Shown here: piece by piece, positions 1-37,455 of the stretch | Layout: each line of letters opens with the position of its first letter | Numbering within the stretch: the stretch's first letter is position 1 | NCBI GenBank assembly: GCA_947175435.1 | Contig: CAMWMS010000007.1 | Location: forward strand, 1-37,455 | Direction: 5' to 3' | Origin: an uncultured Lachnospiraceae bacterium | GTDB lineage: Bacteria; Bacillota; Clostridia; Lachnospirales; Lachnospiraceae | Length of the DNA stretch: 37,455 bases | Translations under genes and position numbers: made by a program | Notes under the pieces: model-generated | Databases searched by the model: none | Told to the model about the DNA's origin: nothing | What the model saw: only the letters and a program-made list of their open reading frames with translations

Positions 1-650
1 ACAAGCAGTATGCCATGTTTAAAGTATACCGGTTTGTTGCCTGTTGGCTGTACGGTTTTGCAACCGTCGGATTCTGGCTGCTTCTGACGCCGTTAGTCAC
101 GGGAATCTGGCTGAACGAAAGCTGGGAATTGGGGCAGATCGTGTTGACACTTATCCTGATCGATTTCTATTTCAAGGGCGGCAGAGTGGTTCTGGTGAAT
201 TTTAAAATTGCAGCGGGCGTGTTCGAGCAGGATAAATATCTGTCTCTGATTCAGGGAGCAGTGAATCTGGTCTTGTCGATTATCGGTATTAAGTATATCG
301 GGCTGGCGGGTGTATATGTAGGGACGGTGGTTTCCGGGGTGATGGCGAATCTGATCCAGCCCGGAATCATATATAGGAATTGTTTTGACAAGAATACATG
401 GTCTTATTTCAAGGATTCTGTTAAATATATTGGAGTGATTGCGGGGGTCGTGCTGTTAATGATTCCGGTGAAAGCTTTGGTCATGGCGCAGGTGAGTATC
501 GTCACATTTATTGTGATGGCGGCGGTGATTACGATTGCTTACAATCTGATTTTCTTCCTATTCTTTGGGAGAACGCGGGAATTTGCATATCTGTGGAATC
601 TGATTACGGGCAGGGTGCCGTTGTTGAAAAAGTTTAGCCGTAAAGGGTGA
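1..650 (+). CDS. Wzx-type oligosaccharide flippase, C-terminal part (5' end outside window)
   Basis: The reading frame is open from the first complete codon at base 3, so the Met at 15 in the ORF track is internal and the gene starts upstream. About 216 residues are visible, almost all hydrophobic, forming roughly five to six membrane segments with short basic loops and a basic tail (KKFSRKG). The phrase GLAGVYVGTVVSG, followed by a hydrophilic turn and more helices, is typical of the C-terminal half of Wzx/MATE-superfamily polysaccharide flippases. These move undecaprenyl-PP-linked repeat units across the membrane. A Wzy-like polymerase two genes downstream fits a Wzx/Wzy route. Family assignment is by pattern only; the N-terminal half, which would settle it, is missing. 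Confidence 0.8.
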   Translation, partial: KQYAMFKVYRFVACWLYGFATVGFWLLLTPLVTGIWLNESWELGQIVLTLILIDFYFKGGRVVLVNFKIAAGVFEQDKYLSLIQGAVNLVLSIIGIKYIGLAGVYVGTVVSGVMANLIQPGIIYRNCFDKNTWSYFKDSVKYIGVIAGVVLLMIPVKALVMAQVSIVTFIVMAAVITIAYNLIFFLFFGRTREFAYLWNLITGRVPLLKKFSRKG

Positions 651-730
651 TAGAAAAACCGGTTATTTCAGAACACAAATTTGCTTTTGAAGACGTCGGA
701 GCATGAGAGGGTTGTTGAGGAGGTGCGAAG

Positions 731-1825
731 GTGGCACAGGAAACAACAGGGAAACCGTATAGTAAAGTGAATAAGGAAGCGCTGGCGCAGACGGCCTGTC
801 GTGAGCTTATGATATACGGCTTGTGGGACGGAAAGACGAAAGTAAAAAGAGGGATCAGGAAATATATTCTGCGCCAAAACACTGCTCCGGAAGACTTAAT
901 TTTCTGGCCTACCGGACTGCTGGCGGCCGGGCTGTGGGATTACAGTCAGACGATGAATTCTGCAGCCGTTGAACAAGCGCTTGGTGCATACTATACAAGA
1001 TGGATGAAAAAGGGATGCCCTGTTTATTATCTGGATGACCTTCTGGCAGGGGAAACGCTGTTGTCCGCTTATATGATGTATACGGAGAGCGGACAGGGTA
1101 ACGGCATTGTCAATGAACAGAACGCGGATGCGTATCGGACTGCTATCGAGAAACTGGCGGACTTCGGAATGACATATCCGACAGATGAGATGGGGAGTTT
1201 TCCGTACCGGGCGGCACAGAATAATGGCTACGTGTTCGTGGATGCCATCGGACTGGCGTGCCCGTTCCTCTATCGGTATGGCATGGTGTATCAAAGAGCC
1301 GACGCTATGGAACTTGCGGTGAAGCAGATCGTTAATTTTGCGGCTTACGGCATGGACGGTTCTACGGGGCTTCCTTATCACGGCTATGCGGTGAATACCG
1401 GATACAAGTATGGTATTATAGGCTGGGGACGCGCGGTGGGATGGCTGCTTCGGGGCATGATCGGGTGTATGGTCAGTGAGTACGGGGGCGAGAGACTTAA
1501 GGATTCCTATATCGGTCTGGTGGATAGCGTACTGCCGTATCAGCATAAGGACGGATATTTTTCATGGCAGTTACAGGCAATGGACGGGCCGGTGGACACT
1601 TCAGCCACGGGGATGATCTGTGCGGCATTGGAACAGGGAATCAGGCTGCATATTCTGGAGGATCCGAAGTATGAGCAGGCATTGCAGACAGGCAGAAATG
1701 CGATATACAGGTCGGTCAGAGACGGGCAGGTGTATGACTGTTCCGGTGAATGCGAGGGTTTTGGTCAGTATCCGCAGCGTTACGGTGCGTATCCGTGGGC
1801 GCTTGGTCCGGTGCTACTATTGTAA
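731..1825 (+). CDS. GH88/GH105-like glycoside hydrolase
   Basis: A 364-residue protein starting with GTG behind a strong GAGGAGGT site six bases upstream. It looks like an (alpha/alpha)6-barrel unsaturated-glucuronyl/rhamnogalacturonyl hydrolase of the GH88/GH105 group (YteR/YesR type). Supporting patterns are VFVDAIGLACPFLYRYG near residue 168, with Asp171 as candidate catalytic acid, GLPYHGY near 213, and GRAVGWLLRGM near 233, which resembles the family's GRGNGW block. No signal peptide is visible, so it probably acts in the cytoplasm, unlike a secreted scavenging enzyme. In a glycan locus it might trim or edit an intermediate; that is inference. The protein ends in GPVLLL, close to the usual family end. 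Its stop codon abuts a fragment of the repeat element described below, so a few C-terminal residues may have been lost. Confidence 0.75.
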   Translation: MAQETTGKPYSKVNKEALAQTACRELMIYGLWDGKTKVKRGIRKYILRQNTAPEDLIFWPTGLLAAGLWDYSQTMNSAAVEQALGAYYTRWMKKGCPVYYLDDLLAGETLLSAYMMYTESGQGNGIVNEQNADAYRTAIEKLADFGMTYPTDEMGSFPYRAAQNNGYVFVDAIGLACPFLYRYGMVYQRADAMELAVKQIVNFAAYGMDGSTGLPYHGYAVNTGYKYGIIGWGRAVGWLLRGMIGCMVSEYGGERLKDSYIGLVDSVLPYQHKDGYFSWQLQAMDGPVDTSATGMICAALEQGIRLHILEDPKYEQALQTGRNAIYRSVRDGQVYDCSGECEGFGQYPQRYGAYPWALGPVLLL

Positions 1826-1852
1826 GGAGCGAAAGCGCAGCGGCGAAGATAT
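1823..1852 (+). repeat. Truncated copy (E3) of the 137-bp palindromic-arm element
   Basis: Bases 1826-1852 match the core end and inner arm of element E2 (reverse strand) at 26 of 27 positions, including AGCGAAAGCGCAGCG and CGAAGATAT. No matching left arm or remaining core is found upstream, where the hydrolase ORF lies. The hydrolase stop TAA (1823-1825) sits exactly at the edge of the match. This looks like a remnant left by deletion or recombination. It has the same orientation as E1. Confidence 0.7.
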
Positions 1853-1914
1853 GAATTTCGGCTGTGCCGACGATTTTGACAAGCCATGAAAAGTAACGAC
1901 AGGAGAGAGCGAGA

Positions 1915-3522
1915 ATGAATGAAAGATCACGTGGGATGATATCCGACAACAGTACAGAGCTCACATTGGCGGAGGCGTGTTATTTCGGTTTCTTTATACT
2001 GCTGTCCGTCACAAAAGGGCTGGGGCTTTACGAGGGGCAGAAGCTTTTTGAGCTGCTTGTGCTTCCGGCGCTTCTTCTCGGTATTGCGAAAATATTGATT
2101 ACCCCGTACACGAAGAGACAGTGGATCGTACAGATCCTGCTGCTTATTCTCACGGCAGTGGTTTTTTATAATTCCCATGAACGGGGAATACTTTTCCTTT
2201 CCTTCACGGTGCTTGGTATGAAGAATATTTCGGTCAAGAGAGTGTTCCATGTAGGTCTGTGGGTATGGTCGTTGTGCTCGATTGTGCTGAGTATTTTCTC
2301 TTTCTTTCGGCTGGAGCATACGGTTTACCGTGTGCATGCCAAGCTGGGGATGGGACATATTTTCAGGTGGAGCCTTGGGTTTTCGCATCCTAATATTCTG
2401 CATATTACTTATCTGGCGCTATGCGCATTTATTATCTATGAATTGGGAGAAAATTACAGGTTTCAACATTTTATATATATGATGGCGGGCAATGTGCTGG
2501 TGTTTCTCTACTCGATCAGTTACACGGGGTTCGGAATCGTGGCAGTGCTGCTTGCAGGATGTATGTATGTGCGGTTTCGACCGAAGTTTTGCATTGTGGA
2601 GAAGGCTTTTGCGAATCTGGTACTGCCGGTTTGTCTGATGTTGTCGTTTGTGGTTCCGTTTTATCTGTATGATCGCAAATGGGCATATTATGTCCAGAAA
2701 TTGAACTTCATGTTAAATACCAGAATCTGGCTTGCAGAGCAGTTCCTCAGATCGGAGTACAGGAGTCTGTTCGGGGCGGATATTTCCAAGATCGTGAAAT
2801 CCTCCATGACAATGGACAACTCCTATGTGTGGGGCTATATCAATTACGGGCTGGTTGCCTTCGTGATCATCATGATCGGTTATTTTGGTCTGTTATTCTA
2901 TACTACGTATAAGCAGCGGACGAGAGAGCTTGTGATCCTGATTTGTTTCCTGGGGGCAGGCTGGACGGAGCCGCTGTTGTTTAACACTTCTTTTAAGAAC
3001 GTTACGCTGATCTTTATGGGAAGTTTTCTTTTTCTGCAGAAGGAAGGGGCGCAGGAATACTGTCTGTTGCCACAGATGAGTCGGAGAGTTACGGTGCCAT
3101 TGGCAGGGTTGCCGGATCAATTGTGGAATAGGGTGCGTGACATTTGGACCCGGAATCGGGGCAAGGTCATCGGTATGACGGCGGCAGGTGCGGCGGTGGG
3201 CCTTATGTTGTGCGCGATCCTGTATAAGCCACCGGTCGGGTATGTGGTGCAGCGCTTCTATACGGATGGTCTTGAGGAAACTTCTGTATACGTGAAAAGC
3301 ATGGAAGATCCTGACTATGCGGGATGGAAGATCATGAACTATGCAGACAAGGACACGCCTATGCAGTTGGTGCAGGGACAGGCGGTACGGTTGGAGACAT
3401 GCAGATATTATGTGGGAAGCGCATTGATCGGAGGTTTTCTGGGAATGGCGGCAACCATGGCATATTACGGAGCGGTGAAAGGCGGCGGTCGAAGACGCAG
3501 TGCGACGGAGAGAGCACGCTGA
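1915..3522 (+). CDS. Wzy-like O-antigen/capsule polymerase with extra C-terminal membrane hairpin
   Basis: A 535-residue polytopic membrane protein with about ten or more hydrophobic segments over residues 20-375. It includes SLGFSHPNILH near 153 and a long external loop before DNSYVWGYINYGLVAF near 301, the arrangement of Wzy/WaaL-type O-antigen ligase-polymerases. Such enzymes polymerise lipid-linked repeat units outside the membrane. The unusual part is residues about 400-535: a basic cytoplasmic stretch, a membrane helix (418-437), an external loop of about 60 residues and a final helix (498-519) with a basic tail. That topology resembles a very short Wzz-type chain-length regulator. Start chosen at ATG 1915 with AGGAGAG upstream. 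Wzy assignment is by topology, because the family has little sequence conservation. Confidence 0.75.
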   Translation: MNERSRGMISDNSTELTLAEACYFGFFILLSVTKGLGLYEGQKLFELLVLPALLLGIAKILITPYTKRQWIVQILLLILTAVVFYNSHERGILFLSFTVLGMKNISVKRVFHVGLWVWSLCSIVLSIFSFFRLEHTVYRVHAKLGMGHIFRWSLGFSHPNILHITYLALCAFIIYELGENYRFQHFIYMMAGNVLVFLYSISYTGFGIVAVLLAGCMYVRFRPKFCIVEKAFANLVLPVCLMLSFVVPFYLYDRKWAYYVQKLNFMLNTRIWLAEQFLRSEYRSLFGADISKIVKSSMTMDNSYVWGYINYGLVAFVIIMIGYFGLLFYTTYKQRTRELVILICFLGAGWTEPLLFNTSFKNVTLIFMGSFLFLQKEGAQEYCLLPQMSRRVTVPLAGLPDQLWNRVRDIWTRNRGKVIGMTAAGAAVGLMLCAILYKPPVGYVVQRFYTDGLEETSVYVKSMEDPDYAGWKIMNYADKDTPMQLVQGQAVRLETCRYYVGSALIGGFLGMAATMAYYGAVKGGGRRRSATERAR

Positions 3523-3560
3523 CTGGGTGGATGTGAAACGATTACGGAGTGGAGGAAAAC

Positions 3561-5486
3561 GTGAGCAAAGATAATCTGGAATACTGTACAATATTAAAGA
3601 CGAACATTAACGTCACCGATATGGATAAAACGATAGAATATATCACAGGTAATCTTGAGGCATTGCGAGGTGATTACATCTGTGTCTCTAACGTGCATAC
3701 GACGGTGATGGCATTTCGGGACGAGGAGTACCGCAAGGTACAGAACAGCGGCGCCATGGCGCTGCCAGACGGTCAGCCGCTGTCGATTGTCAGCCGCCGC
3801 CGGGGGCATGCGCAGGCTAAGCGTGTGCCGGGACCGGATCTGCTGCCTGCTATTTTAAATCTGTCTCAGGAAAAGGGATATACCCATTATTTCTACGGCA
3901 GCACGAAGAGCACGCTGGAACAGCTTAAGAAAGCCGTCTTGGGCAAGTATCCGAAAGTAAAGATCGTAGGTATGTATGCGCCGCCTTTTCGGGAACTTAC
4001 CGGGGAGGAGGACGAGGAGATTACTCGCAGGATCAATGACAGTGGCGCAGATTTTGTCTGGGTAGCGCTCGGAGCGCCCAAGCAGGAAAGGTGGATGTAT
4101 GAGCACAGAGGCAGAGTCGGCGGTCTTATGATTGGTGTGGGAGCCGCTTTTGACTTTATTGCGGGCACCGTGAAACGTGCCCCGATGTGGATGCAGAAGC
4201 TCTGTCTGGAATGGGTTTTTCGCATTATGCAGGATCCGAAACGGATGATTCCGCGCTATCTGAACACGAACTTTGCATTTCTTTATTACGTTCATAAGGA
4301 AAGTAAAGAGCAGCGTGGAAAGCGTGGGAAGAAGCTTCGCATCGCTATGATCGGACACAAAAGAATACCGTCCAGAGAGGGCGGCGTCGAGATTGTGGTG
4401 GAGGAGCTTGCCGTGCGCATGGCAGCTTTGGGACATCGTGTGGAGGCTTACAACCGCTATGGGCACCATGTATCCGGTAAGAAGTATGATCAGGAATACG
4501 GATGGAAAGGCAGGAAGTTTTATAAAGGCGTCAGGGTGTATATTATTCCGACATTCAGAAGCAGCAGCCTGAATGCCATTGTCTACAGCTTCTTTGCCAC
4601 GATCAGGGCGTTATTTGGCAGGTATGATGTTCTGCACTATCATGCAGAGGGGCCCTGTGCTATGCTGTGGCTGCCGAAGCTTTTTCACAGGCGGATCGTG
4701 GTGACTGTCCATGGACTGGACTGGCAGAGGGCGAAGTGGGGCAATCTCGCCTCCTATGTGATTAAATTCGGTGAGAAGATGGCGGCGAAATACGCCGATG
4801 AGGTGATCGTGCTGTCCGAGAATGTACAGAAATATTTTGCGGATACTTATCACAGAAAAGTTACCTATATTCCCAACGGAATCAGCAGACCTGCGCTGCG
4901 TGAGGCACAGATGATCACGGAGAAATACGGGCTTAAGAAAGGCGGATATCTGTTATCGTTAGGGCGGATCGTACCGGAGAAAGGGCTTCACTATCTGATT
5001 GAGGCTTTTGCGAAGATCGATACGGACATGAAGTTGGTGATAGCCGGCGGCAACAGCCATGCAGTGGAATATATGGAACGAATCCATCGGATGGCGGCAC
5101 AGGATGACCGCATTATCATGACCGATTTCGTGCAGGGGCAGATGTTGGAAGAATTGTACTCCAACGCCTATGCTTTTGTGCTGCCCAGTGATGTGGAAGG
5201 AATGGCGCTTACGTTGTTAGAGGCGATGAGTTTCGGCAACTGCTGTCTTGTCAGCGATATATGTGAAAACACGGAAGTGGTGGAGGATAAGGCGTTCGTG
5301 TTCCGTAAAGGAGATACGAAGGATCTGCGTCAGAAGCTCCAATACATGCTGGCGCATCCGGAAATTGTACATGAGTATGGCGCGCAGAGTGCGGATTTCA
5401 TCTGCGGAAAATATAATTGGGACGAGGTTGTGGGTGAGACGATCAAGCTGTACCGCGGGGAGTTGAGCGGAGCGGACGAAGGTTAG
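3561..5486 (+). CDS. Bifunctional glycosyltransferase: GT26 (WecG/TagA/CpsF) fused to GT4
   Basis: A 641-residue fusion. Residues about 4-246 are a WecG/TagA/CpsF (GT26) domain: ICVSNVHTTVMA, PDGQPL near 70, GAPKQERWM near 171, and MIGVGAAFDFIAGTVKRAP before the C-terminal amphipathic stretch. A basic linker (EQRGKRGKK) leads to a GT4 domain of DUF1972 type starting IAMIGHKRIPSREGGVE near 261. That domain has VVTVHGLDW, YIPNGI and the E-x7-E region DVEGMALTLLEAMSFGN. GT26 enzymes add the second sugar to polyprenyl-PP-GlcNAc-type acceptors; the GT4 domain may add the next one. The ORF track begins at GTG 3549, but the GGAGG at 3551-3555 lies inside that extension and is ideally spaced for GTG 3561, so I use 3561. 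I see no frameshift joining two genes; the fusion is one uninterrupted frame. Confidence 0.88.
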   Translation: MSKDNLEYCTILKTNINVTDMDKTIEYITGNLEALRGDYICVSNVHTTVMAFRDEEYRKVQNSGAMALPDGQPLSIVSRRRGHAQAKRVPGPDLLPAILNLSQEKGYTHYFYGSTKSTLEQLKKAVLGKYPKVKIVGMYAPPFRELTGEEDEEITRRINDSGADFVWVALGAPKQERWMYEHRGRVGGLMIGVGAAFDFIAGTVKRAPMWMQKLCLEWVFRIMQDPKRMIPRYLNTNFAFLYYVHKESKEQRGKRGKKLRIAMIGHKRIPSREGGVEIVVEELAVRMAALGHRVEAYNRYGHHVSGKKYDQEYGWKGRKFYKGVRVYIIPTFRSSSLNAIVYSFFATIRALFGRYDVLHYHAEGPCAMLWLPKLFHRRIVVTVHGLDWQRAKWGNLASYVIKFGEKMAAKYADEVIVLSENVQKYFADTYHRKVTYIPNGISRPALREAQMITEKYGLKKGGYLLSLGRIVPEKGLHYLIEAFAKIDTDMKLVIAGGNSHAVEYMERIHRMAAQDDRIIMTDFVQGQMLEELYSNAYAFVLPSDVEGMALTLLEAMSFGNCCLVSDICENTEVVEDKAFVFRKGDTKDLRQKLQYMLAHPEIVHEYGAQSADFICGKYNWDEVVGETIKLYRGELSGADEG

Positions 5487-5511
5487 GAATGATCAGAAAA
5501 CGGAGCCGGAT

Positions 5512-6792
5512 ATGAAAATATTAATGGTAAACAAATTTCTCCACCCCAACGGTGGATCGGAGACATATATATTTAAGCTGGGAGAACAACTGCAAAAAAC
5601 AGGGCATGCGGTACAGTTCTTCGGCATGGAGCATAAGGGACGAATCGTGGGAAACCGTGCCGGAATCTACACATCGGATATGGATTTCCACAGTGGCGGC
5701 TTAAAGAAGCTGCTTTATCCGCTGCGCATTGTTTACTCTGTGGAGGCTAAGAAAAAGATGCGTCTCGTACTGGAGGATTTTAGACCAGATGTGGTGCATC
5801 TGAATAATATCAACTTTCAATTGACTCCTTCGGTTATTTATGCTGTCCGTGCTTATGAGAAGAAGTATGACAGGCATGTGAGGATCGTGTATACCGCACA
5901 CGACTATCAATGGGTATGCCCGAATCATATGATGCGGGTGCCGTCTACCGGGGAGATCTGCTTTGCATGTCGCGGCGGTGATTTTATGCAGTGCAGCAAG
6001 AGACGCTGTATCCATGATTCCGGGATGAAGAGTCTGCTCGGCACTATTGAGGCGAAATATTATGCGAAGCGAAAGACTTACGGTATGGTGGATGTGATCG
6101 TGTGTCCCAGCGAATTTATGAAGAAACAGCTTGACACAGACCCGCTGCTCGCGGATAAGACGGTTATGATGCACAATTTTATTGAGAGAGACAGCGGAAA
6201 GGCAGATCATATAGAGAAGCCGTATGAAGGCTCCGTGAGCAGTGCCGAGACAGAAGAAAATAAGGTCGGACAGAATGACGGGGATGAAAAAAGTAAAGAC
6301 TATGTATTGTACTTCGGCCGCTTCTCGGAGGAAAAGGGTACGGAAACTCTGCTAATGGCATGCAGTGCGCTGCCGGATATTCCCTTTATCTTTGCGGGAA
6401 CGGGACCGCTGGAGGAAAAAGTGAATCAGATCCCCAATGTGGAGAACCGGGGATTTGTGACCGGAGAAGAGCTGCGTAGTCTGATTGCGGGAGCCCGTTT
6501 CAGCGTATATCCTTCCGAGTGGTATGAGAACTGTCCTTTTTCGGTAATGGAGTCCCAGATGTATGGGACGCCGGTGCTTGTCTCCGACCTGGGCGGTGCT
6601 CCGGAACTGGTGCAGGCGGGTAGAACGGGAGATCTGTTCAGGGGCGGTGATATACAAGAATTGACAGAGCATATCAGAACCCTCTGGAATGATCCGGCAT
6701 TGTGCCGGGAGTACAGTGAAAACTGTAAGAATATAAATTTTGACACAGTGGAAGAATATTGTGATAAAATGGTGAAGAATATATATGCATAA
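5512..6792 (+). CDS. Glycosyltransferase family 4
   Basis: A 426-residue GT-B enzyme. The N-terminal Rossmann half begins MKILMVNKFLHPNGGSETY with the glycine-rich acceptor loop. A cysteine-containing stretch (VCPNHMM, CFACRGGDFMQCSKRRC) sits near residues 135-165, as in GT4 proteins that carry a small cysteine cluster. The C-terminal half has VLYFGRFSEEKGTETL and ENCPFSVMESQMYGTPV, the nucleotide-sugar binding E-x7-E block. A hydrophilic, low-complexity insertion (about residues 235-258, rich in E, D, K) separates the halves. It is the last gene before the long gap that holds element E1. Donor and acceptor cannot be read from the sequence. Confidence 0.87.
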   Translation: MKILMVNKFLHPNGGSETYIFKLGEQLQKTGHAVQFFGMEHKGRIVGNRAGIYTSDMDFHSGGLKKLLYPLRIVYSVEAKKKMRLVLEDFRPDVVHLNNINFQLTPSVIYAVRAYEKKYDRHVRIVYTAHDYQWVCPNHMMRVPSTGEICFACRGGDFMQCSKRRCIHDSGMKSLLGTIEAKYYAKRKTYGMVDVIVCPSEFMKKQLDTDPLLADKTVMMHNFIERDSGKADHIEKPYEGSVSSAETEENKVGQNDGDEKSKDYVLYFGRFSEEKGTETLLMACSALPDIPFIFAGTGPLEEKVNQIPNVENRGFVTGEELRSLIAGARFSVYPSEWYENCPFSVMESQMYGTPVLVSDLGGAPELVQAGRTGDLFRGGDIQELTEHIRTLWNDPALCREYSENCKNINFDTVEEYCDKMVKNIYA

Positions 6793-6845
6793 GAATGGCA
6801 CTGTGTAATACTTATGATTTTACTCTACAGCTAACCAATGCATTA

Positions 6846-6982
6846 GCTCGATCTGCGGTTAATTTCTTAAGGAGCCCCTTAAAAAGCGTCTGCACTTAGC
6901 GAGGTTTTTCACGAGCTTAGTGTCAGCTACGCTTTTTACGGAGCGGGAGCGAGGCGACGAAGAAATTAACCGCAGGTCGAGC
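6846..6982 (+). repeat. 137-bp palindromic-arm element, copy E1
   Basis: The element lies in the 259-bp gap between a GT4 gene and the radical SAM gene. Arms at 6846-6868 and 6960-6982 are 23 bp each and pair at 22 of 23 positions; the exception is T-G, a wobble in RNA. Both ends read GCTC...GAGC. The 91-nt core (6869-6959) contains further inverted repeats: AAGG/CCTT, AAAAAGCGT/ACGCTTTTT, and CACTTAGC against GCTTAGTG with one mismatch. The core is 81% identical (74/91, no gaps) to copy E2 in reverse orientation. There is no T tract after the hairpin and no obvious target-site duplication. The flanks (6793-6845 and 6983-7051) hold nothing else I recognise except a small CTTGC-GAA-GCAAG hairpin near 7010. 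Confidence 0.9.
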
Positions 6983-7051
6983 GGACCTTTATAGAACAAG
7001 TGTGCAACTTGCGAAGCAAGCAGCCTACAATATAGATTGGAGATAACTTTC

Positions 7052-8050
7052 ATGTCAAGAAGAACCCTATACGGCACAGTCATCGTAACCTATCGATGCA
7101 ATGCCCACTGCAATATGTGTGACTGCTTCAAGGATCCCACCAGACCGGAGGAGGAGATCACACTGGAAGATATCAAGAAGCTGCCGGAGATGGCATTTAC
7201 CAATATCACGGGCGGGGAGCCTTTTATCAGGCAGGACATTCCCGACATTGTGCGTGAGCTTTACAAGAAATCTGACCGGATTGTCATATCTACCAATGGC
7301 TATTTTACGGAGCGGATCATCGCCCTGTGCAGACAATTTCCGAAAGTGGGAATCCGCATCAGCATCGAAGGGCTGCAGCAGACAAATGATGCGATCCGCG
7401 GTATCCCCGACGGTTTCAACAGGGGCTATAATACACTGAAGACGCTGGTGGAGATGAAACACCCGGATGTGGGATTCGGCATGACGGTGCAGGATATGAA
7501 CTGTGAAGATCTGGTGCCGCTTTACAATATCGCCAACGATATGGGCATGGAGTTTGCTACAGCCACGCTGCATAATTCTTTTTATTTCAGAAAGACTGAT
7601 AACAAGATTGATGATAAATATAAAGTGGCGCAGAATTTTGAGAAGCTAATCAATGAGCTGTTAAAGAGCCGTTCGCCTAAGAAGTGGTTCCGGGCATATT
7701 TCAACCACGGATTAATAAACTATATTTACGGCAACAAAAGGCTTCTGCCCTGTGACATGTCCAAAAATGCTTTTTTTATTGATCCGTTCTGCGATGTCAT
7801 TCCTTGTAACGGCATGGAGAAGAAGGCTGTGATGGGCAATCTGCGTGAGAAGAGCTGGGACGAGTTGTGGAATTCTCCACAGGCGCAGAAGGTCAGGGAG
7901 TGTACGAGAAACTGTGACAGAAACTGCTGGATGATCGGTTCCGCGTCGCCGGCGATGCATAAATATATCTGGGTACCCGCATGGTGGGTTGTGAAGCATA
8001 AATTCTTAAAGGGCGGTAAATACAGTTTGAAGGAGAATAAGTTTATATGA
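7052..8050 (+). CDS. Radical SAM protein with SPASM-like C-terminal domain
   Basis: A 332-residue protein with the radical SAM cluster motif CNAHCNMC (Cys16, Cys20, Cys23), followed by NITGGEPF, the GGE S-adenosylmethionine-binding motif. STNGYF and RISIEG mark later strands of the partial TIM barrel. The C-terminal part has cysteines in LPCDMSK, FCDVIPCNGM and CTRNCDRNC, plus MGNLREKSWDELWNS, the usual signature of a SPASM/twitch auxiliary-cluster domain. The start is ATG 7052, since GGAGA at 7039-7043 overlaps the upstream TTG proposed in the ORF track. It is first in the block after element E1 and overlaps the next gene by 4 bp (ATGA), so it is co-transcribed with glycosyltransferases. Substrate unknown; a sugar, lipid carrier or peptide modification are all possible. 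Confidence 0.85.
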   Translation: MSRRTLYGTVIVTYRCNAHCNMCDCFKDPTRPEEEITLEDIKKLPEMAFTNITGGEPFIRQDIPDIVRELYKKSDRIVISTNGYFTERIIALCRQFPKVGIRISIEGLQQTNDAIRGIPDGFNRGYNTLKTLVEMKHPDVGFGMTVQDMNCEDLVPLYNIANDMGMEFATATLHNSFYFRKTDNKIDDKYKVAQNFEKLINELLKSRSPKKWFRAYFNHGLINYIYGNKRLLPCDMSKNAFFIDPFCDVIPCNGMEKKAVMGNLREKSWDELWNSPQAQKVRECTRNCDRNCWMIGSASPAMHKYIWVPAWWVVKHKFLKGGKYSLKENKFI

Positions 8051-9186
8051 GATTCCTGTATGTAGCCCCGCGTTATCACACGAATCAGATGGATATCATG
8101 AAAGGGCTGATAGAACATGGGCATGAGGTCTGTTTTATCAGCCATTATGCCGCTATCATAGAGGATTATTCCTATGTGACGCCGATCGTATTGGGGTATT
8201 CACGATTGTATCGGCTATTGGATTATCTGTACGTACATGTAATCCACAGAAAAGACCCTGAGGCTATCGTATTTAAGATACAGCATGGATTTCCGCCCAT
8301 GCGCAGGTTGAAGAAACTGATCTGTGATTTTAAACCCGATGTTGTGATTCTCAGAGAGCGTTCCGTATACTCTATGGCAGCATATCTGGTTTGCAGACGA
8401 AAAGGATATCCTTGTATTCTCTATAACCAGAATCCATTGTGGTCAGAGTCGGTAAAGACCGACCTTGCGCATCGTATCGTGGCCAGATTGTCGCCGAAGC
8501 TGCGCATGACGCCTGTTATGGGGATTCGGAAGCAGGGAACGTCTATCAAGGAGAATGACTATTTTGTGCCTTTTATTATGGAACCCCAAAAGGCGCCGGA
8601 GGAGAGGACCTATTTTGAGAATGATACGATACATATCCTCTGTATCGGGAAATATGAGATCAGGAAGCACCACTTGCTATTGATTCAGGTGATAGAGGAA
8701 TTGGTTGGGAAACATGGCAGAATAAAGCTGACATTGATCGGCGAAGCGACGAATCATTTCCAGAAAGAATACTGCGGGCAGATCAGGCAGTATGTGTCGG
8801 AACATCACATGGAAGATATCGTTACGGTTAAGACGAACGTGCCCCGTAGCAAAATGGAAGCGGAATATCTGGCGGCTGATCTGTATGTGATTCCCAGCAC
8901 CCGTGAGATGGCATCGGTGTCACAACTGGAAGCTATGAGCTATTCTCTTCCGGTGATCTGCAGCGATTTAAATGGTACCGCCTGCTATGTGGAGGACGGT
9001 GTGACGGGATATCAGTTTAGGGATTGCGATCAGGCGGATCTGAAAGAGAAGCTGGCTATGATGTTATCTGACAGAGAGCAGATGAAAGAGATGGGGGCGG
9101 CGGGGTATCGGGCGCTCACAGAGAAGTATAATTATGAGAATTATTACCGTACCATCATGCAGATGCGGGATAAACTGCTGCAATGA
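8047..9186 (+). CDS. Glycosyltransferase family 4
   Basis: A 379-residue GT-B protein translationally coupled to the radical SAM gene (ATGA overlap). The N-terminal half opens MRFLYVAPRYHTNQMDIMKGL and includes KPDVVILRERSVYS. The C-terminal half has ILCIGKYEIRKHHLLLIQVI (start of the donor domain) and STREMASVSQLEAMSYSLPVI, the GT4 E-x7-E region, followed by YVEDGVTGY. Its basic, hydrophobic stretch near residues 55-65 may help membrane association. Substrate is not predictable from this. Confidence 0.85.
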   Translation: MRFLYVAPRYHTNQMDIMKGLIEHGHEVCFISHYAAIIEDYSYVTPIVLGYSRLYRLLDYLYVHVIHRKDPEAIVFKIQHGFPPMRRLKKLICDFKPDVVILRERSVYSMAAYLVCRRKGYPCILYNQNPLWSESVKTDLAHRIVARLSPKLRMTPVMGIRKQGTSIKENDYFVPFIMEPQKAPEERTYFENDTIHILCIGKYEIRKHHLLLIQVIEELVGKHGRIKLTLIGEATNHFQKEYCGQIRQYVSEHHMEDIVTVKTNVPRSKMEAEYLAADLYVIPSTREMASVSQLEAMSYSLPVICSDLNGTACYVEDGVTGYQFRDCDQADLKEKLAMMLSDREQMKEMGAAGYRALTEKYNYENYYRTIMQMRDKLLQ

Positions 9187-9198
9187 CAGGGGGCTTAA

Positions 9199-10080
9199 AT
9201 GAAACGTAAGATTAAGGATATTCTGGCAGCGATAGTCTATTTTTTATATGAAAAAGGTATCCTGCACAACCGGATAAAAGTGCATACCATTGACGAGACG
9301 ATCGACGAGCTTCTGAATACCGATAAGAGCATGGTGCGGTTTGGCGACGGGGAGATCGTTATGATCAGAGGTGTGGATCTGATGCTGCAGCAGGCCGCGC
9401 CCGAGATCGGGGAAGGACTTGCAGAGATTCTGACATACCAAAACGATGATCTGATGGTGACCATTCCTGATATTTTCCATACGCTTTCAGATCATCATAG
9501 GGCGAGCAGACAGTTCTGGATGGACCATCTGCTTTTTAACAGGAAAGTATACGAGAAGTACTGTAATAAAGACCGCATATACGGTTCCACGTTTGTGTCC
9601 CGCTGCTATTATTTTGCCTCGGACCGCAGCAGGTGTGCAGGATGGTTTGCAAAAATAAGAAAAATATGGGAAAATAAAGACATTGTGATCGTGGAGGGCA
9701 CGAGGACCCATAACGGTGTCGGCAATGATCTGTTCGACTGCGCGGCAGGTATTGAGAGGATCATATGTCCTCCCAGTAATGCCTATGGAGCGCTGCCGGA
9801 GATTGTAGAGGCGTGTCTTTCTTATAATAAGGACAGGCTGTTTCTCTTATCGGTCGGTGTTGCCGCGAAATTTCTGGCGATGGAATTGTTTCGGAGGGGA
9901 TATCGGGTGCTGGACATCGGTAACATGGATATGGAGTATGAGTGGTATCTGAGAAAGACGCATGATAAGATGTCGCTGGAGAAACATAATGTGATCGGTG
10001 AGAAAGCAAATCGTCAGGCAGCGGCGGATGATGGGGCATACGCAGAATATTTGCAACAGGTGAAGGTGTGGCTGACGTAG
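9199..10080 (+). CDS. GT-D fold glycosyltransferase (DUF1792 type)
   Basis: A 293-residue protein with the pattern SMVRFGDGEIVMIRG near residue 44. The DGE triad in this position is the metal/nucleotide-sugar binding motif of GT-D (DUF1792) enzymes, first described in streptococcal serine-rich-repeat glycoprotein glycosylation. Also seen are STFVSRCYYF near 113, IVIVEGTRTHNGVGNDLF near 154 and LLSVGVAAKFLAMELFRRGYRVLDIGN near 213, all typical of the family core. An AGGGGG site lies 5 bases before ATG 9199. It is likely cytoplasmic and adds a hexose to a growing glycan. Sugar specificity is unknown. Confidence 0.83.
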   Translation: MKRKIKDILAAIVYFLYEKGILHNRIKVHTIDETIDELLNTDKSMVRFGDGEIVMIRGVDLMLQQAAPEIGEGLAEILTYQNDDLMVTIPDIFHTLSDHHRASRQFWMDHLLFNRKVYEKYCNKDRIYGSTFVSRCYYFASDRSRCAGWFAKIRKIWENKDIVIVEGTRTHNGVGNDLFDCAAGIERIICPPSNAYGALPEIVEACLSYNKDRLFLLSVGVAAKFLAMELFRRGYRVLDIGNMDMEYEWYLRKTHDKMSLEKHNVIGEKANRQAAADDGAYAEYLQQVKVWLT

Positions 10081-10100
10081 GATAGAGGTTAGAAAAGAGT

Positions 10101-10673
10101 ATGATAGACAGTAAAGAGGCATACAGACGTTATCTTGCACAGGACAGACTGGCGCTTAACAGACAACAGGACAGGCACCCGAGATTTTTCGGAGATGAGA
10201 TCTGGAAGTTCGAGATTCTGCTTCGTAAAGTAGAATATGATCTTAACTGCCGTCGGGGAGTATTTGGCCGGATTGTAGGAAAATACCATAAATTCCGGTT
10301 TCATCGTTTAAGTGTAAAATTGGGTTTTACGATTCCGCCCAATGTGTTTGGCGAGGGATTGTCGATTCCACACTATGGAACGATAGTAGTGCATGGCAGT
10401 GTGAGGGCAGGCAGGAACTGCCGGCTGCAGGAAGGCGTGACTATCGGGGCTACAAATGGAAGCCATAAGGCGGCGGTGATTGGGGACAACTGTTATTTCG
10501 GAAGCGGTGCGAAAGTGCTGGGGGAGGTTACTGTGGCAGATGATGTGGCGATCGGTGCCGGAGCGGTGGTCACGAAAGATATTACGGAGCCGGGCACTAC
10601 CTGGGGTGGCGTACCGGCAAGGAAAATCAGTGATCGTGATTCCCACAGCAATCTGTGCAAGGCACTTTTCTGA
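10101..10673 (+). CDS. Serine-acetyltransferase-like hexapeptide acyltransferase
   Basis: A 190-residue protein with a helical N-terminus and a left-handed beta-helix made from hexapeptide repeats over residues about 85-175 (IPHYGTIVVHGSVRAG, GVTIGATNGSHKAAVIGDN, VLGEVTVADDVAIGAGAVVTKDI). It closes with WGGVPARKI, the usual acyl-CoA-binding end of CysE/WcaB-type O-acetyltransferases. Lying between a glycosyltransferase and an ABC flippase, it more likely O-acetylates a glycan sugar than serine; that is inference from context. Confidence 0.8.
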   Translation: MIDSKEAYRRYLAQDRLALNRQQDRHPRFFGDEIWKFEILLRKVEYDLNCRRGVFGRIVGKYHKFRFHRLSVKLGFTIPPNVFGEGLSIPHYGTIVVHGSVRAGRNCRLQEGVTIGATNGSHKAAVIGDNCYFGSGAKVLGEVTVADDVAIGAGAVVTKDITEPGTTWGGVPARKISDRDSHSNLCKALF

Positions 10674-10740
10674 TCAAATGTCTGTCGGGAGATTTCATCC
10701 GTGGACAATTGGACGGAAATATGAAGGAGTATCTTAATAA

Positions 10741-12522
10741 ATGAGCGGAGCAAATGAGAACAAAAGAGCTGGAATGCTTACCAAGCTGGGATATATTTTC
10801 GACAAGAGAGATAAATGGAAGATCGGTGCGCTGCTTGTGGCCGTGGTTATTGGCAGTTTGCTGGAACTTTTGGGCGTAACAATTTTTATGCCTTTTATTA
10901 ATATTATCCAGGAACCTGAGACAATCCGGAAGACCTGGTATCTCAAATGGGTGTATGAGCTGTTTCATTTTCAGTCTGCGAAAAGCTTTTTGGCAGCATT
11001 ATCGGTGGCTATTATAGCGGTTTATATCATTAAGAATGTATATCTGATTATTGAGAAGAGCTATATATATCGATTTTCTTATAATACGCAGATGAAATTA
11101 TCCACGCGGTTACTTAGCACATACATGAGAGAGCCGTATACTTTTCATCTGAATAAGAATATCGCTACACTACAGAGAAGCCTGCATGAGGATACATCGA
11201 AATTTATGCAGGTAATTCTCTATTCACTTGAATTGGTAGCGGAGCTTGCAGTTTGTTTTGTGCTGGTGGTGTATCTGTTCTTTGAGAGTAAGACCATCAC
11301 TGTCATTGTTCTGGGGCTGCTGGCGGTATGTGTGGGGGCGTTTTTGCTTCTTACAAGAAAATACAGTCGTAAACTGGGAAAAGACAATCAAGAATATCAG
11401 GGCAAGATCTTCCAGTGGATGAATCAGGCGCTTGGTGGGATCAAAGAGATCAAGATACTGGAAAGAGAAGAGTTTTTTACGGATGAATATCGTAAATATT
11501 ATGTAAAATATGCGATTGGACTTAGAATTGCGAGGACGATTTCCATTCTCCCCAAATATGTGGTGGAGGCTGTGGCAATCTCCGGACTTCTGGTGGGGAT
11601 CATTGTTAAGCTGTTGCTGGGGAAAGCAGATATGACCTATTATATACCGCAGCTGACGGTGTTTGCGGTAGCGGCTTTCCGCCTGATGCCCAGCGTAGGG
11701 CGTATCAATGAGCATGCGACCAACACACTGTATGCTTTACCGTCCGTGGATCTGGTCTATCACGATCTGGTGGAGATTGAAGATTACATTGAGAAACAGG
11801 ATCGTGAGGAGAAGGAGGAATGGAATCTACAGAAAGGTATCGAGGTACAGAATGTGACCTATTATTATCCCGATACCAATGAGCCGGTGATCGACAACGC
11901 CAGTCTCTCCGTCAGGAAGGGACAGACAGTGGCATTTATAGGAGCTTCCGGCGCCGGTAAGACTACTATGGTGGATATTATACTGGGACTGCTGACACCG
12001 CAGAGCGGTGTTGTTATGGCAGATCATATTAATGTACATGAAAAGCCTAAAACATTTCATGCACAGATTGGCTATATCCCGCAGGTAATTTATTTGTCGG
12101 ATGATACGATCCGTAATAATATAGCTTTCGGTGTTAAACAGGAAAACATTAACGAACAGGCGGTGCTGCAGGCAATAGAGAAAGCACAGCTTACCGAGTT
12201 CATAGATAGTCTTCCACACGGACTCGATACGATAGTAGGTGACAGAGGTGTCAGATTATCCGGCGGACAGAGGCAGCGTATCGGAATTGCAAGAGCACTC
12301 TATCATGATCCGGAGATACTTGTGCTTGATGAGGCGACTTCGGCATTGGATAATGACACAGAGGCGGCGGTCATGGAAGCGGTGGAAAATCTGCAGGGCA
12401 CAAAGACGATGATTATTATTGCACACCGCCTGACAACGATCCGCAATGTGGACATAATCTATGAAGTTGAGGACGGTAAAGTAGTTGAGAAGAGCAAGGA
12501 TGAAGTGTTCGGCATACAGTAA
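10741..12522 (+). CDS. ABC transporter, fused permease-ATPase (PglK/MsbA-like flippase)
   Basis: A 593-residue half-transporter. Residues about 25-320 form a six-helix type-1 exporter domain; the ATPase follows from about 365. Walker A is GASGAGKTT (401-409), the signature is LSGGQRQR (506-513), Walker B is ILVLDE (526-531), followed by the D-loop SALD and a switch His in IIIAHRL. Within glycan loci this architecture is found in PglK-type lipid-linked oligosaccharide flippases and in MsbA. A second, clearly related transporter occurs at 33067. The two share TFHxN, RxxPSVG, DDTIRNN and the region around the signature. It presumably flips an undecaprenyl-linked glycan made by the block it sits in. 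Confidence 0.88.
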   Translation: MSGANENKRAGMLTKLGYIFDKRDKWKIGALLVAVVIGSLLELLGVTIFMPFINIIQEPETIRKTWYLKWVYELFHFQSAKSFLAALSVAIIAVYIIKNVYLIIEKSYIYRFSYNTQMKLSTRLLSTYMREPYTFHLNKNIATLQRSLHEDTSKFMQVILYSLELVAELAVCFVLVVYLFFESKTITVIVLGLLAVCVGAFLLLTRKYSRKLGKDNQEYQGKIFQWMNQALGGIKEIKILEREEFFTDEYRKYYVKYAIGLRIARTISILPKYVVEAVAISGLLVGIIVKLLLGKADMTYYIPQLTVFAVAAFRLMPSVGRINEHATNTLYALPSVDLVYHDLVEIEDYIEKQDREEKEEWNLQKGIEVQNVTYYYPDTNEPVIDNASLSVRKGQTVAFIGASGAGKTTMVDIILGLLTPQSGVVMADHINVHEKPKTFHAQIGYIPQVIYLSDDTIRNNIAFGVKQENINEQAVLQAIEKAQLTEFIDSLPHGLDTIVGDRGVRLSGGQRQRIGIARALYHDPEILVLDEATSALDNDTEAAVMEAVENLQGTKTMIIIAHRLTTIRNVDIIYEVEDGKVVEKSKDEVFGIQ

Positions 12523-12531
12523 GGCTGCAGC

Positions 12532-12550
12532 CTGAACTGTTACGATAAAG
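12532..12550 (+). repeat. Half-site related to the 14171-14228 hairpin
   Basis: CTGAACTGTTACGAT followed by AAAG lies in the 45-bp gap before the GT-C gene. It matches the right arm of the hairpin at 14217-14231 at 14 of 15 bases. No partner arm is present nearby. It may be a remnant or a short repeat; no function is claimed. Confidence 0.45.
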
Positions 12551-12567
12551 ACAGATGGGAGACGGTT

Positions 12568-14130
12568 ATGTCGAAAAGCAGTAAATTGACGCAGTGGGAC
12601 GGGAAACAGAAAGAGTGGATGTTCTTTATATCTTTGTTGATATTTTCGCTGTTTATTTTCATGATTCCCGGCGAGTCTGGATATGTTCTGTTTGATGACA
12701 GCAGTTCCTATATGAATCTTTATGCCAATATGGAAGGGGTCATGCCCGGATATCCACTGTTTCTGCATGGTAATAAGCTTATGTTTGGGGAGGAAAATTA
12801 TCTGTATGCGGTAGTGTTGGAACAGGCGGTTCTTGCTACTGTATGCGTGATCGCTTTTATTGCGTTTATTAAGAAAAAATTTCGTCTCAAATATTGGGAA
12901 GCTTATGTATGCTATGCATTGGCGCTGCTTCCGTTTACGACAAATATGCCGGATTCCATGACGACGCATGAGATCGTGACAGAAGGAGTTGCCTATGCAC
13001 TATTTTATCTGTTTATGGCGGCGTTATTACAGACTGTTTGGAATAAGAGTTTTAAATGGCTGATCATATTATGTGGCATGACACTGTTTTTGTCGCTGAT
13101 CCGGTCACAGATGCAGATACTCTTCGGTGCATGTGGTGTAGTCTGCATCTATATTGCCGTTTTGAAGCCTGGGAAGTCGGATGGGAAAAATGGCAGACGG
13201 TTGTTGAGGTTTCTTGGCGGGATGGTCTGCTGTATGGTAATCGGTCTTGCGGGCATATGGGCTGTCGGGAAGGTTAGCACAGCGTTTCAGAATATGAAGG
13301 CGGAAGTGAGAAGAGAAGAACAGAAGAATGCACAGCGGGCAAAGAGCGATGCATCATCTGATTCGGAGAATGCGCAGGAACAGAAAAAACCTGCGAAACC
13401 TGTCATTACGACAAGCCAGTATGTTACATTGATCCTTTCCAGAGGATTGTATGAGTCTGATTATGAGGATCACCTTTTGTTTGAGGATGAGCAAGTGAGA
13501 GATCTGTACCTTTTTATATATCCGCGTCTGGATAAGGCACAGAATCGTTATGTGTATGCGCGGCCCGGATTGTGGATGTGGAAGGACATTGTAGGAGGGA
13601 TCGGTCGCATTGGCGAACAATGTTACCATAATCAAAATAGTTTTTATAGCGAGAATTATCCGGAACTTGTATATAGCAGCAACTATTCTTCCGTAAGAAA
13701 TGCCAATCAGGTAAAAATTGGTGTGACACTGATTAAGGTGCATTTTGGAAGATTCCTGTATCATACGCTTATGCTGCTTCCGCAGGCGTTTATCTGCACG
13801 GTATTCTTCCAGATCGAGCGAATCTATCTGCTGTGCCATTTAGTTACCCTGTTCTTATATCTCTTTGCGATGGCATTAATGATATGGGCATATAAGGATA
13901 AAAAAGTAGAAAACACCTATGGAGAGTTTATGTGCAGTGTGTTAGGGACGAATCTGATTCTTATATTGGTGATTTCTCTGGTGTTTTTCGGGCAACAGAG
14001 ATATCTTGTATATAATTTCGGTACTTTCTATATATCGGGATTTCTGTTATTTATGAAATTATGGAGATTGTATCTACGTGACCTGGCAGTGCAGGTGTGG
14101 GGCCGTATAAGACATAGGAACAGTCTTTAA
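12568..14130 (+). CDS. Multispanning membrane protein, probable GT-C glycosyltransferase
   Basis: A 520-residue protein with about ten membrane helices. The first external loop contains YVLFDDSSSYMN (residues 39-50), an acidic pair in the position where GT-C enzymes carry their catalytic Asp/Glu. The last external region has FFGQQRYLVYNFGTFY, resembling the QRY motif seen near the end of many bacterial GT-C proteins. A charged, low-complexity segment rich in E, K, Q and S occupies about residues 245-285. The next two genes are a GT2 that looks like a polyprenyl-phosphate sugar synthase and a DUF2304 protein, so this enzyme likely transfers the sugar from polyprenyl phosphate to the glycan outside the membrane. 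The family call rests on topology, the acidic loop and context. Confidence 0.65.
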   Translation: MSKSSKLTQWDGKQKEWMFFISLLIFSLFIFMIPGESGYVLFDDSSSYMNLYANMEGVMPGYPLFLHGNKLMFGEENYLYAVVLEQAVLATVCVIAFIAFIKKKFRLKYWEAYVCYALALLPFTTNMPDSMTTHEIVTEGVAYALFYLFMAALLQTVWNKSFKWLIILCGMTLFLSLIRSQMQILFGACGVVCIYIAVLKPGKSDGKNGRRLLRFLGGMVCCMVIGLAGIWAVGKVSTAFQNMKAEVRREEQKNAQRAKSDASSDSENAQEQKKPAKPVITTSQYVTLILSRGLYESDYEDHLLFEDEQVRDLYLFIYPRLDKAQNRYVYARPGLWMWKDIVGGIGRIGEQCYHNQNSFYSENYPELVYSSNYSSVRNANQVKIGVTLIKVHFGRFLYHTLMLLPQAFICTVFFQIERIYLLCHLVTLFLYLFAMALMIWAYKDKKVENTYGEFMCSVLGTNLILILVISLVFFGQQRYLVYNFGTFYISGFLLFMKLWRLYLRDLAVQVWGRIRHRNSL

Positions 14131-14170
14131 GGTGCGGGTTGAGAATGGGACATGGATATAAAGATGAATG

Positions 14171-14228
14171 GTAACTGTTCAGAAGGGGCATCTTCGTAAC
14201 TGTGAAGAACAGGGTTCTGAACAGTTAC
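14171..14228 (+). repeat. 58-bp perfect inverted repeat with nested hairpin
   Basis: Arms GTAACTGTTCAGAA (14171-14184) and TTCTGAACAGTTAC (14215-14228) pair perfectly over 14 bp. The 30-nt loop contains a second hairpin TCTTC-GTAACTGT-GAAGA (14191-14208), whose loop repeats GTAACTGT of the outer arm. It lies in the 131-bp gap between the GT-C and GT2 genes, upstream of the GT2 ribosome binding site. No T tract follows, so it is not a standard terminator. It may be a transcript-processing or stability hairpin, or a small palindromic repeat. Confidence 0.8.
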
Positions 14229-14261
14229 GATGATTGTAAAGAGATAGAGGATGTAAATGAT

Positions 14262-14981
14262 ATGACGGACGCAAAAGTGCTGATTATTATTCCGGCATAC
14301 AATGAGTCGGAAAGCATTGAAAATGTGATAGATCATTTGACGGATCAGGCGCCGTGGTGTGATTATCTGGTTATTAATGACGGCTCTACGGACAATACAT
14401 TGAGTATCTGTGAGCAGGAACATTTTCATTATCTGGATCTGCCGATTAATCTGGGAATCGGCGGTGCCGTGCAGGCAGGGTATGTATATGCCCGAAAGAA
14501 CAATTATGACATTGCTGTGCAGATGGACGGAGACGGGCAGCATGATATTGCCTATCTGAAGGATATGCTACAGCCTATTCTCGACGGGGAGGCGGATATT
14601 GTAATCGGGTCGCGTTTCCTGAAAAAAGAAGGATTTCAGTCCTCCCAGTCGAGGCGGATCGGGATCGGAATCTTAAGTATGTTGATCCGGTTGACTACGG
14701 GGCAGAGAATCATAGATGTGACCAGCGGTTATCGTGCGGTCAACAGGATGTTTATCGATATTTATTCCAGGGATTATCCGACGGATTATCCGGAGCCGGA
14801 AGCAATCGTTACTGCCATAATGCACAGAGGCAGGGTGAAGGAAGTGCCGGTCAGGATGCGGGCGCGGGAAAGCGGAACCAGTTCCATTACGCTGCGCAAA
14901 TCCGTCTATTATATGATTAAGGTGACACTGGCGATTCTTATCTGTCGGTTAAGCTACGGCTTCAGGAGGGCTAAGAGATGA
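14262..14981 (+). CDS. GT2 glycosyltransferase, polyprenyl-phosphate sugar synthase type
   Basis: A 239-residue GT-A enzyme of the dolichol-phosphate-mannose synthase branch of GT2. It opens VLIIIPAYNESESIENVID, then VINDGSTDNT, LGIGGAVQAGYVYA and QMDGDGQHD (the DxD-like metal site). EPEAIVTAIMHRGRVKEVPV and RESGTSSI mark the usual C-terminal region. I chose ATG 14262 over the track's GTG 14202, because the longer start would place the inverted repeat inside the coding region and lacks a ribosome site. The next gene overlaps by 4 bp and encodes DUF2304, a frequent partner. Likely role: loading a sugar onto undecaprenyl phosphate on the inner leaflet. Confidence 0.87.
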   Translation: MTDAKVLIIIPAYNESESIENVIDHLTDQAPWCDYLVINDGSTDNTLSICEQEHFHYLDLPINLGIGGAVQAGYVYARKNNYDIAVQMDGDGQHDIAYLKDMLQPILDGEADIVIGSRFLKKEGFQSSQSRRIGIGILSMLIRLTTGQRIIDVTSGYRAVNRMFIDIYSRDYPTDYPEPEAIVTAIMHRGRVKEVPVRMRARESGTSSITLRKSVYYMIKVTLAILICRLSYGFRRAKR

Positions 14982-15361
14982 TTCCGTCTACGCTGCGTAT
15001 AACACTGATCATTGCAGTTGTATGCTATTTTATTATTATTTTGTATTTTCTTAAAAATAGGGCGTTGAACTTAAAATATACACTCCTGTGGCTTTTGGCG
15101 GGCGTAGTGATGGGAGTGCTTGTGATTTTTCCGGAAATGTTGCAGCGTATTATACGTGTATTCGGTATTCAAAGCAACATGAACGGTCTGTTTATTATCG
15201 CAATCGGGTTTATGCTCATGATATTGATGGCACTGACTTCCATTGCATCCAGACAGAACATGAAGATTAGATCACTGGTTCAGGAGATCGGTATCCTTGA
15301 TAAGAGAATTCGGGAGCTGGAGGATGGACATAGTGACAGTGTGGGTGAGAGAGATGTCTGA
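14978..15361 (+). CDS. DUF2304 small membrane protein
   Basis: A 127-residue protein with three predicted helices: about 7-26, 35-54 (LLWLLAGVVMGVLVIFPEML) and 72-92, followed by a charged, probably coiled-coil tail (VQEIGILDKRIRELEDG). The pattern and its coupling to a GT2 polyprenyl-phosphate glycosyltransferase match DUF2304. The biochemical role is not established as far as I know. From context it could help flip or channel the polyprenyl-phosphate sugar, by analogy with GtrA, or anchor the GT2. It overlaps the genes on both sides. Confidence 0.8.
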   Translation: MIPSTLRITLIIAVVCYFIIILYFLKNRALNLKYTLLWLLAGVVMGVLVIFPEMLQRIIRVFGIQSNMNGLFIIAIGFMLMILMALTSIASRQNMKIRSLVQEIGILDKRIRELEDGHSDSVGERDV

Positions 15362-16478
15362 CAGAATGGAAATAGCAATCGATCTGTTGTGGCTCAGGCC
15401 CAGACAGGTAGGTGGGACTGAATTTTATATCAGAAATTTATTGGATGGTTTTCTGCGGCTTGAAGAGGACTACCATTTTATCCTGCTTGTATCAAAAGAT
15501 AATAGAGATTCGCTTTCACATTATGCGAAAGATGACAGAATTTCCCTGCTGGAGGCCAATGTAGAATCCGCGAATATCGCGAGGCGTATCCTCTGGCAGT
15601 TTTTCTGCCAGAACAGGCTGTTACGCAGGAATCATATCCGCAAGTGTTTTGTTCCGGTGTACTGCCGTCCGCTTTTCAATGGCGGAATCACTTATATTAA
15701 TGTAATTCATGATCTGCAGGCCGCGCATTATCCTGAATATCATCCATTCCATGAGATCGCTTATTCCAGATTGTGTTGGTGGTTGGATGTGCATTTTTCC
15801 AAACATATCGTGGCGATATCCGACTGGGTGCGGGAGGATATCATGGTCAGATATCATGTGAAGCCGGAGAAGATCACGACGATCTATAATCCTATTACGG
15901 TAGATCCGAACGAGATGGTATCGATGACAGAACTGTCTGAGAAGTACGGTGTCTCGGAAAATGAATATTACTATACGGTTTCACAATTGATACCACACAA
16001 GAATCTGGACACGATCATTGAAGTTATGAGCTGGATCAAAGAGCAAAAGATTGACTTGCCGGGCAGGCTTTTGATTTCCGGCGTAAACGGGGAGAGCCGG
16101 AAGACATTGGAGCGGCAGATACGGGACAGAGGACTGGACAGGGAGATCACACTGACCGGGTTTGTGGAAAATGTTGAACGGAACGCTCTATATAAATACA
16201 GCAGAGCATTTCTGTTTCCCAGTGTGTTTGAAGGGTTCGGGATGCCGCCGATCGAAGCGATGCTTTTCGGAACCGTTGTAATTGCGGCGGACAGGACATG
16301 TATTCCTGAGGTGACACAGGGAAAAGCAAATTATGTGGCGGATCCTTATGATGTGCAGGAATGGATTCGGGTTATGCAGGCTCCTGTGGACAGGATCGGG
16401 GAGATGGATTTTGGGGTGTATGATCAGGGAAGACTGACGAGGAAATATTATCAGATGTTATTGGATATGTTGGGATGA
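15354..16478 (+). CDS. Glycosyltransferase family 4
   Basis: A 374-residue GT-B enzyme. Its N-terminus reads IAIDLLWLRPRQVGGTEFYIRNLLDGF, with the acceptor-side glycine loop. CFVPVYCRPLF and ISDWVREDIMVRYHV are typical of mannosyltransferase-like GT4 proteins. The donor domain has YTVSQLIPHKNLDTIIEVM, TGFVENVERNALYK and FEGFGMPPIEAMLFGT with the E-x7-E pair. The track start at 15297 would overlap DUF2304 by 65 bp. ATG 15354, with GGTGAGAGAG just upstream and a short overlap with the DUF2304 stop, is more likely. It is the last gene of the block bounded by E1 and E2. Confidence 0.87.
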   Translation: MSDRMEIAIDLLWLRPRQVGGTEFYIRNLLDGFLRLEEDYHFILLVSKDNRDSLSHYAKDDRISLLEANVESANIARRILWQFFCQNRLLRRNHIRKCFVPVYCRPLFNGGITYINVIHDLQAAHYPEYHPFHEIAYSRLCWWLDVHFSKHIVAISDWVREDIMVRYHVKPEKITTIYNPITVDPNEMVSMTELSEKYGVSENEYYYTVSQLIPHKNLDTIIEVMSWIKEQKIDLPGRLLISGVNGESRKTLERQIRDRGLDREITLTGFVENVERNALYKYSRAFLFPSVFEGFGMPPIEAMLFGTVVIAADRTCIPEVTQGKANYVADPYDVQEWIRVMQAPVDRIGEMDFGVYDQGRLTRKYYQMLLDMLG

Positions 16479-16528
16479 GATGAAGGCTTGAGGTGATTAT
16501 TTACGTCCACGGGTTATCTAAGACGGAC

Positions 16529-16665
16529 GCTCAGAGGGAAGTCAATATCTTCGTCGCTGCGCTTTCGCTCCGTTCCGAGCGTAGCGGACACTAAGTTCGT
16601 GGAATACCTCACTAAGTGCCGACGCTCTCCAAGGGGCTCCTTAAGATATTGACTTCCCTCTGAGC
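16529..16665 (-). repeat. 137-bp palindromic-arm element, copy E2 (inverted relative to E1)
   Basis: Arms at 16529-16551 and 16643-16665 are 23 bp each and perfectly complementary (23/23). The core at 16552-16642 is 91 nt, the same length as in E1. Arm ends GCTC/GAGC and the inner CTT/AAG are shared with E1, but nine arm positions differ, each compensated on the opposite arm. In the core, E1's AAAAAGCGT/ACGCTTTTT stem is represented by GAGCGT/ACGCTC, which includes one compensated A-T to G-C change. The rest of the 234-bp gap (16479-16528 and 16666-16712) shows nothing I recognise. No T tract follows the hairpin. Confidence 0.9.
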
Positions 16666-16712
16666 TGGTTTGTGGGTGGCCGGTGGATAATAACGATGAA
16701 TAAGAGGTGTTT

Positions 16713-17627
16713 ATGAAGATCGCAGTGATTCTGGTGAATTATAACGGCAAACAATACAATACGGCGTGTATTGAGTCGCTTCTTGCGCAGAAGGACAGCG
16801 GCGGTTCCTATGAAATAAAAATCTACGTCGTGGACAATGCGTCACGGGATGATTCCATGCAGATGATACAGGAGCGCTATGGTACAGACGGGCGGATAGA
16901 GACGATTCTTCTTAACGATAACTACGGATTCTCTTATGCAAATAATGTGGGAATCCGCCGTGCGGTTGAGTGGGGTGCGGATTATGTTCTGCTGCTCAAC
17001 AATGACACGGAAGTACAGGAAGACATGTTGGCGCAGCTTATGGCATGTGCAAAAAGACATCCAGGCAGTGTGATTGCGCCGAAGATTTATTACAGCGACC
17101 ATAGGAATATAATCTGGTCGGCGGGCGGAGCGGTATCGCCCATCATTAGAAAAGTACGCCATATCGGTCTGAATCAGGAAGACAAAGGACAGTTTGATCG
17201 GGAGTGTCAGATCGGGTTTGCCACTGGGTGCTGCCTGTTGCTTTCAAGAGAAGTGATTGAACGGGCAGGATTCCTTGACGAAAGATTCTTTCTGTATTAT
17301 GAGGATACGGAATATTGTTTTCGCTTACGGAAAAGGGGAATTGCCATTTATTACTGCCCGCGGGCTGTAGTCTATCATAAGGTCGGAGCCAGTTCCAAGG
17401 GGGCGGACAGTCCGCTGTGTGCTTATTATATTGCCCGTAACTGGCTTTTGTGCAGCAGGCAGCATTTGAGTGGGCAGTATCCGCTGTTCATCATATACTA
17501 CATGATGAATAGAAGTGTATGTTGTATGCTGTGGCTGCTTTGCGGAAAGAAGGAGCTTGTGCAGGCGACTTGCAGAGGAATCGGAGATTATCGAAAGAAG
17601 AGACTGGGAAAATCGGCGTATTACTGA
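16713..17627 (+). CDS. GT2 glycosyltransferase (WbbL/rhamnosyltransferase-like)
   Basis: A 304-residue GT-A enzyme: IAVILVNYNGKQYNTACIESLLAQ at the N-terminus, VVDNASRDDS, YGFSYANNVGIRRA, and LLLNNDTEV carrying the metal-binding acidic residues. GFLDERFFLYYEDTEYCFRLRKRG is the usual acceptor-side signature of the WbbL-like branch. The C-terminal 60 residues include a hydrophobic stretch (PLFIIYYMMNRSVCCMLWLL) that may sit on the membrane. I prefer ATG 16713 (AAGAGG five bases upstream) over GTG 16707. It is the first gene after element E2. Many members of this branch transfer rhamnose, but the donor cannot be fixed here. Confidence 0.86.
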   Translation: MKIAVILVNYNGKQYNTACIESLLAQKDSGGSYEIKIYVVDNASRDDSMQMIQERYGTDGRIETILLNDNYGFSYANNVGIRRAVEWGADYVLLLNNDTEVQEDMLAQLMACAKRHPGSVIAPKIYYSDHRNIIWSAGGAVSPIIRKVRHIGLNQEDKGQFDRECQIGFATGCCLLLSREVIERAGFLDERFFLYYEDTEYCFRLRKRGIAIYYCPRAVVYHKVGASSKGADSPLCAYYIARNWLLCSRQHLSGQYPLFIIYYMMNRSVCCMLWLLCGKKELVQATCRGIGDYRKKRLGKSAYY

Positions 17628-17659
17628 TAATATAAATTGCTTTGACATGGAGGAGTATG

Positions 17660-18259
17660 ATGAAGGAAAAACAAAATATTCATGCAGGTTATTACAGTGA
17701 AGAGGAATTGAAGGGATTGGGAATTTCCAAAATAGGAAAAAATGTACTGATAAGTAACAAATGTTGTATATATCAACCGGATATGATAGAGATAGGGGAT
17801 AATGTCAGAATAGATGATTTCTGTATATTGCTTGGGAAGATAAAATTAGGACACAATGTTCATATTGCGGCATTTTGCCTTTTGAGCGGCGGGGCCGGAA
17901 TTGTGATGGAAGATTATTCCGGGCTGGCACAAAAATGCTCACTTTACACGAAAAGCGATGATTATAGCGGAAGAAGTATGACAAATTCTACGATACCCGA
18001 CAAATTTAAGGAAGTGAGGTCGGGAGAAATAGTGATCGGGAGACATGTGATCGTAGGGGCATCAAGCGTTGTTCTTCCGGGCGTTACCATCGGTGAGGGT
18101 GCTTCGGTCGGCGCAATGAGTTTAGTAAATAGATCCATAGAAGATTGGACTGTGAATATCGGAATACCATGCAGAAAACTAAAGGACAGAGAAAAGGGGC
18201 TGCTGGATCTGGAGAAAGAATATGAAAAGGAATACAGAAATGGATGTGGATACGAGTAA
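17660..18259 (+). CDS. Hexapeptide-repeat acyltransferase preceding the nonulosonate genes
   Basis: A 199-residue left-handed beta-helix protein (IGKNVLISNKCCIYQPDMIEIGDNVRIDDFC, VHIAAFCLLSGGAGIVMEDYSGLA, GEIVIGRHVIVGASSVVLPGVTIGEGASVGAMSLVNRSI), closing with IGIPCRKLKDR. It resembles colanic-acid/maltose-type O-acetyltransferases and lacks the Rossmann domain of NeuD/PglD. It is AT-rich compared with its neighbours. It overlaps neuB by 38 bp, which suggests it works with the nonulosonic acid. It could acetylate the amino precursor (a LegH-like role) or O-acetylate the finished sugar. The start is ATG 17660, six bases after GGAGG; ATG 17657 is also possible. Confidence 0.78.
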   Translation: MKEKQNIHAGYYSEEELKGLGISKIGKNVLISNKCCIYQPDMIEIGDNVRIDDFCILLGKIKLGHNVHIAAFCLLSGGAGIVMEDYSGLAQKCSLYTKSDDYSGRSMTNSTIPDKFKEVRSGEIVIGRHVIVGASSVVLPGVTIGEGASVGAMSLVNRSIEDWTVNIGIPCRKLKDREKGLLDLEKEYEKEYRNGCGYE

Positions 18260-19247
18260 AGTGTTAATCATAGCTGAAGCAGGAGTAAATCATAACGGTG
18301 ACATTAAAATTGCAAGAAAATTAATAGATGCAGCAAAGGAAAGCGGGGCGGACATTGTCAAATTTCAGACTGCGAAACTGGAATCTCTGGTTTCAAAATC
18401 AGCTCAGATGGCAGAGTATCAGAAAAAAAATATAAGTATGGTTAAGTCACAAAAAGAGATGCTGAAAGATATAATTCTGCCTTTTGAAGGTTTTTCAGAG
18501 TTGGCACAATATTGTGACGTCCGGGGAATTACTTTTCTTTCAACACCGTTTGATATAGATAGCATTCGTTTTTTGGACAATTTGGTAAAGATATGGAAAA
18601 TTCCTTCCGGAGAGATCACGAATTATCCTTATCTGAGGGAGATTGCCCTAACCGGCAAACCTGTTATTATGTCCACGGGAATGTGTGAACTGCAGGAGGT
18701 GAAGGAGGCGGTTCGGGTATTAAAGGAAAACGGAAGCAGTGAGATTACCCTGTTGCATTGTAATACGGAGTACCCGACACCTATGCAGGACGTGAACTTG
18801 AGAGCAATGCGGGCTCTGCGGGAAGAATTCGGTCTGCCTGTAGGTTACTCAGATCATACACAGGGTATTGAAGTGCCGATTGCTGCCACGGCTATGGGAG
18901 CGGTAGTGATCGAGAAACATTTTACACTGGATCGCAATATGGAAGGTCCGGATCACAAGGCGAGTTTAGAGCCGGAGGAACTTCGGGCAATGGTGCAGGC
19001 GATCCGAAACATAGAGGCTGCGCTGGGAGATGGAGTCAAGCGCCCATCCGCTTCGGAGACGAAGAATCGGGATGTAGTACGCAAGAGCATCGTTGCTAAG
19101 ACAGACATCCGAAAGGGTGAAGTGTTTACGGAGGAGAATCTGACTGCAAAACGTCCCGGAAACGGTATTTCGCCCATGCGGTGGAATGAGGTAATTGGAT
19201 TGAGGGCGGACCGGGATTATGAGCAGGATGAGATGATCAAGCTGTAA
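18222..19247 (+). CDS. neuB: N-acetylneuraminate/legionaminate synthase (NeuB/LegI family)
   Basis: A 341-residue protein with the NeuB TIM-barrel pattern IIAEAGVNHNGD (17-27), DIVKFQTAKLE (44-54), TFLSTPFD, KIPSGEITN, VIMSTGM, LLHCNTEYP, VGYSDHTQG (207-215) and EKHFTLD (231-237). It ends with a C-terminal antifreeze-like SAF domain containing RPGNGISPMRW (311-321). It condenses phosphoenolpyruvate with an N-acyl-mannosamine-type sugar to make a nine-carbon acid. NeuC/LegG and a CMP-sugar synthetase follow. LegB- and PtmE-like genes farther along favour legionaminic acid, but Neu5Ac cannot be excluded from sequence alone. Base composition shifts sharply inside the gene near 18600. GGAG lies eight bases before ATG 18222; ATG 18240 is an alternative start. 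Confidence 0.92.
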   Translation: MKRNTEMDVDTSKVLIIAEAGVNHNGDIKIARKLIDAAKESGADIVKFQTAKLESLVSKSAQMAEYQKKNISMVKSQKEMLKDIILPFEGFSELAQYCDVRGITFLSTPFDIDSIRFLDNLVKIWKIPSGEITNYPYLREIALTGKPVIMSTGMCELQEVKEAVRVLKENGSSEITLLHCNTEYPTPMQDVNLRAMRALREEFGLPVGYSDHTQGIEVPIAATAMGAVVIEKHFTLDRNMEGPDHKASLEPEELRAMVQAIRNIEAALGDGVKRPSASETKNRDVVRKSIVAKTDIRKGEVFTEENLTAKRPGNGISPMRWNEVIGLRADRDYEQDEMIKL

Positions 19248-19272
19248 CAGAAGCATAAACGTACAAGCGGCG

Positions 19273-19300
19273 TTGCTTGACTTCATTAGGATAGTATAAT
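19273..19300 (+). promoter_or_regulatory. Candidate sigma-A promoter upstream of neuC
   Basis: TTGCTT (19273-19278), a 16-bp spacer and TATAAT (19295-19300) lie in the AT-rich 171-bp gap between neuB and neuC. Transcription would begin near 19308, giving an untranslated leader of about 110 nt. The -10 box is perfect and the -35 box is partial. A chance match is possible in AT-rich DNA. I see no convincing terminator for neuB in the same gap. Confidence 0.45.
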
Positions 19301-19418
19301 AAAATAATATCCGGATTTATACTTTGTTTATCGTGAATAAAACATTTTTTTTGAAAACCATCTATGGTGCTTTTAAGTTTGCTTTTGTAGGGCGAATGAA
19401 AAAAGCGGAAAATATTTT

Positions 19419-20603
19419 ATGATGAAAAATGTATGTGTACTTACGGCTACGAGAGCCGAATACGGCCTTTTGAAAAATCTAATATTGAGACTGCAGAAGG
19501 AGTCTGAATTTCGGGTAAATGTTGTTGTGACGGGGATGCATCTGGACAAGGCTTTTGGCGAAACGTATCGGGAGATCGAGGAAGACGGAGTCTCTATCGC
19601 GGCAAAAATCCCTATTTTATCTAAGCAGGACGGTGCAGTCGGAATGTCCGAAACTATGTCCAATGCGCTTCTAAGCTTCGGACATTTTTTTGCAGAAAAC
19701 CGGCAGGATCTTCTGGTGGTGTTGGGCGATCGATATGAGACGATGGCGGTCTGTATTGCGGCCATGAATGAACAGATTCCGATTGCGCATATTCATGGCG
19801 GAGAAGTGACGGAAGGCGCGATCGATGATGCGATCAGGCATAGCATCTCGAAGATGAGTTTTCTTCATTTTACGAGCACGGAAGTATACCGCAAACGAGT
19901 GATTCAGTTGGGTGAGCATCCGGACAGGGTTTTTAATGTGGGTGCGCTCGGAGTCGAAAATATTCGTTATGGGAAGCGGCTTTCCCGGTCTGAGCTGGAA
20001 GAAGATCTGCAGTTTTCGTTGGGGGAGAAGTATTGTCTGGTCACATTCCATCCGGTCACGTTGGAAGAGGATGACGGCGTTTCGCAGCTTCAGGAACTGC
20101 TGAAGGCGATGGATGAGATGACGGAATACCGCTATCTGATAACAAAGGCGAATGCAGACGCCGGTGGCAGAAAGATCAACGCCCGGTTGGAGAAATATGC
20201 ACAGGCACATAACGACAGAGTCTGCCTGAAAGATTCTCTGGGCATGGTTCGTTATTTGTCGGCGATGCAATATTGCTCCATGGTGGTGGGAAATTCCTCC
20301 AGTGGAATCCAGGAGGCTCCGGCAATGGGAGTTCCTACGGTCAACATCGGGAATCGGCAGAAGGGAAGGATACAGAGTGCGAGTATTATCAACTGTGAGC
20401 CGTGTGCCGAAGAGGTTGTGGCAGCGATGAGGCGGATACAGACAGAGGAATTTCAGATCGGAATGGAACAGGATCTGCTGTTCGGCGAACCCGAAAGAAT
20501 TCCCCCTTCGCGGGCGATTACAAACCATATCACGGAATATCTACTCGGGGAGAACGGAGCAGAGATAGATTTAAAAAAGAAATTTTACGATATTGCATTA
20601 TAA
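19419..20603 (+). CDS. neuC: UDP-GlcNAc 2-epimerase, hydrolysing (NeuC/LegG family)
   Basis: A 394-residue GT-B-like epimerase: VCVLTATRAEYGLLKNL at the start, VTGMHLDKAFGET, LLVVLGDRYETMA (98-110), HIHGGEVTEGAIDDAIRHSISKMS (124-147), FHPVTLEEDDG, and GNSSSGIQEAPAMGVPTVNIG. NeuC makes ManNAc from UDP-GlcNAc; LegG makes 2,4-diacetamido-2,4,6-trideoxymannose from the 4-acetamido-6-deoxy precursor. Either supplies the substrate for the adjacent synthase. The two subfamilies are not separable by eye. Two Met codons (19419, 19422) are equally possible starts; the ribosome site is weak. Confidence 0.9.
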   Translation: MMKNVCVLTATRAEYGLLKNLILRLQKESEFRVNVVVTGMHLDKAFGETYREIEEDGVSIAAKIPILSKQDGAVGMSETMSNALLSFGHFFAENRQDLLVVLGDRYETMAVCIAAMNEQIPIAHIHGGEVTEGAIDDAIRHSISKMSFLHFTSTEVYRKRVIQLGEHPDRVFNVGALGVENIRYGKRLSRSELEEDLQFSLGEKYCLVTFHPVTLEEDDGVSQLQELLKAMDEMTEYRYLITKANADAGGRKINARLEKYAQAHNDRVCLKDSLGMVRYLSAMQYCSMVVGNSSSGIQEAPAMGVPTVNIGNRQKGRIQSASIINCEPCAEEVVAAMRRIQTEEFQIGMEQDLLFGEPERIPPSRAITNHITEYLLGENGAEIDLKKKFYDIAL

Positions 20604-20633
20604 AAAAAGCGATAGGGCAAAAGGGATAACAGG

Positions 20634-21608
20634 ATGAAAGTGATTGTGATCGGTCTCGGTTCCATGGGAAAGAGAAGGATTCGTCTGATCAGGCAGTATG
20701 ATGGGGCGATTGGAATATGTGGTGTTGACACTTCCGGTGACCGAAGGGAGCAGGCGGAGAAGGAATACGGTATAGAAACATTAGACAGTATAGAGTGTGT
20801 GCGGGCAGATGAGTATGACTGCGCATTTATATGCACCTCGCCCTTATCTCACAGCGGTTTGATCCATACTTGTCTGAGTCTGAACATGCATGTGTTTACG
20901 GAGATCAATCTGATCGCCGACGGCTATGATGAGAATATGAAACTTGCTGCAGAACGCGGGAGGACGCTTTTCTTGTCTTCAACATTTCTGTATCGGGAAG
21001 AGATAGGATATATTGACCGAATGGTCCGCAAGAGCAGCAGCCCTGTCAGTTATCTTTATCATATCGGGCAATATCTGCCAGATTGGCATCCGTGGGAAAA
21101 TTACAAGGATTATTTCGTGGGTGACCGGCGTACAAACGGGTGTAGAGAATTATTTGCCATTGAGCTGCCATGGCTGCTTCACACATTCGGGGATGTGCAG
21201 CGGATTCATGTGGTTAAGGGAAGGGCTACCGGGTTGCAGATCGATTATCCGGACAGTTACCTCGTGACATTGGAGCATGAGAATGGTGCTCGCGGTTCGC
21301 TGGCGGTAGATGTGGTGTCGAGAAAAGCGGTAAGAAATCTGGAAGTGTTTTCGGAAGATATGTATCTGGCATGGAACGGAACCCCGGAGAGCCTGCGGTA
21401 TTATGACTATGAGCGCAAAGCAGAAGTTACGGTCAATCTGTATGACAGGGTTGAGCACAGGGACGGATATGACCAGTTTATCATAGAGAACAGTTATCTT
21501 CATGAGATAGAAGCATTTTTTGCACAGGTGAAAGGCGGAGCGGTTCCAGCATATGATTTTGAGAAAGATAAGGAAACGCTGGCTCTGATTGACAGGATCG
21601 AGGAGTAG
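20634..21608 (+). CDS. Gfo/Idh/MocA-family protein lacking the EKP lysine
   Basis: A 324-residue protein with an N-terminal dinucleotide fold (MKVIVIGLGSMGKRR) and the two-domain Gfo/Idh/MocA layout. Where the family normally has E-K-P, this protein has E-I-N (residues 90-92, VFTEINLIAD), so the catalytic lysine is absent. The later GGxxxD...H block is replaced by TNGCRELFAIELPW (167-180). It shares YLPDW and downstream spacing with the next gene, which keeps both motifs. It may be a non-oxidoreductase partner subunit, or may catalyse a different reaction on the nonulosonate or its precursor. The reading frame is intact and shows no decay. Confidence 0.8.
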   Translation: MKVIVIGLGSMGKRRIRLIRQYDGAIGICGVDTSGDRREQAEKEYGIETLDSIECVRADEYDCAFICTSPLSHSGLIHTCLSLNMHVFTEINLIADGYDENMKLAAERGRTLFLSSTFLYREEIGYIDRMVRKSSSPVSYLYHIGQYLPDWHPWENYKDYFVGDRRTNGCRELFAIELPWLLHTFGDVQRIHVVKGRATGLQIDYPDSYLVTLEHENGARGSLAVDVVSRKAVRNLEVFSEDMYLAWNGTPESLRYYDYERKAEVTVNLYDRVEHRDGYDQFIIENSYLHEIEAFFAQVKGGAVPAYDFEKDKETLALIDRIEE

Positions 21609-21611
21609 CAT

Positions 21612-22553
21612 ATGAACGGAAACTATAAGATAGCTTTCTGCGGGCTCGGTTCCATCGGAAAGCGTCATCTGCATAATACGGTGCGGTATCTGCAGGAACA
21701 GGGCTGTGATTTTAGAATCGATGCGATTCGGAGCGGAGCGGGAGCTGTGCTTGACGGGGAATTGACGCAGTACGTCAGTGCGCAATACTTTTATGGCGAT
21801 GAGATCCCGCAGGATTACGACATTATATTTATTACTAATCCGACTGCCATGCACAGAGAAAGCATTATGAAGTATCAGAATTGTACGAGGAGTATGTTTA
21901 TCGAGAAACCGGTGGTAGCCGATTCCGAATGTGATTTTTCCGGTATTCCCGATGGTTTGATCTGTTATGTGGCATGTCCTTTACGGTACACGAAGACGCT
22001 TCAGTATGTGAAGGAGCATATTGAATGCGATGCGGCATATTCTGTGCGGGCAGTTTGTTCCACTTATCTTCCGGACTGGCGGCCGGGCGAGGATTACCGA
22101 AAATCTTACAGCGCTCACAAGGCGATGGGCGGCGGCGTGGCGATAGATCTGATTCATGAATGGGATTATCTGATATGGCTGTTCGGCAGACCGGATAAGG
22201 TGGAAAGCATACAGAGGAAGATCTCCGGGCTGGAGACGGACAGTGAAGATATTGCGGTATATATGGGATATTCTAAAGACAGAATCTACGAACTGCATTT
22301 GGATTATTTCGGCAGGGAAGAGAAGCGCAATCTGGAGATTTATCTTCCGTCGGAGACAATTACGGTAGATCTGCGAAACGGCAGAATTCATTTTGGAAAA
22401 TCAGGCGAAGATATCATAATGTGCGAAGACAGGGATGAATATCAGGGGAAAGAGATCGCACATTTTTTTGATATTATCAATGGCAAATGCAATAACGATA
22501 ACGATATTGTGGAAGCGATGAGGACGTTAAGTCTGACGCAGGGCAGGGCATAA
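21612..22553 (+). CDS. Gfo/Idh/MocA-family oxidoreductase
   Basis: A 313-residue NAD(P)-dependent oxidoreductase paralogous to the gene before it. It has IAFCGLGSIGKRHL (7-20), FIEKP (96-100) with the catalytic lysine, YLPDWRPGEDYR (152-163) and MGGGVAIDLIHEWDYLIWLFG (172-192) with the Asp and His expected at the active site. GAGGAG in the end of the previous gene serves as its ribosome site. Placement between the NeuC-type epimerase and the CMP-sugar synthetase suggests it modifies the nonulosonic acid or its precursor. The reaction is not known. Confidence 0.83.
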   Translation: MNGNYKIAFCGLGSIGKRHLHNTVRYLQEQGCDFRIDAIRSGAGAVLDGELTQYVSAQYFYGDEIPQDYDIIFITNPTAMHRESIMKYQNCTRSMFIEKPVVADSECDFSGIPDGLICYVACPLRYTKTLQYVKEHIECDAAYSVRAVCSTYLPDWRPGEDYRKSYSAHKAMGGGVAIDLIHEWDYLIWLFGRPDKVESIQRKISGLETDSEDIAVYMGYSKDRIYELHLDYFGREEKRNLEIYLPSETITVDLRNGRIHFGKSGEDIIMCEDRDEYQGKEIAHFFDIINGKCNNDNDIVEAMRTLSLTQGRA

Positions 22554-22555
22554 GA

Positions 22556-23401
22556 GTGATCAGGCAGGAGAAGATTACAGACAGGAAGCGGGTGAATCAG
22601 TTGAACAAAGAGAGCAGCATTTTATTTACCATTTGTGCCAGAGCAGGTTCAAAGGGCGTGAAAGGGAAGAATACAAAAATATTCTGCGGAAGGCCGCTTG
22701 CAGCGTACACAGTGGCAGCGTATGAACTATTCAGGCAGCGTTTTCAGACAGAGTACGGGAGTATGGCGCTTGCAGTCAATACGGACAGTGAGTTGCTGCG
22801 GCAGCAGTTGGACGAGCTACGAACGGAGTATCTCTATGTTCCGCGGATCGAGGAACTTGCGGGAGACGTGGTATCGAAGAAGGACGTCATCCGGGATACG
22901 TTGATAAAGAGTGAGGCAGTAAAAAATAGGATATTTGATGTTGTGATCGATTTGGATCTGACATCTCCGTTGCGTACAGTGGATGATATCAAAGGAACTT
23001 TGGATGCACTGAATCAGGATGAGGGCGCTGATATTGCGTATAGTGTGACCTCTTCCCGCAGATCGCCCTATTTCAATATGGTGGCGAAGGGGGAAGACGG
23101 ATATTATCATACTGTAACCCAGACTGGGTTCACGACGCGGCAGCAGTGCCCGTCATGTTATGACATGAACGCTTCGATCTATGCTTATCGGAGAGCATAT
23201 ACGCTGGCAGATCATGTCCTGCCGCGGCGAGAGACAGTCTGGCAGATGAAGGATACAGGCGTATTGGATATTGACAGTGAGGAAGATTTCGAACTGATGG
23301 AAGTGCTTGCGAAATATTTCTATCAGAAGTATCCTGCATATGGTGAGATAGAAGCGGCGGCGTCCCGGTCGGGTGGACAATGCGGCGGCAATATGCTATA
23401 A
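22556..23401 (+). CDS. neuA: CMP-nonulosonate (sialic/legionaminic acid) cytidylyltransferase
   Basis: A 281-residue nucleotidyltransferase. ARAGSKGVKGKN (28-39) is the CMP-sugar synthetase signature loop binding CTP. VVIDLDLTSPLRTVDDI, SSRRSPYFNMV, and YDMNASIYAYRR are characteristic of the CMP-NeuAc/CMP-legionaminate group. It activates the acid made by NeuB/LegI for transfer. The first codon is GTG 22556; GTG 22592, behind AGGAAG, is an alternative that would remove 12 residues. The 3' end overlaps a good promoter match for the next gene. The C-terminal tail (AASRSGGQCGGNML) is poorly conserved-looking. Confidence 0.9.
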   Translation: MIRQEKITDRKRVNQLNKESSILFTICARAGSKGVKGKNTKIFCGRPLAAYTVAAYELFRQRFQTEYGSMALAVNTDSELLRQQLDELRTEYLYVPRIEELAGDVVSKKDVIRDTLIKSEAVKNRIFDVVIDLDLTSPLRTVDDIKGTLDALNQDEGADIAYSVTSSRRSPYFNMVAKGEDGYYHTVTQTGFTTRQQCPSCYDMNASIYAYRRAYTLADHVLPRRETVWQMKDTGVLDIDSEEDFELMEVLAKYFYQKYPAYGEIEAAASRSGGQCGGNML

Positions 23402-23402
23402 T
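23374..23402 (+). promoter_or_regulatory. Candidate extended -10 sigma-A promoter
   Basis: TGGACA (23374-23379), a 17-bp spacer and TATAAT (23397-23402), with TG one base before the -10 box. It sits at the very end of the cytidylyltransferase gene and points at the transferase gene starting at 23451. Five of six -35 bases, an ideal spacer and an extended -10 make it one of the best promoter matches I saw. Confidence 0.6.
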
Positions 23403-23450
23403 TTTACGAATATTTACGGGCACGGATGTTTATGAGAATATGAGGGCATA

Positions 23451-24902
23451 TTGGCGATGCATGCTTCTATCAGTGAAAATTATGAAAAATTTCTGGATTT
23501 TGAGAACAGTGGGAAAGTATTATCGTTTCACTATCAATACCGGAACATGTTAGTGTGGCCGTTTATCAGGAATGTAATGTGGAACTGTATTTACAAAACC
23601 CTTTTTGGAGAGAATGCGGGATTAATTGACACCAGTGCACAAAATTTGAAAAAGGGCAGGCTTTTTGGCTATAAGTGGCTGCAATTTTTTAAGTTCAATA
23701 AGAATCCGCTGTTTGCCTGCAAACAGACGGATATTTTGTATTTATATCATGTGATCGGCAATGTAAAAGATGAGAATGATGTTTATTATAATCGGATCTA
23801 TGACGATTTTGTGGCACTTCATGACAGCACAGCCATTATAGAGAGCGCACCTCTGTTTCGTCACTTTTATCCCAAGAAGTACAAGACATACGAAGCGGAT
23901 TCAATCGAGATCATTTGTGCGTTTCACGAAAAAATTGCCTCTCTGAACGAGAAGGATAAGAATACCATCGAACAGATGATTGATTATCTGAAGCGGGATT
24001 TTCCGTTTGCATTACAGGAATCTCATTGGCGTATCATCCGCATAGAATTAGAGCGGTATGCCAAGAATATGAAGCTGATTTATGAGTACTACCATAAAGT
24101 CTTTACGCGTATTTCGCCCAAGCTTGTCTTCGTAGCGCAGGCGTGTGACGGAAGCCATATGGCATGTAAGATCAAGGTTTTACGGGACATGGGAATTCCG
24201 TCGGCAGAGATACAGCATGGATTGATCAGTAACGAGCATTTTGCATACAATTATTCCCGGGCGGTCTGCGACAGTGAAGAGTATCGCAGCTATTTGCCGG
24301 ATCATTTCCTGACATTTGGACATTTCTGGGAGAAGACGATCAGGCTTCCCGTGCACACGGAAGTTTTGGGTAGTGCGAATTTTAGCAGAAATTTTGATAA
24401 GACACGTAAAAGTGACAATGATGTCGGAAACGAGACGCAGGACAGGAATATTCTCATTCTCCCGTCGGTCTTAGAGACGTATATGGAGCTGGTCAGGTAT
24501 CTCTATGATAAGCTGCCGGACAGAAGGCTGATTATCAAGGTTCATCCGACGAAGATTAAACAATATGAAGTCTTCAAAACGATGGAGAATGATCGTATAA
24601 GCGTATATATTAAAGAGAATATAAACAACTTTTTTGATCGCGCCGCGATCGTGATCGGCGATGATTCTACCGCATTATATGAAGCGGCAGCGCTGGGAAA
24701 GCAAGTGATGATCTGGGATACGGAATACAGCAGAAACATGCATCGCGCAATAGGCAGGTGGTTTGCGGATAAAGAAGAGCTGCTTTCGATTCTGCAGTCG
24801 GATCATATAAGCATGATAGCAGAGACGAAACCGGAGGATATCTTTGCCCGTGACAGTAAGAGACGATATCGGGCGTTTATTGCAGGATATGTGTCCGAAT
24901 AG
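23451..24902 (+). CDS. Capsule-type transferase with HG/HP motifs; candidate nonulosonate transferase
   Basis: A 483-residue protein with no simple GT4 signature. It contains SAEIQHGLIS (252-260) and LIIKVHPTKIK (360-370), then IGDDSTALYEAAALGKQVM. An HG followed by an HP motif in a GT-B frame is shared by bacterial sialyltransferase families, KpsS-type Kdo transferases and CDP-glycerol transferases. It directly follows the CMP-sugar synthetase, so it is the best candidate to transfer the CMP-activated acid. That function is inferred from position and motifs. Start is TTG 23451 (GAGGG four bases upstream) or ATG 23457. The 5' end is AT-rich. Confidence 0.65.
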   Translation: MAMHASISENYEKFLDFENSGKVLSFHYQYRNMLVWPFIRNVMWNCIYKTLFGENAGLIDTSAQNLKKGRLFGYKWLQFFKFNKNPLFACKQTDILYLYHVIGNVKDENDVYYNRIYDDFVALHDSTAIIESAPLFRHFYPKKYKTYEADSIEIICAFHEKIASLNEKDKNTIEQMIDYLKRDFPFALQESHWRIIRIELERYAKNMKLIYEYYHKVFTRISPKLVFVAQACDGSHMACKIKVLRDMGIPSAEIQHGLISNEHFAYNYSRAVCDSEEYRSYLPDHFLTFGHFWEKTIRLPVHTEVLGSANFSRNFDKTRKSDNDVGNETQDRNILILPSVLETYMELVRYLYDKLPDRRLIIKVHPTKIKQYEVFKTMENDRISVYIKENINNFFDRAAIVIGDDSTALYEAAALGKQVMIWDTEYSRNMHRAIGRWFADKEELLSILQSDHISMIAETKPEDIFARDSKRRYRAFIAGYVSE

Positions 24903-24929
24903 GACAGGAAATGGTGATTGGGTAAGAGT

Positions 24930-26813
24930 ATGTGCGGAATCTGTGGGATGTTTCGTAAAAACAATGAAGTTGATAAAGAAAAATTTGAGCAGATGATTGA
25001 TATCATCGCGTACCGTGGACCGGATGACAGGGGCGCGTACTATGAGAACAACATTGCCTTGGGACACAGACGGCTTGCAATTATTGACTTAAGCAAGGAA
25101 GGTCACCAGCCATTTTCCTATAAAGACAGATACATTATGGTATACAATGGGGAAATTTATAATTTTCGTGAGCTGAGAGAACAGTTGCGGCATAAGGGGT
25201 ATGAATTTGCGACGAAGACGGATACGGAAGTACTCATTGCGATGTACGACTGTTATGGCAAAGAGTGTGTGAAGCACCTGAACGGTATGTGGGCATTTGC
25301 CGTTTACGACAGGCAGCAGCAGACGATCTTCTGTTCCAGAGACCGATTCGGTGTAAAGCCGTTTTACTACTGTCAGTCGGGGCAGGATTTTATCTTTGCC
25401 TCGGAAATCAAGCAGATTTTATTAATGAAGCAGGGGGATGTATATGCTAACCGGCAGAGGCTTTTGGAATATTTGATTCTGGGGGATCTTGATTATACGG
25501 ATGAAACTTTATTCAGGGATGTGAAGCAGTTAAAAGGCGGATATAATCTGACGCTTCATATCGTGACCGGCGCGTGTACTCTGGAGCAGTATTATGATCT
25601 TAGCCGGACGAGAGCAGACAGGAAGAGCTATCGGGCGGCATGCGATGATTTCAGACGGTTGTTTGAGAGGTCCGTTGCGCTCAGACTGCGGGCAGATGTG
25701 CCGGTGGGCTATTGCTTGTCGGGAGGACTGGACAGCTCTGCTATTGTGTGTATGGCCGATTCGATCATAGGCAGATCCGGAAAAGAAGTGGAGCAGCATA
25801 CAGTGTCTTCCTGCTTTGAGGATAAAGCATATGATGAGCAGGAGTATATAGATGAGGTGGTGTGGCATACGCAGGTCACACCGCATAAGATTTTTGCGTC
25901 AGAGCAGGATTTGTTCGAGAACCTGGACGAGATTATCTGGCATATGGATGAACCTTTCAGTTCTACCTCGATCTTTGCGCAGTGGCATGTTTTTAAAAGC
26001 GCCAAAGAGAATCATCTTACGGTGATGCTGGACGGACAGGGCGCGGACGAGCAGCTTGCGGGATATACAGGGTTCTACAGCGTGATCTTTGCGTATTACC
26101 TGAGAAGATTTCGTTTAATTAAGTTCGGACGGGAGCTCTATTATTATTGCAAGAACCGTCGTGTTTCGGAAACTTATGTAGCGGCGAAAGATGTGATCCT
26201 GAATGCCTTGGTGTCAGCATTTATGCCGAACAGATTGAAAATGTATCTCAAGCGGAAGCTGGGATACGGATATTCCGGGCTGCCCTTTTCGGAGCAATTG
26301 ATCGAGCAGGCGGTCAAGGGCAGGGAAATCTATCAAGTCAGCAGTCCACGGGAATATTCATTGGATCATATGAAATACAGCATGTCCTCGCTGTTACATT
26401 ACGAGGACCGGAATTCTATGGCGCATTCCATAGAATCCAGAGTTCCCTTTCTGGACTACCGCCTGGCACAGAGTATTTATTCCATGCCTGTCCATTATAA
26501 GATTCGTAAGGGTATGACCAAGTCGGTTATGCGGGATGGCTTAGACGGAATCCTGCCGGATAAGATTAAAAACAGGGTCAGTAAGCTGGGGTTTGTCACG
26601 CCGGAGGAAAAATGGATCAATGAAAATTTTGATCAGTTCAGAGAACAGCTCTGCGGGGCATGTGAGAAGCTGAAGGATATGATTGATGCCGGAAGAGTCA
26701 TCAAATGGTTTGATGATAATAAGGGGGAGATTAAGAGAGGAAATTATCTTCCGTGGAGAATTATCTGCGCAGGTCACTGGGTTGATGTCTTCCGTGTAAA
26801 GTTTGATGATTGA
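24930..26813 (+). CDS. asnB: Asparagine synthase (glutamine-hydrolysing)-like amidotransferase
   Basis: A 627-residue protein. The start must be ATG 24930, which gives MCGICGMF with Cys2 as the glutaminase nucleophile; the track's upstream TTG would mask it. The glutaminase domain has AYRGPDDRG, LGHRRLAIIDLS, YNGEIYN and RDRFGVKPFYY. The synthetase domain has the ATP-binding PP-loop SGGLDSS (264-270), LDGQGADEQLAGY and SIESRVPFLDYRLA. AsnB makes asparagine, but homologues in O-antigen and capsule loci amidate uronic acids. With a WbpB/D/E-like trio nearby, amidation of a glycan uronate is plausible. The sequence alone cannot separate the two roles. Confidence 0.88.
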   Translation: MCGICGMFRKNNEVDKEKFEQMIDIIAYRGPDDRGAYYENNIALGHRRLAIIDLSKEGHQPFSYKDRYIMVYNGEIYNFRELREQLRHKGYEFATKTDTEVLIAMYDCYGKECVKHLNGMWAFAVYDRQQQTIFCSRDRFGVKPFYYCQSGQDFIFASEIKQILLMKQGDVYANRQRLLEYLILGDLDYTDETLFRDVKQLKGGYNLTLHIVTGACTLEQYYDLSRTRADRKSYRAACDDFRRLFERSVALRLRADVPVGYCLSGGLDSSAIVCMADSIIGRSGKEVEQHTVSSCFEDKAYDEQEYIDEVVWHTQVTPHKIFASEQDLFENLDEIIWHMDEPFSSTSIFAQWHVFKSAKENHLTVMLDGQGADEQLAGYTGFYSVIFAYYLRRFRLIKFGRELYYYCKNRRVSETYVAAKDVILNALVSAFMPNRLKMYLKRKLGYGYSGLPFSEQLIEQAVKGREIYQVSSPREYSLDHMKYSMSSLLHYEDRNSMAHSIESRVPFLDYRLAQSIYSMPVHYKIRKGMTKSVMRDGLDGILPDKIKNRVSKLGFVTPEEKWINENFDQFREQLCGACEKLKDMIDAGRVIKWFDDNKGEIKRGNYLPWRIICAGHWVDVFRVKFDD

Positions 26814-26856
26814 GATGTTACGATTACCATGCAGGGAGCAGTGTGGGCGGCTTAGC

Positions 26857-26885
26857 TTGCAGATGTCGGGGGAATGCTATATAAT
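26857..26885 (+). promoter_or_regulatory. Candidate sigma-A promoter
   Basis: TTGCAG (26857-26862), exactly 17 bp, then TATAAT (26880-26885), in the 98-bp gap after the AsnB-like gene. The predicted start lies about 20 bases before ATG 26912, with GGAGGA between. It would let the downstream genes be expressed separately. Confidence 0.6.
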
Positions 26886-26911
26886 AAGATACGCAGATTC
26901 GGAGGAATAAG

Positions 26912-28060
26912 ATGAAAGCGTTGTTCGTATTGCATGAAGGTATTTTCATATATGGCGCTAATCGAAGCATCGCGGGCGTGCTCCAGAATCTGGAGTATGA
27001 TTATGACCTGTTGATCTGCAAGAGTTTTACACGGAAGATCGACGAAGGAGAATTGCGGCAGCTTTTGGGGCGGCATTTAAAGAATATATATATGGTATGG
27101 ATGCCCAGATACCGTTGCCAGTATTATGATAAGGTAAGCCTGTTCAGTGAGTGTTCCCATGTTGTCAATAACATCATGGCTTTTTTCTGTAAGAAGAAAA
27201 GAACAAGAATAATCAGGCAGGGCGGGTATGACTATGTGCACCTGAATTCTCTGGTCCTGTTTCCGATGATAGACGAAAATGCCAAGTATGTTGTTCATGC
27301 CAGAGAGATCATTAATCCACAGTACCGCTGGATCAGACAGTTTACTAAGGCTCTGGAGCGGGCTGCGGGGATCATCTATATAGATGAGGCGACAAGAATA
27401 CCCATTGAAGCGGTGGTGCGCAATAAGCGTGCGATGGTGCTGAACAATCCGTTTGATATGAGGTGGGTTGCGGATGCCGATTACGAAGACAGCCGGAAGA
27501 AATGCGGTGTGGCGCAGACTGACACGGTCTTTGCTATGCTGGGACAGGTCGGTGACAATAAGGGTTCGAAATTTGTGATCCGATCCTTTATGCGACATGC
27601 TAATCCGAACAGCAAACTTCTGATTGTAGGCAATAATGACCATGCGTATGGGCGCGAGTGCGGGAAAATGGCGAAAGATGACGGACGTGTCATTTTCTGT
27701 GGTGAGATGAAGAACACAGGAAGCATTTATCGAGTCAGCGATTACATCATACGCGGAGAACCGCAGTTTTGTATCGGAAGGACGATTTATGAAGGGCTTT
27801 TTGCCGGAGCCGGTGTCATTATTCCCGGGTACGAGACAGATATAAAGCGGATGCAGTCGGGAGAAGAACTGAGGGAGAAAATACACTTCTATGAACCCGG
27901 AAGTGAGGAGTCGCTGGCGGCAGTGATTCAGGAATGTTCTCATGTGAAGCAGGAGAACAGGGAGTTCAGGAGTAATATCGGATACTATATGGAACGGTAC
28001 GATCAGTTCATTCATAAGGTGACAACAAACCGGAAACAGAAAACAACAAACAGAAAATAG
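26912..28060 (+). CDS. Divergent GT4-like glycosyltransferase
   Basis: A 382-residue protein opening ALFVLHEGIFIYGANRSIAGVL, a GT-B N-terminal strand and acceptor loop. The donor half has VFAMLGQVGDNKGSKFVIRSF and VSDYIIRGEPQFCIGRTIYEGLFAGAGVIIPGY, which takes the place of the GT4 E-x7-E block. Overall similarity to standard GT4 enzymes looks weak. The C-terminus ends TTNRKQKTTNRK, a short internal duplication. GGAGG lies six bases before the ATG, with a good promoter farther upstream. Acceptor and donor unknown. Confidence 0.72.
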   Translation: MKALFVLHEGIFIYGANRSIAGVLQNLEYDYDLLICKSFTRKIDEGELRQLLGRHLKNIYMVWMPRYRCQYYDKVSLFSECSHVVNNIMAFFCKKKRTRIIRQGGYDYVHLNSLVLFPMIDENAKYVVHAREIINPQYRWIRQFTKALERAAGIIYIDEATRIPIEAVVRNKRAMVLNNPFDMRWVADADYEDSRKKCGVAQTDTVFAMLGQVGDNKGSKFVIRSFMRHANPNSKLLIVGNNDHAYGRECGKMAKDDGRVIFCGEMKNTGSIYRVSDYIIRGEPQFCIGRTIYEGLFAGAGVIIPGYETDIKRMQSGEELREKIHFYEPGSEESLAAVIQECSHVKQENREFRSNIGYYMERYDQFIHKVTTNRKQKTTNRK

Positions 28061-28093
28061 CGCGTAAAGAGCGGCGCAGAAACAGAGGTAAAC

Positions 28094-29182
28094 ATGAAAT
28101 ATGCATTGATCGGATGCGGTAGAATATCACCGAACCACATTGTGGCAGCTTTAAATAATCATTTGGAGATCGCAGCGCTGTGTGATATTGTCACGGACAA
28201 TATGAAGGATAAAGTGCTGAAACATAAACTGTCATCGGATGTGGCGCAGTACACGGACTATCATAAGATGTTGGAAGAGGTCAAACCGGAGCTTGTAGCT
28301 ATCGCGACAGAGAGCGGAAAACACGCGCAGATCGCATTAGACTGCATCGATGCGGGCTGCAATCTGATTATTGAGAAACCGATTGCACTTTCTCTAAAGG
28401 ATGCGGACGAGATCATAGCGCGTGCACGAGATAAAGGAGTTAAGGTATGTGCCTGTCATCAGAACAGATTTAACAAGTCTGTCCTGAAAATCAGGGAAGC
28501 GATCGAGATGCAGCGATTCGGCAGACTTTATTACGGAACGGCCCACATCAGATGGGCGAGAGATTATGAGTATTATGCGCGTGCCAAGTGGCGCGGCACA
28601 TGGGAACAGGACGGCGGTGCACTGATGAACCAGTGTATTCATGATATTGATCTCTTAAGATGGATGATGGGCGATGAAGTCGATGAAGTCATAGGCTTCA
28701 CGGATCGGTTGAAGCATGATTATATTGAAGCGGAAGATCTGGGGCTTGCATTGATCAGATTTAAGAATGGAAGCTATGGTATTGTGGAAGGCACGACCAA
28801 CGTATATCCCAGGAACCTCGAAGAGACATTGTATATTTTCGGAGAGAAAGGAACCGTCAAGGCTGGCGGCGAGGCGGTTAATATCATTGAAGAATGGCGT
28901 TTCTCGGATTATCTGGATGATCCGGAAGAAGTCAAGAAGGAGTGCCATGAGAATCCGCCGAATATATATGGTTTCGGACATTCAAAGCTGTATGCGGATG
29001 TGATTCAGGCAATCGAACAAAACCGCGCGCCTTATGTGGACGCACAGGCAGGGCGCAGAGCTTTGGAGTTGGTGCTGGCGATCTATGAGGCGGCTTATAC
29101 GGGTAAGACGGTGAAGTTTCCGATGACGGACTGCAGCACAATGGACTTTGTCAGCAGATTTGGCGGAAAGGCAGAAGAATGA
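28094..29182 (+). CDS. WbpB/WlbA-like Gfo/Idh/MocA sugar dehydrogenase
   Basis: A 362-residue oxidoreductase: YALIGCGRISPNH at the N-terminus, LIIEKPIAL with the EKP lysine (94-96), CHQNRFNKSV, WRGTWEQDGGALMNQCIHDIDLLRWMMGD with the active-site histidine near 183. The GGALMNQ-I-HDID wording is typical of WbpB/WlbA enzymes. These oxidise C3 of UDP-GlcNAcA before transamination. The next two genes are a WbpD-like acyltransferase and a WbpE-like aminotransferase, making the trio for a 2,3-diacetamido sugar. A UDP-GlcNAc 6-dehydrogenase (WbpA) is not in the window. Confidence 0.86.
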   Translation: MKYALIGCGRISPNHIVAALNNHLEIAALCDIVTDNMKDKVLKHKLSSDVAQYTDYHKMLEEVKPELVAIATESGKHAQIALDCIDAGCNLIIEKPIALSLKDADEIIARARDKGVKVCACHQNRFNKSVLKIREAIEMQRFGRLYYGTAHIRWARDYEYYARAKWRGTWEQDGGALMNQCIHDIDLLRWMMGDEVDEVIGFTDRLKHDYIEAEDLGLALIRFKNGSYGIVEGTTNVYPRNLEETLYIFGEKGTVKAGGEAVNIIEEWRFSDYLDDPEEVKKECHENPPNIYGFGHSKLYADVIQAIEQNRAPYVDAQAGRRALELVLAIYEAAYTGKTVKFPMTDCSTMDFVSRFGGKAEE

Positions 29183-29751
29183 GTAAAGAATATCATGCAG
29201 ATGCCACCAGTCTGATCAGCGATGACGCCCAGATAGGCAGCGGGACGAGAATATGGCAGTTTTGTAATATCATGGGCGGTTCCGTTATCGGCGCGAACTG
29301 TAATATCGGGCAGAATGTATTCGTTGAAGGCGGGGTACGCTTAGGCAGTAATGTCAAAGTGAAGAATAATGTGGCATTGTATCAAGGTGTTGTTTGCGAG
29401 GACGATGTATTCTTAGGTCCTAACTGTGTATTTACGAATGTGATCAATCCACGCAGCTTCGTAGAGAGAAAACACGAATTCAGGGAGACGATCATTCGTA
29501 AGGGCGCTACTATAGGTGCCAATGCGACGATTGTGTGCGGAAACACGATTGGCCGGTATGCTATGGTGGGAGCCGGTACGGTAGTGACACATGACGTAGG
29601 AGCTTATCATCTCGTGGTGGGCAATCCCGGAAGGCATGTTGGATATGTCTGTATGTGCGGATGTAAATTACAGGAGGAAGCCGGTGCATGGGGCTGCCCG
29701 GAATGTGGCCGGAAGTATAGAGTGACGGCGGATGGTGTAGTGGAGGATTAA
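29179..29751 (+). CDS. WbpD-like N-acetyltransferase with C-terminal zinc-ribbon-like tail
   Basis: A 190-residue hexapeptide-repeat enzyme (IGSGTRIWQFCNIMGG, IGANCNIGQNVFVEGG, VKNNVALYQGVVCEDDVFLGPNC, GATIGANATIVCGNTIGRYAMVGAGTVVTHDV). It ends GNPGRHVGYVCMCGCKL, then CPECGRKY, so four or more cysteines form a probable zinc ribbon. WbpD acetylates the 3-amino group of UDP-GlcNAc(3NH2)A, and this gene lies between WbpB- and WbpE-like partners. It overlaps the upstream gene by 4 bp (ATGA), indicating tight co-expression. Confidence 0.86.
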   Translation: MSKEYHADATSLISDDAQIGSGTRIWQFCNIMGGSVIGANCNIGQNVFVEGGVRLGSNVKVKNNVALYQGVVCEDDVFLGPNCVFTNVINPRSFVERKHEFRETIIRKGATIGANATIVCGNTIGRYAMVGAGTVVTHDVGAYHLVVGNPGRHVGYVCMCGCKLQEEAGAWGCPECGRKYRVTADGVVED

Positions 29752-29752
29752 G

Positions 29753-30871
29753 ATGGAATTCATAGATTTAAAAGCGCAATATCGTGCGCTGAAACAGGAG
29801 ATTGACAGTAATATCAGTCAGGTCTTGGCAGACACTGATTTTATTATAGGAAAACAGGTGTCAGAGTTCGAGGAGAAGCTTGCCGCGTATGTGGGGGTCA
29901 ATTATGCAGTGGGGTGTTCCAGCGGGACGGATGCCCTGCAGTTGATCTATATGGCTTATGGAATCGGCAGCGGAGATGCGGTATTTTGTCCGGATATGAC
30001 TTTCGTGGCATCTGTGGAACCTGCATTTATGCTTGGGGCGGAGCCTGTTTTCTGTGATATTGACAAAGACACTTATAACATTTGTCCGGACAGTCTGGAG
30101 AGACAGATCAAGGCTGTGTGCGCCGCAGGGAAGCTCAAGCCGAGAGCCATTGTGGCGGTAGACTTTATCGGTAATCCGGCAGATTATGATAGATTACGCA
30201 GCTTAGCGGATCAATACGGGTTACTGCTGATTGAAGATGCTGCACAGGGCATGGGAGCTTCTTATCATGGAAAGAAGTGCGGGGCACTGGGAGACATAGG
30301 AGCGACTTCCTTTTTTCCGTCTAAGCCGCTCGGGTGTTACGGAGACGGCGGCGCAGTCTTTACCGACAGTCAGGAGATGAATGAACTGCTCAGATCGCTG
30401 AGGGTTCATGGCAAAGGAAGCAGTAAGTATGATAATGTGAGAGTCGGTATGAACGCGAGACTGGATACGCTGCAGGCGGCTGTCATGTTACCGAAGCTGG
30501 CACGTCTTGACGAAGAGATTGCGAGAAGACAGGAGATTGCCGGAAGATATGATGAGGCGCTTAAGGATAAGTTTGTAATCCCTCATATCTGTGAAGGTAC
30601 GATGTCTTCTTATGCACAGTATGCGCTTCTGGCGGAAAACGTACAGCGCAGAGATGAGATCAGGGCAAAACTGCAGGAGCAGGGGATTCCGACAATTGTT
30701 TATTATCCGAATCCGATGCACCGTATGAAAGTATTTGCAGACTGCTTTATGGGTGATGAGACTTTTGAAAATACTGTTGACTATGCGGACAGAACGTTTT
30801 CGGTACCTTTTTCGGCATATTTGACGGAGGAGGATCAGGAGAGGATCATTGACGTTCTGCTTTCTGTCTGA
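29753..30871 (+). CDS. WbpE-like DegT/DnrJ/EryC1 sugar aminotransferase
   Basis: A 372-residue PLP enzyme opening MEFIDLKAQYRALKQEI. It has SSGTDALQL (56-64), FCPDMTFVASVEP, LLIEDAAQGMGA (158-169) and SFFPSKPLGCYGDGGAV, where Lys191 is the Schiff-base lysine. The late VRVGMNARLDTLQAA block is diagnostic for the family. The start phrase and the neighbours point to WbpE, which aminates the 3-keto UDP-sugar made by WbpB. A LegC role (4-amination) is a less likely alternative. GGAGG is six bases before the ATG. The 3' end runs up to the next gene's leader. Confidence 0.87.
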   Translation: MEFIDLKAQYRALKQEIDSNISQVLADTDFIIGKQVSEFEEKLAAYVGVNYAVGCSSGTDALQLIYMAYGIGSGDAVFCPDMTFVASVEPAFMLGAEPVFCDIDKDTYNICPDSLERQIKAVCAAGKLKPRAIVAVDFIGNPADYDRLRSLADQYGLLLIEDAAQGMGASYHGKKCGALGDIGATSFFPSKPLGCYGDGGAVFTDSQEMNELLRSLRVHGKGSSKYDNVRVGMNARLDTLQAAVMLPKLARLDEEIARRQEIAGRYDEALKDKFVIPHICEGTMSSYAQYALLAENVQRRDEIRAKLQEQGIPTIVYYPNPMHRMKVFADCFMGDETFENTVDYADRTFSVPFSAYLTEEDQERIIDVLLSV

Positions 30872-30938
30872 GGAGTGCAGGCAGAGATGGTATGAGGCTG
30901 CAGAATACGGAAAGATATACCATAAGACGGGAATAAAG

Positions 30939-31994
30939 ATGGATATTCGAAAATTTATCGTAGAAGAAAATATCAGTGTTTTTGATACCATGAAAAAGAT
31001 CGATGCGGGGGCAAGAGGCATCGCTTTTGTGTGTCGGGGATTAAAGCTGCGCGCTGTGGTGACAGACGGAGATATCCGCAGGTATATTTTGGGCGGAGGA
31101 AGTCTGGAGCGCACGGTTTATGAGATTGCGCATAAAGAGCCGATCTATCTCAAGGAGGATCAGGAGAATCAGGCGGCCGTCTTGATGCGTAAACATTCCA
31201 TAACGGCAATACCGATCGTCAATGAGCGGGAAGAGATTGTAAAGATCCGTTTCTTTAAAGAAGAGTTTCGAGATAAGGAAGCAGAAGAAAAGCGCAGTTT
31301 GGATTTGCCACTTGTTATTATGGCCGGAGGTAAGGGGACAAGACTGAGGCCATATACGGACATACTTCCAAAGCCGTTGATTCCGGTGGGTGATAAGACA
31401 ATCACAGAGCATATTATGGATCGCTTTGCGGAGTATGACTGCAGGCAGGTTCTGATGATCGTCAATTACAAGAAGGATTTTATTAAGGCTTATTATGCGG
31501 ACAGTGAGGAGCCGAGAAATATTGTTTTTGTGGAAGAAGATACCTATCTCGGAACCGGCGGTGGTCTTGGGCTGTTGACAGACAGAGTACAGGACACTTT
31601 TTTCATGTCTAACTGTGACATTCTGATTGATGCGGATTATGCTGATATTTTGGATCATCATAGAATGAGCGGAAATATGATAACTATGGTATGTGCAGAG
31701 AAGAGGTTTGAAATTCCTTACGGAACCGTTCAACTGGGACCGGATGGACAGATTACGAGTTTGAAGGAAAAACCGCGGTTTAACTATTATGTGAACACGG
31801 GGTTCTATGTGATTGAGCCGGCCTTTTTACAGAAAATTCCCAGCAATACATTTATCCATATTACCGATGTGATCGACAGATGTATCGCAGACGGAGAAAA
31901 AGTAGGCAGTTATTTGATCAGCGATGATGCATGGATGGATATGGGACAGTTTGATGAGTTGGAGAAAATGAAGGAGCGGCTGGGCAGTCTGTAG
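30939..31994 (+). CDS. CBS-domain sugar-1-phosphate nucleotidyltransferase (PtmE/LegX-like)
   Basis: A 351-residue protein. Residues 1-120 form a CBS-domain pair (AVVTDGDIRRYIL, HSITAIPIVNE). Residues about 123-350 form a nucleotidyltransferase with MAGGKGTRLRPYTDILPKPLIPVGD (128-152), SNCDILIDADY and VNTGFYVIEP. This architecture is that of PtmE in Campylobacter, which makes GDP-GlcNAc for legionaminic acid. A LegB-like dehydratase follows. The track start at 30849 overlaps the aminotransferase in another frame and has no family match, so I use ATG 30939. A role with another nucleotide sugar is possible, since CBS-NTP transferases also occur outside legionaminate loci. Confidence 0.85.
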   Translation: MDIRKFIVEENISVFDTMKKIDAGARGIAFVCRGLKLRAVVTDGDIRRYILGGGSLERTVYEIAHKEPIYLKEDQENQAAVLMRKHSITAIPIVNEREEIVKIRFFKEEFRDKEAEEKRSLDLPLVIMAGGKGTRLRPYTDILPKPLIPVGDKTITEHIMDRFAEYDCRQVLMIVNYKKDFIKAYYADSEEPRNIVFVEEDTYLGTGGGLGLLTDRVQDTFFMSNCDILIDADYADILDHHRMSGNMITMVCAEKRFEIPYGTVQLGPDGQITSLKEKPRFNYYVNTGFYVIEPAFLQKIPSNTFIHITDVIDRCIADGEKVGSYLISDDAWMDMGQFDELEKMKERLGSL

Positions 31995-32086
31995 AACATG
32001 TGGTGCACAGGTGGCTTTGGACTGCAGAATATAAGACTGATAAGAAATATGTATGCGAAGACAGCATAAAGCAGATGGGAGCAGGC

Positions 32087-33070
32087 ATGGGGAAAAAAGT
32101 ATTAGTTACGGGTGCAGACGGATTTATCGGTAGTCATCTGACAGAGGAACTGGTGAAGAAAGGATATGATGTAAAAGCGTTTGTCTACTATAACTCATTT
32201 AATACATGGGGATGGCTGGATACAATGCCGGAGGACATCATGAAACACGTCGAGATTTTCAGCGGCGACATCAGAGATCCGAATGGAGTGCGCACCGCGA
32301 TGAGAGGCGCTGATGAAGTGTTTCATCTCGCGGCATTGATTGCGATTCCGTTTAGCTACCACTCACCGGACTCTTATGTGGATACGAATATTAAAGGAAC
32401 CCTGAATGTCTTACAGGCGGCAAGGGATCTGGAAACTTCCCGGGTTTTGATCACTTCTACCTCAGAGGTATATGGTACGGCGCAGTATGTGCCGATTGAC
32501 GAGAAGCATCCTTATCAGGGACAGTCGCCTTATTCGGCTACTAAGATCGGAGCAGACCGTCTGGCGGAGAGTTTTTACCGCAGTTTTAATCTTCCGGTAT
32601 CTATTGTAAGGCCCTTTAATACATACGGGCCGAGACAGTCAGCCAGAGCCGTAATTCCGACGATTATCACCCAGCTCCTTGCCGGGAAGGATGAGATTAG
32701 ACTGGGGTCTTTGACACCGACGAGGGATTTTAACTATGTAAAGGATACGGCACACGGTTTTATCTCGATTGCCGAGTCGGAGCGGACGATCGGACAGGAG
32801 ATCAACATTGCGACGAAACGGGAGATCTCGATCGGGGATCTGGCGGGTGAAATTATTTCTCAAATTAATCCACATGCCCACATTGTTTGTGACGAGGAGA
32901 GACTTCGCCCTGAGAAGAGTGAAGTCAACAGATTGCTGGGAGATAATACGAAGATTATGCAGTTGACCGATTGGCGGATGCAGTATACATTTGAAGAAGG
33001 TATCGCGGAAACGATTGCATGGATCAGGGATAACATGAATCAATACAAGGTGGATTGCTATAATATATGA
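32087..33070 (+). CDS. legB: LegB-like NAD-dependent 4,6-dehydratase (extended SDR)
   Basis: A 327-residue extended short-chain dehydrogenase. It has KVLVTGADGFIGSHLTEELV (4-23) with the GxxGxxG NAD loop, FVYYNSFNTWGWLD (32-45, a phrase typical of LegB), FHLAAL, STSEVYG, and the YSATK catalytic Tyr149/Lys153 pair. RPFNTYGPRQSARAVIPTII and PTRDFNYVKDTAHGF follow. LegB converts GDP-GlcNAc to the 4-keto-6-deoxy sugar in legionaminic acid synthesis. Start at ATG 32087 (GGGAG-CAGG upstream); the track's longer start adds 29 residues before the Rossmann strand. The stop overlaps the next ATG. Confidence 0.86.
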   Translation: MGKKVLVTGADGFIGSHLTEELVKKGYDVKAFVYYNSFNTWGWLDTMPEDIMKHVEIFSGDIRDPNGVRTAMRGADEVFHLAALIAIPFSYHSPDSYVDTNIKGTLNVLQAARDLETSRVLITSTSEVYGTAQYVPIDEKHPYQGQSPYSATKIGADRLAESFYRSFNLPVSIVRPFNTYGPRQSARAVIPTIITQLLAGKDEIRLGSLTPTRDFNYVKDTAHGFISIAESERTIGQEINIATKREISIGDLAGEIISQINPHAHIVCDEERLRPEKSEVNRLLGDNTKIMQLTDWRMQYTFEEGIAETIAWIRDNMNQYKVDCYNI

Positions 33071-34860
33071 AAATTTTAAAGCAGATCAAAGGGATCTATA
33101 CACAATTTTATGAGATATTTACGCAGGAACAGAGACGGGGAAGTATTGTCGTTTTTGCTCTGATGTTTATAGGTTCTTTTTTGGAAATGCTGGGTGTTTC
33201 CGTGCTGGTGCCGATGGTGGGGGTCATTCTGTCACCGGTGGAGCTGTTGCATGATCCGGATAAGCAATGGATATGGGAATGTCTGCATATTGAAAGCACA
33301 ACGGAGCTGGTAATATTGATTTCGGGTGGAACCATGGCCATATATATATTCAAGAATATATATATGTCTTTTCTGTCTTATTATAAGAATCGTTTCTTCC
33401 GTAAGGTAGACCAGGAAACATCCATGCGGTTGATGAATTCATATTTGAGCAGAGACTATACATTTCATATTAATACGAACAGTACGGTGCTTCTGCGCAG
33501 TATTATTTATGATATTACGGGTATATCTTCCACGTTGACCAGTGTGTTTACGATTATTATGGAATGTATGTCCACGCTGATGATCATTATTGTGTTGTTT
33601 GTGACCGACTATATGATGGCGGTTACTCTTGGGATTTCGGCTGCATTTGCGCTGGTGATCATTATTGCGGTTTTTCATAAAAATATGCGCCGTCAGGGGC
33701 AGAATTCACTGGGATACCATCAGCGCTGCATAAAGGCGGTCAATGAAGCGTTTAACGGCATTAAGGATGTGCTGGTGACGGGAAGACAGACTTATTTCGC
33801 ACAGAGCTATGAAGAGGCAGTGACGGGAAAGAACAGGGCAAATGCGATCAAAAATTTTGCCTCGGAGTGTCCTGCCTATGTGATCGAGGGGATATGCATT
33901 GTTACTTTTATCGCAATGCTGTGCATAAAATCTCTGACAGGACAGAACGGAACGGAGTTTGTTTCAAACGCGGCGGCTTTTGCGATGGCGGCATTCCGCA
34001 TTCTTCCTTCGGTTGGTAAGATTACGAATAATTATAATATTATTGTCTATTATCGGGCGACCATGAACGATGTCTATAAGAACATCTGTGAGGTACAGAA
34101 AGCTTCAGAGGAAACCGGATTAAGACAACAGCCGGCATTAGCAGACAGAGAGAAGCAGGCGTATAAATTTCAACGGCAGATATGCCTGAAACAGGTAAGT
34201 TGGAAATATCCGAATACGGAAAAGTACATTATCAAAGATTTGGATATGACGATTACCAAGGGGCAGGCGGTCGGGTTTATCGGAGCCTCCGGCGCCGGCA
34301 AAACAACGCTTGCGGATATGATCCTCGGGCTTCTTCCTACTCAGACGGGCGCTATATACATGGATGATATCGACATCAGAGAAATCCCCGGGACATGGAG
34401 CCGTACCATCGGATATGTGCCGCAGAGCGTATATCTGACAGATGACACGATTCGGAATAATGTGGCGTTCGGTATAGACCAAAAAGAGATTAATGAGGAA
34501 AACGTGTGGGAGGCCTTAGAGCAGGCCCAGCTTAAGAAATTTGTGGAGGCATTGCCTGACGGACTTGATACGATCGTGGGAGAACGCGGGGTGAAATTTT
34601 CGGGTGGTCAGAGACAGCGGGTGGCGATCGCCAGAGCATTGTACTATGATCCCGATATTATAGTGCTGGATGAGGCGACCTCCGCATTGGATAATGAAAC
34701 GGAATCCGCTGTGATGGAGGCGATCGAATCTCTACAGGGCCATAAGACGCTGATTATTGTGGCACATAGGCTCACCACGATCAAGAGCTGTGATGCGGTG
34801 TATGAAATTGCGAACGGCAAAGCGGTTTTGCAGAAAAACAAGGAGGCCGGACATGCTTAA
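33067..34860 (+). CDS. ABC transporter, fused permease-ATPase (second PglK/MsbA-like flippase)
   Basis: A 597-residue half-transporter with six membrane helices over about residues 25-315 and an ATPase from about 372. Walker A is GASGAGKTT (406-414), the signature is KFSGGQRQR, Walker B is IIVLDEATSALD, and IIVAHRL carries the switch His. It is a paralogue of the transporter at 10741, clearest in the ATPase and in the DYTFHINTNST and AFRILPSVGKI regions, but the membrane parts are well diverged. It overlaps legB by 4 bp (ATGA). Probably a lipid-linked glycan flippase. Confidence 0.88.
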   Translation: MKILKQIKGIYTQFYEIFTQEQRRGSIVVFALMFIGSFLEMLGVSVLVPMVGVILSPVELLHDPDKQWIWECLHIESTTELVILISGGTMAIYIFKNIYMSFLSYYKNRFFRKVDQETSMRLMNSYLSRDYTFHINTNSTVLLRSIIYDITGISSTLTSVFTIIMECMSTLMIIIVLFVTDYMMAVTLGISAAFALVIIIAVFHKNMRRQGQNSLGYHQRCIKAVNEAFNGIKDVLVTGRQTYFAQSYEEAVTGKNRANAIKNFASECPAYVIEGICIVTFIAMLCIKSLTGQNGTEFVSNAAAFAMAAFRILPSVGKITNNYNIIVYYRATMNDVYKNICEVQKASEETGLRQQPALADREKQAYKFQRQICLKQVSWKYPNTEKYIIKDLDMTITKGQAVGFIGASGAGKTTLADMILGLLPTQTGAIYMDDIDIREIPGTWSRTIGYVPQSVYLTDDTIRNNVAFGIDQKEINEENVWEALEQAQLKKFVEALPDGLDTIVGERGVKFSGGQRQRVAIARALYYDPDIIVLDEATSALDNETESAVMEAIESLQGHKTLIIVAHRLTTIKSCDAVYEIANGKAVLQKNKEAGHA

Positions 34861-36361
34861 TTTATTGATGAGTCTGGTGGCGGAGAAAGAATTAAGCGGT
34901 CGCACCATAGAGGATATTAAAGAGAAGACGAAACCGGATGCTTTATATATGGTGGTAGGCAAATCGGAAGAACTGCCTATCTATGAAGCATATGGAGAAT
35001 GTGTTCTGCGCGAGTATGCTGCACGGGGAATTTATAGTGACCGGCAGTTGGATTTAGAGAACTGCATTGCGCTGGAGGATGATGTCATACAGTACATGAA
35101 CAGGTACAGTACGGAAATCATGCATCAGCAGAGACGGTTTGAGTTATATCCGGATTATCGGATTGAACCGGATTGGAACAGCCATTATACTGTTTATATG
35201 CATAATGTGTTTTTCTGGTATAATTTTCTGGTAAGGAAGCAGATTACGCATGTATTCCTGTCAGCGATACCGCATGAGGGGTATGACCTTATCATTTACC
35301 GTCTTTGCAGGTATCTTCATATACCGATTAAGCTTGTGCACAGCTGCTTTATTCCGTTTAGAAGATATCCGCTCGATGATTTTACGATAGATGAACCGAA
35401 ACTGACCGCAGAGTATGACAAGTTGCTAAAGCAGTATGAACACAGCAGTTTGGAGGAGATTCCGCTGGATGGGAAAACGGCGGAAGTGTTTGCCAGGTGG
35501 GCCTCTTTACAGCCCGATCAGATGAAACCATGGTATATGCGTGTCGATCCTTTTATAAGAAGGCTGCGGCAGCGGTTCTATGAGACGAATATTATCAGAA
35601 TATGGAAAGGAATCCTTGGAGAGGATTATGCCAGATACGGGAAAAGTCCGGCATTCCCGAAAGCGGCGGTTGTAAAGCTGCCGGAGCTTCTGAAGATGAT
35701 ACCTGTGGCTTGGAAGCGATGGCGTTTTGTCAGACCGGTCAAGAAGCTGAGTATAGAGTTCAGAGAATACTATCAGTCGCTTGCAGGGGAGCCGGTAGCG
35801 GGAGAAAAATATATTTATTTCCCGCTGCAATATCAGCCGGAAGCTACATCCAATCCGATGGGAGGCGGCATGTATGCGGATCAGGTGATTCCATTAAATA
35901 TCCTCAGCAGGGCATTACCGGAGGATGTGAAGATTTACGTAAAGACACATCCGGAACAGTTATCGCTGATGCGTACAAGGGATTATTATACCGAGATTGC
36001 TGGGATTCCGAAAGTAAGATTGATGAAGATAGAGACAAGCACATATGATCTGATGAAGAATGCGGTGGCGGTTGCATCGTTGACCGGGACAGCTCTCTGG
36101 GAATGCCAGTTCTTCGGAGTGCCGGCGCTTGCGTTCGGATATTCCGTGAAAAATCCTGCGCCGCTGACCTATCATGTGCGTACCGTGGAGGAGTGTAAGA
36201 AAGCGCTGGAAGAGATAGCAGTAAAACCGCGCAGAGACGTCACAAAAGAGTTGAAACTGTATACGAAGGCGCTGCATAATATTTCATTTGAGGCGGCACG
36301 GATCGGGGAGGCAGTTCCTGAAATCATTGCGGATTTTGTCAGAGCAGATAATCAGATGTAG
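34853..36361 (+). CDS. Capsule-biosynthesis-type glycosyltransferase
   Basis: A 502-residue protein starting at ATG 34853, with a perfect AAGGAGG six bases upstream inside the ABC gene's end. The ORF track's start at 34757 (TTG) is spurious. Visible blocks are ITHVFLSAIPHEGYDLIIYRL, YFPLQYQPEATSNPMGG, YVKTHPEQ (an HP motif) and SLTGTALWECQFFGVPALAFGYS. This arrangement resembles capsule-synthesis transferases of the KpsS/KpsC-like GT-B group. It is weakly similar in design to the HG/HP protein at 23451 but not an obvious paralogue. Donor unknown; a CMP-activated acid is one possibility. Confidence 0.68.
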   Translation: MLNLLMSLVAEKELSGRTIEDIKEKTKPDALYMVVGKSEELPIYEAYGECVLREYAARGIYSDRQLDLENCIALEDDVIQYMNRYSTEIMHQQRRFELYPDYRIEPDWNSHYTVYMHNVFFWYNFLVRKQITHVFLSAIPHEGYDLIIYRLCRYLHIPIKLVHSCFIPFRRYPLDDFTIDEPKLTAEYDKLLKQYEHSSLEEIPLDGKTAEVFARWASLQPDQMKPWYMRVDPFIRRLRQRFYETNIIRIWKGILGEDYARYGKSPAFPKAAVVKLPELLKMIPVAWKRWRFVRPVKKLSIEFREYYQSLAGEPVAGEKYIYFPLQYQPEATSNPMGGGMYADQVIPLNILSRALPEDVKIYVKTHPEQLSLMRTRDYYTEIAGIPKVRLMKIETSTYDLMKNAVAVASLTGTALWECQFFGVPALAFGYSVKNPAPLTYHVRTVEECKKALEEIAVKPRRDVTKELKLYTKALHNISFEAARIGEAVPEIIADFVRADNQM

Positions 36362-36380
36362 AGAAAGGCATGATGCGGAG

Positions 36381-37455
36381 ATGAAGAAAATTTTGGTTGT
36401 CGGACGACCTTACAGTAACGGCGGGGACTTTTTGATCTATGATAGAATTATGCGCATATTGCATAAGGCATATCCGGAGGCGGATATTACCCTCAATCTT
36501 CAAAATGATGCACAATTTGCGGTGGATGAGTTGAATGGATATGATGCAATCGTGACCGGAGGCGGAGGTGCGCAATATGCGGAACCGTATGTGAGGACAA
36601 GCTTTTTCTTTCAGCATTTTGATGAGGTAAAAACACCGATTCATTATATGGGTACCGGGCTGTACGGCGCTGACGGTGAGGACAGTACTCTTTACGAATA
36701 TCCGTATTCGGAGGAGATGATTGCATATTTTAATCAGGTAATACAACGTGGCGGGCAGCTTGCGACCAGAGACTGGATCGTAGATACAGTCTTTCGCAAC
36801 AGTGGTATTAAAGGGGCGGTTATGGCGGGCTGTCCGGCATGGTATGACCTGGAGATGCTGGAAAAGCCGGAAACGGATGCGGTTTTTAAGCGTTCTTTTG
36901 CGGATCGGGAGATTAGGACGATTGCCGTTTCCAATCATGGACTCACGAAAAATGCGCAGGATCATGGGAAAAAGCTGGCACAGATCGAGGAGCTGATCAT
37001 ATTTCTGAAAGAAAGATTTCCCGGGGCCGGAATACTTCTTACATTTAATGATGGATATATCACCAAATATTCTAAAGACTATAATCTGACCCTGCAGAAA
37101 TGGGCCCAGGAGCAAGGCGTAAGACGTGTGGATCTGTCAAGCGATGCCGCTAAATTTAAGGCGCTTGATGAGATCGATCTTCATATCGGTTTCCGTGTGC
37201 ATACTCATATTTACTGTATCAGCAGAATGATTCCCAGTCTGTTGATCGAGGAAGATATCAGAGGATTCGGCATGAATGAGACTCTATGTCTGCCACACGT
37301 TACGGCCTATGCACAGCACAGTAAACCGGATGATTTTGTGAGAAACCCATATTTAATCAGGCAGCTTACTGTCCTGCTGGAACAGATGATGACACAGAAC
37401 AGAATAGATTATGGCGAAGTGTTCCGGATTATCCGGGATTGTTACCGAACCGGGA
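36381..37455 (+). CDS. Polysaccharide pyruvyltransferase family protein (3' end outside window)
   Basis: This ORF is absent from the supplied track because it has no stop before the window ends; I translated it by hand. It runs from ATG 36381 for 358 codons, opening MKKILVVGRPYSNGGDFLIYDR. YDAIVTGGGGAQYA near residue 53 and DLHIGFRVHTHIYCISRMIPSLLIEE near 270 are the two landmark blocks of the CsaB/WcaK pyruvyltransferase family. The second replaces the usual GxRLHghif wording with GFRVHTHIY. Enzymes of this family transfer pyruvate from phosphoenolpyruvate to form a ketal on a sugar, adding negative charge to the glycan. The remainder of the gene lies beyond base 37455. Confidence 0.82.
   Translation, partial: MKKILVVGRPYSNGGDFLIYDRIMRILHKAYPEADITLNLQNDAQFAVDELNGYDAIVTGGGGAQYAEPYVRTSFFFQHFDEVKTPIHYMGTGLYGADGEDSTLYEYPYSEEMIAYFNQVIQRGGQLATRDWIVDTVFRNSGIKGAVMAGCPAWYDLEMLEKPETDAVFKRSFADREIRTIAVSNHGLTKNAQDHGKKLAQIEELIIFLKERFPGAGILLTFNDGYITKYSKDYNLTLQKWAQEQGVRRVDLSSDAAKFKALDEIDLHIGFRVHTHIYCISRMIPSLLIEEDIRGFGMNETLCLPHVTAYAQHSKPDDFVRNPYLIRQLTVLLEQMMTQNRIDYGEVFRIIRDCYRTG

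Follow-up and report, generated by a model that had tools for sequence, protein, structure and literature searches.

The window, by which we mean the whole stretch of 37,455 nucleotides analyzed here, carries two elements, E1 and E2, whose paired arms differ in sequence between the two copies. We asked what kind of element this is, and what maintains the pairing while the sequence changes. Both have the layout given in a preliminary description of this DNA, a 23-bp arm, a 91-nt core and a second 23-bp arm. In E1, on the plus strand, the left arm (positions 6846 to 6868, the 5′ strand of helix P1) and the right arm (6960 to 6982, the 3′ strand) enclose the core (6869 to 6959) and form 22 Watson-Crick pairs and one T-G pair over 23 positions. 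E2 lies on the minus strand, with its left arm at 16643 to 16665, its core at 16552 to 16642 and its right arm at 16529 to 16551, and its arms pair at 23 of 23 positions. The cores, 91 nt each, align without gaps and are identical at 74 of 91 positions (81%), and the left arms, read off the sequence, have 14 of 23 positions in common.

The 137-bp length given earlier was exact for the arms and the core but too short for the element, which measures 195 to 197 bp when intact, with about 28 to 30 bp of subterminal and terminal-repeat sequence beyond each arm. Placing the ends by comparison with intact copies extends E1 to 6819 to 7012 (plus strand) and E2 to 16499 to 16694 (minus strand). The outer ends of E1 match the terminal consensus at 12 of 22 positions, close to the level of shuffled sequence, the terminal repeats of E2 have decayed as well, and no target duplication is visible at E1 or E2. 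E1 and E2 are old copies that lost their ends and kept arms and core. A third copy, at about 1826 to 1897 on the plus strand, starts directly after a stop codon; it is truncated on its 5′ side and consists of hairpin P3 (see below), the right arm and the right terminal repeat, TGAAAAGTAAC.

A dispersed mobile element of Lachnospiraceae

The genome from which the window comes, an assembly that is 82% complete, contains 40 scored BLAST matches to a 177-nt query and at least 66 copies detected (E≤0.001) with R1, a covariance model of the core with 96 positions and 33 pairs. The resemblance of E1 and E2, whose cores score 112.5 and 95 bits with R1, is therefore not due to chance. Of 60 genomes of the genus, 58 have R1 matches, with at least 69 in a single genome, and so do 53 of 150 sampled Lachnospiraceae genomes; carriers include Clostridium symbiosum, Butyrivibrio, Mediterraneibacter and Hungatella. 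In a sample of 295 genomes from the order, all 24 positives belong to the Lachnospiraceae, with no match outside this family, and plasmid and phage collections contained no member. The copies examined are intergenic. The preliminary description recognized no named family, in agreement with Rfam, where neither the window nor eight hairpin loci gave a match at the gathering score and E1 gave none even at E≤10. Among open-licence papers, we found none describing the family and none in which the hairpin sequence appears in a pertinent context.

In intact copies, with a length of about 196 bp, some 30 nt outside each arm are conserved and terminate in the inverted repeats GTTACTRTTCA. Target duplications of 8 bp are perfect (8/8) at loci L039, L175 and L272 and nearly so (7/8) at L121, and 8/8 duplications also flank short derivatives (56 to 86 bp) that share these ends (L274, L277 and L278). 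The remaining copies with recognizable ends show fewer duplication matches, as expected if these insertions are old. In one case a filled site could be compared with an empty one: L175 in genome G080 carries a copy, and the contiguous orthologous locus of the window's own genome, L198, does not. The intergenic region that holds E1 also contains an element in genome G062 (L072), there in the opposite orientation and apparently inserted independently between the same genes. Short, present in many dispersed intergenic copies, and having inverted ends, duplications and a filled and empty site, the family is a non-autonomous MITE-like mobile element with no transposase coding capacity, and it has what defines a MITE apart from an identified autonomous partner. 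The earlier view of a defined element rather than chance palindromes is borne out; its mobility, with the terminal repeats and the 8-bp duplications, had been missed.

The mover is probably a DDE transposase, perhaps most likely an IS66-like one, acting in trans. The IS66 family makes 8-bp duplications, and IS66-type transposases with GTWACTRTTCA-like ends nearby are present in genomes G023 and G080. One IS66-like element (L215, 3175 to 5451) is alike at both ends (18/22) and has no duplication, and others are similar on one side; no copy combined both matching ends with a duplication, and the window's own genome (82% complete) gave no match to the IS66 transposase (PF03050). It gave none to the Y1 transposase (PF01797) either, and we therefore rejected a Y1/RAYT transposase as the mover. 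An IS4-family partner was suspected from ends beside GTTACTATTCAC in G023 and G030. However, in three copies the IS4-family element ends in sequences of its own, CAATGTCATT, flanked by 10-bp duplications, and one of these copies (L223) is inserted within the core of a MITE-like element. The IS4-family element is therefore more likely a passenger than the partner, although in the G030 case (L220) both outer ends are present with a 6/8 duplication.

A conserved fold and the maintenance of its pairing

In the plus-strand fold, the long arm helix P1 leads via an internal loop to a junction with hairpins P2 and P3. The internal loop after P1 has tandem G-A or Watson-Crick pairs, a T-T mismatch and tandem G-A pairs occur in the P2 stem, and P3 is capped by a GNRA loop. 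In E1, the apical P2 hairpin (CACTTAGCGAGG...ACGAGCTTAGTG), including the T-T mismatch and the tandem G-A, occupies positions 6893 to 6922, and P3 (GC-GGGA-GC) positions 6943 to 6950, both on the plus strand. Across 40 sequences, 92% of the cells that should be paired are paired, compared with 31 to 47% in slid structures. Both sides have changed in 22 of the 33 pairs, compared with 11.0 in shuffled alignments (none of 500 shuffles was as high), and cells with two-sided changes outnumber those with one-sided changes by 133 to 8.

Because this fold was drawn from the same 40 sequences and their relatedness inflates the covariation counts, we examined 73 divergent copies with less than 85% core identity from many genera. 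The T-T mismatch is present in all 73, a GNRA loop in 71 (with six different GNRA loops), and the plus strand is more stable than the minus strand in 64. R1 includes only two arm pairs and the arm pairing beyond them lies outside the model; yet in 61 of the 73 copies the paired arms reach 12 bp or more, with unrelated arm sequences, and those of L084 pair perfectly over 35 to 37 bp. Most of these homologues thus neither share identical arms nor lack complementarity, either of which had been named beforehand as contrary to the claim that pairing is kept while the sequence changes. The arms covary as had been claimed, and so do most internal pairs of the core, which had been overlooked. Such a conserved plus-strand structure with covariation is one of the features expected of a cis-acting regulatory RNA. 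Pairing, rather than sequence, is maintained, and the divergent arms are the best evidence for this.

Pairing also persists in copies that have lost their ends. In the window's own genome, the arms are 93.0% paired in 16 copies without recognizable ends and 94.4% in 11 copies with ends, in a set found via the core and hence under-sampling decayed cores. The outer ends of the 16 copies match the consensus at 10.2 of 22 positions on average, compared with 10.8 for shuffled sequence. Some of them have near-consensus arms, and may have arisen without ends instead of by slow decay.

We consider it quite probable that selection on base pairing keeps the fold, also where the terminal repeats are gone. 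The pairing could instead be a by-product of template switching within the palindrome combined with the spread or conversion of haplotypes, with no function needed. The scarcity of one-sided intermediates fits such a process, and the orthologous copies L042 and L167 are set apart by several simultaneous paired changes, which agree with other subtypes; hence, part of the covariation within genomes is due to whole haplotypes spreading or converting. However, the same foldback keeps a T-T mismatch, tandem G-A pairs and GNRA loops, and conversion should erase mismatches; a by-product would also not account for the favoured plus strand. We therefore regard this explanation as improbable. Hairpin-templated repair, one of the causes proposed in the preliminary description, is likewise disfavoured as the sole cause, because copying one arm onto the other should remove the T-T mismatch and the tandem G-A conserved within the stem.

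RNA or single-stranded DNA

Selection on pairing could act on RNA or on DNA. A functional RNA should accept G-U pairs on its own strand and not A-C. In the 73 divergent copies we counted 42 G-T and 34 A-C in the core and 46 G-T and 22 A-C in the arms, compared with 18 G-T and no A-C in tRNAs from the same loci, for which the 3′ register of each tRNA was picked for best pairing. G-T makes up 1.9% of paired cells in the core, 3.5% in the arms and 7.7% in the tRNAs. The scarcity of G-U and the nearly equal number of A-C in the core are atypical for RNA. A single column contributes 11 of the 34 core A-C, and most of the others lie in pairs at the P2 base that align poorly. Copies oriented in sense to the genes on both sides have a G-T to A-C ratio of 33:5, and antisense copies one of 36:19 (p=0.03, uncorrected for relatedness), which hints weakly at a role of the transcribed strand.

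These counts bear on the possibility that the fold acts as DNA, as a hairpin or cruciform recognized by a transposase, recombinase or replication factor, in the manner of REP/REPIN sequences, IS200/IS605 ends or attC sites. A DNA fold would need Watson-Crick pairs and treat G-T as a mismatch, which agrees with scarce G-T and with A-C being nearly as frequent in the core. GNRA-type loops and tandem G-A pairs form in DNA as well, and together with the stability difference these loops favour a single-stranded fold of the plus strand, be it RNA or DNA; the loops and the greater stability of this strand would suit RNA. In 14 of 15 close pairs, the two elements face each other with their left ends, an arrangement also reported for REP dimers (PMC3733652). 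However, pairing survives in copies without recognizable ends, the window's own genome lacks a Y1 match, and the 8-bp duplications indicate a DDE transposase, for which a folded interior is not needed. We regard action as DNA as a serious but less probable alternative, and find it somewhat more likely that the fold is RNA in the untranslated regions (UTRs) of host transcripts than a hairpin of single-stranded DNA.

With flanking genes called by a simple ORF rule, 128 full elements have their downstream gene in sense in 54 cases and in antisense in 74; in 95 of them, the distance to a gene is shorter from the right end than from the left one (p=4e-8). Promoters are not enriched to the left of full elements over shuffled flanks, and hardly any has a T-run after its arms, for which reasons we rejected a stand-alone RNA gene or an intrinsic terminator. 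The apical P2 hairpin behaves differently. It also occurs solitary or in tandem in Butyrivibrio, Mediterraneibacter, Konateibacter and others, often beside TATAAT-like boxes or after terminators, and the downstream gene is in sense in 27 cases and in antisense in 8, in contrast to the full elements; these 35 solitary hairpins include a few full elements with atypical P3. The solitary apical hairpin is a lead as a candidate cis-acting RNA module. RNA-like motifs and mainly sense hairpins before genes would also suit a family of small RNA genes or conserved cis-acting regulatory RNAs that is no transposon at all, but the orientation of the full elements, their lack of promoters and T-runs, and dozens of dispersed copies with target duplications make this very unlikely. 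More speculatively, the CTTAGYGAGG...CGARCTTAG hairpin may be a module to which an undescribed regulator of the Lachnospiraceae, a protein or a ligand, binds. The hairpin would then act as a cis-acting RNA in host-gene leaders when solitary or in tandem and be dispersed by a MITE that carries it within a self-paired, lineage-specific arm helix; we regard this as a tentative idea.

Overall, we favour with good confidence the explanation that these are aged MITE copies, moved in trans, whose fold is kept by selection for pairing. A non-autonomous MITE of about 196 bp with GTTACTRTTCA ends and 8-bp duplications is spread through the Lachnospiraceae, and a DDE transposase, probably of the IS66 type, would move it in trans. 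E1 and E2 are aged copies that lost the terminal repeats and retained the plus-strand fold. In the UTRs of host transcripts, the somewhat more likely setting, this fold would form a structured hairpin that either binds a protein or influences how the RNA is processed or degraded.

Relation to known structured repeats

Structured MITEs are known, and ERIC, bcr1, YPAL and NEMIS/Correia are all structured small repeats or MITEs (PMC2267715, PMC10969869, PMC3446304). ERIC, found in Enterobacteriaceae and Vibrionaceae, is likewise a small, intergenic, dispersed repeat with a predicted long stem-loop and tens to hundreds of copies, and its presence in a transcript can alter the level of that transcript (PMC2267715, PMC10969869). 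However, ERIC belongs to another bacterial group, has no apparent sequence relation to the Lachnospiraceae element, and forms a single long stem-loop of about 127 bp, where the latter has lineage-specific arms and a core that is branched and conserves non-canonical pairs. bcr1 and the other bcr repeats of the Bacillus cereus group are also Firmicute, intergenic and MITE-like, have conserved secondary structure and often lie in UTRs (PMC3446304, PMC2267715), but they are confined to that group, and we found no Rfam or sequence link between them and the Lachnospiraceae family. The Correia/NEMIS element of Neisseria is a MITE of similar size, about 200 bp (Correia, 204 bp), whose transcripts are cut by RNase III (PMC10969869); there, the terminal repeats pair, whereas in the Lachnospiraceae element the pairing arms lie further in than the terminal repeats, on either side of a conserved core. 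REP/REPIN sequences with their RAYT transposases are also palindromic and dispersed, and head-to-head dimers predominate among them (PMC3733652). REPs, however, measure 20 to 40 bp and have GTAG or CGTC tags, whereas the element described here is a 137-bp foldback within 196 bp, with terminal inverted repeats and 8-bp duplications, and PF01797 has no match in the window's own genome. The family is a new one among structured MITEs and can be compared with ERIC, bcr1 and Correia/NEMIS, from which it differs by its branched core, lineage-specific arms and range.

The family is missing from Rfam and should thus escape Rfam-based annotation. Many genera of a major gut family share this one fold and its RNA-like motifs, whereas the sequence of the arm helix has been rewritten from lineage to lineage. 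The family is a dense source of natural data on whether selection works on RNA, on DNA hairpins or via repair, and the solitary hairpins in front of genes raise the possibility that regulatory modules are spread by the element.

Further copies in the window and a possible relative

A third copy of the element, the MITE-like repeat of ~196 bp represented in the window by E1 and E2, lies at 1826-1897; it is 5'-truncated and retains an intact right end, and a stop codon is found directly before it. The window also contains a palindromic mini-element of 58 bp (14171-14228) without the structured core, with related ends (GTAACTGTTCAGAA) and a target duplication that matches at 7/8 positions. At L107, one of the Lachnospiraceae DNA stretches compared here and numbered with an L, positions 3786-3943 hold a 157-bp element that ends in GTTACARTTCAG and is flanked by a duplication matching at 8/8 positions (AGCTCGCA); this element is perhaps another member of the terminal-repeat group to which E1 and E2 belong.

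Variants and solitary copies of the apical hairpin

In about a quarter of the copies in the own genome, GCA_947175435.1, among them those at L043, L045, L048, L050, L051 and L053-L056, the apical loop contains an inserted segment of 15 nt, which forms an additional hairpin (GAGTTGCAAAGCAACTC). The apical hairpin also occurs singly or in tandem, located between promoter-like boxes and gene starts (L097, L109, L119, L126, L136, L139, L151 and others); the genes at these sites include tpiA-like and coaBC-like ones, as named from their first codons.

Neighbouring copies and insertions into the core

Where copies are closely spaced (L023, L035, L048, L103, L159-L163, L246, L249, L260 and L270), they lie 180-400 bp apart and almost always face each other with their left ends. 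At L048 (~2600-2790), the stretch left of the element is filled with degenerate direct repeats of ~21 nt each. The core is interrupted by an IS4-type insertion sequence with the ends CAATGTCATTAAGTTA at L223 (~1334-2913), where a 10-bp duplication (TTACGGAGCG) flanks the insertion, and at L041 (~49-125). Because both insertions share one core site, there is a hint that this site is a preferred target of the IS4-type insertion sequence.
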